From: an uncultured Ruminococcus sp.
GTDB taxonomy: Bacteria; Bacillota; Clostridia; Oscillospirales; Ruminococcaceae
Length of the DNA: 64,000 bases
Assembly (NCBI RefSeq): GCF_946415235.1
Contig: NZ_CAMKRR010000006.1
Location: forward strand, 1 to 64,000
Direction: 5' to 3'
Shown: positions 1 through 64,000 of the stretch, in pieces
How the letters are laid out: the number at the start of each line of letters is the position of its first letter
Numbering within the stretch: position 1 is the stretch's first letter
Notes under the pieces: model-generated
Seen by the model: the letters and a program-made list of their open reading frames with translations, nothing else
The model's database searches: none
Told to the model about the DNA's origin: nothing
Position numbers and translations under genes: made by a program

Positions 1-304
1 CCTCGTTCTCGCTTAATGATACATACTTTTCATCATAGCGGAGCACTATTGATATCTGCCTGATAAGCTTGAATATAACATCCTCAAGTATCATGGATAT
101 GTTGTTTCTTACCGTATATACCCTGAAGCTGCGGTTGCGGAAATATCCGGGAAAAACTATACGTCTGAGAGCTTCGATAATTTCAACGATATCGTCATTA
201 TCGGGATGATCGAAGGTCTTTACTTCATCTATGGTTCTGTTGTTCTCATAATCCGAAAGGATATTTTTAGTGAGCGAGTTGATACTTTCTTCAAGCTTAT
301 GCAT
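1..304 (-). CDS. cysE: Serine O-acetyltransferase, N-terminal part (cut by window edge)
   Basis: The gene runs off the left edge, so only about 101 N-terminal residues are visible. They begin MHKLEESINSLTKNIL and include a conserved-looking ALRRIVFPGYF stretch. This matches the helical N-terminal region of the larger clostridial serine acetyltransferases, which make O-acetylserine from serine and acetyl-CoA for cysteine synthesis. The left-handed beta-helix that would prove the call lies outside the window. The ATG at 304 has a GAGGTG ribosome site six bases upstream and a good promoter 50 bases further up. The family call rests on the N-terminal pattern only. Confidence 0.7.
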   Translation of the reverse strand, partial: MHKLEESINSLTKNILSDYENNRTIDEVKTFDHPDNDDIVEIIEALRRIVFPGYFRNRSFRVYTVRNNISMILEDVIFKLIRQISIVLRYDEKYVSLSENE

Positions 305-356
305 TTGCTTCACCTCATTATATATTGTTTATGCGTCTGCTAAGAACTTCATATTA

Positions 357-385
357 ATTATACTGTATTTTTCATACATAGTCAA
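357..385 (-). promoter_or_regulatory. Promoter of cysE
   Basis: Read on the minus strand: TTGACT, 17-base spacer, TATAAT. It lies about 50 bases upstream of the cysE start. Confidence 0.7.
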
Positions 386-425
386 TAGGCTTTATATGTA
401 ACTTGTTAAAAATCACTCTGTCTTC

Positions 426-454
426 TTGACATTATGAGCTTTTCGCTGTATATT
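426..454 (+). promoter_or_regulatory. Promoter of the ttcA-like gene
   Basis: TTGACA at 426-431, 17-base spacer, TATATT at 449-454. Transcription should start near 461. That leaves no room for a ribosome site before the ATG at 466 and supports the ATG at 487. Confidence 0.7.
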
Positions 455-486
455 TAATATATAATATGCACAGAGTGAGGATCGTT

Positions 487-1341
487 ATGAACAGCAGCAT
501 AGATAATTCAATCACAGGCGGATTCAGCAAATGTATATGGTCGAAATTCCGCAAAGGCATTGAGGAATACAAGCTCATTGAAAACGGCGACAGGATAGCC
601 GTATGTATCTCCGGCGGCAAGGACTCAATGCTAATGGCAAAGTGCATACAAAGGCTCCGGAAATACAGCGAAATAATCTTTTCCGCCGAATACATCGTTA
701 TGGATCCGGGATATGCTCCCGAAAACAGAGAAAAAATAATCAGTAATGCCGAAGAGCTCGGGCTTCCGATACAAATATACGATACACGAATATTCGAGTC
801 AGCTGCGAAAGAAAAAAAGAACCCATGTTTCCTTTGTGCAAGGTTAAGACGAGGCTGGCTGTACAAAAAAGCCGAAGAACTCGGCTGCAACAAGATAGCT
901 CTCGGACATCATTTTGACGATGTCATAGAAACTATTCTAATGGGGATGCTATACGGCTCGCAGATACAGACAATGATGCCGAAGCTTCACAGTGAGAATT
1001 ATAAAGTCCAGCTTATACGCCCTCTTTATCTTATAAGAGAGAACGATATCATCAGTTGGACTGAGTACAATAAGCTTTCCTTCATACAATGCGCCTGCCA
1101 AACCACGAAAGCAGAAGGCAGCTCAAAGCGTGCTGAGATAAAGCAGCTTCTAAAACAGCTGCGTCTGACCAATCCCGCAGTTGATATGAACATTTTCAGG
1201 AGCGTTGAAAATGTAAATCTACAGACTCTCATCTCTTACCACAGAGGAGAAAGCTCCCACCATTTCCTGGATGATTTCGATGAGGGGCTAAGTATAAAGG
1301 GGACAAACAGGTTCTCAGACAAAAAAGCAGACATATTTTAA
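487..1341 (+). CDS. ttcA: TtcA-like PP-loop tRNA 2-thiolation protein
   Basis: A 284-residue ATPase of the TtcA/MesJ adenine nucleotide alpha-hydrolase superfamily. The PP-loop SGGKDSM lies near residue 44. A CFLCARLRRG motif supplies the paired cysteines, and a further C-x-C (QCACQT) follows in the second half; together these are the TtcA cysteine pattern. Such enzymes adenylate a tRNA base and insert sulfur, classically at cytidine 32. LGHHFDDVIET is the conserved segment after the first Cys pair. I chose ATG 487 over the in-frame ATG 466 because GAGTGAGG lies just before 487 and 466 is almost at the predicted transcription start. The exact tRNA target is not shown by the sequence. Confidence 0.8.
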   Translation: MNSSIDNSITGGFSKCIWSKFRKGIEEYKLIENGDRIAVCISGGKDSMLMAKCIQRLRKYSEIIFSAEYIVMDPGYAPENREKIISNAEELGLPIQIYDTRIFESAAKEKKNPCFLCARLRRGWLYKKAEELGCNKIALGHHFDDVIETILMGMLYGSQIQTMMPKLHSENYKVQLIRPLYLIRENDIISWTEYNKLSFIQCACQTTKAEGSSKRAEIKQLLKQLRLTNPAVDMNIFRSVENVNLQTLISYHRGESSHHFLDDFDEGLSIKGTNRFSDKKADIF

Positions 1342-1348
1342 AAAAGAA

Positions 1349-1386
1349 GACCTGCGGCGGCAAATACGCTGTCACAGGTCGTTTCT
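1349..1386. terminator. Terminator between ttcA-like gene and glnN
   Basis: GACCTG and CAGGTC arms (1349-1354 and 1375-1380) are followed by a T-rich stretch on the plus strand and preceded by an A-run that serves the minus strand. It is a moderate hairpin placed between two converging genes. Confidence 0.55.
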
Positions 1387-1392
1387 TATTTA

Positions 1393-3489
1393 TCAGACAT
1401 TGTAGATTATCTCGGAATATGCAGGTATCGGCCACTTGGCTGACGGCATATTGAGCTCTATCTCATCGGCAATGCTTCTCATTATATCCATTTCAGCAAG
1501 AACCACATCATGGAAGAACTCAGCCTGCTTCTGAATGCCCGAAACTGCATTCGCTTCTGTAACGCGGGCTTCAAGGCGCTCGATAGACTCGTAGAAGCGG
1601 TCTGAAAGCTCATTGAGCTTCTTTGCTATCTTTTCATCTGTGTTGCAGGTAAAGCCTATCTGCTTCTTTGTAGCTATAGCCTCGCAAAGGGACTGAACAT
1701 AATCCATTGCTGCGGGAAGGAGCTGCTTTCTTGCCATTTCTATCATGGTACGTGCCTCGATACGAACTGTCTTCGAGTACTTTTCAAGATGTATCTCTTT
1801 TCTTGCGGCTACCTCATTCTGATTGTATATCTCAAACTTGCGGAATATGCGTACATTCTTTTCGTCTGTGTAGTGCGGCATACAGTCAACTGTTGAAGCA
1901 TAGTTGGGAAGACCTCTTCTTTCTGCCTCCTTTACCCACTCCTCGGAATAGCCGTCACCGTTGAAGATGATCCTTCTGTGCTCCTTGATAACAGTCTTGA
2001 GAAGCTTTCTTACCTCGGCATCAAAGTTGTCCTTGCCCTTGAAAGGCTCAAGTATCTCGGTAAACTGACTGAGCTCCTCACACATGATGGCATTGAGCAG
2101 AACATTCGGGCAGGCAATATTATCGGAAGAGCCCACCATTCTGAACTCAAAACGGTTTCCTGTAAAAGCAAAAGGCGATGTCCTGTTTCTGTCGGTGGAA
2201 TCCTTGGGGAATGACGGCAGCGCATCAACACCGATCTTGAAAGCACGTGCCTTTGTCTTGTAGACAGCATCATCCTCGATAGCCTGCAAAACAGCTTCAA
2301 GCTCTTCGCCGAGGAACATCGAAACGATAGCAGGCGGAGCTTCATCAGCGCCAAGTCTGTGATCGTTGCCTGCGGAAGCGGCTGAAAGTCTCATAAGATC
2401 TGCATACTCGTCAACGCCCTTGATAAGAGCGCAGAGTATTGTAAGGAACTGGAGATTATCCATAGGAGTATCGCCGGGATCAAGAAGATTCTGACCGTCA
2501 TTCGTAGACATAGACCAGTTATTGTGCTTGCCCGAACCGTTAACGCCCTCAAAAGGCTTCTCGTGAAGCAGGCATACAAGACCGTGCTTAAGTGCGACCT
2601 TTTCCATTACCTCCATCGCAAGCTCGTTCTGATCCGTTCCGAGGTTGGATGTAGTGAATATAGGAGCCATTTCATGCTGTGCGGGAGCTACCTCGTTATG
2701 CTTTGTCTTTGAATAGATGCCCAGCTTCCAAAGCTCCTCGTCGAGATCTGCCATATATGCAGCGATCCTCGGACGGAGATTTGCAAAATACTGATCGTCC
2801 AGATCCTGACCCTTCGGAGGCTTTGCACCGAAAAGAGTTCTGCCTGTAAGGATAAGATCCTCACGCTGATCATACATTTTTTTATCTATAAGAAAATATT
2901 CCTGTTCAGCTCCAACTGTTGAAGTAACTCTTGTTACCCTGTCGTTTCCGAAAAGCTTGAGGAAACGAACAGCGGTCTTGCTGAGTGCCTGCATCGAACG
3001 TAAAAGAGGAGTCTTTTTATCAAGGACTTCTCCTGTATATGATACAAAGACCGTAGGGATATAAAGGCTTCCCTCTTTAACAAAGCAATAGGATGTCGGA
3101 TCCCATGCTGTATATCCCCTTGCGGAGCTTGTTCTTCTGAGGCCTCCCGAAGGGAAGGATGAAGCGTCAGGTTCACCCTTTACAAGAGCTTTGCCTGAAA
3201 ATTCCATGATAGCCATACCGTTTGGCGCGGGACTGATAAAACAGTCATGCTTTTCTGCTGTTGAACCGGTCATAGGCTGGAACCAGTGAGTATAATGGGT
3301 CGCGCCTCTTTCTATAGCCCATTCTTTAATAGTATTAGCTACAACATCAGCGGTCTCCATATCTGCTAAGGGCTCGTTGTTCTGCATAGTTCTCTTGAGA
3401 GCTCTGTAGACATTCTTCGGAAGTTTTGTCTTCATGACATCTTCATTGAACACATTGCAGGCAAAAATCTCGGGAATATTTACTGACAT
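1393..3489 (-). CDS. glnN: Glutamine synthetase type III
   Basis: A 698-residue protein, the normal length for GSIII (about 700, against about 450 for GSI). GSIII makes glutamine from glutamate, ammonia and ATP in the cytoplasm and is the main assimilatory enzyme in rumen Bacteroidetes and Ruminococcus. Family hallmarks include the N-terminal FAWNxF-like segment (FACNVFNEDVM), GGLRRTSSARGYTAWDPTS, AEQEYFL near residue 195, KHNEVAPAQHE near residue 266 and NGSGKHNNWS. The ATG at 3489 has GAGGAGG seven bases upstream. It stands alone, with its own promoter and a terminator on each side. No PII or amt gene is adjacent. Confidence 0.96.
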   Translation of the reverse strand: MSVNIPEIFACNVFNEDVMKTKLPKNVYRALKRTMQNNEPLADMETADVVANTIKEWAIERGATHYTHWFQPMTGSTAEKHDCFISPAPNGMAIMEFSGKALVKGEPDASSFPSGGLRRTSSARGYTAWDPTSYCFVKEGSLYIPTVFVSYTGEVLDKKTPLLRSMQALSKTAVRFLKLFGNDRVTRVTSTVGAEQEYFLIDKKMYDQREDLILTGRTLFGAKPPKGQDLDDQYFANLRPRIAAYMADLDEELWKLGIYSKTKHNEVAPAQHEMAPIFTTSNLGTDQNELAMEVMEKVALKHGLVCLLHEKPFEGVNGSGKHNNWSMSTNDGQNLLDPGDTPMDNLQFLTILCALIKGVDEYADLMRLSAASAGNDHRLGADEAPPAIVSMFLGEELEAVLQAIEDDAVYKTKARAFKIGVDALPSFPKDSTDRNRTSPFAFTGNRFEFRMVGSSDNIACPNVLLNAIMCEELSQFTEILEPFKGKDNFDAEVRKLLKTVIKEHRRIIFNGDGYSEEWVKEAERRGLPNYASTVDCMPHYTDEKNVRIFRKFEIYNQNEVAARKEIHLEKYSKTVRIEARTMIEMARKQLLPAAMDYVQSLCEAIATKKQIGFTCNTDEKIAKKLNELSDRFYESIERLEARVTEANAVSGIQKQAEFFHDVVLAEMDIMRSIADEIELNMPSAKWPIPAYSEIIYNV

Positions 3490-3547
3490 ATATTTTCCTC
3501 CTCAGAGCTTATAAGCTCATATATACAATACTCCATCATAATTCAAA

Positions 3548-3576
3548 ATTATACCACTGTGCTGATGTTTTGTCAA
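3548..3576 (-). promoter_or_regulatory. Promoter of glnN
   Basis: Minus strand: TTGACA, 17-base spacer, TATAAT, a full consensus match. The leader of about 50 bases contains the palindrome GAGCTTATAAGCTC just before the ribosome site, which could be a small hairpin or an operator. Confidence 0.8.
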
Positions 3577-3670
3577 TATAAACCCATTCACGCAAAATGC
3601 ATTTTTCATCTTGATACAAAATAAAGCATTTATGGTCGGGAAAAAGGTATATTCTGACAATAACAGATAT

Positions 3671-3700
3671 AAAACAGCTGCCGTTCAGATGAACGGCAGC
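3671..3700 (-). terminator. Terminator after the capD-like gene
   Basis: Perfect 11-bp arms GCTGCCGTTCA / TGAACGGCAGC around a two-base centre, followed on the minus strand by TGTTTT. It lies about 30 bases after the stop codon of the gene at 3729-5666. Confidence 0.85.
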
Positions 3701-3728
3701 CGACCGATATTCATATATGTTTCTATCA

Positions 3729-5666
3729 TCAAGCGGACTCGACAACACTTTCAAGCTTCTCATTCTTGAGCTCCTTGCTGTTGAATTCATCGGGAGTTGT
3801 GAATGTCGGGACCATTGAATGAAGTGCAAATACAGCAAGCTCTTCATCATTTTTAAGTGCAGCGTTGCGAAGAGCATCAAGGCGCATCGGGAATGTTGCT
3901 TCGTCTATCTCTATCTGTTTACCGATAAAGATGAGCTTATTTGATGTCTTCTGAAGTCCTTCTTCATTCATAAGAAGCTCTTCCTTTATTTTTTCACCCG
4001 GACGAAGTCCTGTAAACTTGATCTCAACATCCTTGTACGGCTCCTTACCGTACATACGTATGAGATTTTCGGCAAGAGTCACTATCTTAACAGGCTCGCC
4101 CATATCAAGAACGAATATCTCACCGCCGTTTGCGATAGCAGCAGCCTCCATTACAAGATTGACTGCTTCGGGGATCGTCATGAAGTAGCGGATTATATCA
4201 GGATGAGTAACAGTTACAGGCTTTCCCTGCTCTATCTGCCTCTTGAAAAGCGGTATTACAGAACCGTTGGAGCCGAGAACATTTCCGAAACGGGTAGTAA
4301 CGAACTCTGTTCTGCCCTCATTCTGCTGTGCAAGATACTGAACGATCATTTCACAGCATCTCTTTGATGCTCCCATAACATTAGTCGGGTTTACAGCCTT
4401 ATCGGTCGATATCATCACGAACTTTTCAGCATTGTGGAACTGTGCAAGAGACGCAACATTGAAGGTGCCGATGATATTGTTCTTTATAGCTTCCATAGGC
4501 GAGGACTCCATAAGAGGAACGTGCTTATGAGCAGCTGCGTGGAAAACTACATCGGGCTTATATGTATCAAATATCTGATTCATTCGGAAATAATCTCTTA
4601 CAGAAGCAATAAGAGTTACCAGTGAAAGCTCATCACCATACTCCATTCTGAGTTCCTGCTCGATATCATATGCGTTATTCTCGTAAATATCAACAATAAT
4701 GATACGGCTCGGATCGTACTTTGCAATCTGTCTTACAAGCTCTGAGCCTATGCTTCCGCCGCCGCCTGTGACCATACATACTTTTCCGCTGATAAAGCTC
4801 CTTATTTCAGTATTGTCAAATCTGATAGGATCACGGCCAAGCAGATCCTCGACCTTTATGTCGCGAATCTGATTAATGATAGTCTTGTTTTCGTCATCGA
4901 ATACAAGATTTCCGATGAAAGGAACAACCTTTACGGGAACGTCTGTTTCCGTGCATATATCAAGAATCCTCTTGCGTTCGTCTTCAAGGCATGACGGGAT
5001 AGCAAACAATATCTGCTCGATCCTTTTCTCTTTGACGAATTTACCGATCTCAGCGGTAGTTCCTATGACCTCAACGCCTTCGATCTCGCTGCCTATCTTG
5101 TCGCTGTCATCGTCAATGATACAGACAGGATCAAATGCGGTGACCTGCTTATCATCGGAATAAGGAGAATGTTTTGCGTTATAGATCTCTTTAAGGATAG
5201 TCTTGCAGGCCTGTCCGCCGCCAATGACCATTGTGCGCTTGCCGTTAAGGGATACGCTTTCCGATATGGTTATCATAGTAGTCTTGAACAGATAGCGGAA
5301 CAAGCAGACAGAACATATGAGGATGATCATATGCAAAACAGAAAAAGCAGGATATAATGAATTATCAATAATGTATACTATTGCAGATGAAGCTGCGATA
5401 CCTATTATTACGCCGTATACACAGCTGAGGTAATCCTTTCTGTTGAAATACCTCCAGAGCTTGCTGTATGCACCCGCAATTATAAGGCCGCCGATACAGC
5501 ACATAGAGCTCACAGCTATAAGAATGACCAGTGTTGATTCATCGACGCCATGGCTTCGGAATGAAAGCAAAAAATTGGCAATAAGTGCCGAAACCCCAAC
5601 AAAAAACAAGTCAGCTCCTGCAAGAATAACCTTTCTGATCTTAAAAATACCCAAAAGATTCTTCAT
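3729..5666 (-). CDS. Membrane-bound nucleotide-sugar 4,6-dehydratase, CapD/WbpM/FlaA1 family
   Basis: 645 residues. Residues 15-130 hold about four membrane helices. A first, cryptic Rossmann-like region follows (GGGQACKTILKEI), then the catalytic SDR domain from about residue 290 with the NAD site GGGGSIGSELVRQ. The active-site segment STDKAVNPTNVMGASKR has Met in place of the usual Tyr of the YxxxK pair, as is known for WbpM and PglF. Such enzymes convert UDP-GlcNAc to a 4-keto-6-deoxy sugar for capsule, O-antigen or glycan synthesis at the inner face of the membrane. GGAGG lies before the start. The exopolysaccharide operon of this window is 25 kb away, so functional linkage is only inferred. 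Confidence 0.9.
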   Translation of the reverse strand: MKNLLGIFKIRKVILAGADLFFVGVSALIANFLLSFRSHGVDESTLVILIAVSSMCCIGGLIIAGAYSKLWRYFNRKDYLSCVYGVIIGIAASSAIVYIIDNSLYPAFSVLHMIILICSVCLFRYLFKTTMITISESVSLNGKRTMVIGGGQACKTILKEIYNAKHSPYSDDKQVTAFDPVCIIDDDSDKIGSEIEGVEVIGTTAEIGKFVKEKRIEQILFAIPSCLEDERKRILDICTETDVPVKVVPFIGNLVFDDENKTIINQIRDIKVEDLLGRDPIRFDNTEIRSFISGKVCMVTGGGGSIGSELVRQIAKYDPSRIIIVDIYENNAYDIEQELRMEYGDELSLVTLIASVRDYFRMNQIFDTYKPDVVFHAAAHKHVPLMESSPMEAIKNNIIGTFNVASLAQFHNAEKFVMISTDKAVNPTNVMGASKRCCEMIVQYLAQQNEGRTEFVTTRFGNVLGSNGSVIPLFKRQIEQGKPVTVTHPDIIRYFMTIPEAVNLVMEAAAIANGGEIFVLDMGEPVKIVTLAENLIRMYGKEPYKDVEIKFTGLRPGEKIKEELLMNEEGLQKTSNKLIFIGKQIEIDEATFPMRLDALRNAALKNDEELAVFALHSMVPTFTTPDEFNSKELKNEKLESVVESA

Positions 5667-6145
5667 AGTATAATCCCTCCGAAATCACAAAAATAAGTGA
5701 TAAATAATACTTCGTACCGTGGAACGATCATAGCTACAAACAGAACTAAAATTATAATAAATATACGAAATATTTTATGCGTATATAACGCCCTTCTATG
5801 TTTATATGATTTTATTATACTTACTGTTCCTTTAAAAATCAATACAAAAAAAACAATCAATAAAAATCACAAACAAAAATCAGCAGAATTAACAAAACGA
5901 ATACATCATTTAAGTTGTTTATGCATTAATATGTTCTGTCACAATTTTATCACAAGTATAACACGTTTAATTTATTACGTTCGGTTAATGTTTAAAAGGA
6001 AATCATAAAGTATTTAAATTGCTTAAAGCTTTTTATGTATAGCTAAACTATATCATCTATTTACTATTATACTGCCTTAAATGACTTTTTTCAATATATA
6101 TCGTTCATTTGGCTGAAACTTCCATAAGGCGCCCCCACAAAAAAA

Positions 6146-6180
6146 GTGACAAATGTCACTGTGAAAGTGACGAAACTCAC
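6146..6180. promoter_or_regulatory. Operator-like GTGAC repeats upstream of the membrane protein gene
   Basis: A perfect palindrome, GTGACAAATGTCAC, at 6146-6159, followed by another GTGAC at 6167-6171 and ACTCAC at 6175-6180, directly against the predicted -35 of the next gene. The dyad plus half-sites suggest a regulator binding site. Which protein would bind is unknown. Confidence 0.5.
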
Positions 6181-6210
6181 CTTACAATCCTTCGGATAAA
6201 ATGCTATGAT
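6181..6210 (+). promoter_or_regulatory. Promoter of the multi-TM protein gene
   Basis: CTTACA at 6181-6186 (or TTACAA one base later) with TATGAT at 6205-6210, giving a 17 to 18-base spacer. The weak -35 fits an activated promoter. Confidence 0.55.
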
Positions 6211-6256
6211 GTAATCAAAGAAAAACCAGCATAATCATTCAGAAAGGATGAAATAT

Positions 6257-8602
6257 ATGTTAAGAATAACCCTTTTGATCACTTTTCTTATCGCTGTTCC
6301 TTTTGCAGTCCCGTTCATTGTTATCGGACTTGTAAAGCAGTCAGATCTGAAAAAAGACGGGCAGAACGGCGGGAATGCCGTTCCTATCGTACCGAAACAA
6401 TGTCCCAAGCACGATATGACAGTTTCAAATGTACTGTTCCTGATAGGTACTATCTTTGTAGTTCTTTCGGGACTTGCATTCGGAGTTGCAAGCTGGGTGC
6501 ACACTTCTCACACAGGCAGAGCAGCAATTATCGCTGCCGCAGCTGCTATATCATACATACTGAGCTGTGTTATCGGAAAATTCCTCAGGCTCTCGGGAAC
6601 TTCCATATCGTTTTTTATGCTCGGTACGGGATTTACCGCAACGATGATACTCACGGCAGGATATTACAAGCTTATGGGCGATTGGTTATCATTCAGCGGC
6701 GGCGGTCTCTATGCACTTCTTGCAATAGCGTCACTTGTCACAGCTGCACTTCTTTTTGTGAGCTGCGTTATCTTCAGAAAGATCGGTCTTGTTTATGCCG
6801 CACTTTCCGCAGCAGCATACACGGTTTACTGCACAGTTTTCCAGTTCTGCGGCACATCAGAGAGCAGAGGCATGGCTTTTATTATCATTTCCTCAGCGAT
6901 ACTTGCATTTATCAACGAAACTAAAATGCTGAACGGAATAAAATACGAGCTTCCCGTTAAAGTGATAGGCTATATATCAGCGTCTGTTTTCAGCTCGATA
7001 TCTGTAATATATGTCTTTTCAAGCCTGCATCACCCAACAATAGCAAGCTTCTCTATAGTCGTTATAATAATTGCACAGCTCATTATCTACGGTTTCAAAT
7101 ACAATAATATAGTTCTTATTGCCAGCGAATCCATCACATCTGTATTATTTGCTTATATGATAACCATGAGTGTGCTTGAAACAGCCGATGACAGATACGG
7201 CGCAATAGTTTTCGGTATCCTTTCCGTGACCATCTATCTCATTCACCGCTTTGCAAAGCCATTAAACAATATCGCAGCAGAAATAATCACTCTTGCAAAC
7301 ATGATAATCGCTGCTCTGATCGCAGTTTTCTCATTATCAAGAGAGGGCTTTATCCCCGAGATCGCCATAGGGATTATTGTATCACTCCTTATCACAGACT
7401 ATGTCCTTCACAGCAATAAAACTATACAGATCATCTCCGGCATAGCAGCACCCGTACTCCCCTGCTGTATAGCTTTTTCAGTCCTGAATATCATGCCGTC
7501 AGACTCAGATCACTCGGAAACCATCGTATTCTCAGTATTCATTTCTATCATTTTGGCAGTTACAGCTCTATTCATCTTCCTTCCCAAAATAGCGTTCGGT
7601 TTTCACGCAAAATACCTGCGCAGAAGCGATGCTGTACTTTACGCTAATCTCATAATATCAGGAATTTTCCTCATTGCGGCGGCATCAAACGATACGCTCC
7701 TTATCCTGCCTGTTATTCTTTGCATTTTACATTTTGCACTTTCAAACAGAGTAAAAAACAATATGACTGCTCTTATTTCCGCAATAACAGTAATAATCTC
7801 GGTTTATGAAAAGCTCTCGGCTAACTTTGAAAAGAACAGTCTTTCATTCATACTTTGCATGACAGCATTAACAGTAGCTTATCTTGCAGTTTCAAGATTT
7901 ATCTACCACGACGGTGTCGGAGTACAAAAAAACGATAAGTTTGTCATCGACCCGATGCTTCTTACGGTATGGCTCGCAATAGCTTATATGTATCAGCCCG
8001 AAAGGATCAATATTTTCTTTGTACTTATCACTTCAGCAGCTTTCATAGCTTCATTCATAAAGAAGAACACTTCAAAAACAATGGCAGCCGTCCTCCTTAC
8101 ATCATCGGCAGTCCTCTCAGCATTCGCTCTCATGGCAAGACCCTGCCTCATTCCGGACTCAAAGGCAGTTTCAAGCAAGATCAATATTGCGATTATCGCC
8201 CTTCTCGGTATAGCCTGCCGCTTTATCTGGAGAGAGTTCAAGAGCGCTTCAAAGATATCTTCCGAAAGTATATTTATCATTTCGGTCACAGCATTGCTTT
8301 TTGATACTTTCTATTTCGATACGGCCGCAAATACAATATTCTCAATGTCAGTAATGCTTACGATCCTGATACTCTCTGTCAGCACAAGATCAAAAACATG
8401 GTTCATCACTTCTTCAATATCACTTTTCACGATCACCGTCTACGCAACAAGAGACTATCTCATGGCACTTAACTGGTGGATATACCTGTTTATGGCAGGA
8501 ATACTTCTCATTGGCATCGCCGCAGGCAATGAATACTGCAAAAAGAATAATGAAACTATCAAGTCCTCCGTCATAAAGAAATTCAGCGGCTGGACATGGT
8601 AA
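6257..8602 (+). CDS. Large multi-spanning membrane protein, function unknown
   Basis: 781 residues, almost entirely hydrophobic, with roughly 20 or more predicted membrane helices. The only clearly soluble stretch is a short loop at about residues 28-50 containing PKQCPKHD. The start of the helix bundle (LFLIGTIFVVLSGLAFGVASW) resembles DUF2157-like and SCO7613-type membrane proteins, but I recognise no catalytic motif. I prefer ATG 6257 to ATG 6248 because the ribosome site AGAAAGG abuts 6248 and sits nine bases from 6257. It has its own promoter and terminator and forms no operon. It could be a transporter or an envelope scaffold; no function can be assigned. Confidence 0.75.
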   Translation: MLRITLLITFLIAVPFAVPFIVIGLVKQSDLKKDGQNGGNAVPIVPKQCPKHDMTVSNVLFLIGTIFVVLSGLAFGVASWVHTSHTGRAAIIAAAAAISYILSCVIGKFLRLSGTSISFFMLGTGFTATMILTAGYYKLMGDWLSFSGGGLYALLAIASLVTAALLFVSCVIFRKIGLVYAALSAAAYTVYCTVFQFCGTSESRGMAFIIISSAILAFINETKMLNGIKYELPVKVIGYISASVFSSISVIYVFSSLHHPTIASFSIVVIIIAQLIIYGFKYNNIVLIASESITSVLFAYMITMSVLETADDRYGAIVFGILSVTIYLIHRFAKPLNNIAAEIITLANMIIAALIAVFSLSREGFIPEIAIGIIVSLLITDYVLHSNKTIQIISGIAAPVLPCCIAFSVLNIMPSDSDHSETIVFSVFISIILAVTALFIFLPKIAFGFHAKYLRRSDAVLYANLIISGIFLIAAASNDTLLILPVILCILHFALSNRVKNNMTALISAITVIISVYEKLSANFEKNSLSFILCMTALTVAYLAVSRFIYHDGVGVQKNDKFVIDPMLLTVWLAIAYMYQPERINIFFVLITSAAFIASFIKKNTSKTMAAVLLTSSAVLSAFALMARPCLIPDSKAVSSKINIAIIALLGIACRFIWREFKSASKISSESIFIISVTALLFDTFYFDTAANTIFSMSVMLTILILSVSTRSKTWFITSSISLFTITVYATRDYLMALNWWIYLFMAGILLIGIAAGNEYCKKNNETIKSSVIKKFSGWTW

Positions 8603-8610
8603 AACATTCT

Positions 8611-8640
8611 GCGCTCCGCAGCTGCGGAGCGCTTCTTTTA
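8611..8640 (+). terminator. Terminator after the multi-TM protein gene
   Basis: GCGCTCCGCAG / CTGCGGAGCGC perfect inverted repeat, then TTCTTTTA, eight bases after the stop codon. Confidence 0.85.
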
Positions 8641-8704
8641 TTAAATAAGTGCAAATACCGATCACTGCATATTATTAAAATTACGTTAATTTTTTATATT
8701 AATG

Positions 8705-8733
8705 TTGCATTCTGACAAATTATATGCTATAAT
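8705..8733 (+). promoter_or_regulatory. Upstream promoter of the 7TM kinase gene (P1)
   Basis: TTGCAT, 17-base spacer, TATAAT with an extended TGC before the -10. The same word, TTATATGCTATAATT, recurs 115 bases downstream in P2. Confidence 0.55.
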
Positions 8734-8802
8734 TAATGCAAAACATTAATTATATTTTATCTTAATGCCCTTGCAGATACGCAAATCGGAGATTTTCTCC
8801 CT

Positions 8803-8848
8803 GCATATCGGGCAATTATAGCATATCGCTCAGTTTATATGCTATAAT
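8803..8848 (+). promoter_or_regulatory. Downstream extended -10 promoter (P2) with direct repeats
   Basis: TGCTATAAT at 8840-8848 is an ideal extended -10 with no clear -35. GCATATCG occurs at 8803-8810 and again at 8821-8828, 18 bases apart, where an activator would sit. The response regulator encoded downstream is the obvious candidate to bind there, but this is inference. Confidence 0.5.
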
Positions 8849-8879
8849 TGTTAAGTACATTTATACTGTGAGGTGTATC

Positions 8880-10493
8880 ATGACGGCGAATATTGTTTCA
8901 GCTATTTTTCTTACTCTCGGTCTGTGCGGTATGCTTGGCTCTGTCACATGGATACTAAGACGCGGAAACAGCAACAGACTGACTCATCTGTTTATCAGCT
9001 GTCAGTTATCCATTGTACTCTGGCTCATATCGGAGCTGCTGATACTTTGCTCCATCAACACCGAACAGCTCTGGGGCAGTTACCTGATAGGAAATTTCGG
9101 TATCAGCTTTTTCGGACCTCTCTGGCTCATGCTTTCGGCTGAATATGTAAGCGCGAGCAAAAAGCTCGAAAAGCTCATGCATTTTCTGCCGCTGATATCG
9201 GTCATTTCAATATTTCTTATTATCACCAATCCGCAGCATCATATGTATTACGCGGAATTTGACATAATCAAGGTCACATACGGTCCGCTTTTCTATGTAT
9301 TCCAGGCCATATACTACATATGCATTATTACGGGAATAACTATGATATGCCTTAAACATACAAGAAGACAGGATCAGATAAGCAAGCAGTCTTTTTTGCT
9401 GATACTTTCTGCGGCAATACCTCTTGCCATAAATACTCTCACTCTTACGGGAGTTTTCAAGACATCAGTAACGCTCACTCCCCTGTTTTTCGTTTTTTCA
9501 AGCCTGCTTATCCTTATTGCGCTGGGAAAATACGGACTTCTCAATATAAACAGCATTGCTATCCGCGATACTATACAGAATATAAACAGCGGAGTCGTAA
9601 TTTTCGATATAAACGGTACTGTTTCATATAAAAACAAATTTGCGGAAAGCCTTCCGTTCATAAAGAATATCATGACGCTTGGCGACTTCCTTAAAGAAAT
9701 AGAAAAGATAACAAATGAGTCGTTTGATAACGATTTTGAGTCGATAGAGCTCGTAAACGGCAGTGAATTCTATAATCTGAAGCAGTCTTTCTGCGAAAAC
9801 AAAACCGGAAACAAGGTGGCAAGAGTAATCACCATAAGCGATGTCACCGAATATCACGAGCTTGTCTCTGCCGAGAAAAAGCTCAGCCTCGAACAGGAAC
9901 GCAACCGTATAGCACAGGAAATGCACGATTCGGCAGGACATACCTTTACAATGATAAGCTCACTTGCAAAGCTGATAAAGTTTGAGGCTCAGCAGGAAAA
10001 GCCTTCATTTGACAAAATGCTCGATAATATCTCGGAGATAGACGGTCTCTCACGAAGCGGCGTTACTCAGCTAAGATGTACTATCAACAATTTGCGGGAT
10101 GACGAATTCATGACAACTATAACAAAGGCTGTGCAGACCGTCACAACTGCCGTCCGAGGCGTAGATATCGACCTGTGCATACAGGGCGAAGAGGATAAAC
10201 GCTACAAATTCTGTATAAAGGAAATGTACGATAACTGCCGTGAGACCGTTACAAATGCCCTGAGATATTCGGAAGCTTCAAGAATAGATATCATTCTCAA
10301 GTTTCTCGGCGACCGTGTTGAAATGTATATTCTCGACAACGGCAAGGGCTGTGAACATATATCCGAGCACAACGGACTCAGAGGGATCCGTGAAAGGGCC
10401 GAAGCCCTCGGCGGTACGGCGAAATTCAGTTCCATAAAGGGAGAAGGCTTCAATACGATCATTAAAATACCCGTAAAAGAGGTGCAGATATGA
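8880..10493 (+). CDS. Sensor histidine kinase with 7TM N-terminus (HisKA_3 class)
   Basis: 537 residues. Residues 1-215 form seven membrane helices of the histidine-kinase 7TM type. A PAS-like segment follows at about 225-340, containing NGTVSYKNKFAE. The HisKA_3 dimerisation helix carries EMHDSAGH with the phospho-accepting His, and an ATPase domain with DNGKG and GLRGIRERA closes the protein. This is the NarX/DesK class of kinase, which pairs with NarL-type regulators. ATG 8880 is preferred over an in-frame GTG at 8868, because GAGGTG at 8870-8875 is the ribosome site itself. The stop overlaps the next start by four bases, so the two are translationally coupled. The signal is not evident. 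Confidence 0.88.
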   Translation: MTANIVSAIFLTLGLCGMLGSVTWILRRGNSNRLTHLFISCQLSIVLWLISELLILCSINTEQLWGSYLIGNFGISFFGPLWLMLSAEYVSASKKLEKLMHFLPLISVISIFLIITNPQHHMYYAEFDIIKVTYGPLFYVFQAIYYICIITGITMICLKHTRRQDQISKQSFLLILSAAIPLAINTLTLTGVFKTSVTLTPLFFVFSSLLILIALGKYGLLNINSIAIRDTIQNINSGVVIFDINGTVSYKNKFAESLPFIKNIMTLGDFLKEIEKITNESFDNDFESIELVNGSEFYNLKQSFCENKTGNKVARVITISDVTEYHELVSAEKKLSLEQERNRIAQEMHDSAGHTFTMISSLAKLIKFEAQQEKPSFDKMLDNISEIDGLSRSGVTQLRCTINNLRDDEFMTTITKAVQTVTTAVRGVDIDLCIQGEEDKRYKFCIKEMYDNCRETVTNALRYSEASRIDIILKFLGDRVEMYILDNGKGCEHISEHNGLRGIRERAEALGGTAKFSSIKGEGFNTIIKIPVKEVQI

Positions 10494-11116
10494 TAAAAGT
10501 TATATTGGCAGACGATGTTCAGATACTGCGTGCAGGTCTCAGTACCGTACTCGCAGGGGACAGTGATATCAAGGTTGTCGGTCAGGCATCAGACGGTAAA
10601 GAAGCCTATGAAATGAGTGTAAGGCTCAAGCCGGATGTTGTACTCATGGATATGAGGATGCCCGACTATGACGGAGGATACGGCACAAGAAAAATAAAGG
10701 ATACGCTTCCCGATGTAAAGGTTCTCGTCCTGACTACGTTTGACGACAAGGAAACTGTGGAAAAAGCCATTTCTAGCGGCGCGGACGGTTACATACTAAA
10801 GGAAATGGACAATGATAAAATAATAAATTCCATAAAAGCTGTTGCGGGAGGTATAAATGTTTTCTGCGACAACATATTCAGATCCATCAAAAAGGATGTT
10901 TTTGTACAGCAGGACGCAAGAAATTACGACCTTACAGACCGTGAGATAGATTTTCTCAGACTTATATGCGAGGGAGCTGACAATAAGGAGATCGCTTCAA
11001 AGCTTTTCCTTGCGGAAGGAACGGTCAGAAACGGCATATCACGTCTGCTTGAAAAGCTCGGACTTAAGGACCGTACTCAGCTTGCAGTCTTTGCTATAAA
11101 AAATAATATACTGTAA
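10490..11116 (+). CDS. NarL/LuxR-family response regulator
   Basis: 208 residues. The receiver domain (1-120) shows acidic DD at 9-10, the phospho-acceptor Asp in VVLMDMRMPD near residue 54, and Thr and Lys switch residues (LTTF, LKEM). The LuxR-type helix-turn-helix occupies about 143-205, with LTDREIDFLRLICEGADNK and IASKLFLAEGTVR. Its start overlaps the kinase stop in ATGATAA, making it the partner of the 7TM kinase. A strong terminator follows directly. Target genes are not visible, though the repeats upstream of the kinase gene suggest autoregulation. Confidence 0.93.
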   Translation: MIKVILADDVQILRAGLSTVLAGDSDIKVVGQASDGKEAYEMSVRLKPDVVLMDMRMPDYDGGYGTRKIKDTLPDVKVLVLTTFDDKETVEKAISSGADGYILKEMDNDKIINSIKAVAGGINVFCDNIFRSIKKDVFVQQDARNYDLTDREIDFLRLICEGADNKEIASKLFLAEGTVRNGISRLLEKLGLKDRTQLAVFAIKNNIL

Positions 11117-11120
11117 CGAA

Positions 11121-11148
11121 AAGCGGAAGCAAATTGCTTCCGCTTTTA
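11121..11148 (+). terminator. Terminator of the 7TM-kinase/NarL operon
   Basis: GCGGAAGC / GCTTCCGC arms at 11123-11130 and 11135-11142, then TTTTATATTT. Confidence 0.85.
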
Positions 11149-11185
11149 TATTTATGATCCCTTTTAATTCCCTATTTTTTCAATA

Positions 11186-13933
11186 TCAGAGATTTTCGTT
11201 CTTAAGTGCGTCTATAGTATTGTCTTTTTTGATCTTTCTCATGGAATACATCATTGTAACGAATACTACAAGGAAAACGCTGAGGACTGCAATGGCTACA
11301 GCCTTCCACGGCATGGTAAACGGTGTATCTACTCCCCTGTTGACAACATGGTATATAAGGTAAGTAACGCCTGCGGAAGCTGGGATACCGTACAGCAGAG
11401 CCTTAGAACCGTAAAGAAGACATTCGAAATTAAGCATTCTCTTCATTCCCTTTGCGGTCATGCCAACTGATCTGAGCATTGCAAATTCTCTTCTGCGAAG
11501 ATTGATATTTGTCGTGATGGTATTGAAAACATTTGCCGCCGCAATAAGCGAGATAAGCACGATAAATCCGTATGCGAATACCTTTACGATAAGTACGGTG
11601 TTTCGGTCGTCTTCAATATTTTTTGCATAATTGGAGAAATACTGACTTTCTATACCGTTTTCGTTCATTACATTGCGGAGAGCTTCGTATCCCTTGTCGG
11701 TATCATCAGAGAGCATGAGGTACTCCATACCGTATTCCTTTTCAAAATTACCTATTCTCATAGCTTCCCTGAAGCTGTACGGAAATACCAAAGGATTATC
11801 GACCATTCCAATAAAATAAGGCCTGTCATACAGAACTTTTCCTATATTTAGCTCTGCTTCGGTGGTACAATCATTAATATATATATCCTTTTCATCCATT
11901 GAACTGTAATATATTACGATATCGTCTTCATTTCTTAAATACGGGTAGCCGTCTATCTTGTCATAAGCATAATAAATCATGGAAACATTGTCTTTATTGA
12001 AGATATTAAAGCGAATCATCTTATCCTTTTCTTCATCCCATGCCATGCCGTCATCAAATGCCACGCCAAGGGGAGCTTCCCTGTTATAGAACTTATCCTC
12101 CGAAAGGCCGTATTTATGGAGCATATCAAGATATGCCCCGTCGTCAATAAACAATACAGGCATATATATCGCTTTATAGCCTTCACGAACGGGCTGACTG
12201 CTCACACTGTCCTCAAACAATGAAGAATGTTCTTCAAGCATTTTTTTATTTATGTCATCTTCGGGTACATAAACAGTCTGATATACCCTGAACATATATG
12301 CAGCCTCGGTTATATGATCGGTATTTCTGATAACTTTCAGAACATCGTCCTCATTCAAATTATCATCTGCCTGATTGTGCCAGTAAAGCATATAGTCGTA
12401 ACTTGCACTGTCAAAGGCATCCACCGTAGCTCCCGTAAGATAATTGGTAAAAGCTGACGCTGAAACAAAAAGCACTATGCTCATAAACAGGCTTATTATA
12501 GTCGCCCTGTACTTCTTTTTATTGCGCTTGAAGTACTTATGTGCCAGCACTCCCGGAAGTCCGAAAAGCCTGAATACAAGATTCGGAGTTTTAATATGCT
12601 TTTTCTGCTTTATGTCTTCATTCTGTCTGATTGCTTCAACAGCCGACACCTTTGTGGCTCTTTTGGACGGTATCCATGCAGATATCCTGATAGTCACAAA
12701 GGCTATCAGCGCAGCTGCAGCAAGAGCTGCGGGTGATATGCATATACGCAGCGGTTCGGGATAATCAGGGTCTGAAAAGACCGAGAACCTGCTTCCTATT
12801 GAAAGGAATGTTACCCACATACCTGCAATTCCGAGAAGTATTCCAAGTGGAATACCGATCAGACTGAGAGCTGTAGCCTCAAATCTTACCATACGGCGAA
12901 GCTGCTTTTTTGTCGCACCGATAGATGAAAGAAGTCCGAACTGCTTTGTCCTCTCGGAGACCGATATTGCAAAAGCGTTATATATTAGCATTATCGAACC
13001 AAACATGATAAGTCCGACAACAATGCCCATAAGTCCGAATATAACACTGTAAAAAGAATTATGCCTCGAAATGCCGAGGAATAAAAGCAGCTCTGTGTTA
13101 TTTTCTCCCGAAAGCCCGTTTTCTTTCCTGAAGTCATAAATATCACTTGCATTTTTCATACAGTAGAAAACATCATAATCAGTATTCTCATTGTATGCAT
13201 CGGGAACTGTGAAAGCTGTATATCCCGGAGCAGAATAATCCTCAAGATTCAAACGCTTGTAAATTCCGACGACCGTATACTCCCTTTCTTCTCTTATATC
13301 AAGATATTCGGCTGAAAGTACATTCCCTTCGTCGTCATCCTTTGCTCTGAAAGGATTATTCTGGGTAAGGAGCATATCATTCATTTCAGGAGAATAACCG
13401 TCTGCTTCAGCAGCGGTAATAATGCCGTATTTGATAAGTTTGCCGATATCAAGCTTTCTGTCACCTATACCAAGAGTGATCTTATCACCCTCTTTTAATT
13501 TGACTTCGCCGTTTTTAGAAAGATGATCGGGAATAATGATCTCATTTTTGTTCTCAGGCATTCTTCCCGTCACCAAATGTACAGGGATCATGCCTTTCTC
13601 GTCCTCGTCAAGTCCCGAAATATAAAGATAGGGTTTATACTCGTTTGAGCTTCCTATATCAGCATAGCCGATATAGGTAAGTACTCCCACAGACTCTATC
13701 TTATCGGAATCATTGAGCTTACTGTAGGTATTATAGTCTGCATCGGCTTCATGACTGTGCCACTTTCCGTTGCTATACTCCAAAAAATTGATCGCATATT
13801 GTCTTACAGAAGCAAAAGACGTGGTAACAGCGCAGATAAGAGCTGTTGAAAGCATTATTCCAATGATCGTGACAAGAGTACGCATCTTGTTCTTTTTAAG
13901 AGATTTGACTGTTACCTTATCGAATATGCTCAT
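11186..13933 (-). CDS. FtsX/MacB-type ABC transporter permease
   Basis: 915 residues with two FtsX-type permease halves. A helix at 18-38 is followed by a large extracytoplasmic domain (about 45-290) and helices at about 297-440. Another helix near 480-500 begins the second half, with a second exposed domain (about 505-760) and three C-terminal helices. GLLSSIGATKKQLRRMVRFE and FAMLRSVGMTAKGMKRM are the two coupling-helix motifs of the family. It is encoded directly after its ATPase with ATGA overlap. Together with the kinase/regulator pair upstream it resembles modules for antimicrobial-peptide sensing and resistance, but a role in lipoprotein or peptide export cannot be excluded. Confidence 0.88.
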   Translation of the reverse strand: MSIFDKVTVKSLKKNKMRTLVTIIGIMLSTALICAVTTSFASVRQYAINFLEYSNGKWHSHEADADYNTYSKLNDSDKIESVGVLTYIGYADIGSSNEYKPYLYISGLDEDEKGMIPVHLVTGRMPENKNEIIIPDHLSKNGEVKLKEGDKITLGIGDRKLDIGKLIKYGIITAAEADGYSPEMNDMLLTQNNPFRAKDDDEGNVLSAEYLDIREEREYTVVGIYKRLNLEDYSAPGYTAFTVPDAYNENTDYDVFYCMKNASDIYDFRKENGLSGENNTELLLFLGISRHNSFYSVIFGLMGIVVGLIMFGSIMLIYNAFAISVSERTKQFGLLSSIGATKKQLRRMVRFEATALSLIGIPLGILLGIAGMWVTFLSIGSRFSVFSDPDYPEPLRICISPAALAAAALIAFVTIRISAWIPSKRATKVSAVEAIRQNEDIKQKKHIKTPNLVFRLFGLPGVLAHKYFKRNKKKYRATIISLFMSIVLFVSASAFTNYLTGATVDAFDSASYDYMLYWHNQADDNLNEDDVLKVIRNTDHITEAAYMFRVYQTVYVPEDDINKKMLEEHSSLFEDSVSSQPVREGYKAIYMPVLFIDDGAYLDMLHKYGLSEDKFYNREAPLGVAFDDGMAWDEEKDKMIRFNIFNKDNVSMIYYAYDKIDGYPYLRNEDDIVIYYSSMDEKDIYINDCTTEAELNIGKVLYDRPYFIGMVDNPLVFPYSFREAMRIGNFEKEYGMEYLMLSDDTDKGYEALRNVMNENGIESQYFSNYAKNIEDDRNTVLIVKVFAYGFIVLISLIAAANVFNTITTNINLRRREFAMLRSVGMTAKGMKRMLNFECLLYGSKALLYGIPASAGVTYLIYHVVNRGVDTPFTMPWKAVAIAVLSVFLVVFVTMMYSMRKIKKDNTIDALKNENL

Positions 13934-14613
13934 TTGCGTATCACCTCGTCACGAATTATCCTTCCGTCCTCAATGGCAAGTATCCTGTCAGCCTGCAATG
14001 CTATGTTTTCATCATGAGTTATTATGATAAGCGTCTGATTATACTTCTGATTTGAAAGCTTTAACAGCTCGACTATCTCCTGGCTGTTCCTGCTGTCAAG
14101 ATTTCCCGTAGGCTCGTCGGCAAGAACTATCGCAGGTGCATTCATCAGCGCCCTTCCAATGGATACTCTCTGCTGCTGACCGCCCGAGAGCTGATTGGGA
14201 AGATGTTTTTCGCGGCCCTTGAGTTTTAATATGTCAAGAAGCTCGTTCAGACGGTCATTGTTCACCTGCTGCCCGTCCATAAGCACGGGCAGCGTGATGT
14301 TCTCGGTAACATCAAGCACAGGGATAAGATTATAGAACTGATATATCAGGCCGACCTGTCTGCGGCGGAAAACAGCTAACTGTTCATCGTTCTGTGCATA
14401 TACGTCACTTCCGTCCATATATACCTTGCCCGAGGTAGGCGTATCTACACCGCCAAGGATATGAAGCAATGTGGATTTTCCCGAGCCAGAAGGACCGATG
14501 ATCGCTATAAATTCGCCTTTTGTCACCGAAAAGCTCACATTGTCCAGAGCGTGAACTTCATTCTCACCGCATCCGTATGTCTTGCATAAATTTTCAACTT
14601 TTAAGATCTCCAT
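13930..14613 (-). CDS. ABC transporter ATP-binding protein (MacB/LolD/BceA type)
   Basis: 227 residues. It shows Walker A GPSGSGKST (about 40-48), a Q-loop in YQFYNLIP, signature LSGGQQQR (about 142), Walker B IVLADEPTGNLDS and the switch His in ITHDE. TGNLDS is characteristic of exporters that work with FtsX-type permeases. It is followed by its permease with a four-base overlap. The start at 14613 has AGGAGC upstream. The region ahead carries a -10 and tandem regulator half-sites, so this two-gene unit is probably induced by the adjacent OmpR-type regulator. Confidence 0.93.
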   Translation of the reverse strand: MEILKVENLCKTYGCGENEVHALDNVSFSVTKGEFIAIIGPSGSGKSTLLHILGGVDTPTSGKVYMDGSDVYAQNDEQLAVFRRRQVGLIYQFYNLIPVLDVTENITLPVLMDGQQVNNDRLNELLDILKLKGREKHLPNQLSGGQQQRVSIGRALMNAPAIVLADEPTGNLDSRNSQEIVELLKLSNQKYNQTLIIITHDENIALQADRILAIEDGRIIRDEVIRK

Positions 14614-14644
14614 AGCAACTGCTCCTTTTTGAGTTTCTAAGATA

Positions 14645-14678
14645 ATTATAATCAGTCAATATGACTTTACGGTGACTT
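14645..14678 (-). promoter_or_regulatory. Regulator-controlled promoter of the ABC exporter
   Basis: Minus strand: AAGTCACCGTA followed immediately by AAGTCATATTG, i.e. AAGTCA repeated with an 11-base period, about 12 bases upstream of TATAAT (14650-14645). No good -35 is present. Tandem half-sites with an 11-base period over the -35 are the typical arrangement for OmpR-family activators. Confidence 0.6.
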
Positions 14679-14699
14679 AAAAATAACAAATATGTCACA

Positions 14700-14725
14700 A
14701 AAGAAAAGCGGAGATATTTCTCCGC
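14700..14725 (-). terminator. Terminator after the BceS-like kinase gene
   Basis: Minus strand: GCGGAGAAATATCTCCGC followed by TTTTCTTTT, starting at the base after the stop codon. It separates the regulatory pair from the ABC genes, which therefore need their own promoter. Confidence 0.85.
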
Positions 14726-15730
14726 TCAGACTGTGCTTTCATAAAATCTGACAGTAAACAGCGCTCCGCCGTCAGAAGAATTCTCTGCCTTGAGAGTGCC
14801 GTTCTGTTCGTTTATTATCATTCTTGCAAGAGCAAGACCGATTCCGAATCCGCCCTTGTCCCCCGAATCTCTGCCCTTATAGAACCTTTCAAATATATGG
14901 GGAAGATCCTCTTCGGAGATGCCGCTGCCGCTGTCACTTATCCTTATTTCGGAATACAAAGGATTGTGTGTTCCCGCAACGGTTATCCTTCCGCCTTCGG
15001 GAGTCTGCTCCATACAGTTTTTTACAATGTTGCCTATAGCCTCACAGCTCCAAGCTACATCACAGAACAGCTCACCGTCAGCTTCGATCTCAAGCTTCTG
15101 ATCGCGAAGCTCTATGGGTATTCGGACAGGCATACAGGCTTTATCAAGAAGCTCCTGCATAGATATGCTTTCCTTGTTGAATCTTACTGTTCTCGCGTCA
15201 AGCTTTGAGAGCTTCAAAAGTGCGGTAATAAGCCAGTCTATACGTGAAAGCAGACCGTACAGCTTCTGAACTGTCTGTTCCCTCTTTTCGTATGTCAGAT
15301 CAGGCTCCGAAAGCATAGATACAAGTATATTTATAGATGTGAGCGGAGTACGTATCTGATGAGAGATATCTGCCAGCAGGTCCGCAAGATATACCTTGTC
15401 GTCCATAAGCTTCGACTGCTGCTCCCTGAGTCTCACGGTCATCTTGTAGACCTCACTGCTGAGAAGCGCAAGCTCTCCTTCCGAGCAGCTTTCTATACTT
15501 ACGCCGTCATCACCGTGCAATATGCAGTTTATTTTCTCGGACAGCTCCGATATCTTCCTGTATCTGAACCTATTCGTCATATAATGTATAATGCAGAAAA
15601 GAACACATACGCATAAAACAGGTATTACTATCCGCTTATCATATATCCACGCTGCTATGACCGAGGCAGCAGAAATAAACGCAAACAGCTTCAGTGAATC
15701 AAGTATCTCTTTGTTTCTCAGCAGCTTCAT
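14726..15730 (-). CDS. Intramembrane-sensing histidine kinase (BceS-like)
   Basis: 334 residues. Two helices at about 14-50 are joined by only a few residues (YDKRI), so there is no extracellular sensor domain, as in kinases that take their signal from a partner ABC transporter. LADISHQIRTPLTSI carries the phospho-His, NCMEQTPEGG the N-box, and DSGSGI and GFGIGLALA the ATP lid glycines. ATG 15730 lies seven bases after GGTGG and overlaps the regulator stop as TGATG; the in-frame GTG at 15733 is less well placed. Known BceS-type kinases work with BceB permeases. Here the permease is of the two-half FtsX type. Confidence 0.9.
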   Translation of the reverse strand: MKLLRNKEILDSLKLFAFISAASVIAAWIYDKRIVIPVLCVCVLFCIIHYMTNRFRYRKISELSEKINCILHGDDGVSIESCSEGELALLSSEVYKMTVRLREQQSKLMDDKVYLADLLADISHQIRTPLTSINILVSMLSEPDLTYEKREQTVQKLYGLLSRIDWLITALLKLSKLDARTVRFNKESISMQELLDKACMPVRIPIELRDQKLEIEADGELFCDVAWSCEAIGNIVKNCMEQTPEGGRITVAGTHNPLYSEIRISDSGSGISEEDLPHIFERFYKGRDSGDKGGFGIGLALARMIINEQNGTLKAENSSDGGALFTVRFYESTV

Positions 15731-16401
15731 CACGCATCCACCTTATATCCGAGACCTCTTACGGTTTTTATAATATTCGGCTTCTGAGGATCGTCCTCTA
15801 TCTTTTCACGAAGCCGCTTTATATATACCGTAAGTGTATTATCATTGACAAAATCACCTGCAATGTCCCAGATCGACTCAAGGAGCTTGGTTCTCGTCAT
15901 TACAGCCCCTCTGTTGTTGATAAATACAAGAAGCAGCCTGTACTCAAGAGCTGAAAGGAAAAGATCCTTTCCGTTCTTGCTTGCGGTTCCTTTTACGGTA
16001 TCCACCGTAACGTCCCCGATCTGTGTGATGTTACCTGCCGTTCCCGTCAGTCTCAGCACATTTTTTATGCGTGATATGAGTTCACGGGGGCGGAAAGGCT
16101 TTGCTATATAGTCATCAGCTCCGAGGTCGAAGCCTGTGACGGTACTGAACTCATCTCCTGACGCCGTAAGAAAAATAACAGGAAGACAGGTGCTCGCCTT
16201 TATGGCAGAGCATACCGCAAAACCGTTCCCGTCTGCAAGCGATACATCAAGCAGCACAAGATCAAAGCTCTCCTTTTCCACAAGCTCTATAGCCGAAGTC
16301 TGACCTTTTGCGTTTTTTACGCTGAATCCCTCTTTAGACAGGAATTCTATCAGATTGTCTATTATTTCCTTATCATCTTCAACAAGTAATATCCTGTACA
16401 A
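15730..16401 (-). CDS. OmpR-family response regulator (BceR-like), TTG start
   Basis: 223 residues. The receiver has VEDD near residue 8, the phospho-acceptor in LVLLDVSLADGNGF and the conserved Lys in IAKPF. The winged-helix output domain occupies about 125-222, ending in TVRGLGYKVDA. The only plausible start for the canonical sequence MYRILLVEDD is TTG at 16401, with GAGGAG ten bases upstream; no ATG lies ahead in frame. A weak start may keep regulator levels low. It is co-transcribed with the kinase. Tandem AAGTCA repeats ahead of the ABC genes are its likely target. Confidence 0.92.
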   Translation of the reverse strand: MYRILLVEDDKEIIDNLIEFLSKEGFSVKNAKGQTSAIELVEKESFDLVLLDVSLADGNGFAVCSAIKASTCLPVIFLTASGDEFSTVTGFDLGADDYIAKPFRPRELISRIKNVLRLTGTAGNITQIGDVTVDTVKGTASKNGKDLFLSALEYRLLLVFINNRGAVMTRTKLLESIWDIAGDFVNDNTLTVYIKRLREKIEDDPQKPNIIKTVRGLGYKVDA

Positions 16402-16453
16402 TTACGATCGTCTCCTCTCAAGCCAAACAGGTAAAATCATCCCCTTATGCATT

Positions 16454-16482
16454 ATAATATCACAAGTCGGAACAAAATGCAA
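16454..16482 (-). promoter_or_regulatory. Promoter of the BceR/S-like pair
   Basis: Minus strand: TTGCAT, 17-base spacer, TATTAT, with TGA ahead of the -10 as an extended element. Confidence 0.6.
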
Positions 16483-16487
16483 CGAAA

Positions 16488-16518
16488 AAATAAAAGCAGT
16501 TCATTCAGACTGCTTTTC
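16488..16518 (-). terminator. Terminator of the cobalamin-riboswitch operon
   Basis: AAAAGCAG / CTGCTTTT arms spanning the stop codon of the EamA gene, followed on the minus strand by TTTTATTTTTT. Confidence 0.65.
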
Positions 16519-17457
16519 AGAGAGATCATTCCCCTTTTCCGCAAAAGGTAAATTGACGATTATTATTCCTGCCGCTACAAGTATCAGTGCCGCAGATGTA
16601 CCGATAATTCCCGACGGACTTTTCTCCGAAAGTATAAGATAAGACAATATAACTCCGAAAACAGGGTTCATAAAACCGAATACCGAGACTGTCGATACAT
16701 TATTATACTTTATCAGCGTTCCCCATACGGAAAAAGCGACAGCAGATACGAGTGCAAGATATATTAGCATCAGTATACCCTCTATATTTACAACAATTAT
16801 CCTGCCGCCAAATAAAAATCCGACATTCGTCATGAAAGCTCCGCCGATAATGAACTGCCAGCCGCTGAGCATGACAGGGTCTTCATCACGGGAATAACGC
16901 TTTATAAGTGCAGACGAAAATGCATACGAAAGAGCTGAAAGAAATACAAAGCCTTCTCCTGTCAGTCTGAAACCGCCCCTCAGACCGCTTATATTCATAA
17001 GGATAATACCTGAAAATCCGACTATACAGCCGCATATTTTCCGCAAAGCGAGCTTTTCCGTCCTGAAAACAAGTGCTGCCACCATTATGGACAAAAATAC
17101 ATTTGACGCTGTTATAACAGAGCTTTTCATACCCGTGCTTCGGGACAGACCGATATAAAAGAAGGTATATTGCAGTATTGTCTGAAAAAGCGAAAGCTTC
17201 AAAGCCTTATGGACTGAACCGACTCTGATGATAAGCGGTCTGCGGGATATAAAGCTGCCGATAACAAGTGCAATTATACCTGCAAGTATAAACCGCAGTC
17301 CTGCATAGAATATCTGTGAAAATGTATCGTCAGCAGCAATATGCGAGAACCTGCATCCAAGCTTTATACACGGGAATGCGCTTCCCCACAGCAGACAGCA
17401 AAGCATTGCAAGCAGAAAGACTGCTGCTCTGTTTTTGAGTATTTCCTTAGTTTTCAT
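16501..17457 (-). CDS. EamA/DMT-family transporter
   Basis: 318 residues with ten predicted helices in two EamA repeats (about 15-145 and 165-300), the normal length for drug/metabolite transporters. LLWGSAFPCIKLG near the N-terminus and the second-half SVWGTLIKYNNVS are typical. I use ATG 17457 rather than the TTG at 17472, because AGGAG lies six bases before 17457. The gene overlaps the ABC ATPase gene by 11 bases and is last in the B12-riboswitch operon. Its substrate is unknown; from position it may move a corrinoid precursor, a metal ligand or a lower-ligand base. Confidence 0.88.
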   Translation of the reverse strand: MKTKEILKNRAAVFLLAMLCCLLWGSAFPCIKLGCRFSHIAADDTFSQIFYAGLRFILAGIIALVIGSFISRRPLIIRVGSVHKALKLSLFQTILQYTFFYIGLSRSTGMKSSVITASNVFLSIMVAALVFRTEKLALRKICGCIVGFSGIILMNISGLRGGFRLTGEGFVFLSALSYAFSSALIKRYSRDEDPVMLSGWQFIIGGAFMTNVGFLFGGRIIVVNIEGILMLIYLALVSAVAFSVWGTLIKYNNVSTVSVFGFMNPVFGVILSYLILSEKSPSGIIGTSAALILVAAGIIIVNLPFAEKGNDLSEKQSE

Positions 17458-18562
17458 TGAAAGCTCCTTCAATAAGCTTACCTTCTCTTTTAGCTTTGTT
17501 CAAAAGCTCCTGACACAGCCTGTTCATTTCTCCGAATTTTTCGGCAGCACATATGACCGTATCACAGGAATCCATAAGTTTTAGCGCTTTTTTATAATTC
17601 TCGTCGGATACGGGTTCAAAAGCCTTTTCGGAGATCAATTCCGCTGCAAGTGCAGAAGCAGCAGGATATTCTATATCATTTTCATGTATTACACCTGCCG
17701 CAAAAGGTATTCTGAGCCTTCTGAGCTTGCGGTAAACAGCTATGCCGCTTCCTCCGCCGCCAATGACAAATACTTTGGGTGCGCCGTGGAGCTTCAATAG
17801 TTCGGGAGTACCGTAATACGCGCACAGGCTTCCTTTTTTAATGCCGTACAGCTCCTCGATATAACCGCCTGTGAATATTTCCTCGGGAGTTCCGAATCTG
17901 TCGGGGCGCTCCCCTTTTATGCACAGTATCTTATCTGAAACGCGCTGAGCAAGGTCAAGTTCATGGAGTGACATTATTATGGCAGTATTGTTTTCGTGAG
18001 CAAGCTTTTTCAGTATATCCATAAGCTCAAGCTTGTACTTTATATCGAGAAACGTCGCAGGCTCATCAAGTATCAGTATCTTAGGCTCACGGCAGACAGC
18101 TCCTGCAATGAGCACTCTCTGCCGCTGACCGTCGCTCACTCTGTCAAAATCACAGTCCGCTATACTTTCTGTATCCGTCTTCTTAATGGCTTCATCGACT
18201 TTCTTCTTATCATCAGCGGACAATACTCCGAGCCTGCCTGTATAGGGATATCTTCCCATTTCCACGACATCTCTGCACCGCATATATTCTGTTCTTACCC
18301 TGCCTGTGAGAAGAACGGCAGCAGACCTTGCAAGCTCGTTCCCGCTGAGCTCCTCCAGTTTGTTTTCTCCGATATATACGGCTCCGCCGAGAGGGGCGAG
18401 CTGTCGGCAAAGAGTTTTAAGTATCGTTGATTTTCCTGCGCCGTTAGGCCCGATCAGCGTTAGTATCTTTCCGCACTCCGCCGTTATCTCAATGCCGCTT
18501 ATAACAAGCTTTTTCCCGTAGCCTACCGAAAGATCATGCGTACTAAGTCCTATTTCAGCCAT
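17447..18562 (-). CDS. FecE/BtuD-type ABC ATPase with a C-terminal Rossmann-like extension
   Basis: 371 residues, about 110 longer than a plain BtuD. Residues 1-250 form the ATPase: Walker A GPNGAGKST, signature VSDGQRQRV (SDGQ instead of SGGQ), Walker B ILILDEPATFLD and switch His SLHELD. From about 262 a second domain starts with KVFVIGGGGSGIAVYRKL, a glycine-rich dinucleotide-binding pattern, and ends in an alpha-helical tail with MDSCDTVICA. Related extended ATPases occur in clostridial iron or cobalamin operons, but the extension has no assigned role known to me. It overlaps the permease gene by eight bases. The protein should energise the FecCD permease encoded upstream. Confidence 0.9.
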   Translation of the reverse strand: MAEIGLSTHDLSVGYGKKLVISGIEITAECGKILTLIGPNGAGKSTILKTLCRQLAPLGGAVYIGENKLEELSGNELARSAAVLLTGRVRTEYMRCRDVVEMGRYPYTGRLGVLSADDKKKVDEAIKKTDTESIADCDFDRVSDGQRQRVLIAGAVCREPKILILDEPATFLDIKYKLELMDILKKLAHENNTAIIMSLHELDLAQRVSDKILCIKGERPDRFGTPEEIFTGGYIEELYGIKKGSLCAYYGTPELLKLHGAPKVFVIGGGGSGIAVYRKLRRLRIPFAAGVIHENDIEYPAASALAAELISEKAFEPVSDENYKKALKLMDSCDTVICAAEKFGEMNRLCQELLNKAKREGKLIEGAFNEN

Positions 18563-19577
18563 TTTCCTTCCACCTCTCTCTGTTCAGGAGCATATATATG
18601 ACCACAGGTGCGCCGAAAACAGATGTGACCGTACTTATACTGAGCTCCGCAGGTGCAAATAAAGTTCTTGTTATGAGGTCGCAGAACAGACAGAAAACCG
18701 CTCCGCCAAGAAAACTTGCAGGTATTATAAAAACAGGTCTGGCAGTCCTGAAAATGCTTTTTATAAGGTGAGGAACAGCTACTCCGACGAAGGAAACAGG
18801 TCCTGCAAAAGCTGTAACGCAAGCCGAAAGCAGACTTGAAAGAAGTATCAGTGATATTCTGAACGCTCTGATATGTACTCCCGAATTGCGGGCGTATTCT
18901 TCACCGAGCTGATATGCGCTCATGGGCTTTGAAAGCATGAATGCAAAAATACATACGGGAACGGTTATGCAGGCAGAGGTCATAACTTCCGGGCTGCCTA
19001 TACCCGAAAAGCTTCCCATTGACCAGTTGTGGAGATTAACTATATTGGAATCATCGGAAAAATTCACAACAAGGTCTGTCACAGCCGAGCAGATATAGCC
19101 TATCATAACTCCGCAGACGATAAGTACGGACATACGCCTCACCCTTGCGGAAATAAGGAGTATGATCCCCATGGAAAGGAGCGAGCCCGCAAATGCCGCC
19201 AAGACCATTTCAGCAGAATTGGCTGCAAATCCGTGTGAAAGCGATATCACCATAAGCAAAGCTACCGACAGCTTTGCTCCCGAGGATATGCCGAGTATAT
19301 ACGGACCAGCGATGGGATTTGCAAAGAAGTTTTGCAGAAGGAATCCTGCCACCGCAAGCGCTCCGCCAAGTATCGAAGCCGCCGCAGTACGCGGTATACG
19401 CAGTCCCGTTATGATATTATAGGCTATTTTGTCATTTTCGGGGAAACGCAGAGCAGACCACAATCTCCGGAGCGATATATCGGCGCTTCCGATGCATATA
19501 TTCAGAATAATGAGCACAATAAGAAGAACTGCCAGTACAAGATAGCTTATCACAATACGTTGACGCCGTGTATCCAT
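18555..19577 (-). CDS. FecCD/BtuC-family ABC permease
   Basis: 340 residues with about ten helices, the standard BtuC size. FANPIAGPYILGISSGAKL near residue 87 and FVGVAVPHLIKSIFR near residue 265 are the conserved FecCD segments. The family imports ferric siderophores, haem or cobalamin across the membrane. The start overlaps the binding-protein stop as TAATG, and the ATPase gene follows with an eight-base overlap. The riboswitch upstream points to cobalamin or a corrinoid as substrate. Haem or cobalt chelates remain possible. Confidence 0.93.
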   Translation of the reverse strand: MDTRRQRIVISYLVLAVLLIVLIILNICIGSADISLRRLWSALRFPENDKIAYNIITGLRIPRTAAASILGGALAVAGFLLQNFFANPIAGPYILGISSGAKLSVALLMVISLSHGFAANSAEMVLAAFAGSLLSMGIILLISARVRRMSVLIVCGVMIGYICSAVTDLVVNFSDDSNIVNLHNWSMGSFSGIGSPEVMTSACITVPVCIFAFMLSKPMSAYQLGEEYARNSGVHIRAFRISLILLSSLLSACVTAFAGPVSFVGVAVPHLIKSIFRTARPVFIIPASFLGGAVFCLFCDLITRTLFAPAELSISTVTSVFGAPVVIYMLLNRERWKENG

Positions 19578-20689
19578 TACTGCTCCTCCAGACGATACAA
19601 ATAAGTCATTTTATCCTCAGCTTCACCGACAAAAATGCTGTGAAGCTCCTTTATCATATCAGCAGCACCTGTGGTCTGCTGAAACATATTCTTTTCAGTA
19701 CACCATACATCGCCAGTTTTTACTGCCTTGAACTCACTGAGCATAGGATATTTTTCCATAAGCTCGTTCAGGGAGGCTATCTCCCCAAGGATCGTGCTGT
19801 TGTATATAAGGATATCCGCATCCCACGCTTTTTCGCAGAATACTTCGGGCTGGACCGTCATGGTCGACAACGCGTTTTCATCCGTACCAAGATCATTGCT
19901 GTCAAATATGTACTCTCCGCCTGCCATTCTCATCATTTCGGGAACATAATCATTAGGCTTTCGTATGACAACTCCGCCTGAGGAGTTGATGTAAAAGAAA
20001 GCAGCCTTTTTATCTGTCTTTTCAGATGAAAGTATCTCTTCTATCTGCGATATCTTACTGTTGAAAAGCTCGTTTGCCCTTTCCTCGCAGCCGAAAAGTA
20101 TACCGTAAAGCTTTATCCACTCCATTCGTCCGAGAGGATCCGTTTCATAGCTTGAACGCTCCACAAGAACAGGTATTCCCAGTTCTTCAAGCTTTTCCTT
20201 GACCTCGGGACTGTGATATATCATTGTGGATTCTATAGCAAGGGAGCAGTCAGCCTCCATAAGCGCCTCATAATCGGGAGCACTGTACTTGCCGACGTAA
20301 TACATTTCACCCTTGTCTATAGCCTCTTTAACAGACGGCAGCGCCCAGTCATCGTATTTTGTTGATGTCATCATGACACTGCCGAGAGCTCCTGCTCCGT
20401 CTATGAGGTCCATAGCCGAGGAAGCGGCGTTATATACATTTTCAACAGGCTGTCTGATAACAGCCGAGCCGCCGGTATCCGAGGGTATTGCAGCATTTTC
20501 GGGAACTACTGTATAGCGGTCTGCGCCTATAGTAACGGAAATACAGCCGTTATCAAGATATTCCGCCGAAAATTCCTTTGCATACCTGAGTTCGAGCTTG
20601 TTAAGGGCAGTATTATCATCTTTTTCAGCGTTCAGCCTTGTACAGCCGCATAAAAACAATACGGCAAAAGTATATATCAGCCTTTTCAT
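19577..20689 (-). CDS. Substrate-binding lipoprotein of the FecB/BtuF family
   Basis: 370 residues. The signal peptide ends in the lipobox LCGC, with the acylated Cys at residue 16. The mature part is a class III binding protein, with two lobes joined by a helix. ALMEADCSLAIESTMIYHSPEVKEKL is the family's first-lobe pattern, and the second lobe has TVQPEVFCEKAWDADILIYN. No metal-binding His cluster is visible, which fits a corrinoid or chelate rather than a bare metal. It follows the two-repeat lipoprotein gene with a single-base gap and is coupled to the permease gene. Confidence 0.88.
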   Translation of the reverse strand: MKRLIYTFAVLFLCGCTRLNAEKDDNTALNKLELRYAKEFSAEYLDNGCISVTIGADRYTVVPENAAIPSDTGGSAVIRQPVENVYNAASSAMDLIDGAGALGSVMMTSTKYDDWALPSVKEAIDKGEMYYVGKYSAPDYEALMEADCSLAIESTMIYHSPEVKEKLEELGIPVLVERSSYETDPLGRMEWIKLYGILFGCEERANELFNSKISQIEEILSSEKTDKKAAFFYINSSGGVVIRKPNDYVPEMMRMAGGEYIFDSNDLGTDENALSTMTVQPEVFCEKAWDADILIYNSTILGEIASLNELMEKYPMLSEFKAVKTGDVWCTEKNMFQQTTGAADMIKELHSIFVGEAEDKMTYLYRLEEQ

Positions 20690-20690
20690 T

Positions 20691-21596
20691 TCACTTGTTC
20701 ACGGAAGCAGAGTCAAAGAAAAGCGTATACTCTATCTCGTGGGGAGTGCTCATAGCAGTCGTATCAGCCGAAATTTTCATTTTATAGTCAAAGCCCTCAA
20801 CAGGTATCTCAAATACAGAGAACTCATCAGTGCTGACAGGCATGATCTTGTCGCCGCCGACTACCATATAATCATATTTGTTGCTGCTCCATACTATTTC
20901 AGCAAAAGCCTTTCCGTCCTTTATGGTAAGCTTTGCAGGTGACTGCACCGACGCCTTGCCCGACCCCCCTTCCAGCTTTACATCTACCATGTATTCACCG
21001 TCTTCAAGTGAAAGGGAGTCAACAGTTACGAACATATCCTCTGAAAAAGCTTCCTTGGGGAGCGAATCTGCACGAAATACCAGCTTTCTTCCATACCACT
21101 GCTCCTTGCGCCTGCTGAACGCGGCGCAGTCGATCTCCTTGTCAAGAGCTTCCACAGGAACAGTAAATGATACAACATCATCTGCCGTTTCAGCAGCTAT
21201 TCTGTCGCTTTCGACAGCTTTTCCCGCTTCTTCCTCAGTACCCATGTAAAGATATTCGTAGCCGCTGCCGCTCATTGTCATTTTCGCCGTCATTTTTCCG
21301 TCTGCAACGACGAGCTTGCAGGCAGTTATCTTAAACATTGACGAGCTTGAATCAACTTTTATGTCATATTCTCCAGATTTAACTGAATCGGCATATACTG
21401 CTTCCATGCCCTCAAAGCCTACTTCAATCTGAGCAGCTGTTACTTTCTCGGCAGTTGTTTCGGTTGTTGGTTCACTTGCTGTTGTCTGCGGAGCTGTTGT
21501 GGTTTTGATCTCGGCAGTATAATCTGAATTGTCCGAGCATGAACCGAACAGAGAAGTAATAAGAATTGCGGCTGATAATATAGCAACTTTTTTCAT
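20691..21596 (-). CDS. Two-repeat surface lipoprotein, possibly NEAT-like
   Basis: 301 residues. The lipobox SLFGSCS places the acylated Cys at about 20, followed by a Thr/Ser/Ala-rich linker (about 25-50). Two similar modules of about 110-120 residues follow. In each, Y-x-V-D/K-V strands and a K-x-x-AEIVW/KMTM strand precede an aromatic YEYLYMG or YDYMVVG turn, then FTVPVEALD or FEIPVEGFD, and finally an F-x-x-DS end. The strand order and the FxxPV-x-x-LD segment recall NEAT (iron-transport-associated) domains, which bind haem; the classic SLxxxY haem helix is not obvious. It may pass a tetrapyrrole from the surface to the binding protein. Confidence 0.7.
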   Translation of the reverse strand: MKKVAILSAAILITSLFGSCSDNSDYTAEIKTTTAPQTTASEPTTETTAEKVTAAQIEVGFEGMEAVYADSVKSGEYDIKVDSSSSMFKITACKLVVADGKMTAKMTMSGSGYEYLYMGTEEEAGKAVESDRIAAETADDVVSFTVPVEALDKEIDCAAFSRRKEQWYGRKLVFRADSLPKEAFSEDMFVTVDSLSLEDGEYMVDVKLEGGSGKASVQSPAKLTIKDGKAFAEIVWSSNKYDYMVVGGDKIMPVSTDEFSVFEIPVEGFDYKMKISADTTAMSTPHEIEYTLFFDSASVNK

Positions 21597-21616
21597 AATA
21601 TCACCTTTTACAAAAT

Positions 21617-21637
21617 CAGCCGACGCATGGTCGGCTG
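21617..21637. terminator. Intercistronic hairpin between cbiK and the two-repeat lipoprotein gene
   Basis: CAGCCGAC / GTCGGCTG arms. On the minus strand it is followed by ATTTTGT, a weak T-run, so it may reduce rather than stop transcription or stabilise the upstream message. The better T-tract is on the plus strand. Confidence 0.45.
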
Positions 21638-21644
21638 TATTTTT

Positions 21645-22682
21645 TTACTTTAATGAATCTATAGCTTTCTGAGTATGCTCAGTATAAAGTGTTCTGATAT
21701 CCTCATTCTCACCAAGGCCTCTGAGCAGACATTTTACTTCAAAGCCTTCAGCTTCAAATGCAGACTTCCACGAATACTCATCATCGCCTGCCATATCGTT
21801 ATTTGCATGATCTCCGGCAACTACCATGAGAGGTTCAAGAACCACCTTCTTGTAGCCGCCCTCTTTTACCTTTGCAAGTACATCTTCAAGAGAAGGCTCG
21901 GCTTCAACCGTGCCTACATAATAATTCTTGAAGCCGTCATTTGTAAGAAGATCCTGCATTTTCTGATATACAGCATTTGAGTCAGCCCCTGTACCATGTC
22001 CCATGAAGCAGATCGCTGTTTCGCCGTCGTCATATTCCTTTGTCCAGTCGGTGATAGCTGTTTCAACTCTCTTGAAGTCATCATCGCTTGTAAGGAGAGG
22101 CTCACCGATAACTACCTTTTCAAAGGCATCGGAGTAATTAGCGACCTTGCTTGTGATCTCCTCATATTCGATACCGTTCATAAGGTGAGTAGGCTGAACT
22201 ACAAGATTCTTTACATTGTTGTCAACAGCTCTTTTGAGAGCAGCGTCGATATCGTCGATAAGGATACCGTCACGCTTGTTTACATGGTCGATAACAATAT
22301 TTGCTGTAAATCCTCTGCGAACGGCATAATCGGGGAAAGCCTTCTCAACAGCATCTTCGATAGCACCTATCGTAAGTCTGCGGCTGTCGTTAAAGCTTGT
22401 TCCGAAGCTGACAACAAGTATCTCGTTATCGCCTATCTCATCCTGATTGCGGATATTATCAAGAGAAGCATCTCCTGTATCGTAATTTTCCTCATCATCT
22501 TCTTCCTCTGCCTCAGTCGTAGTCTCAGCTTCGGTAGTGATCTCCTCTGTAGTAGTTGCCTCGGCTGTTGTTGCTTCGGTAGCCTTTTCGGAAGAAGTGT
22601 CCTTCTTTTCATTTCCGCACGAGTAAGCGCAGGCTGTCAGAGCAAGAGCGGAAACAGCTGCAACGATCCTTTTCATATTCAT
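21645..22682 (-). CDS. cbiK: Exported sirohydrochlorin cobaltochelatase (CbiK-type) lipoprotein
   Basis: 345 residues. Residues 1-22 are a signal peptide ending ACAYSCG, giving a lipobox-like site with Cys at about 22. A linker rich in Thr and Glu (about 30-70) leads to the chelatase domain at about 80-345. ILVVSFGTSFNDSRRLTIGAIE is the CbiK N-terminal pattern, with metal-binding His in QPTHLMNGIEYE, CFMGHGT and VAGDHANND. CbiK inserts cobalt into sirohydrochlorin in the anaerobic B12 pathway and is normally cytoplasmic. An exported form is known from Desulfovibrio (CbiKP). First gene after the cobalamin riboswitch; AGGAGG lies nine bases before the start. Whether it acts as a chelatase or a tetrapyrrole/cobalt binder outside the cell is open. 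Confidence 0.88.
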   Translation of the reverse strand: MNMKRIVAAVSALALTACAYSCGNEKKDTSSEKATEATTAEATTTEEITTEAETTTEAEEEDDEENYDTGDASLDNIRNQDEIGDNEILVVSFGTSFNDSRRLTIGAIEDAVEKAFPDYAVRRGFTANIVIDHVNKRDGILIDDIDAALKRAVDNNVKNLVVQPTHLMNGIEYEEITSKVANYSDAFEKVVIGEPLLTSDDDFKRVETAITDWTKEYDDGETAICFMGHGTGADSNAVYQKMQDLLTNDGFKNYYVGTVEAEPSLEDVLAKVKEGGYKKVVLEPLMVVAGDHANNDMAGDDEYSWKSAFEAEGFEVKCLLRGLGENEDIRTLYTEHTQKAIDSLK

Positions 22683-22723
22683 TTTCTATTCCTCCTGTCT
22701 TTCGGAGACATCATATCGTGCAC

Positions 22724-22755
22724 AAAAAACACCTTCCGCAAAGCTTGAGGAAGGC
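22724..22755 (-). terminator. Riboswitch expression-platform terminator
   Basis: Minus strand: GCCTTCC, an 11-base loop, GGAAGG, then TGTTTTTTG. It lies between the cobalamin aptamer and cbiK, as expected for transcription termination when B12 is bound. Confidence 0.8.
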
Positions 22756-22809
22756 ATGACAAAAAAGCCCGTATAGAGCTATGGTACGATCAATGCCTCG
22801 TGATCTGAG

Positions 22810-22975
22810 CTTACGCTCTGTACCGATAAACGGCAGGTTTCCTGACTCACGGATAATAACGCAGCATCACGCCTTCCCGATATTCTCAGTGGCTGCATTG
22901 AATGCACGGATACCGCTCTCCGCTTACAGTGACGAGATCGTGCAGGACTTTCACCCGCTTCCCTTTTACCTTTCA
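22810..22975 (-). promoter_or_regulatory. Cobalamin riboswitch
   Basis: Read on the minus strand, the canonical elements appear in order: GAAGCGGGTGAAAGTCCTGC, a CACTGTAAGCGG segment, GCCACTG, GGGAAGGCGTGATG and the B12 box AGTCAGGAAACCTGCC. The last ends near 22831 and pairs back across the aptamer. This is the classic adenosylcobalamin-type architecture. A terminator hairpin follows before cbiK. The six genes downstream (cbiK to the EamA gene) are therefore predicted to be turned off when cobalamin is plentiful. Confidence 0.95.
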
Positions 22976-23040
22976 TCTGTATATACAGAAGAAAGCACCG
23001 CTTACCTTATTTAATTATGTTATTCATGAATACATGGAAT

Positions 23041-23068
23041 ATTATAGCACAGATTTCCGAAAATTCAA
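23041..23068 (-). promoter_or_regulatory. Promoter of the cobalamin-riboswitch operon
   Basis: Minus strand: TTGAAT, 16-base spacer, TGC-TATAAT. The predicted start near 23034 leaves about 60 bases before the aptamer. Confidence 0.7.
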
Positions 23069-23202
23069 ATAGTCAGGCATAAAATCGGAGAATTTTACAA
23101 ATTAGCATTTACAAATGAGGACAAATATGTATATTCGCTTTAACAAACGTAAAATTGATACGATATGTAACAGTAAAAGCACTTTATTGCACTCTCCTCA
23201 CA

Positions 23203-23231
23203 TTGACACAATGCACAAAAAGAGGTATAAT
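23203..23231 (+). promoter_or_regulatory. Promoter of the GH43 gene
   Basis: TTGACA, 17-base spacer, TATAAT, a full consensus match. It lies inside the longest possible reading frame and thereby shows that translation must start downstream, at 23265. Confidence 0.85.
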
Positions 23232-23264
23232 AATATCAACAATGTTCTACAGGAGGTCATAAAA

Positions 23265-26012
23265 ATGAATTTCAAAAAGCTTATCTCAGCTGCCCTCTCA
23301 TGCTGTCTTATGCTTTCGGCGTTCAGCAGTGCAAATATATCCGCCGCAGGCTCACGGGTATCCGTACACGATCCCTCTATCGTAAAGGCAGACGGAAAAT
23401 ACTACGTTTTCGGTTCTCATATCGAAGCGGCAAGCTCCTCTGACCTGATAAACTGGAGAAGCTTCGCTAACGGCTATGCTAAAACCAATAATGTTGAGTT
23501 CGGAAATCTCTCTCAGAATCTGAAAAAAGCCTTCGACTGGGCAGGCGAAGACCTTGAGGACTGTGCAGGCGGATTTGCCGTATGGGCGCCCGATGTGGTA
23601 TGGGACGGTGATTTTGTCAACAGTGACGGCAGCAAAGGCGCTTATCTTATGTATTTCTGCACTTCCTCTACTTATATGCGCTCAGTTATCGCATATGCTG
23701 CCTCAAAGAGCATCGGAGGACCTTATACATTCGTCGATACACTTATTTACTCCGGCTTCACAAACAACGACAGCTATGCGAAAAGCAGTACCAAAAACGT
23801 CAACCGAAAATATACTTCGACCAATATCGACGAGCTTATAGCGGAAGGAAAAGTATCTTTCAACAGCAGCTGGTTCAGGAACGATAACTTCAATAATCAG
23901 CTCTACCCCAATGCTATTGATCCTACTATATATTTCGATACCGACGGTAAGATGTATATGTGCTACGGTTCATGGTCGGGCGGTATCTTCTCGCTTGAGA
24001 TAGATAAGCAGACAGGTCAGTGTATCCATCCGCGCACAGGTCAGACCTCTGACGGAAGAATTGTCGACAGCTATTTCGGCACAAAGATATCGGGCGGCTA
24101 CGGAAAATCAGGTGAAGGTCCGTTCATAGAATACAACGCCGACACGGGATACTATTACCTGTGGGTGACTTACGGAGGACTTACCTCGTCAGGCGGTTAT
24201 AATATGCGTGTTTTCAGATCGCTGTCTCCTCTCGGTCCATTCACCGATCCCGCAGGACGTCAGGCTGTACTTCCGACTGATCCAAATCTTGACTCAGTCG
24301 GTCTTAAGGTCATGGGAAATTATAAATTCAGTTCGCTTAGCAAAGCATATATGGCCTGCGGTCACAACTCCGTTCTGCGTGACGATGACGGTAAATGGTA
24401 TCTGATATACCACACCCGCTTTGACGACGGCGCTGAATATCACGAGGTCCGCGTACATTCGATGTACTTCAATGAAAAGGGCTGGCCAGTGGTCGCTCCT
24501 TACGAATATTCGGGCGATACGCTTTCCGATAGCGGTTACAGCGAGGAGGATATAGTCGGAGAATATGAATTCATCAATCACGGCAGTTCGACCGACGGAA
24601 AGATAATCAATTACAGTACAATAAAGCTCGGCTCCGACGGAAGTATCAGCGGAAACGCTTCGGGAAAATGGATGCAGTCCAAGGGCAGCGCAGCTGCTGA
24701 GATAACTGTCGGCGGTCAGCTTTATTCGGGATATTTCCTTGCAGCAAAGGATGAAAACGGAAAAAAAGTAATGTCATTTACCGCTGTCGGCAGCAATAAT
24801 CAGACGATTTGGGGCGTACAGACCAAAAGCTTTACAGGTTCCGAACGCACAGGGATAGCTGATTTTACGGAGAAGAATTCTCAGCTTATAAATAAAGCGG
24901 AAACGGTTTCGGGTACGGGAAACGCTCTTAAGCTCAGCGGTACGGAGCTTCTCAGTGGTATATCATACTTCATAATAAACCAGAACAGCGGTATGGCTGT
25001 AGATATCCCCAACGGCAAGCTTGAAGAAGGAACAAATATACAGCAGTGGGAACGCAACGGAAGCTGGGCTCAGCAATGGCGTATTATCTCCGTGGAAAAA
25101 GATTACTGCCGAATAGTATCATCAGGTGATGAGACAATGTGCATCGCTGTTGCAGAAAGCTCTGCCGACGACGGTATCAATATCGAGCTCCAAAAATATA
25201 CGGGGAAGGACAATCAGTTGTTCAGGCTGAAAAAGTGCGGCTCTGACTACGGTATAGTCTCGAAATGCTCAAACGACACAGGCGGACTTGACGTTTATGA
25301 ATGGTCTAAGGAAAACGGCGGCAATATCAATCAGTGGAACTACTGGGAAGGTGGCTGTCAGCTCTGGAGCTTATCCCCTGTTCACCCGACTGTTACCGAC
25401 GGATGCTATATGGCACGCAGTGTAAACAGCGGACTTTATTTGTGCGATATGGACGGCAGGGCTGTACAGTCCGATATGAACAGCCTTGCTTTTGAATACG
25501 ATCCCACAGGCGCTCCGCCTCCGTACAATATCAACGATCAGATATGGACTTTCAATAAGGATACAGACGGAAGCTATTTTATAAAAAATCAGAAGGGTCA
25601 GGCTCTGACAGCCGACAATGATGATCTGACTATCAGGGAATTCAGCGGTTCAGATGAACAGAAATTCAATATAATATGCAATAAGGACGGTTCGTATTCT
25701 TTTATGAAGTCGGGGAAATACATTGACAACGGAAAGAGCGAAAAATTTAAAGCGGCATTTGGCCTTACCAATCTGTCGGAAGAAAACAGCAATAAATTCG
25801 TTCTGGAGCCGTCTGTCCCCGAAGGGATAGTTCTTCCCATTATCGGCGACGTCAATGACGACGGCGAGATAAATACTTCCGACCTTGTAATGCTGCAAAA
25901 GTACCTTCTCAAGTCCGGTGAACTTAAAAAGTCATACATGGCAGATGTAAACAAGGACGGAACAGTTGATATATTTGACAGCGTAGCCCTAAGAAAGCTT
26001 CTGATTAAATAA
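23265..26012 (+). CDS. GH43 arabinanase-type glycoside hydrolase with RICIN domain and dockerin
   Basis: 915 residues, secreted. Signal peptide 1-28, then the GH43 five-bladed propeller to about 360. HDPSIVK gives the catalytic base Asp36, NAIDPTIYF the pKa-tuning Asp, and SGEGPFIEY the acid Glu. A beta-barrel extension typical of endo-1,5-arabinanases follows (about 420-535). A ricin-type trefoil of about 565-700 shows the QxW motifs IQQWERNGSWAQQWRI and INQWNYWEGGCQLWSL; a second, weaker trefoil-like part follows. The type I dockerin at about 850-915 has two calcium loops, DVNDDGEINTSD and DVNKDGTVDIFD. The product should join a cellulosome-like complex and cut pectin side chains. AGGAGG lies eight bases before ATG 23265. 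Confidence 0.9.
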   Translation: MNFKKLISAALSCCLMLSAFSSANISAAGSRVSVHDPSIVKADGKYYVFGSHIEAASSSDLINWRSFANGYAKTNNVEFGNLSQNLKKAFDWAGEDLEDCAGGFAVWAPDVVWDGDFVNSDGSKGAYLMYFCTSSTYMRSVIAYAASKSIGGPYTFVDTLIYSGFTNNDSYAKSSTKNVNRKYTSTNIDELIAEGKVSFNSSWFRNDNFNNQLYPNAIDPTIYFDTDGKMYMCYGSWSGGIFSLEIDKQTGQCIHPRTGQTSDGRIVDSYFGTKISGGYGKSGEGPFIEYNADTGYYYLWVTYGGLTSSGGYNMRVFRSLSPLGPFTDPAGRQAVLPTDPNLDSVGLKVMGNYKFSSLSKAYMACGHNSVLRDDDGKWYLIYHTRFDDGAEYHEVRVHSMYFNEKGWPVVAPYEYSGDTLSDSGYSEEDIVGEYEFINHGSSTDGKIINYSTIKLGSDGSISGNASGKWMQSKGSAAAEITVGGQLYSGYFLAAKDENGKKVMSFTAVGSNNQTIWGVQTKSFTGSERTGIADFTEKNSQLINKAETVSGTGNALKLSGTELLSGISYFIINQNSGMAVDIPNGKLEEGTNIQQWERNGSWAQQWRIISVEKDYCRIVSSGDETMCIAVAESSADDGINIELQKYTGKDNQLFRLKKCGSDYGIVSKCSNDTGGLDVYEWSKENGGNINQWNYWEGGCQLWSLSPVHPTVTDGCYMARSVNSGLYLCDMDGRAVQSDMNSLAFEYDPTGAPPPYNINDQIWTFNKDTDGSYFIKNQKGQALTADNDDLTIREFSGSDEQKFNIICNKDGSYSFMKSGKYIDNGKSEKFKAAFGLTNLSEENSNKFVLEPSVPEGIVLPIIGDVNDDGEINTSDLVMLQKYLLKSGELKKSYMADVNKDGTVDIFDSVALRKLLIK

Positions 26013-26020
26013 TGATATTA

Positions 26021-26049
26021 AAAGTGCAGCCTTAAAGCTGCACTTTTTT
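26021..26049 (+). terminator. Terminator after the GH43 gene
   Basis: AGTGCAGC / GCTGCACT arms with a CTTAAA loop, then TTTTTTG. Confidence 0.88.
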
Positions 26050-26080
26050 GATAAAAAACCAATTTGTAACCGCTTTTAAC

Positions 26081-26109
26081 TTGACATTCTCTGTTAAAAT
26101 GTGTAAAAT
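26081..26109 (+). promoter_or_regulatory. Promoter of the clostripain gene
   Basis: TTGACA, 17-base spacer, TAAAAT. Confidence 0.7.
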
Positions 26110-26163
26110 GTAAATGTATGCAGAAATATAACTCTGCTAAATACATCTATTATGGAGGTAAAT

Positions 26164-28542
26164 ATGGATCCTAATCAGAACAGGCCGCAGGGCAGACGTA
26201 AAAACGTCACATCAGGCGGCAGCGGAGCACATAGAAGAGGCGACGGCCTCGGTACAGGACCTGTAGGTTCCGGAAGCTACTCGGGAGGTTCGACAGGCGG
26301 CGGTGGCGGCGCAAAAAGAGCAGCTGCAGGCGGCGGCGGTCTTATCACAATTATTATAATTGTCTTTCTTATAATGAAGTTTATGGGCGGCGGCGCCGGT
26401 CTCGGAGGTGCCGGAAACGGCGGTGGAAGTACAGGCGGTGGTCTCGGCGATCTTCTCGGCTCGCTTACAGGCGGTTCAGCCCCTTCGGGATTTGATTTCA
26501 GCACGGAGGATACCGCAGTCGGAAACGACACAAGTGACAGCACGGTAGATACATCTGTTGCGACAGGCTCCCGTGAAAAGCGTACAGTTATCAAGGGCAA
26601 CGGTGAAGATGTCGTTACTCTTATGGTATATATGTGCGGTACCGACCTTGAATCAAAGTACGGCATGGCTTCTTCCGATATGGAAGAAATGAGAAGTGCG
26701 ACCTTCGGTGATAATGTTAATGTCATTATCTTCACAGGTGGATGCTCACAGTGGAAAGTCAGCGGTATCAGCAACAAGGTAAATCAGATCTATCAGATAA
26801 AGAACGGTCAGATCGGCAGGATCGTTGAGGACGCAGGCAGCAAGCCAATGACTGATCCTAACAATCTTGCTTCATTCATACAGTTCTGTGCAAAGAACTT
26901 CCCCGCAAACAGAAACGAACTCATTCTCTGGGATCACGGCGGCGGATCAGTAACAGGCTACGGCTACGACGAAAAGAACAAAAACAGCGGTTCCATGTCT
27001 CTTGCGGGAGTTAATCAGGCTCTCAAGGCAGGCGGAGTAAAATTCGATTTCATCGGCTTTGACGCTTGTCTTATGGCAACAGCAGAAACAGCACTCATGC
27101 TCAATGAGCACGCTGACTACCTCATTGCTTCCGAAGAAACAGAACCCGGTATCGGCTGGTACTACACAAACTGGCTCTCAAAGCTCGGCAGCAATACATC
27201 AGCTCCTACTCTTGACATAGGCAAGAATATCGTTGATGATTTTGTAACAGAGTGTGCTAAGAAGTGCAGAGGTCAGAAAACAACTCTTTCTGTCATCGAC
27301 CTTGCGGAATTCTCAAACACGGTTCCAAAGGATCTCACAGCATTCTCAAAGTCTATCAGCGAAAAGATCGCAAAGGACGATTATAAAGACATCTCGAACG
27401 CAAGATACGCTACACGCGAGTTTGCTGAAAGCACACGCATAGATCAGGTCGATCTTGTAAATCTTGCGGAAAATATCGGAACTCCCGAGGCAAAGGCTCT
27501 TGCTTCATCACTCAAAAATGCAATAAAGTATAACCGTACATCGACTAATATGACAAACGCTTACGGTGTATCTATCTATTTCCCGTATCAGCGTACTTCC
27601 TATGTAGATAAGGCTTGCAGCACCTATTCTCAGATAGGTATGGACTCAGAGTATTCAAAGTGCATCAAGCAGTTCGCAAAGGTCGAAACAGGCGGTCAGA
27701 TTGCAGCAGGCGGTACAGGTTCAGTACTGAGCTCGCTCTTCGGCGGCGCAGCTTCATCGGGATCGTCAGGCAGCTCTGATATGATCGGTTCGCTCCTTAC
27801 TTCGTTCCTTGGCGGAGGCGGCAGAAGTATTGAAGGTCTTGATGCTTCCAATACAGAGTTCATGGAAGACACGGATGTCAACGATACAGCTCAGTACCTT
27901 TCAACGCATTACTTTGATTCATCAAAGCTTACATGGGAAGAAAAGAACGGCACATATACCATGAAGCTTCCCGAATCACAGTGGGAAATGGTACATAGCC
28001 TCGACCTCAATATGTTCTACGACGACGGAGAGGGTTATATTGATCTTGGTCTTGACAATATCTACTACTTTGACGATAACGGCAACCTCGTTGCAGACAC
28101 TGACAAGAACTGGCTCTCTATCAACGGAAATGTAGTTGCTTACTACCACACCGATACAACAAAGAGCGGTAACGATACAATAATCACAGGTTATGTTCCT
28201 GCGTTCCTTAACGGTGAAAGAGTAAATCTCATAATCCAGTTTACAAACGACGATAACGGAATCATTGCAGGCGCTTCAACTGACTATGTCGGTGGTGAAA
28301 CAGAAGCAGTTGCAAAGAATCTCACCGAGATCAAAGCCGGTGATACTCTCGATTTCATATGCGATTACTACAACTATGACCAGGAGTATCAGGACAGCTA
28401 CCTCATAGGTGAACAGGTCATTGTTACAGATAATATGACTATCAGCAATACACCTGTCGGCGATGGCAAATGCCTCCTTCTCTACCGTTTCTCTGATATC
28501 TACAATCAGAATTACTGGTCAGAGCCTATTACTATCAAGTAA
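26164..28542 (+). CDS. Membrane-anchored clostripain-family (C11) cysteine peptidase
   Basis: 792 residues. A charged and Gly/Ser-rich N-terminus (1-60) is followed by one membrane helix (LITIIIIVFLIMKFM, about 62-77) without a cleavage site, so the protein is probably anchored with its N-terminus inside. A second Gly-rich linker reaches residue 115. The C11 domain occupies about 150-510: TLMVYMCGTDLES, catalytic His in LWDHGGG and catalytic Cys in FIGFDACLMA. A further Gly/Ser linker (about 515-560) precedes a beta-rich C-terminal module. The peptidases cut after Arg. ATG 26164 is chosen over 26152, since GGAGG overlaps the latter. It is monocistronic. Confidence 0.9.
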   Translation: MDPNQNRPQGRRKNVTSGGSGAHRRGDGLGTGPVGSGSYSGGSTGGGGGAKRAAAGGGGLITIIIIVFLIMKFMGGGAGLGGAGNGGGSTGGGLGDLLGSLTGGSAPSGFDFSTEDTAVGNDTSDSTVDTSVATGSREKRTVIKGNGEDVVTLMVYMCGTDLESKYGMASSDMEEMRSATFGDNVNVIIFTGGCSQWKVSGISNKVNQIYQIKNGQIGRIVEDAGSKPMTDPNNLASFIQFCAKNFPANRNELILWDHGGGSVTGYGYDEKNKNSGSMSLAGVNQALKAGGVKFDFIGFDACLMATAETALMLNEHADYLIASEETEPGIGWYYTNWLSKLGSNTSAPTLDIGKNIVDDFVTECAKKCRGQKTTLSVIDLAEFSNTVPKDLTAFSKSISEKIAKDDYKDISNARYATREFAESTRIDQVDLVNLAENIGTPEAKALASSLKNAIKYNRTSTNMTNAYGVSIYFPYQRTSYVDKACSTYSQIGMDSEYSKCIKQFAKVETGGQIAAGGTGSVLSSLFGGAASSGSSGSSDMIGSLLTSFLGGGGRSIEGLDASNTEFMEDTDVNDTAQYLSTHYFDSSKLTWEEKNGTYTMKLPESQWEMVHSLDLNMFYDDGEGYIDLGLDNIYYFDDNGNLVADTDKNWLSINGNVVAYYHTDTTKSGNDTIITGYVPAFLNGERVNLIIQFTNDDNGIIAGASTDYVGGETEAVAKNLTEIKAGDTLDFICDYYNYDQEYQDSYLIGEQVIVTDNMTISNTPVGDGKCLLLYRFSDIYNQNYWSEPITIK

Positions 28543-28548
28543 ATATTG

Positions 28549-28577
28549 AAGGGCAGCTTTACAGCTGCCCTTTTTAT
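28549..28577 (+). terminator. Terminator after the clostripain gene
   Basis: AAGGGCAGCT / AGCTGCCCTT arms, then TTTTATATA. Confidence 0.88.
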
Positions 28578-28621
28578 ATATTGTAAAAAAATAAAAATAA
28601 TTACACAAAAAATATTTACAC

Positions 28622-28650
28622 TTGACAATACTCCCCATTTGTAGTATAAT
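28622..28650 (+). promoter_or_regulatory. Promoter of the tRNA pair
   Basis: TTGACA, 17-base spacer, TATAAT, full consensus. It lies 11 bases upstream of tRNA-Pro, as usual for stable RNA genes. Confidence 0.88.
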
Positions 28651-28661
28651 ATTATTGCTGT

Positions 28662-28738
28662 CGAGGTGTGGCTCAGTTTGGTAGAGTACTACGTTCGGGA
28701 CGTAGGGGCCGCAGGTTCGAATCCTGTCACCTCGACCA
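28662..28738 (+). tRNA. tRNA-Pro (anticodon CGG)
   Basis: 77 bases including an encoded CCA. Seven-base acceptor CGAGGTG / CACCTCG, D stem GCTC / GAGT, anticodon stem CTACG / CGTAG around TTCGGGA, T stem GCAGG / CCTGT with TTCGAAT loop. The anticodon CGG reads CCG codons. Confidence 0.96.
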
Positions 28739-28749
28739 ATATACAAGAC

Positions 28750-28780
28750 GGTATACCGTCAATTCGGTATACCTTTTTTA
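28750..28780 (+). terminator. Hairpin with T-run between the two tRNAs
   Basis: GGTATACC, an eight-base loop, GGTATACC (each arm self-complementary), then TTTTTT. It looks like an intrinsic terminator placed between tRNA-Pro and tRNA-Leu, though no separate promoter for tRNA-Leu is visible. Confidence 0.6.
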
Positions 28781-28782
28781 AT

Positions 28783-28866
28783 GCCGCTGTGGTGGAATTG
28801 GCAGACACAAGGGACTTAAAATCCCTCGGTAGCAATATCGTACCGGTTCAAGTCCGGTCAGCGGCA
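28783..28866 (+). tRNA. tRNA-Leu (anticodon TAA)
   Basis: 84 bases without an encoded CCA (the next bases are CTG). Acceptor GCCGCTG / CAGCGGC, anticodon loop CTTAAAA in a GGGA / TCCC stem, a long variable arm CGGTAGCAATATCG, T arm ACCGG / CCGGT with TTCAAGT. A class II tRNA reading UUA. Confidence 0.96.
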
Positions 28867-28875
28867 CTGTTAAAT

Positions 28876-28908
28876 AAAGGCACGAGTAAAACTCGTGCCT
28901 TTATTTTT
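28876..28908. terminator. Bidirectional terminator between tRNA-Leu and the glycosyltransferase gene
   Basis: GGCACGAG, loop TAAAA, CTCGTGCC, then TTTATTTTT on the plus strand. An A-rich stretch ahead of the stem serves the exopolysaccharide operon on the minus strand. Confidence 0.85.
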
Positions 28909-30064
28909 ACATATTATATAATTCCGCTACTTTTCCATAGCTTACATTTTTGCTGCAAGGCTCACAGATACTCATATCTGTCAGCTCCAATCTTTTAACC
29001 ACTTCTTTTAAGTTCCCTTTTTCAATTTTATTGCTTTCGGGAACAGATTCACCGCTTCCGCCTGTATCGTATGTTATAACAGGCGTGCCGCATGACTGTG
29101 CTTCCAGATTAACGGTCGGATAATTATCCTCATAAGTAAGATTGAGGAATAGATCAGCCGCAGTGTATATCTCTGCAAGCTCCTTTACACTGTTTGTCCT
29201 TGTTATACCAATTATTCCTTCAGGCAGAGTTTTCAACTGATTATCTGACAATCCTACAAGAACTATTCTGTAACTGTCATCTATCATTTCTGACAGCTTT
29301 ATAAAATCATCAAGTCCTTTTCGCTTTTCCCAAACACTTGCCACACCAAGAAGTATCTTTTTTTCTTCAAGATGATAGCGCTCTCTAAAATCACCATAAG
29401 TTGGCTTGAAAACATCCGTGTCGATGCCGTTGTTTATTACCTCGACGTTGTATTCACCCAAATAGGAGTCCTTAACAAGCTCGGCAAGCCATTTTGACGG
29501 AGTAATTATCGTCATATCGGGAACACCTGTCATGATCTCTTTTTTTCGTCTCCAGTTATTCGATGAATCGTCAGTATATGCTATGGGATATTCCTTAAGA
29601 TTCGGGCAGTTGCCGCATCCGTTCTTCCATTTTGTACAGCCGGCAGCATCACAGTATGCACTGTGTCCCGTAAAAGCCCAGCAATCATGAAGTGTCCATA
29701 AAATACGCTTTCCACAGCTTTTCAGATAATCAAACAATATCTCAATATTCATATAATAGCCGTGTATGTTGTGCAAGTGTATAACATCAGGATCATATTC
29801 CCTGACCCATTCAATAAACTTCTTTGTTGCTTTCACTGAGCCAAATCCAACTTTATCAAACATTCTTGCCTTTAAACCGTGAAGTTTAACATCGAGGTCT
29901 GTTCCGATCCTGTAAGAATCTTTCCTGTACTTTTCAGGTGAAGTGTTCCTGCCGTATGCGATCCTGACCTCATGTCCCTGACCTGTCAGTATGTCATATA
30001 TATCGGTACATATTCTACCTGTGCTTCCCGAACCGCAGAAGCTGTTTATCAATAAAATTTTCAT
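28907..30064 (-). CDS. Glycosyltransferase family 4 protein
   Basis: 385 residues. The N-terminal Rossmann fold begins MKILLINSFCGSGSTGRI. HLHNIHGYYMN and WTLHDCWAFTGHSAYC follow, and four close cysteines (CDAAGCTKWKNGCGNC) form a possible metal site as seen in several capsule GT4 enzymes. The C-terminal GT-B domain has the nucleotide-sugar E-x7-E region near LTYEDNYPTVNLEAQSCGTPVITYDTGG. I use ATG 30064 instead of the TTG at 30076, because only 30064 has GGTGG ahead at a usable distance. It is the last gene of a three-gene polysaccharide operon. The sugar it transfers is not predictable. Confidence 0.9.
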   Translation of the reverse strand: MKILLINSFCGSGSTGRICTDIYDILTGQGHEVRIAYGRNTSPEKYRKDSYRIGTDLDVKLHGLKARMFDKVGFGSVKATKKFIEWVREYDPDVIHLHNIHGYYMNIEILFDYLKSCGKRILWTLHDCWAFTGHSAYCDAAGCTKWKNGCGNCPNLKEYPIAYTDDSSNNWRRKKEIMTGVPDMTIITPSKWLAELVKDSYLGEYNVEVINNGIDTDVFKPTYGDFRERYHLEEKKILLGVASVWEKRKGLDDFIKLSEMIDDSYRIVLVGLSDNQLKTLPEGIIGITRTNSVKELAEIYTAADLFLNLTYEDNYPTVNLEAQSCGTPVITYDTGGSGESVPESNKIEKGNLKEVVKRLELTDMSICEPCSKNVSYGKVAELYNM

Positions 30065-30113
30065 TTTAACCACCAAAATAATTATAAAAGACTATTAATG
30101 TCTTTTTGACAGA

Positions 30114-31373
30114 TCATGAGTTTCTCTCTGACAAACTCATGATTCTGTTTATCTCATTTGCAGTTTTTCTTTCTGATAAAAGAGTCAGATATTTTTCTAA
30201 TTTGTCGATAACAACCTTTTTATCAAAATTGCTTTCAAAATATCTTTTAGCTCTCTCTCCGCAATCCGAATACTTTTCTTTGTGCTCAATAAATTCTGTG
30301 ATAGCTCTTGCGTATCCGTCAACGTCATCAGCATTGACTGCAAGTCCGCATCTGCATTCTTCTATTATTTCCTTTGCACCGCCGTCCACCGCAGCTATGA
30401 TCGGTTTTCCTGCCGACATATAGCCCTGCAGCTTGGCAGGAACTGTATTCGCCGCATATCCTATTTTAGACTCTGAGCAAAGCGTCAATAAAAATGCGTC
30501 CATCTTGGGGTATACTTCGTTGAGTGTTTCTTTTGGAACACGACCGTAAAATGTTACAGTATCGCTTATACCGAGTTCTTTTGACAGCTCAACACATGAA
30601 TCATAGCTTGTACCGTTTCCGTATATATGTACACGAAATGGTTTATCTGTTTTGATCTTCGCAACAGCCTTCAGAATACACTCGATATTTTGCTGCTGAC
30701 CTATATTTCCTGCGAAGATAAGATCTGTCTCCTCCTTGATTTTATCAGCAATGCAGTCGGAAATTTGCATCTTATCAGAATGCTGTGGAATATACACTAT
30801 CTTGTCTTCATCGACCTTATTGACCGAAACAAGGTATTTCTTAAACGGCTTCGAGGTTATTCCCACAAGATCACCGCTTCCGTAAGCGTACTGACAATAC
30901 TTTTTTACCAAGTAAAAAAGCGGATTCTTGTTGCCTACGCCCCATATCTTCATCTGATCGGGCCAGATGTCTATACAATAAAAAAGCAGAGGCTTTTTCA
31001 GTTTCTTTTTCAGAACTATACCGCCGGCACCCATGAAAATGGGGGCTGTCTGATACGAAAGAATTACATCTGCTTCATATTTATGAAAACGAGCGTACGT
31101 AGTCGAAGAAATCCAGAATGACAAATAATTCAGAACTCTGAAAAGAAATCCACGTCTTCTTGCTATAATAGGAACTCGGTGGATTTTAACCCCGTTCCTG
31201 ACCTCGTCTCTGTTCTTACCGTGTTTATATTCTTCGGGGACTACACTTGTGGCATAGTCAGGCAGACCTGTAAGGACAGTAACATCATGCCCTCTTTTTA
31301 CAAGTTCCTCTGCAATATCATTGATCAGAAAGTTTTCCGGCCAATAATACTGCCCAACAATTACAATTTTAAT
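30114..31373 (-). CDS. Glycosyltransferase family 4 (WcaI/WbuB type), probable ATT start
   Basis: 419 residues if started at ATT 31373. The reading frame runs without a stop 83 codons upstream of the first conventional start (TTG at 31124). Those codons encode a textbook GT4 N-terminus: KIVIVGQYYWPENFLINDIA, then ELVKRGHDVTVLTGLPDY. The next in-frame stop is five codons before ATT, and no ATG, GTG or TTG lies between. GAGAGG stands eight bases ahead of ATT. The C-terminal half carries FAGNIGQQQNIECIL and MSAGKPIIAAVDGGAKEII, the nucleotide-sugar site. It follows the initiating transferase gene by 38 bases. Function: addition of a later sugar to the lipid-linked repeat unit, inferred. Confidence 0.88.
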   Translation of the reverse strand: MKIVIVGQYYWPENFLINDIAEELVKRGHDVTVLTGLPDYATSVVPEEYKHGKNRDEVRNGVKIHRVPIIARRRGFLFRVLNYLSFWISSTTYARFHKYEADVILSYQTAPIFMGAGGIVLKKKLKKPLLFYCIDIWPDQMKIWGVGNKNPLFYLVKKYCQYAYGSGDLVGITSKPFKKYLVSVNKVDEDKIVYIPQHSDKMQISDCIADKIKEETDLIFAGNIGQQQNIECILKAVAKIKTDKPFRVHIYGNGTSYDSCVELSKELGISDTVTFYGRVPKETLNEVYPKMDAFLLTLCSESKIGYAANTVPAKLQGYMSAGKPIIAAVDGGAKEIIEECRCGLAVNADDVDGYARAITEFIEHKEKYSDCGERAKRYFESNFDKKVVIDKLEKYLTLLSERKTANEINRIMSLSERNS

Positions 31374-31411
31374 ATAAAACGCCTCTCTTCAATGCCGTAT
31401 TCCCAAGTACA

Positions 31412-32089
31412 TCAGCAGTTTTTCGCACCAATAACGCAAAATACCGTTTTCCATAATATTTTTATATCTGTTTTTACAGAACGCTCTCTTATGTACTTTC
31501 TGTCAAGTTCGATCTGTTCTTCTTTTGTAAGATCGTTTTTTCCGAATATCTGCCAGTAGCATGACAAGCCCGGCTTCACAAGCAGCCTGTCGTCAGGGAG
31601 TTCAACCTGCTCTTCGGCGATGAACGGCCTTGGTCCGATAATTGACATATCTGATTTTAAAATATTGAACAGCTGTAAGAGTTCATCTATAGAGTATTTG
31701 CGAAGAAATGCTCCGATCCTTGTTACACGCGGGTCATCTGACATTTTAAAATTTGCCCCCTGATCCTCATTTCTCTCTTTCAGCTCTTCTCTGAGGCTGT
31801 CAGAGTTTGCACCCATTGTTCTGAATTTATAGATATTAAAGGTTTTTCCGTTTAAACCGACTCTGCTTTGTACATAAAAAGGAGAATGTCTGTCTTCTAT
31901 CATGATAAGCAATGAAATGATAAGAAGAAACGGAGACAGCAAAATCAGAGCAGTCAATGATAAAACAATATCCCCCAAACGCTTTAAAACGCTGTAGACG
32001 GGCTTAGTTTCCAACTCGATTTTCTCGTCGTTAGTGTTTTTAAACTCAATTTCCCTCAGATTATTTTCTAAAACCCCAACCCTTGCCAT
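31412..32089 (-). CDS. Initiating sugar transferase (undecaprenyl-phosphate sugar-1-phosphate transferase)
   Basis: 225 residues. One hydrophobic hairpin (about 38-60) is followed by the monotopic transferase domain with QSRVGLNGKTFNIYKFRTM, DDPRVTRIGAFLRKYSIDEL and MSIIGPRPF, the signature of the WcaJ/PglC family. It starts lipid-linked glycan synthesis by moving a sugar-1-phosphate onto undecaprenyl phosphate at the inner membrane face. It is the first gene of the operon, about 150 bases behind a strong promoter; the ribosome site is weak (AAGG). No flippase or polymerase gene is in the cluster. Confidence 0.93.
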   Translation of the reverse strand: MARVGVLENNLREIEFKNTNDEKIELETKPVYSVLKRLGDIVLSLTALILLSPFLLIISLLIMIEDRHSPFYVQSRVGLNGKTFNIYKFRTMGANSDSLREELKERNEDQGANFKMSDDPRVTRIGAFLRKYSIDELLQLFNILKSDMSIIGPRPFIAEEQVELPDDRLLVKPGLSCYWQIFGKNDLTKEEQIELDRKYIRERSVKTDIKILWKTVFCVIGAKNC

Positions 32090-32248
32090 AAATAACCGAC
32101 CTTATTAGACACAATTTTCGCATAGTCTAAACTGCTGACTCAGTGATAACAAACTATGAATAATTTAATGAAAAAATTACAGCACGTTCCCGTAAAACGA
32201 TGTAGATATTAAGCAGATCTTGTCCGTTTTTAGTGCTCTCAATTGAAA

Positions 32249-32277
32249 ATAATATCATAAACGGAATTGCCTGTCAA
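32249..32277 (-). promoter_or_regulatory. Promoter of the polysaccharide operon
   Basis: Minus strand: TTGACA, 17-base spacer, TATTAT. Confidence 0.72.
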
Positions 32278-32356
32278 GTATTATTTTGCTATAATTATAC
32301 CGCAAGTTTTAGCAGTAGTTGGTCATCATATTTTTGCATAGATTATACATAAATAT

Positions 32357-32381
32357 CCCCCCGTGACGAAGCCACAGGGGG
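32357..32381. terminator. GC-rich hairpin downstream of the SGNH hydrolase gene
   Basis: CCCCCTGTGG / TCACGGGGG (minus strand) forms a strong stem with a small bulge about 90 bases after the stop codon. The following T-run is weak on the minus strand. Confidence 0.5.
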
Positions 32382-32469
32382 AAAAGCTGTTTTTATATGT
32401 CCAATTGCAAAACTTTACATAACATAATAAAGCAAATAATCAGAAATTATTTATCTTTTTCATTTTTTA

Positions 32470-33198
32470 TCAATAAATGTACTCGTTCAAAGCTTTCATC
32501 CATAAATCTTTTGAGTCATCATTTAAGTGGACTCCATCCACAGTATATTCAGGGTTCATTTCGCCAGAAAGCACATAAGCAGAATGTGTATCAATATAGG
32601 TTATACCATGTCTTTTCGCTATATCCTGTAGCTTTGAATTAAACCTGACTATATTCTCATTTGTTAATCCTCTTTTTTGTTTTTTATTTGAAATAGGAAG
32701 AACGCTTTGAATAAAAAGCTCCGCATCGGGATTATCTTCCGCTATCTCGCTGACCATTATCTCATACTCTTCAGCCAAATTATCTACACTGCATGAACCA
32801 AGACTGTTGACTCCGCCTTCAATAAAAATCTTTTCAGGTGAAAGATGACTGATCATAGCCGATCTCTTATGTATACCCGATAAAAAATCACCTGATAAGC
32901 CCAGATTAACTATTTTTTTATCTTTGTAATATCCCTGAAAGTTTTCATCGGTCGTCAGACTGTCACCAATAAAAACAATATCTGCATCATATTCCAGCTG
33001 ATTTAAAGAACTTTCCCAACTTAAAAGAGTATAGTCGATCTCTTCAGATATCGGTAACCCTATTTTGGCAAGCATTCTCTGCGGCGTCATTTGTTTGACA
33101 AAAAGAAATCCTATAAAAGCGGATAATAGAATGCATAATATAAACAGTATCACTGTGAGACATAAAATTTTTTTATTTAAATCACATCTGTTTTTCAT
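32470..33198 (-). CDS. Membrane-anchored SGNH/GDSL hydrolase
   Basis: 242 residues. One helix at about 10-33 anchors the protein, and the rest faces outside. Block I is FIGDSLTTDE with the nucleophile Ser, block II has NLGLSGD, block III is EGGVNSLG and block V YTVDGVHLND carries the catalytic Asp and His. This is a complete SGNH set. Enzymes of this kind deacylate polysaccharides or lipids; the neighbouring polysaccharide operon suggests a role in glycan deacetylation, by inference. Start: ATG 33198 with GAGGAG six bases ahead, preferred over upstream in-frame codons. Confidence 0.85.
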   Translation of the reverse strand: MKNRCDLNKKILCLTVILFILCILLSAFIGFLFVKQMTPQRMLAKIGLPISEEIDYTLLSWESSLNQLEYDADIVFIGDSLTTDENFQGYYKDKKIVNLGLSGDFLSGIHKRSAMISHLSPEKIFIEGGVNSLGSCSVDNLAEEYEIMVSEIAEDNPDAELFIQSVLPISNKKQKRGLTNENIVRFNSKLQDIAKRHGITYIDTHSAYVLSGEMNPEYTVDGVHLNDDSKDLWMKALNEYIY

Positions 33199-33230
33199 AA
33201 AAAAACTCCTCATTAATAACATACTCACTG

Positions 33231-33259
33231 ATTATATCACAAATGCTCATGCACGTCAA
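33231..33259 (-). promoter_or_regulatory. Promoter of the SGNH hydrolase gene
   Basis: Minus strand: TTGACG, 17-base spacer, TATAAT. Confidence 0.72.
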
Positions 33260-33360
33260 TTGTTTTTCGGTCATTAAAACATAAACATTATTTTTTAATA
33301 TTGTTTGCAGGCGATAACCAATTATTTTTCTATTTTAAGCGGTTTATTGAAAAAATACTC

Positions 33361-33389
33361 TTGACATTACTGCAATAATATAGTATAAT
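33361..33389 (+). promoter_or_regulatory. Promoter of the sodium:solute symporter gene
   Basis: TTGACA, 17-base spacer, TATAAT, full consensus. The leader is about 80 bases. Confidence 0.82.
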
Positions 33390-33474
33390 AAGGAACGGTA
33401 ATCACTTTATTAATTTAAAGCTTTACAGATTTATAACTAAAAAACCGTAAAGCAACAGAAAGGTCGAGATATCA

Positions 33475-35070
33475 ATGCAATCCCAAAGCGCTACAACCGC
33501 TACATTCGTCATACTTGCCATTTATGTCACTATTATGGTATGTATCGGAATCTATATGTCAAGGCGGACAAAATCCACCGAGGACTTCATGCTCGGAGGC
33601 AGAAGCGTAGGCTCCTGGCTAACAGCTTTTTCCTACGGTACTACTTATTTCTCAGCAGTCGTATTCATAGGCTATGCAGGTCAGTTCGGCTGGATGTATG
33701 GTGCTTCCGCTTCATGGATAGGATTAGGCAACGCAATTATAGGAAGCCTTATCCCCTTCTTCCTTATAGGAAAAAGAACTCGTCTTATGACGAATCACCT
33801 CGGTGCAAAAACTATGCCCGAATATTTTGAGCGCAGATTTGACTCCAAGTCTCTCAAAACAGCATCAGCTCTTATCGTTTTCATCTTCCTTATCCCTTAT
33901 ACCGCTTCGGTCTATAACGGTCTTTCACGTCTTTTCGGTATGGTATTTGACCTCGGAGACAACGGCGCGACCTACATAATCATCGCAATGGCTGTTCTTT
34001 CAGCTGTTTATGTAACACTCGGCGGCTATAAGGCAACAGCTCTCAACGACTTCTTCCAGGGAATAATCATGCTTATCGGAATCGGAACCGTTGTAGCACT
34101 TACAGTTCAGAAAAAAGACGGCCTTTCAGCTGCACTCAGCGCTCTGAACGATATTTCCGACGCAAAGACTCCAAAGGGTACACTCGGTTCGCTCTTCGGA
34201 CCTGATCCCATTAACCTGCTCGGAGTTGTTATCCTCACATCACTCGGTACATGGGGACTTCCTCAGATGGTCCAGAAGTTCTACGCTATAAAGGACGAAC
34301 AGGCTATCAAGAAGGGCGCTGTCATCTCCACAATTTTCGCTGTCGTTGTTGCAGGCGGCTCATACTTCATGGGCGGATTTGTAAGACTTTACTGTACACT
34401 CGGCGGTGATCTTGACAAGACACACATTGAAGAAGTCAATGGCAAGCCTGTATACGATACAATGGTGCCTGCACTTCTTGATCAGGCTCTCCCGAATATC
34501 CTTATCGGACTTGTTGTAGTACTTGTTCTTTCTGCTTCACTTTCAACTCTCTCATCGCTTGTTCTCACATCAAGCTCAACTCTTACGAACGATCTTATCA
34601 AGCCTCGTATCAAGAACTTTGACGACAAGCATCAGGTTATGTTCATGCGAATATTTATTGCGGTCTTCCTTCTTATCTCCGTAATAATCGCCTGCAACAA
34701 GAACGCTTCCATATCCACTCTCATGTCATACTCATGGGGAGCACTTTCAGGCGCATTCCTCGGACCATTCCTCTACGGTCTTTTCATGAAGAAGGTCTCA
34801 AAGGCTGCCTGCTGGACAAGCTTCATCACAGGCGTGGGCATCAGCGTTATTCATATGGTACTCTTCAGCCTTAACATAGAAGCATTCAGCGGCATCAAGC
34901 AGTCGATCATTGATCTTAACTGTCCGCTTTCACTGTTATCACCTATCAACGCAGGTGCATTTTCTATGATACTTTCACTTATCATCGTACCTGTTGTAAG
35001 CTTATTTACAGCAGCTCCCGATAAAAAGACAGTTGACAACGCATTCAGCAGTCTTACTACAAGCAAATAA
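33475..35070 (+). CDS. Sodium:solute symporter (SSS family)
   Basis: 531 residues with about 13 membrane helices, the standard size. RRTKSTEDFMLGGRSVGSW (about 24-42) is the conserved first cytoplasmic loop. SLSTLSSLVLTSSSTLTNDL near residue 360 corresponds to the Na2 sodium site on helix 8, which in the family uses neighbouring Ser/Thr residues. The overall pattern is closest to PutP/PanF-like members, but the substrate (proline, sugar, pantothenate or other) cannot be read from the sequence. It is monocistronic. If the V-ATPase of this window pumps Na+, this carrier would use that gradient. Confidence 0.9.
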   Translation: MQSQSATTATFVILAIYVTIMVCIGIYMSRRTKSTEDFMLGGRSVGSWLTAFSYGTTYFSAVVFIGYAGQFGWMYGASASWIGLGNAIIGSLIPFFLIGKRTRLMTNHLGAKTMPEYFERRFDSKSLKTASALIVFIFLIPYTASVYNGLSRLFGMVFDLGDNGATYIIIAMAVLSAVYVTLGGYKATALNDFFQGIIMLIGIGTVVALTVQKKDGLSAALSALNDISDAKTPKGTLGSLFGPDPINLLGVVILTSLGTWGLPQMVQKFYAIKDEQAIKKGAVISTIFAVVVAGGSYFMGGFVRLYCTLGGDLDKTHIEEVNGKPVYDTMVPALLDQALPNILIGLVVVLVLSASLSTLSSLVLTSSSTLTNDLIKPRIKNFDDKHQVMFMRIFIAVFLLISVIIACNKNASISTLMSYSWGALSGAFLGPFLYGLFMKKVSKAACWTSFITGVGISVIHMVLFSLNIEAFSGIKQSIIDLNCPLSLLSPINAGAFSMILSLIIVPVVSLFTAAPDKKTVDNAFSSLTTSK

Positions 35071-35087
35071 GATGAATTGAAATTACC

Positions 35088-35136
35088 AAAGCCCTTGATG
35101 CGGAATAGTTAATTATTCCGTATCAAGGGCTTTTTA
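35088..35136. terminator. Strong bidirectional terminator between the symporter and htrA
   Basis: AAAGCCCTTGAT-CGGAATA arms pair with TATTCCG-ATCAAGGGCTTT around TTAA, followed by TTTTTATTTA. An A-run on the other side serves the minus strand. Confidence 0.9.
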
Positions 35137-35140
35137 TTTA

Positions 35141-36622
35141 TCAGTTCGCTGTCAGTCTTGAATTGCTTTCAAAACCTTTTTTCTGATTTCCGTAAATGAA
35201 TGTGTCCTCCTGAAGTGTGAGCTTCATTCTTATATCCTGTCCGTTTCGCGCTACAGTTATCGAAATGGTATCCCCTGCCTTGAACTTGTTTTTGATATCA
35301 TTGAGTTCCTGTGCAGTTGATACAGCATTGCCGTCGATGTCGATTATTATATCGCCCACTTTTATTCCTGCAAGCTCGGCTGCACCGCCCTCCTGAAGGG
35401 ACATAACATAAACTCCGACAGGGATATTCCAGTACCTTGACTGAGCTTCAGTAATATCTCTCGTACTTACAATACCATGATTCGGTCTTCCTGTAACGTA
35501 TCTGTAGTTTATGAGGTCGTCAATTATGACCTTTGCTTCCTTTATCGGTATAGCAAAGCATAATCCCTCAACACTTGCAGAGCTGCTGTAGCTTGAAGAC
35601 ATTTTTGCGGAATTGATGCCGATGACTTGTCCGCAGCTGTTTAGAAGAGGTCCGCCGGAATTTCCGTTATTAATGGCAGCATCCGTCTGAATAAGGTTCA
35701 TTTTCTTTTCGTTTATATCAATTTTTCTGTTAAGGGCAGAAACTATTCCGCTTGTTACAGTTCCGAAAAGATCAAATCCAAGCGGATTTCCCACCGCTAT
35801 AACAAGCTCGCCGACTCTGAGATCATCACTGTCACCGAGAACAGCAGGCTTAAGCTTTGTTTCATTGACCTTCAGTACAGCTATATCGGTTTCGGGGTCA
35901 AAGGCGATTATATTGGCTTCATGTTCGGTCTCATCGCTGAAAAGCACCTTTACATCAACAGCTTCGCCTGCATCATAAGTCTCGTCATAGACTACATGAG
36001 CATTCGTAACGATATAACCGTCATCGGTTATAATGAAACCAGTACCTGTTTTCCTCATGATCTCCGTTTGCGGCTCATCGTTCCAGCCCCATATACTGAA
36101 CGTCTGGCGGGGGGTATACTCAAATGACGAAGCAACTCCGACAACAGACGGCATTATTGAATCGACAATATCAGGCAGCGGCTTTGCATCAGATCTTGCA
36201 GCCAGTTCAATAAGGCTCGGCATCTCTTTATCATCTGAAGGCTTTTCGTTTTCGGCAGTATCTACAGGTATATCCCTTGAAACGCTCTTAACGCTGTCCC
36301 CTGAGAACTCCTTAAGTTCGTTCTTTGATGCATTCAAAAATTTATACATCTTTACAACTCCGAAGCTCAAGGCTGCGAAAATAATAACGGTCGCAGCACA
36401 TTTAAGAACAAGACCTGCCTTTCTCTTACCTGCGGAAGTGGTTACATTCTCTGTATTCTCCGAAGCATATGAATATGACCTCGAATCATACCTGTTTTCA
36501 TTTATATCAGGATCATCGGAAGTTTCATTATCAGCGCTGCTATAATTAACTTCATAATCGCTTTTTTCGCTGAATAGCTCATCCGAGCGATAATTATCAT
36601 CACTGTTGTAATTATCCTTCAT
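35141..36622 (-). CDS. htrA: HtrA/DegP-type serine protease with membrane anchor and PDZ domain
   Basis: 493 residues. A long acidic, Ser/Asn-rich cytoplasmic tail (1-70) is followed by one helix (about 72-92), a linker and the trypsin-like domain (about 150-375). Catalytic residues: His in IVTNAHVVYDE, Asp in DPETDIAVLKV and Ser in NNGNSGGPL. The C-terminal PDZ domain (about 385-475) has GAAELAGIKVGDIIIDIDG. It handles misfolded proteins on the outer face of the membrane. GAAAGG lies nine bases before ATG 36622 and abuts the alternative ATG at 36631. An extended -10 (TGCTTATAAT, minus strand) is upstream but lacks a clear -35. Confidence 0.93.
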   Translation of the reverse strand: MKDNYNSDDNYRSDELFSEKSDYEVNYSSADNETSDDPDINENRYDSRSYSYASENTENVTTSAGKRKAGLVLKCAATVIIFAALSFGVVKMYKFLNASKNELKEFSGDSVKSVSRDIPVDTAENEKPSDDKEMPSLIELAARSDAKPLPDIVDSIMPSVVGVASSFEYTPRQTFSIWGWNDEPQTEIMRKTGTGFIITDDGYIVTNAHVVYDETYDAGEAVDVKVLFSDETEHEANIIAFDPETDIAVLKVNETKLKPAVLGDSDDLRVGELVIAVGNPLGFDLFGTVTSGIVSALNRKIDINEKKMNLIQTDAAINNGNSGGPLLNSCGQVIGINSAKMSSSYSSSASVEGLCFAIPIKEAKVIIDDLINYRYVTGRPNHGIVSTRDITEAQSRYWNIPVGVYVMSLQEGGAAELAGIKVGDIIIDIDGNAVSTAQELNDIKNKFKAGDTISITVARNGQDIRMKLTLQEDTFIYGNQKKGFESNSRLTAN

Positions 36623-36763
36623 CCTGTTCATCCTTTCAGATACAATACTCTATAATATATTATAAGCATTTTTGTGATAATTATATGATAAAGCTGGGAA
36701 AAATATATTTTCCTATCCGTTTTTATAATATAAAGTATTCTTAAGAAATGAGCAGATATATTA

Positions 36764-36790
36764 TAAACAAAACCCCGACAAACGTCGGGG
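36764..36790 (-). terminator. Terminator of the large ncRNA
   Basis: Minus strand: CCCCGAC, loop GTTT, GTCGGGG, then TTTTGTTTATA. Confidence 0.88.
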
Positions 36791-36846
36791 CTGTTTGTTA
36801 CTATTTAATTTTTAAAGCGACTTTCATCACTTAGCTAAATTACCCT

Positions 36847-37291
36847 TTGGACTCACCCTTTCGGATCAGATTTTAAATGTGTACCTCTTTTTCAATGTAC
36901 ATCATTCCTTTATATAAAGTAATCAAGCAATTCAAAAATTACTCCATCGGAATCACCTATAAAATTGTATTTGTCCGAAAATGCCGAACATCATGCAAGT
37001 TCATAAAGTAATAACCTATTTTCTCATTGGACTCAACCTTTACTAAAAGATTTTTTCGCAATATATCTAAAGACTTATTGTCGAAATTTCAGATAACTCT
37101 GTATCTAAATTTTTCACATGAAGCCGTTTAGATCAGCAAACGTCAGCTTCATAATTGAATTGTTAAGCCTTTTTGAGCTCTTTTCAATGGAACAAGCCCG
37201 AAGCCTATATTCCCTCTTAATGAAATCCAATTACTCAGCAAGCCCGCCGGCTTCACGCTGCTGTGCGAACTTTCCTTCCATTGGACTCACT
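36847..37291 (-). repeat. Four copies of a GGTGAGTCCAA-type motif inside the large ncRNA
   Basis: On the RNA strand: GGTGAGTCCAAAGGG (36857-36843), GGTGATTCCGATGGAG (36959-36944), GGTTGAGTCCAATGAG (37038-37023) and AGTGAGTCCAATGGAAGG (37291-37274). The consensus is roughly GGTGAGTCCRATGG. The copies are 80 to 250 bases apart and not in tandem, so they look like a recurring structural or docking motif. Confidence 0.7.
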
Positions 37292-37387
37292 CTCCCTTCC
37301 GCGTATATTCATTTACATTGAGGTCTCCCTCAGTCCAAGTAAATGCAGCTCGGATCACTCTCATGAGCTTTCCTTTTCCTTGATTAT

Positions 37388-37416
37388 ATATTACCACACT
37401 TTGTGTGAAAAGTCAA
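37388..37416 (-). promoter_or_regulatory. Promoter of the large ncRNA
   Basis: Minus strand: TTGACT, 17-base spacer, TAATAT; an overlapping TATAAT lies three bases further on. Predicted start near 37381. Confidence 0.65.
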
Positions 37417-37524
37417 TAGAAATAATAGCTCTATCACATATTTTTCATGCAAATCGGCATATATAACAAAGAATCAAGCTATCAACTGTTTAATATCACA
37501 ATGAATTCTTCATGTAACTTCCTC

Positions 37525-37553
37525 TTGATTTTTAAGCGATATTAGTGTATAAT
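37525..37553 (+). promoter_or_regulatory. Promoter of the DUF1292 gene
   Basis: TTGATT, 17-base spacer, TATAAT; transcription should start near 37560. Confidence 0.7.
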
Positions 37554-37594
37554 ATAGCTATAAAAAAAGGCTTTCGCCGGATTGGAGAATGATT

Positions 37595-37897
37595 ATGTCA
37601 GAAATGAATGAGTATACTCCCGACTTATTTGAGCTTATAGATGAGGAAGGAAACAAAAAACAGTTTGAGCTTTTCGATGCTGCCGAGATCGAAGGCGAAC
37701 AGTACTATGCAATGCTTCCCGCTGTTGAGGATGAAGATTTCCTTGATTCAGACTGTGATCTTGTTATACTTAAGTCCATCGAAGAAGACGGAGAAGAGAT
37801 ACTTGCATCTATAGATGACGACGATGAATTTGAAATGGTATCGCGTTTCTTCCTTGAACGTCTTGACGACACCATGGATGACTCTTTTGATGATTGA
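37595..37897 (+). CDS. DUF1292 family protein
   Basis: 100 residues, very acidic. The pattern LFELIDEEGNKKQFELFDAAEIEGEQYYAML is the DUF1292 core found across Firmicutes (the YrzB family). The function is not known. The ATG at 37595 has GGAG seven bases upstream, while the ATG at 37589 almost touches it. The C-terminus is a run of Asp and Glu. It is monocistronic, placed between two RNA genes. In other Firmicutes the family often lies near ruvX and alaS; that context is absent here. Confidence 0.88.
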   Translation: MSEMNEYTPDLFELIDEEGNKKQFELFDAAEIEGEQYYAMLPAVEDEDFLDSDCDLVILKSIEEDGEEILASIDDDDEFEMVSRFFLERLDDTMDDSFDD

Positions 37898-37935
37898 ATT
37901 TTACCAATTTTTTACCATTTTACATAATTTTGCTA

Positions 37936-37964
37936 TTGATTTTTCCGAATGATTGTGCTATAAT
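37936..37964 (+). promoter_or_regulatory. Promoter of the 6S RNA candidate
   Basis: TTGATT, 17-base spacer, TGC-TATAAT (extended -10). Predicted start near 37971. Confidence 0.75.
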
Positions 37965-37970
37965 ATATAT

Positions 37971-38168
37971 AGAAAAGAAAAAGCAAAATTTCTGCCTTGT
38001 GCGAGTAATTATAGTTTTTATAATCCAACACATAATTCAAGGGAATTCGTCTCCGTATGTGGACTGCAGACCTCCCGCCCTGCGGAAGAAGGGAGCGAGA
38101 AGCATAAGGGCGTTTACCCACCTGCTTAGTGCGGGTTTTATGCACTATATGACGGCAAGGCGGATTTT
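37971..38168 (+). ncRNA. ssrS: 6S RNA candidate
   Basis: A stretch of about 200 bases with no gene, its own promoter and a closing stem TCTGCCTTG (37990-37998) / CAAGGCGGA (38155-38163) followed by TTTTTATA. The inside forms a long interrupted rod: GCCCTGCGGAAGAAGGGAGC near the middle and AAGGGCGTTTACCCACCTGC after it. Size, rod shape and the late GGGCGTTTACCCACCT element agree with what I remember of Firmicute 6S RNA, which mimics an open promoter and holds sigma-70 polymerase in stationary phase. The name is from pattern memory and not from a covariance search. Confidence 0.62.
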
Positions 38169-38180
38169 TATACTCAACGA

Positions 38181-38213
38181 AAAACGGTCTCCGATTTCGG
38201 AGACCGTTTTTTT
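38181..38213. terminator. Bidirectional terminator between the 6S candidate and ntpD
   Basis: AAAACGGTCTCCGA / TCGGAGACCGTTTT around TT, with T-runs on both strands. It ends the V-ATPase operon on the minus strand. Confidence 0.9.
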
Positions 38214-38865
38214 ATTGCTGATAATTATGACTTTGCTTTAAAACCATATCCTTTACTTTCATGAGCGAAGTCGTTGTGCTTCTCTCATTCTCTGAGAGCT
38301 TCATGGTTATAAACTTTATGGTCTCCTCATAATCGGGGATCATTATATGTTCAAGTGCGTTTACACGGCGGCGTGTCTTTTCGATCTCGTCAGCCATGAG
38401 CTGGCACGACTTTTCTATTTCCGCAAGCCGTATCATTTTCGGAAAGACCGCACTGAGAGAGCTTACCGCACCGTCAAGGTCTATAGATGTGAACGCCATA
38501 CCGTATGAATAGATATCGTTTGAATCTCCCGAACGATATTTCGTCTTGAATTCGGGGATATAAACGCTCATTACGTTTTTTTCGCTCACCTCAAGCTCTA
38601 CTTCCTGCTTTGGAAGCATAAGGGCTGTTTCAAGCACCTCACGCTGCATGACAGAGCCTGCAACTGCCATATATCGGTTTGCGTCCTTTATGGCAGCTTC
38701 CACCTCTGTACGAAGCTGACGGTTTTCCCTTATAAGGTTCATGAACTGCCTCATAAGTTCATCACGCTTGTCCTTCAGCAGCTTGTGTCCCCTTCTTGCG
38801 GAGACAAGCTTCTTTTTTAGCTTGCTGAGCTCCATTCTGGTCGGATTAACATTCAGTCTTGCCAA
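38212..38865 (-). CDS. ntpD: V-type ATP synthase subunit D
   Basis: 217 residues of two long antiparallel helices with a short middle part, the central shaft of V1. The N-terminus LNVNPTRMELSKLKKKLVSARRGHKLLKDK is the family signature, and RRVNALEHIMIPDYEETIKFI closes the coiled coil. It is the last gene of the operon, ten bases after ntpB, with its stop inside the terminator. Confidence 0.95.
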   Translation of the reverse strand: MARLNVNPTRMELSKLKKKLVSARRGHKLLKDKRDELMRQFMNLIRENRQLRTEVEAAIKDANRYMAVAGSVMQREVLETALMLPKQEVELEVSEKNVMSVYIPEFKTKYRSGDSNDIYSYGMAFTSIDLDGAVSSLSAVFPKMIRLAEIEKSCQLMADEIEKTRRRVNALEHIMIPDYEETIKFITMKLSENERSTTTSLMKVKDMVLKQSHNYQQ

Positions 38866-38875
38866 TCAAACCACC

Positions 38876-40252
38876 TCATTTCTGAGTATCATAATACTTA
38901 ACGAGGTACTCCTCACGTATTCTTCTGAGCTCGCTCCTCGGGAGCATTCTGAGCAGCTCCCAGCCGATAGCAAGCGTATCTTCGATACTTCTGTTGTTCT
39001 CAAAGCCCTGTGAAACATACTTTTTCTCGAATTCATCCGCAAACTTTGCGTATATAAGGTCTGTGGGAGTAAGAGCTGCCTCACCGAGAACGACCATGAG
39101 CTCCTTTGCGTCCTTTCCTCTTGCGTATGCAGAGAAAAGCTGATTCATGGTGTCGGAATGATCTGCTCTTGTCTTGCCCTCGCCTATACCCTTATCCTTA
39201 AGACGGGAAAGCGACGGAAGTACGTCAACAGGCGGGTTTACTCCCTTTCTGTAGAGCTCACGTGAAAGAATTATCTGTCCCTCTGTGATATATCCCGTAA
39301 GGTCAGGGATCGGGTGAGTCTTATCGTCCTCGGGCATCGTAAGGATAGGTATCATGGTGATACTACCCTCTTTGCCGTTCTGACGGCCTGCGCGCTCATA
39401 TATAGTCGCAAGATCGGTATACATATATCCGGGATAGCCTCTTCTTCCCGGAACCTCCTTACGTGCTGCCGAAACTTCACGAAGTGCGTCGGCATAGTTG
39501 GTGATATCCGTAAGGATAACAAGTACGTGCATCCCCTTCTCAAATGCAAGATACTCAGCCGCAGTAAGAGCCATTTTAGGCGTTGCAAGACGCTCGATAG
39601 CCGAATCGTTAGCAAGATTTATAAAAAGTACCGTTCTGTCAAGCGAACCTGTGCTCCTGAAGCTCTGTACAAAGTACTCGGATTCCTCAAAGGTGATACC
39701 CATTGCAGCGAATACAACAGCAAACTGCTCGTCTTTTCCGCGTACCTTTGCCTGACGTGCTATCTGTGCCGCAAGCTGTGCATGGGGCAGACCACTTGCT
39801 GAGAAGATAGGGAGCTTCTGACCTCTTACAAGAGTGTTAAGTCCGTCTATGGCAGAAACACCGGTCTGTATGAACTCCTGAGGATATCTTCTGGCAACGG
39901 GATTCATAGGAAGTCCGTTTACGTCAAGGCGCATTTCGGGGATTATCTCGGGACCATCATCAATAGGTCTGCCGAGGCCGTCGAAAACTCGACCCAGCAT
40001 ATCCTCGGATACTCCGAGCTCCATCTGATGACCCGTGAAAACAACGCTGCTGTCCTGCAAGTTTATACCTGCCGCATTCTCAAAAAGCTGAACAAGGGCA
40101 TTCGTACCGTTTATCTCAAGTACACGGCATCTTCTCTTTTCGCCGTTTTTGAGCCTTATCTCAGCAAGCTCGCCATAGGTTACGTTCTCAACATCCTTTA
40201 CAAGCAGCAGAGGACCTGCCGCTTCTTCGATGGTTCTGTATTCTCTTGGCAT
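38876..40252 (-). CDS. ntpB: V-type ATP synthase subunit B
   Basis: 458 residues, normal for the non-catalytic B subunit. Walker A is replaced by [11 protein letters not shown], as expected for B, while [11 protein letters not shown] and the arginine-bearing [32 protein letters not shown] region are conserved. It alternates with A in the V1 hexamer and contributes the arginine finger to the catalytic site. Its ATG overlaps the stop of ntpA. Confidence 0.97.
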
Positions 40253-42021
40253 CAGTCTTCCTCCTTGTCAAGCAGCTCATTGAGCTCTGAGGAGATCTCC
40301 ACTGAGAGCTTTTCAAATTCTGCATCTGTATTTTTTTCTTCGATATACTTGAAACGGCCTATTTTTTCTCTGACCGCAAGATTTGCAACAGCTTCTATAT
40401 CCGCGCCTTTTTGTATGCTTTCAAAAGCTTCATCATTGAAATTAAGGATTAGCTTCATCATATAAAGCTGCTTTTTCAGGCTCGTATACGTATCCACCTC
40501 ATGGAAAGCAAGCTGATGCAGGAAGTCCTCACGTATAGAACGTGCTGTTTCCATTTTCAGTCTGTCATTAGGTGAAAGCGCGTCCATACCGACAAGCTTT
40601 ACTATCTCCTTGAGCTCCGATTCGTCATGGAGTATCTCCATAAAACGCGCTCTGCACTTCATCCAGTCCTTGGATACATTGTTATTGTACCAGTTCGCAA
40701 GTGAATCAGCATAGAGAGAATAGCTCGTCAGCCAGTTTATCGCAGGGAAATGTCTCTGATATGCAAGGTTGGAATCAAGTCCCCAGAACACTTTTACGAT
40801 ACGCAGAGTAGCCTGCGAAACAGGCTCGGATATATCACCGCCCGGAGGCGAAACTGCTCCGATAACAGAAAGAGCTCCCTCTCTTCCGTCGGAACCGTTG
40901 GATATAACTCTTCCCGCACGCTCATAGAACTGTGCAAGACGGCTTCCGAGGTATGCAGGATAACCTTCGTCACCGGGCATTTCCTCAAGACGTCCCGACA
41001 TCTCACGGAGAGCCTCAGCCCATCGTGAGGTGGAGTCAGCCATAAGAGCTACGGAATAGCCCATATCACGGTAATACTCCGCAATAGTGATACCTGTATA
41101 TACCGAAGCCTCACGGGCTGCAACAGGCATATCCGATGTATTTGCAATGAGAACTGTACGTTCCATAAGGGATTTTCCCGTATTAGGGTCAATGAGCTCG
41201 GGGAATTCGTTAAGAACGTCCGTCATTTCGTTGCCGCGCTCTCCGCAGCCGATGTATACGATTATGTCTGCCTCTGCCCACTTTGCGAGCTGATGCTGAG
41301 TAACAGTCTTGCCGCTTCCGAAAGGTCCGGGGATAGCCGCAACTCCTCCCTTTGCTATCGGGAAAAGACAGTCTACGACTCTCTGACCTGTTACAAGAGG
41401 CATATCGGGAGAGAGCTTTTTCTGATAGGGTCTTCCGCGGCGTACAGGCCATTTCTGAATAAGTGAAAGCTCCCTGTCACCTTTTGCGGTCTCAATCACA
41501 CAAACGGTATCATCTGCATGGAATTCGCCCTCGGATATGGACTTTACGGTTCCTTCAACTCCGTTCGGCACCATTATCCTGTGAAGAACGATGTCTGTCT
41601 CGGGAACGGTTCCGATGATATCACCGCCAATGACCTTATCTCCTTTTTTCACTGAAGGAGTGAATTTCCAGAGCGGTTCTCTTTTAAGTGACGGAACTTC
41701 AACGCCTCTTTGCAGATTGTTTCCGCAGACCTTTCTGATCTCATCAAGAGGACGCTGTATACCGTCGAAAATGCTTCCGATAAGACCGGGTCCGAGCTCA
41801 ACGCTCATGGGCTCGCCCGTTGATTCAACGTTCTCGCCTGTTCCGAGACCCGAAGTCTCCTCGTATACCTGTATTGAAGCACGGTCACCGTGCATTTCGA
41901 TTATCTCGCCTATAAGACGTTTATCACTAACACGGACAACGTCGAACATATTGGCATCTCTCATGCCTTCGGCAACTACAAGAGGTCCTGATATTTTTAC
42001 GATAGTACCTTTACTGTTCAT
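40252..42021 (-). CDS. ntpA: V-type ATP synthase catalytic subunit A
   Basis: 589 residues, the usual length. The P-loop is [11 protein letters not shown] (about 228-238), with the catalytic Glu in GCGERGNEM and [31 protein letters not shown] downstream. The non-homologous insert of about 90 residues typical of A subunits precedes the P-loop. It hydrolyses or makes ATP in V1. A 21-base gap separates it from the preceding ntpG. Confidence 0.97.
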
Positions 42022-42042
42022 TTCTGCTTATCCGCCTCTTTC

Positions 42043-42354
42043 TTAATTTAATATATCTGAACCGACAGCCTTTTCAACTGCCTCGTGGAGCGCTCTCATG
42101 CCTTCGCCCGTATTTCCCTCTATTGCAGGGATAAGAACGATGGATGGCAGCTTGCTGCTCCTGTATTTATTTATCGTATCCTTTACAAGTGCCGCAGCAG
42201 GTTCTGTAATGTATATCACAGCAAAATCATTGGCTGCAAGTCTTGATATGAGCTTTGTTATCTTTTCGGGTTCAGTCTCACGGAAAACCGAAAGCCCGAG
42301 AGCTGCAAAGCCCGAAACACTGGCACTGTCACCGATCACAGCAGCTTTATACAT
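42043..42354 (-). CDS. ntpG: V-type ATP synthase subunit F (NtpG)
   Basis: 103 residues. MYKAAVIGDSASVSGFAALGL and FAVIYITEPAAALVKDTI are the subunit F fold, a small Rossmann-like protein that binds the D shaft. It overlaps the C subunit gene by eight bases. In E. hirae nomenclature it is NtpG. Confidence 0.93.
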   Translation of the reverse strand: MYKAAVIGDSASVSGFAALGLSVFRETEPEKITKLISRLAANDFAVIYITEPAAALVKDTINKYRSSKLPSIVLIPAIEGNTGEGMRALHEAVEKAVGSDILN

Positions 42355-43288
42355 ACAGCTTTCTCATCCTTTCCGTGATAGTTTCCTTATCTGCACCGAA
42401 CTCCTTGCATACGGAAAGTATCCTGATATTCTTGATCTCGGCTTCCTTTGCAATATAATATGCAGCAAGAGGATCCGAACCGAACGCCTGCATCCTTGCA
42501 GTTTCGGCAAGCTCCATGATAACGTCATCGCACCACTTTTCATACTTTGCGGCAGAGTCCCTTAGCAATGCTGCCACGCTGCTGTAAGGCGTACCTTCGA
42601 GAAATGTAAAAAGGGATTCCGTTCCGCCAAGTGCAGCTTTGAGGAGCGGCTCCTTTTCGAGGTCGCTGCTTCCGCAGATAGCGTTTTCCATAAACTGTGC
42701 CGACTTGTTCAGTATACTGCATCTGTAGGCAGTCTTTATATCCGCACAGGCTGTAACAAGCTGAGAGTACTTCTGCATAAACTCGCTCCCGAAATCAGCT
42801 GCGCTCTTCTGCATTGCCTGCATAGACGCCTTGTCTATCAGAGAATCCGAAAGCTGGCCGTCAAGGGTATTGGTCACCAGCTCATAGGCTTCCTCGGCAG
42901 CTTTCCGCATATACTCCGGCAAAAGGCTGTAATCCTTTTTGCTTATAGCTTCAGTGAGCACGGAAAGCTCCACATTAGACGGTGAGATATAATAATCTGA
43001 CGGGTCTCTGTTCGATATCACAGCTTTCAGGACAGCTTTCAGATTATGGAAATCGTTCTTATAAAGAAGTATTTCGAGCTCTTTGCAGTCAGGAGCATAT
43101 TCATGGAGCATCTCCCATACAGAGACCAGTGTCTCACCGCTTGAAGAACCGACCTTTGAAGCTATGACAGCCTCCATCTCAGCTCTGCTCTTTGAGTTTA
43201 TAAGCTGGTCGATATCATTTTTCGAGAGAAGAGTGTTCTCCATAGCTCTTACAGCTCCGACAGCATTTGCATACTTTGTTCCGCTCAT
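42347..43288 (-). CDS. ntpC: V-type ATP synthase subunit C
   Basis: 313 residues, mostly helical, of the AC39/C family that links the V1 shaft to the membrane ring. KYANAVGAVRAMENTLLSKNDIDQLI at the N-terminus is typical, and AYYIAKEAEIKNIRILSVCK closes the third repeat. It begins eight bases downstream of the end of the E subunit gene. Confidence 0.92.
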   Translation of the reverse strand: MSGTKYANAVGAVRAMENTLLSKNDIDQLINSKSRAEMEAVIASKVGSSSGETLVSVWEMLHEYAPDCKELEILLYKNDFHNLKAVLKAVISNRDPSDYYISPSNVELSVLTEAISKKDYSLLPEYMRKAAEEAYELVTNTLDGQLSDSLIDKASMQAMQKSAADFGSEFMQKYSQLVTACADIKTAYRCSILNKSAQFMENAICGSSDLEKEPLLKAALGGTESLFTFLEGTPYSSVAALLRDSAAKYEKWCDDVIMELAETARMQAFGSDPLAAYYIAKEAEIKNIRILSVCKEFGADKETITERMRKLYV

Positions 43289-43296
43289 AGTATCAC

Positions 43297-43890
43297 CTAC
43301 CCGAACAGCACTCTTGCAGCCGTGTCACGCACAGCTTCTTTTTCGGATTCTATTATGGAACAGAAGCTGCAATTCTCTGATATCAGTCCGTATGTGAGAA
43401 TAAAGCCGTCCTCGATATCGGCAGCTTCTTTTGATACCGTGATCTCTCCGCCCTTTTTCTTTGCAAGCTCATTCAGCTTGCTTTCATAATCGGCTGGAAG
43501 TCTCGAAAGGTCCTTGCCCCCGAAAGAGATCACTCCCTTATCTGCCCTGATATGGCGTTCTGCAAGTTTGGTCATAAGCTCAAAGTACTCTTTATCCGAA
43601 AGCGACCTGAGCTTGCTCACGGTTTTTTCAACAGCCTGATCTATAAGCTCCACCTTGCAGGCAAGTATTCGGCGCTTCATTGCAGCATCTGCAGAATTGC
43701 AGGAATTTTCAAAGTCCTTTTCCGCCTGAGCAGTGGATCTGTTCATGAAATCTTCGTATGCCTTCTGCGCTTTCTTGTCACCCTCTGCTTTTATTGCGTT
43801 TGCTTTGCTTACAGCTGCTTTTATAAGAGAATCTTCTGTCTGTTTCTGCTGAGCGTCAATGAGGTTAAGGATCTCGTCAAGTCCTGACAT
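43297..43890 (-). CDS. ntpE: V-type ATP synthase subunit E
   Basis: 197 residues. The N-terminal two-thirds is a long Ala/Lys/Glu-rich coiled coil and the C-terminus a mixed domain that caps V1; together they form the peripheral stalk with NtpF. GGAGGTGGAG directly before ATG 43890 rules out the upstream ATG at 43911, which lies ahead of the ribosome site. 13 bases follow the K subunit stop. Confidence 0.88.
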   Translation of the reverse strand: MSGLDEILNLIDAQQKQTEDSLIKAAVSKANAIKAEGDKKAQKAYEDFMNRSTAQAEKDFENSCNSADAAMKRRILACKVELIDQAVEKTVSKLRSLSDKEYFELMTKLAERHIRADKGVISFGGKDLSRLPADYESKLNELAKKKGGEITVSKEAADIEDGFILTYGLISENCSFCSIIESEKEAVRDTAARVLFG

Positions 43891-43903
43891 ATCTCCACCT
43901 CCA

Positions 43904-46343
<2,440 letters not shown>

Positions 46344-46376
46344 TTATTGCATCACTCTCCTTTACAAGGTCGGATC

Positions 46377-46685
46377 TCAGAAATAGCGTTCGATTATCTC
46401 GTCAACAGCCCTGTTCATGTTTTTTTCGGCCTGCTGTCTTATACTGTCAATCTTTTTCTGACATTCAGCTTCGGCGCTTTTACTGTATTCCTCAAGCTTT
46501 TTATCATAATCCGATTTAAGCTTTGATAGCTCCGAATGTGCATCACTCAGCCTTTTCTGTACAGCAAGCTGCGACTTGCCCGAAGCGGAATTAATTATTT
46601 CGTCTCGCTGCCTGCGGGCTTCTGCATTCTTTTTATCAGAAAGAGCTTCGGCTTCAAGGATCTTCTTTACAGCTTCCGATGCCAT
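46377..46685 (-). CDS. ntpF: V-type ATP synthase peripheral stalk subunit (NtpF/G/H type)
   Basis: 102 residues, nearly one continuous coiled coil with Ala, Lys and Glu repeats (AEALSDKKNAEARRQRDEII). It pairs with subunit E as the peripheral stalk. It is the first gene of the operon, with AAGGAGG seven bases before the start. The position is the same as ntpF in E. hirae. Confidence 0.87.
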   Translation of the reverse strand: MASEAVKKILEAEALSDKKNAEARRQRDEIINSASGKSQLAVQKRLSDAHSELSKLKSDYDKKLEEYSKSAEAECQKKIDSIRQQAEKNMNRAVDEIIERYF

Positions 46686-46701
46686 AGATACGCCTCCTTA
46701 A

Positions 46702-46720
46702 AAATGACCATCGGTCATTT
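46702..46720. promoter_or_regulatory. Perfect palindrome at the start of the V-ATPase transcript
   Basis: AAATGACC-ATC-GGTCATTT, eight-base arms, starting three bases after the predicted transcription start. The position and symmetry suggest an operator for a dimeric repressor; a leader hairpin is the alternative. Confidence 0.6.
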
Positions 46721-46729
46721 GATGATCTA

Positions 46730-46758
46730 ATTATAGCATTTCCTCTTCAAATAGTCAA
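46730..46758 (-). promoter_or_regulatory. Promoter of the V-ATPase operon
   Basis: Minus strand: TTGACT, 17-base spacer, TGC-TATAAT. Confidence 0.78.
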
Positions 46759-46784
46759 TAGCTATATAGTTAATAAAGCCTAAC

Positions 46785-46841
46785 AAAAAGACATAGGGAG
46801 CTAACCTACAGACAGCTCCCTACAAAATTATTAAACCTACA
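46785..46841 (-). ncRNA. Small RNA candidate, about 55 nt
   Basis: A clear promoter (46848-46876) is followed within 55 bases by an intrinsic terminator and no reading frame. The transcript would carry CTGTAGGTT twice and end in the stem GGGAGCT / AGCTCCC with TATGTCTTTTTG. The second repeat copy lies in the terminator loop. It may be a regulatory RNA, or a cut-off leader upstream of the V-ATPase promoter. Confidence 0.5.
46786..46822 (-). terminator. Terminator of the sRNA candidate and possibly of the NUDIX operon
   Basis: AGGGAGCT, an 11-base loop, AGCTCCCT, then ATGTCTTTTTG on the minus strand. Confidence 0.7.
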
Positions 46842-46847
46842 GTTAAT

Positions 46848-46876
46848 ATTATACTCCTTTTTAAGAAAAAAGTCAA
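46848..46876 (-). promoter_or_regulatory. Promoter of the sRNA candidate
   Basis: Minus strand: TTGACT, 17-base spacer, TATAAT, lying 37 bases past the NUDIX stop codon and facing the terminator. Confidence 0.6.
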
Positions 46877-46912
46877 TAAAAATCTTCGAAATATTTTGAT
46901 TTTTTAGTATGA

Positions 46913-47371
46913 TCAAACACCAAATATCTCATATTCCCCTGTTTTTAGAGAAATAGACTTATAATCGCCTTTTTCAAGAGTATTCTCCCGTGCGTTAATA
47001 TACGCATTCAGTATCGCACGGCTCATATTCGTGATATCGGTGCGCTTTACAGCTTCCTCAGGAGTAAGCAGCAGTACCTCACTGTTTTCGTACCCATCGG
47101 AATGAGGCTCGCCCGAAATATATTTAAGGCGGAACACTATTATCCACTGTTCTGCACGGAACTGCACGGCAAAAACCGACTCTGCCGCTGCATTGACGCC
47201 TGTTTCTTCGAACAATTCCCTTTTGACGGCGTCTGACGGAAGCTCGCCTTCCTTTACATATCCGCCGGGAATAAGTATACGCTCCTTTGCGGGACCATAT
47301 GTGTGCCTTACAAAGAGTATCTTACCGCCGATATCAACGATACCGCATACAGCGTAAAAGCGATTACTCAT
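46913..47371 (-). CDS. NUDIX hydrolase
   Basis: 152 residues with a complete NUDIX box, GGYVKEGELPSDAVKRELFE plus ETGV, at about 32-55. These enzymes split nucleoside diphosphates linked to another group. The substrate is not predictable. The start overlaps the aspS stop by eight bases, so it is translated with aspS and is last in the minD-mgsA-hisS-aspS run of genes. Confidence 0.9.
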   Translation of the reverse strand: MSNRFYAVCGIVDIGGKILFVRHTYGPAKERILIPGGYVKEGELPSDAVKRELFEETGVNAAAESVFAVQFRAEQWIIVFRLKYISGEPHSDGYENSEVLLLTPEEAVKRTDITNMSRAILNAYINARENTLEKGDYKSISLKTGEYEIFGV

Positions 47372-49142
47372 CTTCTTTTTTCACTACACTTATGCCGAGC
47401 ACTTCAAGGCTTTCATCATCAACGGAAGAAGGACATTCTGACATAAGCTCACTTGCGTTCTGTACCTTCGGGAATGCGGTTACGTCTCTCAGACTGTCAG
47501 CCTTGCACATTATCATTGCAAGACGGTCAAGACCGATTCCCATACCACCGTGAGGCGGAGCGCCATAGCGGTAAGCATCAACAAGGAAGCCGAACTTTGC
47601 CTGTATCTCTTCGTCAGTCATACCAAGAGCTTCAAACATCTTCTGCTGGAGCTCAAAATCGGTTATACGCATAGAGCCGCTTGAAAGCTCTGTTCCGTTA
47701 AGGACGAGATCCCATGCCTTTGCGCGTACATTGGCAGGATCGGTATCAAGGTACCCGAGGCACTCTTCCATAGGCATAGTAAACGGATGATGTGCAGCTA
47801 CCCACGTGTTGTTCTCATCGTCATGCTCAAAGAACGGCATTTCCGTGATCCAGAGGAAATTATACTGATCCTCGGGGATAACTTCCATTCTCTTTCCGCA
47901 GATAAGTCTGATCGCACCGAGAGTTGCAAGTACGGTCTTGGTCTTGTCTGCACAGATAAGCACAAGGTCTCCCTCATGTGCATCAACAGCAGCGCATATC
48001 TTTTCAAGCTCGCCGTCAGCAATGAACTTCTTGAACGAACAGTTAGGCTCGTCTGCCCAGCGGATGTATGCAAGTCCCTTTGCACCTATTCCCTTTGCGT
48101 GTTCAACGAGCTTGTCGATCTCCTTGCGAGTATAAGTCGCAGCGCCGTTCTTTACGTTGATTGCACGTACAGAACCGCCCTCCTCGATGGCATTTCTGAA
48201 CACAACAAAGTCGATATCCTTTACAGTGTCTGTGATATCCTGTATCTCAAATCCGAAACGTGTATCCGGCTTGTCCGAGCCGTAACGGTTCATAGCGTCT
48301 GCAAATGTAAGTCTCTGAAGAGGAAGCTGAACATCAACATTTATTACTTCCTTGAAAACTCTCTTGATAAAGCCTTCAACGCACTCCTGAATATCCTCTG
48401 CGTCAACAAATGACATCTCAAGGTCTATCTGAGTAAATTCAGGCTGTCGGTCAGCTCTCAGATCCTCGTCACGGAAGCAGCGTGCAAGCTGTATGTATCT
48501 GTCATATCCCGATACCATAAGGAGCTGCTTATAGATTTGCGGAGACTGAGGAAGAGCGTAGAACTTGCCCTGATGAACTCTCGAAGGGATAAGGTAGTCT
48601 CTTGCGCCCTCGGGAGTCGATTTCATCATCATGGGAGTTTCTATCTCAAGGAAACCGTTTTCGTAGAAATACTCACGTGTTACCTTTGCGATCTCATGAC
48701 GCATAATGATATTCTGCTGGAGCGGTGCGCGTCTGAGATCGAGATAACGGTACTTCAGACGAAGCTCGTCATTAACCTTTGTTTCGTTAACGATCTCAAA
48801 AGGAGGAGTCTGAGCCTTTGCAAGTATCCTTAAATCCGTTACGAATATCTCAACATTGCCTGTTTTCAGCTTGTCGTTCTTGCTTTCACGCTCGCGTACC
48901 TCGCCCTTTGCCATAAGAACGTACTCGCTCTTGCATGAAGCTGCCTTTTCAAACAGTTCACGGTCAGTCTCGTCGTTAAAGAGCAGCTGAACAACGCCTG
49001 TTCTGTCTCTGAGAACTATGAATATAACGCCGCCTTTATCTCTTATCCTGTCTACAAATCCGCCTACTACGACTTCTTTTCCAGCTTCGGTCACTTCTCC
49101 GCAGTAATGTGTGCGCTTGAGACCTTTCATACTGTCTGCCAT
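47364..49142 (-). CDS. aspS: Aspartyl-tRNA synthetase (bacterial type)
   Basis: 592 residues, including the anticodon-binding OB fold (about 15-105), class II motif 1 region, motif 2 (YIQLARCFRDEDLRADRQPEFTQ), the inserted GAD domain (about 285-400) and motif 3 (GGMGIGLDRLAMIM). Charges tRNA-Asp. The GAD insert and length show the bacterial form. Only two bases separate it from hisS, an arrangement common in Firmicutes. No T-box leader is visible. Confidence 0.97.
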   Translation of the reverse strand: MADSMKGLKRTHYCGEVTEAGKEVVVGGFVDRIRDKGGVIFIVLRDRTGVVQLLFNDETDRELFEKAASCKSEYVLMAKGEVRERESKNDKLKTGNVEIFVTDLRILAKAQTPPFEIVNETKVNDELRLKYRYLDLRRAPLQQNIIMRHEIAKVTREYFYENGFLEIETPMMMKSTPEGARDYLIPSRVHQGKFYALPQSPQIYKQLLMVSGYDRYIQLARCFRDEDLRADRQPEFTQIDLEMSFVDAEDIQECVEGFIKRVFKEVINVDVQLPLQRLTFADAMNRYGSDKPDTRFGFEIQDITDTVKDIDFVVFRNAIEEGGSVRAINVKNGAATYTRKEIDKLVEHAKGIGAKGLAYIRWADEPNCSFKKFIADGELEKICAAVDAHEGDLVLICADKTKTVLATLGAIRLICGKRMEVIPEDQYNFLWITEMPFFEHDDENNTWVAAHHPFTMPMEECLGYLDTDPANVRAKAWDLVLNGTELSSGSMRITDFELQQKMFEALGMTDEEIQAKFGFLVDAYRYGAPPHGGMGIGLDRLAMIMCKADSLRDVTAFPKVQNASELMSECPSSVDDESLEVLGISVVKKEDE

Positions 49143-49144
49143 TT

Positions 49145-50479
49145 TTATTTGTCCTCCCCTGTGAATGAAAATAATGAACCTGACTCGTCATCCATTGTAT
49201 CGAGCATTTTATTAAAGTATTCGTTCTCAAAATTAGCGGTGAATTTATCATTAAGGAGGAGTTCAATCTCCTTTCCGCTTTCCATTTCCTTAAGCTTTGC
49301 CTTTCCGCATTCAAGCTCGTTATCGCCGAGTACCATTGTGTAAACAGCGCCTATCTTGTTTGCGTACTTCATCTGAGCCTTTATCCCTCTGCCCATAAGA
49401 TCGTATTCGGCACGGTAGCCGAACTCACGAAGTCCCTTGACAAGCTCCATAGCCTTGACCAGTGAAGCTTCGCCCATTGTAGCGAAATATATATCGCAGG
49501 TCTTGGGAGTGAGATAATCGCAGCCCTGCTTGTCCATAACGAGCAGAAGTCTCTCAAATCCCATACCAAAGCCAAGAGCGGGGACGTGCTGTCCGCCCAG
49601 CTGTTCGATAAGGCCGTCATATCTGCCGCCTGCACAAACAGTTCCCTGTGCGCCGATCTCTGTCGTGATAAACTCAAATACGGACTTTGTATAATAATCA
49701 AGTCCGCGAACTATCTTCGGATCGACAATATACTCTATATCAAAGCCTGTAAGATACTTTTTAAACGCTTCAAAATGCTCCCTGCATTCATCACACAGAT
49801 AATCGAGTATGAGCGGAGCATCCTTGCCGATCCCCTTGCATATGGGGCTCTTGCAGTCAAGAAGCCTCATTGGATTCTTGACAAGTCTTTCCTTGCAGGT
49901 ATCACAGAGCTCTTCCTTATGCGGCTCAAAATAAGCACGGAGAGCCTCATGATACTTTGCACGGCATGACGGGCATCCGATAGAGTTTATGTGGAGCTCT
50001 ATATTCTTAAGTCCCAGCCTGTCGAGGATGGTCTTTGCAAGAAGTATCACCTCTGCATCTGCGGAGGGTGCGGGACTTCCTGCCATTTCAACGCCGAACT
50101 GGTGGAACTCGCGAAGTCTTCCTGCCTGCGGACGCTCATGACGGAAGCATGAGAGCATATAGTATACCTTCTGTGGCAGTGCCTCGTTCAAAAGGCCGTT
50201 CTGGAGCATTGCGCGTATAGTGCCTGCCGTACCCTCGGGACGGAGAGTAAATTCGGTCTCCTTGGCCTTGACGGTGTACATTTCCTTCTGAACTACATCA
50301 GTTGTTTCACCGACAGAACGAAGGAAAAGATCCGTATTTTCAAAGGTTGGTATCCTGATCTCGGAAAATCCGAAGCTTTCGGCGGTCTCACGGGCTATTT
50401 TTTCAATAGTGTGCCATTTGTAGACATCCTTCGGCAGAACGTCCTCTGTTCCGTTGGGGCGTTTGATATTAATTGCCAT
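49145..50479 (-). CDS. hisS: Histidyl-tRNA synthetase
   Basis: 444 residues. NIKRPNGTEDVLPKD at the N-terminus, motif 2 in CFRHERPQAGRLREFHQFGVE, the histidine-specific VRGLDYYTKSVFEF and AGGRYDGLIEQLGG, and the anticodon-binding domain after about 330. ATG 50479 is preferred over the TTG at 50488; GGAAAGG lies ten bases upstream. The gene sits 66 bases after mgsA behind a hairpin that may lower read-through. Confidence 0.96.
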   Translation of the reverse strand: MAINIKRPNGTEDVLPKDVYKWHTIEKIARETAESFGFSEIRIPTFENTDLFLRSVGETTDVVQKEMYTVKAKETEFTLRPEGTAGTIRAMLQNGLLNEALPQKVYYMLSCFRHERPQAGRLREFHQFGVEMAGSPAPSADAEVILLAKTILDRLGLKNIELHINSIGCPSCRAKYHEALRAYFEPHKEELCDTCKERLVKNPMRLLDCKSPICKGIGKDAPLILDYLCDECREHFEAFKKYLTGFDIEYIVDPKIVRGLDYYTKSVFEFITTEIGAQGTVCAGGRYDGLIEQLGGQHVPALGFGMGFERLLLVMDKQGCDYLTPKTCDIYFATMGEASLVKAMELVKGLREFGYRAEYDLMGRGIKAQMKYANKIGAVYTMVLGDNELECGKAKLKEMESGKEIELLLNDKFTANFENEYFNKMLDTMDDESGSLFSFTGEDK

Positions 50480-50514
50480 ATATTTCAAGCCTTTCCTGTT
50501 TGTTTTTACATGAA

Positions 50515-50539
50515 AATTGTCCCTTTGAAAGGGACAATT
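50515..50539 (-). terminator. Intercistronic hairpin between mgsA and hisS
   Basis: AATTGTCCCTTT / AAAGGGACAATT, almost without loop, followed by TTCATG instead of a full T-run. It could be a partial terminator or a processing site in a minD-mgsA-hisS-aspS transcript. Confidence 0.5.
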
Positions 50540-50545
50540 GAAGTT

Positions 50546-50947
50546 TTAGATACTCGGATTACCGACTTCACGCCAATCGAGATCGCCTCTTTCGAGAGCA
50601 AGGATGAGCGCTTCTGCGGTAGCGATGTTTGTTGCAACAGGCACGTTATGAACATCACAGAGTCTGAGAAGATTCATGCCGTGAACGTCTGCTGCCTTTG
50701 GATTTATAGGATCGCGGAAGAAGAGAAGAACGTCAACTTCATTGCATGAAAGGAGTGCAAGTATCTGCTCTGCTCCTCCCTGACCGCTGAGATACCTCTT
50801 GATAGGGAGCCCTGTAGCTTCACTTACCTGCTTGCCTGTTGTATTTGTAGCAATAAGAGTATGCTTTGAGAGGATTCCGCAGTAAGCGCTGCAGAATTGT
50901 ACCATAAGCTCTTTTTTCGCATCATGTGCTATAATTGCGATTTTCAT
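50546..50947 (-). CDS. mgsA: Methylglyoxal synthase
   Basis: 133 residues. IAHDAKKELMVQFC, TNTTGKQVSEATGL and the phosphate-binding SGQGGAEQI are conserved, as is FFRDPINPKAADVHGMNLLRLCDVHNVPVATN, where the first Asp is near the catalytic base. The enzyme turns dihydroxyacetone phosphate into methylglyoxal and releases phosphate, a bypass of lower glycolysis. It lies 42 bases after minD, a pairing also seen in other clostridia. Confidence 0.95.
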   Translation of the reverse strand: MKIAIIAHDAKKELMVQFCSAYCGILSKHTLIATNTTGKQVSEATGLPIKRYLSGQGGAEQILALLSCNEVDVLLFFRDPINPKAADVHGMNLLRLCDVHNVPVATNIATAEALILALERGDLDWREVGNPSI

Positions 50948-50989
50948 TTTTATACCCTTTCCCCGCTGAGCGGAATATATTTCATGTTT

Positions 50990-51727
50990 TTATACAGTTT
51001 TTACTGTGAGCGGAACAAATTCTCCGCCAAGACGTTTTGAGATAGCATCGAAAGCCCTGAGAGCTTCGCTGTCGGTAGGGATCGGATTACCCTTTCCTGT
51101 AGCTACCGTCATTTTGAAGTCATCGGGAATTACTCCGATAAGCTGAACTCCGACCTTATCAATGATCTCATCGAGATTCGAGATAAGCTCCGCGCCAATT
51201 ATTTTTTTGCTTATCTTATTGATTATAAGACGCTGGCTCTTGTTTCCCCTGTTATAGAACTCGTCAGACATCAGACTTGCGTCTCTGATACAAACAGGAT
51301 CGGGAGTGGATATCACAAGTATAAGGTTTGCCTGTTCAACGATATCGAATACGTGCGAGTTGATACCTGCGCCTGTATCGATAATGATATACTCGAAATA
51401 TTTCTTTACAGAACGGCATATCTCTACGATCTGCTCGGCACTTACAGCGGTAAGTGTCTTGGGGGCGCAGAGGATATTAAGGTTTGAAGCCATAGGTATC
51501 TGTGCAACGGCTTCAAGGGCAGTCTTTTTCCCGCTGAGAACATCGCCGAGATCATATCTGATATTATCTTCGACACCGAAAATGATATCGAGACACCTCA
51601 AGCCGAAATCCAGCTCGATAATGAGCGTTCTGTGTCCCTGTTTTGCAAGAGTATAGCCAATTCCTGCACAGACGGTAGATTTACCGGTTCCGCCTTTTCC
51701 TGAAGTAACAGCAATTATTTTAGACAT
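50990..51727 (-). CDS. minD: Septum site-determining protein MinD (ParA-family ATPase)
   Basis: 245 residues. The deviant Walker A is GKGGTGKST (10-18), with the switch DTGAG and a MinD-like LDFGLRCLDIIFG. MinD binds the membrane as an ATP dimer and positions the division inhibitor MinC. Here neither minC nor minE is adjacent, and the C-terminus (SKRLGGEFVPLTVKTV) does not show the usual basic amphipathic tail, so membrane binding may be weak or the protein may serve another partner. The promoter at 51823-51851 is good, with an unusually long leader of nearly 90 bases. Confidence 0.88.
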   Translation of the reverse strand: MSKIIAVTSGKGGTGKSTVCAGIGYTLAKQGHRTLIIELDFGLRCLDIIFGVEDNIRYDLGDVLSGKKTALEAVAQIPMASNLNILCAPKTLTAVSAEQIVEICRSVKKYFEYIIIDTGAGINSHVFDIVEQANLILVISTPDPVCIRDASLMSDEFYNRGNKSQRLIINKISKKIIGAELISNLDEIIDKVGVQLIGVIPDDFKMTVATGKGNPIPTDSEALRAFDAISKRLGGEFVPLTVKTV

Positions 51728-51822
51728 TTTGATTCCTTTCCGATATCCGAAAGCCAGAGCAGCACAGCTGCACAGAGGGCGCGGAAGTCTTATAATTACT
51801 TATAATATTAATCCTATTGTAC

Positions 51823-51851
51823 ATTATAACACACAATCTACTAAAAGTCAA
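51823..51851 (-). promoter_or_regulatory. Promoter of the minD-mgsA-hisS-aspS genes
   Basis: Minus strand: TTGACT, 17-base spacer, TATAAT. Confidence 0.75.
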
Positions 51852-51920
51852 AGCCATTTTTAAAGCAAAATATAAAATTGTGCAAAAAGGACTTTTTATC
51901 AGTCGTTGATTATGCATTGT

Positions 51921-52427
51921 TCACAAATAATTGTTAAGTTCATCGATAATTTTATTTATTGTTTTCTCAACATTGCAGCCGTTCTCATCTATGATGATAT
52001 CGGAATATTTCTCGTATAAAGGCATTCTTTCCCTGTACAGACCGCTTAGAGACTGTCCGTCTTTAATGACTACTCCCCTGTTTTTGATATTTCCGAGTCT
52101 GTATTTAAGCTTGCCGTAATCCAGCTTGAGATAAACGATGATGCCGTTTTCTGAGAGATTTTTCATAGCGCCGCCGCCGTAAACGACGCTTCCGCCCGTA
52201 GCAATAACAGCTTTTTCAGCTTTCAGGCTGCTCAGAATATGATTTTCGGTCTGTATGAAGCCGTTTATACCCTTCTCTTCAATTATTTCCTTCAGCAGCT
52301 TATTTTCATGCTCCTGAATAACAATATCAGTATCAATAAATCTGTAGCCCAGAAGCTTTGCAAGGATAACTCCCACGGTACTTTTCCCGACGCCCGGCAT
52401 ACCGATCAGAATAATATTTTTATCCAT
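51921..52427 (-). CDS. aroK: Shikimate kinase-like protein
   Basis: 168 residues, normal for AroK. The P-loop is GMPGVGKST (9-17), the shikimate Asp is in FIDTDIVI, and the glycine-rich ATGGSVVYGGGA and the lid Arg in KNRGVV are present, as is the late Arg of YRERMPLYEKYSD. The segment that normally reads F-R-x-x-E, giving a second shikimate-binding Arg, is FIQTEN here, so that Arg is missing. It may be a divergent shikimate kinase with low affinity, or a kinase for another small hydroxy acid. No other aro gene is nearby. Confidence 0.75.
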   Translation of the reverse strand: MDKNIILIGMPGVGKSTVGVILAKLLGYRFIDTDIVIQEHENKLLKEIIEEKGINGFIQTENHILSSLKAEKAVIATGGSVVYGGGAMKNLSENGIIVYLKLDYGKLKYRLGNIKNRGVVIKDGQSLSGLYRERMPLYEKYSDIIIDENGCNVEKTINKIIDELNNYL

Positions 52428-52456
52428 ATCGTTTACCTCTTTTTCATTACCCTTAT

Positions 52457-52485
52457 ATTTTAACTCAATTTGTGCAAAATGTCAA
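52457..52485 (-). promoter_or_regulatory. Promoter of the aroK-like gene
   Basis: Minus strand: TTGACA, 17-base spacer, TAAAAT. Confidence 0.7.
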
Positions 52486-52533
52486 TAGATAATTCAGCCA
52501 TATATTGCTATATTATTTTTTGTACACTGATTA

Positions 52534-52562
52534 TTGACAATTATTGATGGATATGATAACAT
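52534..52562 (+). promoter_or_regulatory. Promoter of the radical SAM gene
   Basis: TTGACA, 17-base spacer, TAACAT. Confidence 0.6.
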
Positions 52563-52583
52563 AATTTCACAAGGAGAGATGCT

Positions 52584-53531
52584 ATGAACAGAAGTCCGTT
52601 CAAATATTCCGATGATAACAAGCGTTATCACACACTTAACTATTATAATAAGTCGCATTACAGCGAAAAAATATATAAAGCCGTTCTTGACTGCGGTTTT
52701 TCATGTCCTAATATCGACGGTACAAAGGGAACAGGAGGCTGCATATTCTGCGACGGCGGAAGCGGCTACTTCACACACGGAGGCTTGGATATCACATCGC
52801 AGCTCATGAAGGAAACGGACAGGATATGCGGCAAATACGGAGAACATGCCAGATTTACCGCTTATTTTCAGGCAAACACCAACACCTACGCTCCCGTTGA
52901 TGTGCTTAAAAGGCTTTATTACTCCGTTCTTGATTTTCCGAATGTATGCGGAATTTCCATCGGAACTCGAGCTGACTGCCTTTCCGATGAAATAGTGGGA
53001 TTACTTGAGGAATTGAACTCAAAAACCGATCTTACCGTTGAACTCGGTATGCAGAGCTGCCACGAAAGTACATTAAAGCTCATAAACCGCTGCTATTCTC
53101 ACGAAGAGTTCTGCGAGGGCTTTTACAGACTGAGATCAGGCGGGATACGCACCTGTATACATATTATCAATGGGCTTCCTAATGAAACTCCCGAAATGAT
53201 GATAAGAACAGCAGAAGAAGCCGCAAGACTTGCTCCCGAAGCGGTAAAGCTCCAGATGCTTCACGTTATAAAAGGAACAGTTCTTGCCGATATGTATGGG
53301 AAAAAAGAGTTCCGTCTCCTTGAACGCAGCGAATACATTGATATTATCGTAAAACAGCTCGAACTTCTGCCGCCCGAAACAGTCATAGAGCGTATCACGG
53401 GCGACGGAGACAAATCAAAGCTCATAGCTCCCATGTGGAGCGCAGACAAGATCGCGGTCCTCGGCGGCATAGACAAAAGACTCGCCGAGCTTGATACATG
53501 GCAGGGCAGATCATACAGCAAAAGGGCGTGA
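52584..53531 (+). CDS. TIGR01212/YhcC-type radical SAM protein
   Basis: 315 residues. The iron-sulfur cysteines lie in CGFSCPNIDGTKGTGGCIFC near residues 34-53, with the wider spacing typical of this family instead of CxxxCxxC. FQANTNTYAP, GTRADCLSDE and ELGMQSCHESTLKLINRCYS are further family blocks. The substrate is unknown in the family. AAGGAGAG lies eight bases before the ATG. It is monocistronic, with its stop codon inside the terminator stem. Confidence 0.9.
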   Translation: MNRSPFKYSDDNKRYHTLNYYNKSHYSEKIYKAVLDCGFSCPNIDGTKGTGGCIFCDGGSGYFTHGGLDITSQLMKETDRICGKYGEHARFTAYFQANTNTYAPVDVLKRLYYSVLDFPNVCGISIGTRADCLSDEIVGLLEELNSKTDLTVELGMQSCHESTLKLINRCYSHEEFCEGFYRLRSGGIRTCIHIINGLPNETPEMMIRTAEEAARLAPEAVKLQMLHVIKGTVLADMYGKKEFRLLERSEYIDIIVKQLELLPPETVIERITGDGDKSKLIAPMWSADKIAVLGGIDKRLAELDTWQGRSYSKRA

Positions 53532-53563
53532 AAAGCAGATAGCTTTTCACGCCTTAATTTTCA
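53524..53563. terminator. Bidirectional terminator between the radical SAM gene and lysA
   Basis: GGCGTGAAAAGC / GCTTTTCACGCC with an AGATA loop, followed by TTAATTTT. The TGA of the upstream gene is part of the left arm. Confidence 0.85.
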
Positions 53564-54859
53564 TATATCGTTTCGGATGATGTCGTCAAGTGTTTCTCTC
53601 TTGACAGCGATCCTCGATTTTCCGTTGTTTACAAAAACAACAGCAGGCTTCTGAAGTCTGTTGTAATTCGATGACATAGAGTAGTTATATGCTCCTGTTG
53701 CACAAACAGCGATGATATCACCTGACTCTGCGTGCTGAAGAGGCATATTCTCACCGATAAGGTCGCCGCTCTCGCAGCACTTTCCCGCGATGGTGACTTT
53801 TTCATTCCTCTCTTCACCCGCCTTATTGGCAACGACTGCATCATACTCGGAACCGTAAAGGATATACCTCGGATTATCGGCCATACCGCCGTCAACAGAT
53901 ACATATGTCCTTATATTAGGTATCACCTTGCGTGCACCTACTGTATAAAGGGTTATACCCGCAGGACCTGCGATCGAACGTCCGGGCTCGATAAACATTT
54001 TCGGGAGCTTTAATCCAAGCTTTTCACATTCAGCTTTTACCGCCTCAGACACCTTTTCAAGATAGACCTCAAAGGGCTTCGGATCATTTTCGTCTACGTA
54101 CTTGATGCCGAATCCGCCGCCAAGATTGAGACCTTCGATCTCATAACCCAGTTCATTCTTTATCTTTGCGATAAATCCGAGCATCACCTTTGCAGCTTCC
54201 TCAAAAGGAGCAATATCAAAGATCTGCGAACCTATATGACAGTGAAGTCCGAAAAGACTTACATTTTTGCAGCTTACAGCTTCCTTTACAGCTTCAAAGG
54301 CTTCTCCTGTTTCAAGAGCAAAGCCGAATTTGCTGTCGATCTGTCCTGTCCTAACGAAATCATGGGTATGAGCGTCTATTCCGGGCTTGATGCGGAACAT
54401 TATCTTAGGCTGAGCGTTCTTCTTCGCAGCTATTTTTTCAAGTCTGTGAAGCTCACTGATATTATCGACTATGATATGTCCGACACCGACCTCAACGGCA
54501 TATTCCAGTTCCTCATTGGTCTTGTTGTTGCCGTGGAAGCCGACTTTTTCCATAGGAAATCCTGCTTTTACAGCAGTATAAAGCTCTCCTATAGATACAG
54601 CGTCAAGTCCGTCGCCTTCGCTTGCAACTATCCTGCACATCTCCATGCAGGAAAAAGCCTTGCTTGCGTAGTGAACTTCTCCCCTGCCGCCGTAGTGCTT
54701 GTTCATGCTGTCATGGAAGAGCCTGAGGCTTTTTCTGACGACCTGTTCATCCATGACATAAAGCGGAGTGCCATACTCTTTGGCAAGCTCCACCGTGTCA
54801 ACCCCGCCGACAGCAAGATGTCCTGCGGCATTGACGCTCAGATTTTCGGATACAAACAT
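53561..54859 (-). CDS. lysA: Diaminopimelate decarboxylase
   Basis: 432 residues. A fold-type III PLP enzyme with the cofactor Lys in EVHYASKAF (about 60), the phosphate-binding glycines in LNLGGGFGIKY, EPGRSIAGPAG, and the active-site Cys in GKCCESGD. Makes lysine from meso-diaminopimelate. I choose ATG 54859 over 54868; GAAAGG lies nine bases ahead of the former and touches the latter. It is last in a lon-ysxC-lysA run of genes, which is unusual since no other lysine gene is present. Confidence 0.96.
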   Translation of the reverse strand: MFVSENLSVNAAGHLAVGGVDTVELAKEYGTPLYVMDEQVVRKSLRLFHDSMNKHYGGRGEVHYASKAFSCMEMCRIVASEGDGLDAVSIGELYTAVKAGFPMEKVGFHGNNKTNEELEYAVEVGVGHIIVDNISELHRLEKIAAKKNAQPKIMFRIKPGIDAHTHDFVRTGQIDSKFGFALETGEAFEAVKEAVSCKNVSLFGLHCHIGSQIFDIAPFEEAAKVMLGFIAKIKNELGYEIEGLNLGGGFGIKYVDENDPKPFEVYLEKVSEAVKAECEKLGLKLPKMFIEPGRSIAGPAGITLYTVGARKVIPNIRTYVSVDGGMADNPRYILYGSEYDAVVANKAGEERNEKVTIAGKCCESGDLIGENMPLQHAESGDIIAVCATGAYNYSMSSNYNRLQKPAVVFVNNGKSRIAVKRETLDDIIRNDI

Positions 54860-54886
54860 TTTTAACATCCTTTCAGGTTTGTTTTA

Positions 54887-55492
54887 TTATGCAACGACGT
54901 CATTGTCGTCAGCAATATCTTCAACTATCTGCCTGAGCTCCTCTACTCCTTCAAAGGTCTGCGACGAAAAGGGGATGGAATGGATATCATCAAAGCAGGG
55001 TATCTCGCTCCTGAAAGCTTCCATGCGCTTTTCACGCTCCGTTTTATTGAGCTTGTCAGCCTTTGTCAGTACAAGCACAAAAGGCATTTCCGTATCTATA
55101 AGGAAATTTATCATGTGAACATCATCGCTCGTGGGAGCATGGCGCATATCAACAAGCATGAACACAAGCCGTATATCCCTGTCAGAACCGAGATATCCCT
55201 CTATAAGTCCTGCCCAGCGCTCTTTTTCCGACTTTGCCACCTTCGCGTATCCGTATCCCGGAAGATCGACAAAGTAGATGTTGTCAAGCCCGTAAAAGTT
55301 TATGGTAGCCGTTTTTCCGGGAACAGAGCTTACTCTTGCAAGGTTCTTGCGGTTAAAGAGCTTGTTTATCAGCGTTGATTTGCCCACGTTGGAATGTCCC
55401 GCAAAGGCTATCTCTATCCTGTCAGACGTAGGAAGCTGCGAAAACTTTCCGTATGCAGCTGTAAATTCAGCCTTATTGTAATTAAGCCTCAC
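54887..55492 (-). CDS. ysxC: Ribosome-biogenesis GTPase YsxC/EngB
   Basis: 201 residues. G1 GHSNVGKST, G2 switch with PGKTATINFY, G3 DLPGYGYAKV and G4 LTKADK are in order. A needed factor for large-subunit assembly in Firmicutes. It follows lon by 17 bases; the lon-ysxC order is conserved in many Firmicutes including Bacillus. Confidence 0.96.
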   Translation of the reverse strand: MRLNYNKAEFTAAYGKFSQLPTSDRIEIAFAGHSNVGKSTLINKLFNRKNLARVSSVPGKTATINFYGLDNIYFVDLPGYGYAKVAKSEKERWAGLIEGYLGSDRDIRLVFMLVDMRHAPTSDDVHMINFLIDTEMPFVLVLTKADKLNKTEREKRMEAFRSEIPCFDDIHSIPFSSQTFEGVEELRQIVEDIADDNDVVA

Positions 55493-55509
55493 TCAGACTT
55501 CCTCCTTGG

Positions 55510-57852
55510 TCACTTTATAAGAGCAGCATCAAAAACGTCCTTGAGTTCCGATGCGAAAACAAATTCGACAGCATCCTTGACTGCCTGATCCACTTCTTCA
55601 AGATCTGGCTTGTTTTCAACAGGGATTATAACTTTCTTTATGCCTGCCTTGTAAGCAGCCATTGTCTTTTCACGAAGTCCGCCGATAGGAAGTACCTTTC
55701 CGTGAAGAGTTATCTCACCTGTCATAGCCACATCAGCTCTTACCTTTATACCAGAAAGAGCCGACAGCAGAGCTGTCGTCATGGTAACGCCTGCCGACGG
55801 TCCGTCCTTAGGAACAGCTCCCTCGGGGGCGTGTATGTGGATATCCTTGTTTTTATAAAAATCAGGATCTATCTTGTACTTGTCGGCAATACTTCTCACA
55901 TAGCTTACAGCTATCTTTGAACTTTCCTTCATAACATCGCCCAGTGAACCTGTCACTTCGATCTTTCCCGTACCCTGCATTATCAAAACTTCTATGGGCA
56001 TGAGAACGCCGCCTACGGATGTCCACGCAAGTCCGTTCACAACGCCGACCTGATCCTTCTTTGATGAGAGGTCTCCGATATACTTTCTGATTCCGAGAAG
56101 ATCATTAAGATCCTTGGCTTTGACAGTTGCCTTCTTTATCTCGTCCGCAGCTATCTTCTTGGCAGTCTTTCTGCAAAGTGAAGCTATGCACCTTTCAAGG
56201 GAACGCACGCCCGCTTCCTTGGTATAATACTGTATGAGCTCATTGATGGCGTCATCAGCTATTTTCAGCTGTGAAGCCTTGAGACCGTGCTCCTTGATCT
56301 GCTTGGGGATAAGATGCTCCTTGGCGATATGGAACTTTTCCTCAGCCGTATAGCTCGGGAGCTCTATCACTTCCATTCTGTCGAGCAGAGGCGCAGGGAT
56401 AGCGCTGACATTGTTGGCAGTCGTAATAAATACTGCCTTGCTCAGATCGAAAGGAACTTCTATAAAATGATCCCTGAATGCATAGTTCTGCTCAGCGTCA
56501 AGTACTTCGAGCATTGCCGACGACGGATCGCCCTTTATATCGCTGCAAAGCTTGTCGATCTCGTCAAAAAGTATGAGCGGATTTGCAGAGCCTGCCTGTG
56601 TTATAGCAGTAATGACACGTCCGGGCATAGCTCCGACGTACGTTTTTCTGTGGCCTCTGATATCGGCTTCATCACGAACGCCTCCGAGAGAAACTCTGGC
56701 ATACTTTCTGCCCATTGCCTTGGCGATAGACTTGGCAATGGAGGTCTTTCCTATACCGGGAGGGCCTGCGAGACAGATGATCTGTCCCTTTATCTCGGGA
56801 TTGAGCATATGTACGGCAAGGAATTCAAGTATACGTTCCTTGACCTTTTTCAGACCGTAATGATCCTTTTCGAGAACAGCCTCCGCCTTGTCCATTGAGA
56901 GCTTGGCTTTTGTATACTTGCCCCACGGCAGATCGAGGACTGTATCAAGATAATTCTTGATAACAAAGGCTTCCTGGGACGCAGGCGGCAGCTTTGTGAG
57001 CTTATCAGCTTCCTTGAGGAGCTTTTCCTTGCCCTTTTCGTCCATTTTGAGATCCATAATATCATTGATATAGCCGAAGGCTTCCTCAGCCTCGTCCTCA
57101 CCGAGCTGCTCCTGAATAACTCTGAGCTGCTCACGGAGATAGAACTCCTTCTGCCCTTTATCTATGCTGTTTTTGGTCTGCTCGTTGATAAGATTTTCAA
57201 GCTCGAGTATCTCCACCTCTGATGTAAGGCAGGCAAAAAGCACTGAAAGCTTGTTGATTATATTAGTCTCCTCGAGCAGAGTCTGCTTGTCACGGTAATT
57301 AAGATTACAGTTGAAGGTCACAGTCTCAAAAAGCTTCAGCGGAGAATCCTGTGTCATTATTGAGTTGAGAAGCTCCTTCGGCATCTTCGGGAAAAATGAA
57401 GCATATCTCTCAAAAACGTCCTTTATCGAACGCATGAGCGCTTCCGATTCGACCTCGTCGAACTTTGCCCTTGAATACGTAGGGGTGCGCTTTACTTCCG
57501 CCTTTAAAACTTCACCGTCGTCGATGAGCCTTACAAGATTAGCCTTGTATATGCCCTCAACAAGGACCTTCATTACATTATCCGGCAGCTTGAGCACCTG
57601 CTTGATCTCGGCTACCACGCCGACTTTATAAAGATCGGACGCCTTGGGATTATCTATATAAGCCTCATGCTGAGTAACAAGAAAGAGCTTGCCGCCTTCC
57701 TTGAGCGAACGCTCGACCGCTGCCATTGACTTGCTGCGTGAAACGTCAAAATGCATAACCATTTTCGGGAATGCAACAAGACCTCTCATCGCTACAGTAT
57801 AAAGAATATTTGACTCCTCTATATTTTTATCGCTTTTAATGGTTTGTTCCAT
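55510..57852 (-). CDS. lon: ATP-dependent protease Lon (LonA)
   Basis: 780 residues: N-terminal substrate domain (about 12-205), AAA+ module with GPPGIGKTS (about 355-363), LILFDEIDKL and sensor residues, then the protease domain from about 600. The catalytic Ser is in PKDGPSAGVT and the Lys follows in GGLREKTMAAYKAGIKK. It degrades misfolded and regulatory proteins. No CIRCE-type heat-shock element is visible upstream, so control is probably by the vegetative promoter at 57907-57935. Confidence 0.97.
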   Translation of the reverse strand: MEQTIKSDKNIEESNILYTVAMRGLVAFPKMVMHFDVSRSKSMAAVERSLKEGGKLFLVTQHEAYIDNPKASDLYKVGVVAEIKQVLKLPDNVMKVLVEGIYKANLVRLIDDGEVLKAEVKRTPTYSRAKFDEVESEALMRSIKDVFERYASFFPKMPKELLNSIMTQDSPLKLFETVTFNCNLNYRDKQTLLEETNIINKLSVLFACLTSEVEILELENLINEQTKNSIDKGQKEFYLREQLRVIQEQLGEDEAEEAFGYINDIMDLKMDEKGKEKLLKEADKLTKLPPASQEAFVIKNYLDTVLDLPWGKYTKAKLSMDKAEAVLEKDHYGLKKVKERILEFLAVHMLNPEIKGQIICLAGPPGIGKTSIAKSIAKAMGRKYARVSLGGVRDEADIRGHRKTYVGAMPGRVITAITQAGSANPLILFDEIDKLCSDIKGDPSSAMLEVLDAEQNYAFRDHFIEVPFDLSKAVFITTANNVSAIPAPLLDRMEVIELPSYTAEEKFHIAKEHLIPKQIKEHGLKASQLKIADDAINELIQYYTKEAGVRSLERCIASLCRKTAKKIAADEIKKATVKAKDLNDLLGIRKYIGDLSSKKDQVGVVNGLAWTSVGGVLMPIEVLIMQGTGKIEVTGSLGDVMKESSKIAVSYVRSIADKYKIDPDFYKNKDIHIHAPEGAVPKDGPSAGVTMTTALLSALSGIKVRADVAMTGEITLHGKVLPIGGLREKTMAAYKAGIKKVIIPVENKPDLEEVDQAVKDAVEFVFASELKDVFDAALIK

Positions 57853-57906
57853 AAGATCACCGCATTTCTATTTATCATATCCTGTTGAACAAAACTGTTC
57901 TAAATC

Positions 57907-57935
57907 ATTATACTATAAAACAATAAAAAATTCAA
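57907..57935 (-). promoter_or_regulatory. Promoter of lon-ysxC-lysA
   Basis: Minus strand: TTGAAT, 17-base spacer, TATAAT. Confidence 0.75.
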
Positions 57936-58107
57936 CCCCTGTATTGCAGAGATAAAATGAATTTATAATATCAGCTTGCATCTGATTAAATGCTGATACA
58001 AATTATGGGCTTTAACAGTCAATTAACATTAATTATTGTTGAAATAGACGAAATATTGTGATTATTTGGTATGTAACGCCAAAATTTGCGATTCCGAAAA
58101 AAATCAC

Positions 58108-58136
58108 TTTACTTTTTGTTAAGAATGTGGTATGAT
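58108..58136 (+). promoter_or_regulatory. Distal promoter of yerC (P1)
   Basis: TTTACT (within TTTACTTTTTG), 17-base spacer, TATGAT. Confidence 0.5.
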
Positions 58137-58211
58137 ATACACAAAGGTGTAGTCTTTTTCTTATTATATATTTATTTTGTTCTTGAGTAATTTCTTTTAA
58201 GTAAAAAAAGA

Positions 58212-58251
58212 CTTTACTTTTACAGAATAATGTGTTAAAATGTAAAGTAAG
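58212..58251 (+). promoter_or_regulatory. Proximal yerC promoter (P2) with operator-like inverted repeat
   Basis: TTTACT at 58213, 17-base spacer, TAAAAT at 58236-58241. CTTTACTTTTAC at 58212-58223 is mirrored by TGTAAAGTAAG at 58241-58251, so a dyad brackets the promoter. The TTTACTTTT word also forms the -35 of P1. A plausible autoregulatory site for the TrpR-like product. Confidence 0.55.
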
Positions 58252-58294
58252 AAATTGCAAGGTTATGCCTTTGAGGCAGATTGGAGTATTAATT

Positions 58295-58597
58295 ATGATA
58301 GACAAAATAAAATCTGAAAGCATGGATCTGCTGTTTGAAGCTATCCTCACACTTGAATCCGTTGATGACTGTTATAAGTTCTTCGATGATCTCTGCACAA
58401 GCATCGAGCTCAAATCATTTGCTCAGAGGCTTCATGTCGCAAGACTTCTCGATGAACACCGCGTATATAACAGCATCGTCACCGAAACAGGCGCGAGCAC
58501 CGCTACGATAAGCAGAGTCAACCGTTCCCTCAAGGACGGAAACGACGGATACAATATAGTTTTTGACAGGCTCAAGGGGAAGAATCTGCTCAAATAA
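58295..58597 (+). CDS. YerC/YecD-family TrpR-like transcription regulator
   Basis: 100 residues, all helical, of the Trp repressor superfamily: LCTSIELKSFAQRLHVARLL is the core helix pair, and YNSIVTETGASTATISRVNRSL the helix-turn-helix. The ligand of YerC proteins is not known. ATG 58295 has TTGGAG eight bases upstream; the longer frame from 58232 would lie inside the promoter. It has two promoters, and no clear terminator stands before the cellulase gene, so both may be on one transcript. Confidence 0.9.
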   Translation: MIDKIKSESMDLLFEAILTLESVDDCYKFFDDLCTSIELKSFAQRLHVARLLDEHRVYNSIVTETGASTATISRVNRSLKDGNDGYNIVFDRLKGKNLLK

Positions 58598-58668
58598 AAA
58601 CGTGAAAAAGGACTTTGTCCGTGGCAGGATGAGGTCCAAAAAAAATTACTCTTGAAAGGAAGATTCAA

Positions 58669-61647
58669 ATGGACAAGGCGAAGATACTCAAAAAATCATT
58701 AGCCTGCTTGTCTGCTGCTGCAACGATCATGTCGAGCAGTATCATTTCAAGCGCAAATGCTGCGGTTATTACCGAGGGCAAAACCAACAATTACCACAAC
58801 TTTGCAGAAGCTCTGCAGCTTGCACTGTGCTTCTACGACGCAAACAAGTGCGGTGACGAGGTCGAAGGCGACGGCTATTACTCATGGCGTTCAAACTGTC
58901 ATGTTATTGACGCTGAGATCCCGCTTCAGCCTATGAGCCCGATGCCTACAGTCGGTAAGGGCAAGTCTGACGATCAGCTGAAGGAAGATCAGGGTCTCGG
59001 ACAGGGAGACAGCGGAAAGGCAAACCCGAATCTCGGTGATGACGATCCCGACCTCTATGTTGGTGTGAATATGAGTTCTTCATTTATCGAGAAGAACAAG
59101 AAGTACCTTGATCCTGACGGAAACGGCACTCTCGACCTCACAGGCGGATGGCACGACGCAGGCGACCACGTTAAGTTTGGTCTCCCCGGAAGCTATTCTG
59201 CTTCCACAGTTGGCTGGGGATATTATGAGTTCCGTGATTCATATAAGGAACTCGGCCTTGACAAGCACGTTGAGGATGAGCTTCACTGGATAAACGACTA
59301 CTTCATGAAGGCTACTTTCCTGGACGACGACGACAAAGTAGTTGCTTACTGCTATCAGGTCGGAGAGGGTAATAACGACCACAACTACTGGTGCCCTCCG
59401 GAGCTCCAGCAGGACAACACAATGGTAGCTTCTTCATCATGCGCTGTTAAGCGTCCCGCTTACTTCGCCACAACAGAAATGCCTGCATCGGACCAGTGTG
59501 CCGGCGCAGCTGCTTCACTTGCTATCAATTACCTCAACTTCAAGGATACAGAACCTGAGTATGCAGAGAAGTGCCTTAAGTACGCAAAGGCTCTTTACGA
59601 CTTTGCAGTAGAGACTCACGTTGAGGAATGGGAGCCCGGTATGGTACCGAGCAACTCAAGCCTTGGTTACGACGGCGGCTTCTATACATCAAGCTATGAC
59701 TACGATGAGCTCTCATGGGCTGCTGTATGGCTTTACTACTGTACCGAAAACTATGATTACATAGACGATATTATCGCAGTTGATACTACTAATCCGATTT
59801 CTGACAGCGGTTCATTTGATGCAGAGGCTCAGACAGGTCAGCAGCCTTCTTACGCTTACACAGGCTATATGAAACGTATCATTACCGATACAGGCAACTG
59901 CTGGCAGAATATCTGGGTCCACTGCTGGGATACTGTATGGGGCGGAGTTTTCGCAAAGCTTGCTCCTATTACAAATACCGCACGTGATTGGTATATCTTC
60001 CGTTACAACCTTGAGTTCTGGTCAGGCTGCTCCAAGACAACCGATTGCTCCGATTGGGGCTATGAGCCTGTTCACGGTCATAAGTATTTCGGCAGAGACG
60101 ATTATCTCTGGAATATGCCGATGACCTGCGATCAGATCGCTGATCTCCCCGACAGTGAGACAAGCGGCGACTTCATTGCCAAGTCTCCTAAGGGCTGGGC
60201 AGTTGTTTCAGGCTACGGTTCCGCACGTTACAATACAGCAGCAGGTCTCTGTGCATGCGTATACGCAAAGACAACAGGCGATGAAACATTCCTCCCATGG
60301 GCAAAGGCTCAGATGGAATACATCCTCGGAAACAATCCGATGGGTTACTCTTACGAAGTAGGTTACGAGTACAACTTTGCTTCACATCCGCATCACCGTT
60401 CATCACACTGCTCGGCTACACAGAGCATGGATGATCCTATAATCCAGGTACATACCCTTTGGGGCGCTCTCGTCGGAGGTCCCGGTCTTAAGGACGAGCA
60501 CGTTGACGAGACAAAGGACTACATCTACAACGAAGTTACAGACGACTATAACGCAGGCTTCTGCGGTGACCTTGCAGGACTTTACCACTACTACGGTGCT
60601 AAGGGCAAGGAGTATGAAGATGAGAACTACATCATTGAAGACTTCGATATGTCTTCAAATGCTATTGGCTACGATCAGGTAGACGAGGACGGCAATGCCC
60701 TTCCTGTCGGATACTTCGTATCAGGCGGTAAGGCACAGGAAAAGGCTGACGGTATCCAGCTCAAGCTGGTTCTTCACAACAGAACGATCAATCCTCCTAG
60801 ATTTGAATGCGATGTAAAGGCAAGATACTACTTCAACATCAAGGAGCTCCTTGATAACGGCTATGACGTTGATTACCTCGTTCCGCGTATCGACTACGAT
60901 CAGGAAGCAGGTTATACGAACAACAAGTCACACGCTGAACTCTCAGCTCCTGTAAAGTATGACGACGACGGTACATATTACGTTGAAGTTACATGGAAGG
61001 ACTGCAAGTTCTACGGAAGCCGTGTATACCAGTTCGCTCTTACAACAAAGATGGATCCCGAGACAAATGAGTATCCTGAGTGGGATTCTTCAAACGACTA
61101 CAGCTATGCAGACCTTGTAAGCTTTGAGGATGATAACTCGGCTGCTGCTATCACCGATAAGGTAACTCTTTACGCAGGCGATAAGCTCATCTGGGGTACA
61201 GAGCCTGACGGAACTACAGCAGGCGGCAGCGAGTATGTCGTAACTCCCAAGGAGGATACAACTACTACAACAAAGCCCGCAGGTACAACAACTACTACAA
61301 AGCCTGCCGGTACAACAACTACAACAACAAAGCCTTCAGGTACTACAACAACCACATCCGATGGAAACGGAAACGGCTATGGCAACGGCGCGGGAGCTTT
61401 CAATGATGGTACAGTTGTATACGGTGACGCAAACTGCGATGGTACGATCGATATGGCTGATGCTGTTCTTATAATGCAGTCTCTCGCTAACCCGAACAAG
61501 TTCGGCGTAAACGGTACAAGCACACACTGCATCACAAAGCAGGGTCAGGCTAACGCGGACTGCGATTCAACCGCAGGCGTTACAACAAACGACGCACTTA
61601 CTATCCAGCTTTACTTACTGAAGAAGGGTACAATGCCTGCTAAGTAA
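58669..61647 (+). CDS. GH9 endoglucanase with CBM3c-like module and dockerin
   Basis: 992 residues, secreted. Signal peptide 1-31. The GH9 barrel runs from about 42 to 640: the catalytic base pair is in GGWHDAGDHVKFGLP, the substrate His in FASHPHHRSSH, and the acid Glu in YNEVTDDYNAGFCGDLAG. A CBM3c-like beta-sandwich (about 655-805) follows; that pairing is typical of processive GH9 endoglucanases. After a Thr-rich linker (about 860-905) comes a dockerin at about 920-990. It has one standard calcium loop, DANCDGTIDMAD, a longer spacer and an atypical second loop, NADCDSTAGVTTND, as in R. flavefaciens-type dockerins. Cuts cellulose outside the cell, docked on a scaffoldin. GAAAGGAAG precedes the start. 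Confidence 0.94.
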   Translation: MDKAKILKKSLACLSAAATIMSSSIISSANAAVITEGKTNNYHNFAEALQLALCFYDANKCGDEVEGDGYYSWRSNCHVIDAEIPLQPMSPMPTVGKGKSDDQLKEDQGLGQGDSGKANPNLGDDDPDLYVGVNMSSSFIEKNKKYLDPDGNGTLDLTGGWHDAGDHVKFGLPGSYSASTVGWGYYEFRDSYKELGLDKHVEDELHWINDYFMKATFLDDDDKVVAYCYQVGEGNNDHNYWCPPELQQDNTMVASSSCAVKRPAYFATTEMPASDQCAGAAASLAINYLNFKDTEPEYAEKCLKYAKALYDFAVETHVEEWEPGMVPSNSSLGYDGGFYTSSYDYDELSWAAVWLYYCTENYDYIDDIIAVDTTNPISDSGSFDAEAQTGQQPSYAYTGYMKRIITDTGNCWQNIWVHCWDTVWGGVFAKLAPITNTARDWYIFRYNLEFWSGCSKTTDCSDWGYEPVHGHKYFGRDDYLWNMPMTCDQIADLPDSETSGDFIAKSPKGWAVVSGYGSARYNTAAGLCACVYAKTTGDETFLPWAKAQMEYILGNNPMGYSYEVGYEYNFASHPHHRSSHCSATQSMDDPIIQVHTLWGALVGGPGLKDEHVDETKDYIYNEVTDDYNAGFCGDLAGLYHYYGAKGKEYEDENYIIEDFDMSSNAIGYDQVDEDGNALPVGYFVSGGKAQEKADGIQLKLVLHNRTINPPRFECDVKARYYFNIKELLDNGYDVDYLVPRIDYDQEAGYTNNKSHAELSAPVKYDDDGTYYVEVTWKDCKFYGSRVYQFALTTKMDPETNEYPEWDSSNDYSYADLVSFEDDNSAAAITDKVTLYAGDKLIWGTEPDGTTAGGSEYVVTPKEDTTTTTKPAGTTTTTKPAGTTTTTTKPSGTTTTTSDGNGNGYGNGAGAFNDGTVVYGDANCDGTIDMADAVLIMQSLANPNKFGVNGTSTHCITKQGQANADCDSTAGVTTNDALTIQLYLLKKGTMPAK
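61259..61357 (+). repeat. Thr-codon repeats encoding the cellulase linker
   Basis: ACAACTACTACAACAAAGCC-type units repeat about four times and encode TTTTTKPAGTT-like segments between the CBM3c-like module and the dockerin. Such tracts form flexible, often glycosylated linkers and are prone to length change. Confidence 0.85.
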
Positions 61648-61654
61648 TAACAGC

Positions 61655-61686
61655 AAAACGGAGAACATAAAAGTTCTCCGTTTTTT
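61655..61686 (+). terminator. Terminator after the GH9 gene
   Basis: AACGGAGAAC, loop ATAAAA, GTTCTCCGTT, then TTTTG. Confidence 0.9.
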
Positions 61687-61694
61687 GTAAAACT

Positions 61695-61724
61695 AAACCT
61701 CCCTTGACTAAGGGAGGTTTTTGT
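61695..61724. terminator. Second terminator, mainly serving the PFK gene on the minus strand
   Basis: AAACCTCCCTT / AAGGGAGGTTT around GAC, with T-rich flanks on both strands, directly next to the stop codon of the PFK gene. Confidence 0.85.
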
Positions 61725-62942
61725 TTATATAACAAAGTTAAGCGGCATACCGTTTTTCATTATCGCGTGAAGCTCTCCCTGTATCAGCGGCATGAGGTAA
61801 TCGTATGCAGGTGCAAGTACATTGTTGCCTGCGGCGTTTATCCACTCTTTCGGGAAGAACTTCTCGGAATTTGCTGCTTTTGCAGCATCTACAGTGTCGA
61901 TCCTGTAGCTGTAGGGCATATTTGATTCTCTTACAAAGGTCATCATGCATCCTGACTTGCCTTCGAGACCTGACTTAACAGCTGCCATTCCGATAGCCTC
62001 CGAGGACTGTATATCCTCAAGAGAAGCAATATGCGAGCTGCACCTCTGCATTACATTCAGCTCTATAGAACGTACCTTGCAGCCGATCTCAGCAGCAACG
62101 AGCTTCTCAAGGAACTTGCCAATTCCCGAAAGATAGCTGTGTCCGAATACGTCCTTTGCCCCTGACTGATATTCCTCGGCGGCGAATTTGCCCTCGGCAG
62201 TCTTTACGCCCTCGGAAACGACTACTATTACAGCCTTATGCTTACTCATTTCATTTTTGACATCGGATAAAAATCCCTCGATGCTGAAGGTTGTCTCGGG
62301 CAGATATATCAGATGCGGAGCACTCTCGCCGTTTGCCCTGATACAGCAGGACGCAGCCGCAAGCCAGCCCGCATGGCGACCCATAGTCTCTATAACAGTT
62401 ACCGACGGTATACTGTAAACATTGCTGTCACGGGCGATCTCCTGAACTGTTGCTGCAACATATTTGGCAGCCGAGCCAAATCCCGGAGAATGATCCGTTT
62501 CGCAAAGATCATTGTCAATAGTTTTCGGGATACCGATGATCTTAATATCAGTTATCCCCTTGTCACAGAGATATGCCGAATACTTGGCGACTGTATCCAT
62601 TGAGTCATTGCCGCCGATATAGAAAAACATTCCTATATCATGGCTTCTCAGGACCTCAGTTATACGATCGTAAACCTCTGCCTGTTCCGTATGCTTCGGA
62701 AGCTTTCTCCTGCAAGAGCCAAGAACCGCAGACGGAGTACGCAAAAGCAGCTGATAGTTTACATCGCTCGTGATCTTCTCCGAAAGATCGACCATTTCAT
62801 CATTAATGACTCCTTCGATACCATTCAGCACACCGTAGACCCTGCTGATCTCGTCAATGTGCTGTGCTGCGCTGTAAACTCCCGCAAGAGAAGCGTTTAT
62901 AGCGCAGGTCGGACCTCCAGATTGTGCAACAGCAATATTCAT
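61725..62942 (-). CDS. pfp: Pyrophosphate-dependent 6-phosphofructokinase
   Basis: 405 residues. QSGGPTCAINASL opens the phosphate site. FYIGGNDSMDTV has Asp where ATP enzymes have Gly, and IPKTIDNDL has Lys where ATP enzymes have Gly; both mark PPi as donor. The fructose-6-phosphate site ETMGRHAGWLA is intact. It converts fructose-6-phosphate to the 1,6-bisphosphate reversibly and saves ATP, as is usual in Ruminococcus-type glycolysis. The leader of about 70 bases has a small CAGCC-GAAA-GGCTG hairpin; the ribosome site is weak (AGAAAAGAAAA). Confidence 0.94.
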   Translation of the reverse strand: MNIAVAQSGGPTCAINASLAGVYSAAQHIDEISRVYGVLNGIEGVINDEMVDLSEKITSDVNYQLLLRTPSAVLGSCRRKLPKHTEQAEVYDRITEVLRSHDIGMFFYIGGNDSMDTVAKYSAYLCDKGITDIKIIGIPKTIDNDLCETDHSPGFGSAAKYVAATVQEIARDSNVYSIPSVTVIETMGRHAGWLAAASCCIRANGESAPHLIYLPETTFSIEGFLSDVKNEMSKHKAVIVVVSEGVKTAEGKFAAEEYQSGAKDVFGHSYLSGIGKFLEKLVAAEIGCKVRSIELNVMQRCSSHIASLEDIQSSEAIGMAAVKSGLEGKSGCMMTFVRESNMPYSYRIDTVDAAKAANSEKFFPKEWINAAGNNVLAPAYDYLMPLIQGELHAIMKNGMPLNFVI

Positions 62943-63017
62943 ATTTTCTTTTCTGACCGAGTAATATCCCGAACTCAGCCATTCCTCCCATAAGATCAGC
63001 CTTTCGGCTGTAATATA

Positions 63018-63047
63018 ATTATATCACAGAAGGAACAGCCGAATCAA
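63018..63047 (-). promoter_or_regulatory. Promoter of the PPi-PFK gene
   Basis: Minus strand: TTGATT, 18-base spacer, TATAAT. Confidence 0.65.
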
Positions 63048-63137
63048 TAATTAGAACCGCCAAAAAACGCCAAAAGGAAATCGCAATATTTGAACAAAAG
63101 AGCAATAAACGCATGATGAACAGCAATTTTTGATAAG

Positions 63138-63926
63138 TCAGAGCAGACCGAAATGTCTGAGCGCATTGGCAATTCCGTCCTGTTCAATGGGAGTTGTAAT
63201 ATACGAAACGTAGGGATATATCCTCTCAGCTCCGCCCATTGCGATGCTGTTCGGAACAGCCTCAAGCATTGGCAGATCATTCATGCTGTCACCTATCGCG
63301 TAAGCTTTTTCCATCGGGATACCAAGCTTTTTAAGGATGAACTCAATGCCTGTGGCCTTTGAATAACCCAGAGGAACATTTTCATAAAATCCGCCGCCTC
63401 TGTCTATTATTGAGAAATCCTTGCCTATTTCCTTTCTGAAAAGCTCCATATCGCTTTCGGGAGTTGTCCATATAACGAATTTGTCAAAGCAAAAATCCTC
63501 ATCTTCTACCCTGCCGCTGACGTCTATGCCACTGTCAACAAAGACTTCCATAAAAAACTTCAGTCCGTCGCAAGTGGGTGTTTGATCGTCGAAAAAATAA
63601 CCGTCCATATGCTCATAAACAGGCGTAACATTGCATTTTCTCATAAGCTCTGCGATCCTTCTGCACTCATCCTTCTCGATAGTACGGTAAAAGAGGACCT
63701 TGCCGCCGTATTCTATATATGTACCGCAGCCGCAGATATATCCGTCAAATCCGAGCTCCTTTACTTTCGGACTGATGTTGAAAGCGGTTCTGCCCGAATT
63801 AATAAAAGTGAGATTACCGTTTTTTCTTGTCTGCGCTATAGCATCGCGTGTGCTCTGCGGAATGAACGATCTTTCGTCCTCGGTGGCGATAGTTCCGTCA
63901 ATATCAAAAAAAATTATCGAACTCAT
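63138..63926 (-). CDS. Cof-type HAD-family phosphatase
   Basis: 262 residues. Motif I FFDIDGTIA with the nucleophile Asp, motif II FINSGRT, a C2B cap (about 85-190), the Lys of motif III in YSKATG, and motif IV GDSMNDLPML. Cytoplasmic phosphatases of this group act on sugar phosphates or flavin precursors, and the substrate is not predictable. AGGAG lies seven bases before ATG 63926; the longer frame starting at 63950 would precede the ribosome site. Confidence 0.93.
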   Translation of the reverse strand: MSSIIFFDIDGTIATEDERSFIPQSTRDAIAQTRKNGNLTFINSGRTAFNISPKVKELGFDGYICGCGTYIEYGGKVLFYRTIEKDECRRIAELMRKCNVTPVYEHMDGYFFDDQTPTCDGLKFFMEVFVDSGIDVSGRVEDEDFCFDKFVIWTTPESDMELFRKEIGKDFSIIDRGGGFYENVPLGYSKATGIEFILKKLGIPMEKAYAIGDSMNDLPMLEAVPNSIAMGGAERIYPYVSYITTPIEQDGIANALRHFGLL

Positions 63927-63955
63927 TAAAACACTCCTTTTTTCATACAATAATC

Positions 63956-63984
63956 ATTATATTACCTTGTGATAATAATGTCAA
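63956..63984 (-). promoter_or_regulatory. Promoter of the HAD phosphatase gene
   Basis: Minus strand: TTGACA, 17-base spacer, TATAAT, full consensus. Confidence 0.82.
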
Positions 63985-64000
63985 GTCTTGATAAAACTAT

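Follow-up and report, generated by a model that had tools for sequence, protein, structure and literature searches.

Why should a sirohydrochlorin cobaltochelatase sit outside the cell, next to an importer? The question is raised by a 64,000-nucleotide stretch of DNA from an uncultured Ruminococcus sp. (the window), in which an initial annotation had noted a cobalamin riboswitch followed by genes for a CbiK chelatase with a lipoprotein signal, a two-repeat surface lipoprotein, a BtuF/BtuC/BtuD-like importer and an EamA transporter. We found all of these parts in place on the minus strand. From the three roles that had been offered for CbiK, our analysis favours the loading of cobalt into scavenged tetrapyrroles; binding of corrinoids is possible and comes second, and we found no positive evidence for removal of metal. 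The overall interpretation is supported in part. Our data suggest that an unfinished B12 ring is taken from neighbours, loaded with cobalt outside and finished inside the cell. The locus probably serves to salvage an early precursor of B12, sirohydrochlorin being the likeliest one, by cobalt insertion outside, a NEAT relay and import. This reading builds on the gene content of the locus and its conservation, on gene fusions, on searches that yielded no HemB, HemC, SUMT or second CbiK/CbiX, on a corrin pathway running from CbiL onward, and on intact catalytic residues.

Layout and products of the operon

The riboswitch aptamer (RF00174; 22815..23017, minus strand, as are all features below) scored 100.4 bits (gathering score 31.5), covered the full model (1-189) and was the sole match to this family in the whole genome. 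Directly upstream of it lies a promoter-like site, TTGAAT-16-TATAAT with a TG (23041..23068). Between the aptamer and cbiK there is a terminator-like hairpin of five pairs with a T run (22766..22780), possibly the expression platform of the riboswitch. Both sites are consensus matches, of which the region holds 16 promoter-like ones (11.7 expected) and 8 terminator-like ones (5.1 expected). The genes follow in the order exported CbiK-type cobaltochelatase (21645..22682), lipoprotein with two NEAT domains (20691..21596), substrate-binding lipoprotein of the BtuF/IsdE class (19577..20689), BtuC-like FecCD-type permease (18555..19577), BtuD-like ABC ATPase (17447..18562) and, last, an EamA-family transporter recognized by profile search (16501..17472). 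A terminator-like hairpin of nine pairs followed by ATTTTTT lies 3' of this last gene (16492..16517), so EamA may share the operon transcript. The riboswitch does come first, but the single transcript claimed behind it is not proven, as another terminator-like site was found between cbiK and the NEAT gene.

The chelatase consists of the lipoprotein signal, an acidic linker and a catalytic domain (21660-22421). It matched PF06180 with 278.6 bits (gathering score 26.2) and, at 230.1 bits, fell below the 400-bit cut-off of the NCBIfam equivalog NF047852, so that its NCBI name is not earned by the equivalog rule. The nearest solved chains were, in order, S. enterica CbiK, P. gingivalis FetB and the D. 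vulgaris chelatase (2xvx). Residues Glu172, His229 and His292 correspond to Glu89, His145 and His207 of S. enterica CbiK and were invariant in all 24 exported CbiKs; Glu89 counts among the catalytic residues, together with the His pair. The roles of the S. enterica His pair are described in the part of PMC7689651 drawn on here. With its catalytic residues intact, the exported protein is predicted to insert cobalt. Export itself, claimed in the initial annotation, was borne out by the sequence: a Cys occupied the lipobox column in 24/24 aligned exported CbiKs, which form one clade on the CbiK tree, and the signal was kept across this clade, mostly as a lipobox and at a number of loci as a signal peptide lacking the Cys. 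Unlike the usual CbiK, the window protein is thus predicted from its lipoprotein signal not to be cytoplasmic.

In the second product the annotated repeat proved real, since hhalign aligned one half with the other at E 3.5e-13; what had been missed is that these halves, N1 (about 21039-21401) and N2 (about 20703-21011), are NEAT domains. PF05031 scored 35.1 bits against a gathering score of 32.8, and a Foldseek search with the predicted model (pLDDT 86.5) placed solved NEAT proteins at ranks 1-19, with target TM of 0.64-0.68 for single-domain matches at E <= 0.001. Matches of the tandem to IsdB and IsdH reached a low TM of 0.23-0.27, so the arrangement of the two domains is not matched. Sequence searches with N1 and N2 against solved chains gave no significant match, and the residue register therefore rests on the model and on the N1/N2 alignment. 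In the model the last strand of N2 begins with His286; Lys164 stands two residues before the last strand of N1, which makes the N1 register less sure. At the position of the haem-binding S/YxxxY motif, N1 carried KxxxY in 46/46 sequences, and N2 carried HxxxY in 37/46 and YxxxY in 9/46, a pattern other than the haem type. The strand 7-8 hairpin of N1 is basic (mean net charge +3.3), the rest of the domain acidic; such a hairpin would suit a ring with eight carboxylates.

The BtuFCD-like importer was confirmed at the level of Pfam, where Peripla_BP_2, FecCD and ABC_tran all exceeded their cut-offs. The binding lipoprotein matched Peripla_BP_2 with 106.3 bits (cut-off 27.5) and no solved chain in phmmer at E 0.001. 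The permease matched FecCD with 260.2 bits, and its best model was PRK03784 (BtuC; 212.5 bits, cut-off 334); the ATPase matched PRK09536, a corrinoid ABC ATPase, with 210.8 bits (cut-off 537), so that both remained under the equivalog cut-offs. The extra domain noted in the ATPase, at its C-terminus (about 17450-17791), exists, but it is not peculiar to this system, because PRK09536 spans residues 6-351 of 371. Its model is Rossmann-like (pLDDT 92.2), with no PDB structure at E <= 0.001 (best E 2.2e-3). A precorrin-2-dehydrogenase-like role for this domain was considered and dropped, siroheme synthase ranking only 44th with E 0.028. The EamA gene is likewise present, but is no general member of the cassette: among the 60 other family loci phmmer found no copy, and it occurs at 3/80 loci of named genomes. 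Its range seems restricted to the R. flavefaciens group.

The cassette and the corrin pathway of its hosts

Exported CbiK and NEAT occur together in 22 family genomes, and all five genes (CbiK, NEAT, binding protein, permease, ATPase) were present at 59 of the 66 scorable named loci. The partners are even fused, as CbiK-NEAT-NEAT at 4/80 loci, with the NEAT pair extracellular, and as NEAT-NEAT-binding protein at 6/80. The co-occurrence check proposed in the initial annotation came out positive: 22 of 24 exported loci have a FecCD permease within 6 kb of cbiK. Among the 22 NEAT loci, two (G035 and G181) had none nearby. A cobalamin riboswitch accompanied 20/22 NEAT cassettes and 9/10 of the named loci scanned. 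It also stood at 2/11 cytosolic-CbiK and 1/2 membrane-type loci scanned and is thus not peculiar to exported CbiK. We found no report of CbiK with a NEAT domain, or of NEAT with a cobalamin riboswitch, in the literature searched, outside which lie most subscription journals and all preprints.

In the window genome, that of a gut-type bacterium, one block of contig C4 encodes CbiL, D, F, G, H, J, E/T, C, A, P and B together with CobD, CobT, CobU, CobS and CobC. The same assembly, 96% complete, gave no match for HemB or HemC, no SUMT over the cut-off and no CbiK or CbiX besides the exported one. Of its five TP methylases, four are CbiL, F, H and E, and the fifth, on another contig, was taken for RsmI. 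This is a genome of the precursor-salvager type, with the corrin ring and loop genes present and the tested early steps missing. We had at first assumed that an auxotroph simply used the operon by itself to import B12, and dropped this reading on the result of the CbiC search. The initial annotation had named a complete cytoplasmic cbi pathway using this CbiK as the finding that would tell against its reading; a cytoplasmic cbi pathway there is, but its first step is the one that follows the chelatase. Because the pathway runs from CbiL and no HemB, HemC, SUMT, other CbiK or CbiX was found, a chelatase on the outside is meaningful rather than refuted.

The same combination recurs among the relatives, with early-gene loss judged on HemB, HemC and SUMT. 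All three were missing together from 17/22 NEAT-cassette genomes, and CbiC was found in 21/22. Four genomes (G157, G118, G019, G005) have kept all three, yet are without another CbiK or CbiX. Searches of 50 named carriers, out of 80, detected HemB in 12 genomes and CbiC in 48; where no HemB was found (38 genomes), CbiC was present in 37. As a control, CbiC was present in only one (G011) of nine family genomes without a CbiK match. No CbiK or CbiX besides the cassette's own was found in 21/22 cassette genomes, the exception being G012, which is without HemB and SUMT and has a second, cytosolic CbiK. A second, CbiX-type chelatase was found in none of 26 genomes, the 21 with a match having hit their own CbiK (exported, or membrane-type in G006).

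A FecCD permease also lies within 6 kb of a non-exported (cytosolic or membrane-type) CbiK at 5/7 loci in genomes without the early genes, compared with 0/27 others; the loci scored without an importer include L084, on 3.5 kb of contig, and L073, on 8.3 kb. With kinship ignored, an importer beside CbiK is associated with SUMT absence (Fisher p 3e-8). On the CbiK tree, independent pairs gave no significant association, with or without the second CbiK of G012 (L087), and we therefore do not count the link as many independent events.

Alternative readings of the cassette

The main rival is an importer of cobalamin or cobinamide, in which the corrinoid would be held at the surface by the NEAT domains and by a CbiK that has retired from catalysis or serves for binding only. 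The cobalamin riboswitch, the best matches of permease and ATPase to BtuC and corrinoid ATPase models, and the B12-binding-domain proteins in 22/22 cassette genomes would all fit. Under late-corrinoid import, however, the retained corrin pathway from CbiL would be useless, CbiK has kept all the catalytic residues tested although cobalamin already holds cobalt, and the importers beside non-exported CbiK follow the missing early genes; we regard this rival as rather unlikely. The exported CbiK might also be a cobalt-binding lipoprotein in a cobalt uptake device, given its conserved metal-binding His pair and the fact that riboswitches often regulate cobalt importers. FecCD/Peripla_BP_2 importers carry large chelates, NEAT domains bind tetrapyrroles, and CbiK is joined to NEAT in fusions, all of which makes this very improbable.

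Acquisition of haem or iron in the manner of Isd or Iht, with haem-binding NEATs, a CbiK running in the dechelatase direction, and import of either iron or haem, would agree with a NEAT fold nearest to haem-bound NEATs, with FetB, named as haem-binding, as the second-best solved match of CbiK, with a weak IsdE match of the binding protein (24.6 bits, cut-off 298.65), and with the view that IhtB removes iron from haem (PMC10913741, in part). Such a role is improbable beside the cobalamin riboswitch in 20/22 cassettes and CbiC in 21/22 genomes. The Lys of N1 and the His of N2 at the ligand position also speak against haem, but weakly, because clostridial NEATs generally are without YxxxY (PMC4143258, in part) and C. 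perfringens NEAT proteins bind haem according to the title of PMC5026354. Equally doubtful is a CbiK that removes the metal of siroheme or of some other metallated ring, or that acts purely as a ring binder, with cobalt inserted after import. Here the exported CbiK adjoins ring-binding domains, the Salmonella enzyme accepts both cobalt and iron (PMC4063343, in part), and the genomes with cytosolic CbiK and an adjacent importer seem to chelate only after import, within the cell. In 21/22 cassette genomes, G012 excepted, no other CbiK or CbiX was found for such a later step, and we did not find the reverse reaction of the CbiK family demonstrated in the literature searched.

Salvage with external cobalt insertion is not free of contrary findings either. 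Counting against it are the early genes kept in four cassette genomes and HemB in 12/50 named carriers, the second CbiK of G012, the cassettes of G035 and G181 without a FecCD permease nearby, the single clade of exported CbiKs with no significant link between importer and SUMT loss in independent pairs, the riboswitch at other loci, and the best matches of permease and ATPase to corrinoid models, as would be expected of a B12 importer.

Proposed salvage of an early precursor and related systems

Under the salvage reading, the source ring would most likely be sirohydrochlorin (factor II) that microbes nearby have set free. At low cobamide, the riboswitch would permit expression of the operon, which B12 would repress. 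Lipid-anchored CbiK would bind the scavenged ring outside the membrane and insert Co(II); the tandem NEAT lipoprotein would capture the ring, relay cobalt-sirohydrochlorin to the binding lipoprotein, or both; and the FecCD/ABC importer would bring the product in. Cobalt-sirohydrochlorin is the expected product of CbiK and the substrate of CbiL. Inside, it would go straight to CbiL, and the genome's own cbi/cob operon, from CbiL to CobS, would finish the cobamide.

Desulfovibrio vulgaris is said to have a cytoplasmic CbiK too, and we know of no NEAT or importer linked to its periplasmic one. The likeness lies in a CbiK outside the cytoplasm, a periplasmic cobaltochelatase being named in PMC4063343 (in part). 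In the Isd system, too, NEATs on the outside pass a tetrapyrrole on to the binding lipoprotein and the importer, IsdE/IsdF (PMC7815599, in part); the present cassette differs in its cobalamin riboswitch and chelatase, in lipoprotein or transmembrane rather than sortase anchors, and in an N1 without YxxxY and an N2 mostly with HxxxY. The precursor salvagers of Shelton et al. 2019, mainly Firmicutes, share the corrin and loop genes and the missing first steps, but those tested were ALA users, and the part of PMC6461909 drawn on names no ring-level uptake machine or outside chelatase.

The closest known system is Iht of Porphyromonas gingivalis, whose FetB and IhtB we take to be one protein. Like Iht, with its exported CbiK-like lipoprotein IhtB/FetB and the binding protein, permease and ATPase IhtCDE (PMC10913741, in part), the operon holds an exported CbiK with all three importer components. 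Unlike the operon, in whose genes we found no TonB-dependent receptor, Iht has such a receptor, IhtA, and is read as haem-iron uptake; the same part of PMC10913741 mentions neither NEAT nor a cobalamin riboswitch, both of which the Clostridia cassette has. P. gingivalis, too, is without the steps that lead to precorrin-2 (Roper 2000, cited in PMC6461909, in part), so Iht may be the Gram-negative counterpart. Cobalt insertion outside the cell does not appear in the part of PMC13227078 drawn on. More tentatively, the precursor might be metallated outside before import, with gut Clostridia living on leaked sirohydrochlorin: N1, with its invariant KxxxY and basic hairpin, would take the metal-free ring, CbiK would insert cobalt, N2, mostly HxxxY, would bind the cobalt form by His, and the importer would pass it to CbiL. 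Iht would then be a Gram-negative version of this device and no haem stripper.

If true, salvage with external cobalt insertion would explain how bacteria come by their ring when they have a corrin pathway and yet are missing the early half of tetrapyrrole synthesis; that question stands for the precursor salvagers and for P. gingivalis alike. Sirohydrochlorin would be a traded metabolite in gut and rumen, the NEAT fold would gain a ligand besides haem, and one metal-insertion step of B12 synthesis would move outside the cell. Genome-based predictions would also be affected, as such species may be scored as producers of B12 or simply as importers of it.

A cobalamin-riboswitch operon and its NEAT lipoprotein

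The operon runs from 23017 to 16501 on the minus strand. It opens with a cobalamin riboswitch (RF00174, 100.4 bits), the only match to that family in the whole window genome, which is followed by genes for a CbiK-type chelatase, a second lipoprotein, a Peripla_BP_2 binding lipoprotein, a FecCD permease, an ABC ATPase and an EamA transporter. All six exceeded their cut-offs in a Pfam scan of the window. By consensus match only, a promoter-like site lies directly upstream of the riboswitch, and terminator-like hairpins lie between the aptamer and cbiK, between cbiK and the second gene, and 3' of the EamA gene. The initial annotation had assigned the set to one transcript, which is likely but, given the hairpin between cbiK and its neighbor, unproven.

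The C-terminal domain of the ATPase (17450-17791) carries a GGGGSG motif and is Rossmann-like in a predicted model (pLDDT 92). It is common to a corrinoid ABC ATPase model, and a comparison with PDB structures returned no significant match. Elsewhere in the window are a divergent cellulosome-type protein with GH43, GH43_C, ricin-type lectin and dockerin domains (23115-26012) and a 6S RNA on the plus strand (37986-38170).

The second lipoprotein had been described as a surface protein with two repeats. The repeats are there, but they are not of an unknown kind: they are two NEAT domains (PF05031, 35.1 bits against a cut-off of 32.8). When its predicted structure (pLDDT 86.5, with a 46-sequence alignment as input) was used in a structure search, ranks 1-19 were all NEAT structures, including IsdB, IsdH, IsdX1, Hbp2 and IsdC. 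Where haem NEATs have their metal-ligating Tyr, domain 1 has Lys in 46/46 sequences and domain 2 has His in 37 and Tyr in nine; the residue register is more secure in domain 2 than in domain 1. The second Tyr of the motif is kept in all 46 copies of domain 2. The strand 7-8 hairpin of domain 1 averages a net charge of +3.3 within a domain that is acidic overall, and the corresponding hairpin of domain 2 is not basic (-2.9). The roles of YxxxY in haem NEATs have been described (PMC4143258, PMC7815599), and since clostridial NEATs are generally without YxxxY (PMC4143258), haem may still be a ligand despite the missing motif.

The exported CbiK and its companions across genomes

Eighty cbiK loci from named genomes were the best 80 matches of a longer list, so that this sample leans toward the exported-CbiK clade. 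They include R. flavefaciens Y1 and ND2009, Ruminococcus sp. YE71, Evtepia gabavorous, Fusobacterium naviforme ATCC 25832 and Lachnoclostridium sp. An14, the remainder being mostly MAGs. The two R. flavefaciens strains are laboratory isolates; both carry the cassette and CbiC, and a HemB search found nothing in either. Sixty-six had at least 4.3 kb of downstream sequence and could be scored; under a position rule, NEAT, binding protein, permease and ATPase genes accompany cbiK in 59. The seven failing the rule are L136, L161, L172, L194, L200, L206 and L207; two of them, L200 and L207, do have a NEAT gene, but its start falls outside the rule. The riboswitch was found in nine of ten named loci scanned, with no match in L186. 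An EamA gene is present in 3/80, every one R. flavefaciens-like. Near the F. naviforme cassette lie two adjoining Clostridiales-1 sRNAs (L173:12930-13267, minus strand).

The lipobox column is Cys in all 24 aligned exported CbiKs, and a rule-based search called a lipobox in 69 of the 80 named loci. Among the other 11, L141 is cut at a contig end, the rule passed over an apparent lipobox in L195, and nine (L172, L176, L178, L196, L197, L198, L205, L207 and L208) resemble, by eye, a signal peptide without Cys. At the level of sequence, export of CbiK is real, and across loci it is constant while the type of anchor differs. The counterparts of Glu89, His145 and His207 (S. enterica CbiK numbering) are likewise invariant in 24/24, Glu89 being presumably an active-site residue. 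For the S. enterica enzyme, the roles of His145 and His207 have been described (PMC7689651), and a further paper treats both residues and the metallated-sirohydrochlorin complex (PMC4063343).

Fusions join CbiK to two NEAT domains in L186, L190, L192 and L201, and two NEAT domains to the binding protein in L173, L174, L177, L178, L182 and L187. A Pfam scan of three of these detected the binding protein (L173) and CbiK (L186, L201); its NEAT match was weak in L186 (19.9 bits against 32.8) and absent from L173 and L201, so assignment of the NEAT halves depends on our own profile.

At about residues 66-88 (22419-22487), between an acidic linker and the catalytic domain, the window CbiK carries a conserved tag, roughly EENYxTGDASxDxxRNxDxIGxxEL. 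Tags of this type occur in many aligned exported CbiKs; the cytosolic CbiKs of the family loci examined start near the catalytic domain and are without it. One exported protein (L206:5984-7849) has two tandem CbiK catalytic domains, both scoring strongly.

Within the window's own family, CbiK matched in 70 of 197 genomes drawn from a larger group. Sixty regions around CbiK were retrieved, the 11 genomes whose only matches were partial or weak being omitted, and gene order was compared in 58 loci, the window counted among them. Neighboring genes were named partly by reading; the corrin block, the scanned fusions and the G002 cluster described below were checked against models. An exported CbiK has one or two adjacent NEAT genes in 22 loci and a FecCD importer without NEAT in two; the N-terminus is membrane-type in two and shows no signal in 32. 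Gene order varies among the 22 NEAT loci and the set stays together; in L038 the importer genes precede the others, and each NEAT domain forms a protein of its own with a TM anchor. Twenty of the 22 have a cobalamin riboswitch (none was found on scanning L074 and L075), as do 2/11 cytosolic and 1/2 membrane-type loci scanned. Upstream of the exported cbiK of L014 (genome G126), two such riboswitches stand back to back, facing apart (2885-3138, minus strand; 3325-3520, plus strand).

A corrin pathway with no HemB, HemC or SUMT found

In the window genome, a single block on contig C4 encodes the anaerobic corrin pathway beginning at CbiL: CbiL, CbiD, CbiF, CbiG, CbiH, CbiJ, CbiE/T, CbiA, CobT, CobU, CobS, CobC, CbiB, CobD, CbiP and CbiC. 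CbiG, CobU, CobS, CobC, CobD and CbiC were named by rank, below NCBIfam equivalog cut-offs, CbiC also lying above its Pfam cut-off. Searches of the assembly, which is 96% complete, found no HemB, HemC or SUMT. Its five TP methylases are CbiL, CbiF, CbiH, CbiE and one on contig C7 that we take to be RsmI. There is one CbiK, and no separate CbiX was found in this genome. The product of CbiK, cobalt-sirohydrochlorin, is what CbiL methylates, so the pathway inside starts at precisely the compound that the outside enzyme yields.

CbiC is present in 21 of the 22 NEAT-cassette genomes (the exception is G080), and 21 have a single CbiK, G012 having a second, cytosolic one. None of HemB, HemC and SUMT occurs in 17, among them G170 and G130 (79% and 84% complete); in G012 the sole trace is a HemC fragment at the edge of a contig, and G157, G118, G019 and G005 have all three. 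Both genomes with NEAT-free exported loci (G185 and G067) are without these early genes. The 32 cytosolic loci lie in genomes with all three (20), SUMT only (five) or none (seven). Among 50 of the 80 named carriers, hand-picked before results and mostly on longer contigs, HemB was present in 12 and CbiC in 48. Genome G011 has CbiC and SUMT, and searches for HemB, HemC and CbiK gave no match; within the searches made, it has a corrin pathway without a known chelatase.

A FecCD permease lies within 6 kb of cbiK in 20/22 exported loci with NEAT (absent from G035 and G181), 2/2 exported loci without NEAT and 5/7 cytosolic loci from genomes without early genes. It does so in none of the five SUMT-only, 20 all-three and two membrane-type loci (Fisher p 3e-8 for a nearby permease against SUMT absence). 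Exported CbiKs form one clade (97/88) on the CbiK tree, and independent pairs on that tree gave no significant result for importer against SUMT absence; the association is strong in counts, and many separate origins are not shown.

The most useful cases are five cytosolic CbiKs with an adjacent FecCD importer and no early genes: G002 (L214), G048 (L063/L216), G051 (L066/L217), G088 (L077) and G084 (L085), the last also without CbiC. These look like a second route to the same end, with import first and metallation inside. In G002 (L214, 830-8211), cytosolic CbiK, binding protein, FecCD and ABC genes are followed by a CobN-type chelatase with AAA subunits in front of cbiD-F-G-H-J-E-A, possibly a parallel salvage variant.

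Probable salvage of sirohydrochlorin and the main rival reading

Judged from sequence and prediction, the cassette rather probably serves sirohydrochlorin salvage, in which cobalt would be inserted outside the cell by the exported CbiK, the NEAT domains would relay the ring onward, and the dedicated importer would bring it in; a finer division of labor between the parts we propose only tentatively. The main rival, an importer of corrinoids in which CbiK merely binds, appears unlikely, for if only cobinamide or cobalamin were imported, most of the corrin-ring genes would have no task. The strongest facts against salvage are the cassette genomes that keep HemB, HemC and SUMT. In these genomes the exported CbiK could only be an addition or else the sole CbiK/CbiX for an internally made ring, and the salvage reading cannot explain the latter.

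A known relative is the Iht system of P. gingivalis, whose IhtB is presumably the same protein as FetB. Like the cassette, it combines an exported CbiK homologue with an importer, IhtCDE, and it has been read as a haem-iron uptake system (PMC10913741). According to work cited in PMC6461909, P. gingivalis lacks the part of the pathway that leads to precorrin-2. The citing paper, by Shelton et al., introduced the category of tetrapyrrole precursor salvagers and confirmed in three species that ALA is used; the part of their account consulted names no ring-level uptake system. In the literature searched, which left most subscription journals and all preprints outside, we found no proposal that Iht serves precursor salvage. 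By analogy, the presence of IhtB and IhtCDE together with the missing precorrin-2 steps suggests that Iht of P. gingivalis may serve the same purpose as the cassette.
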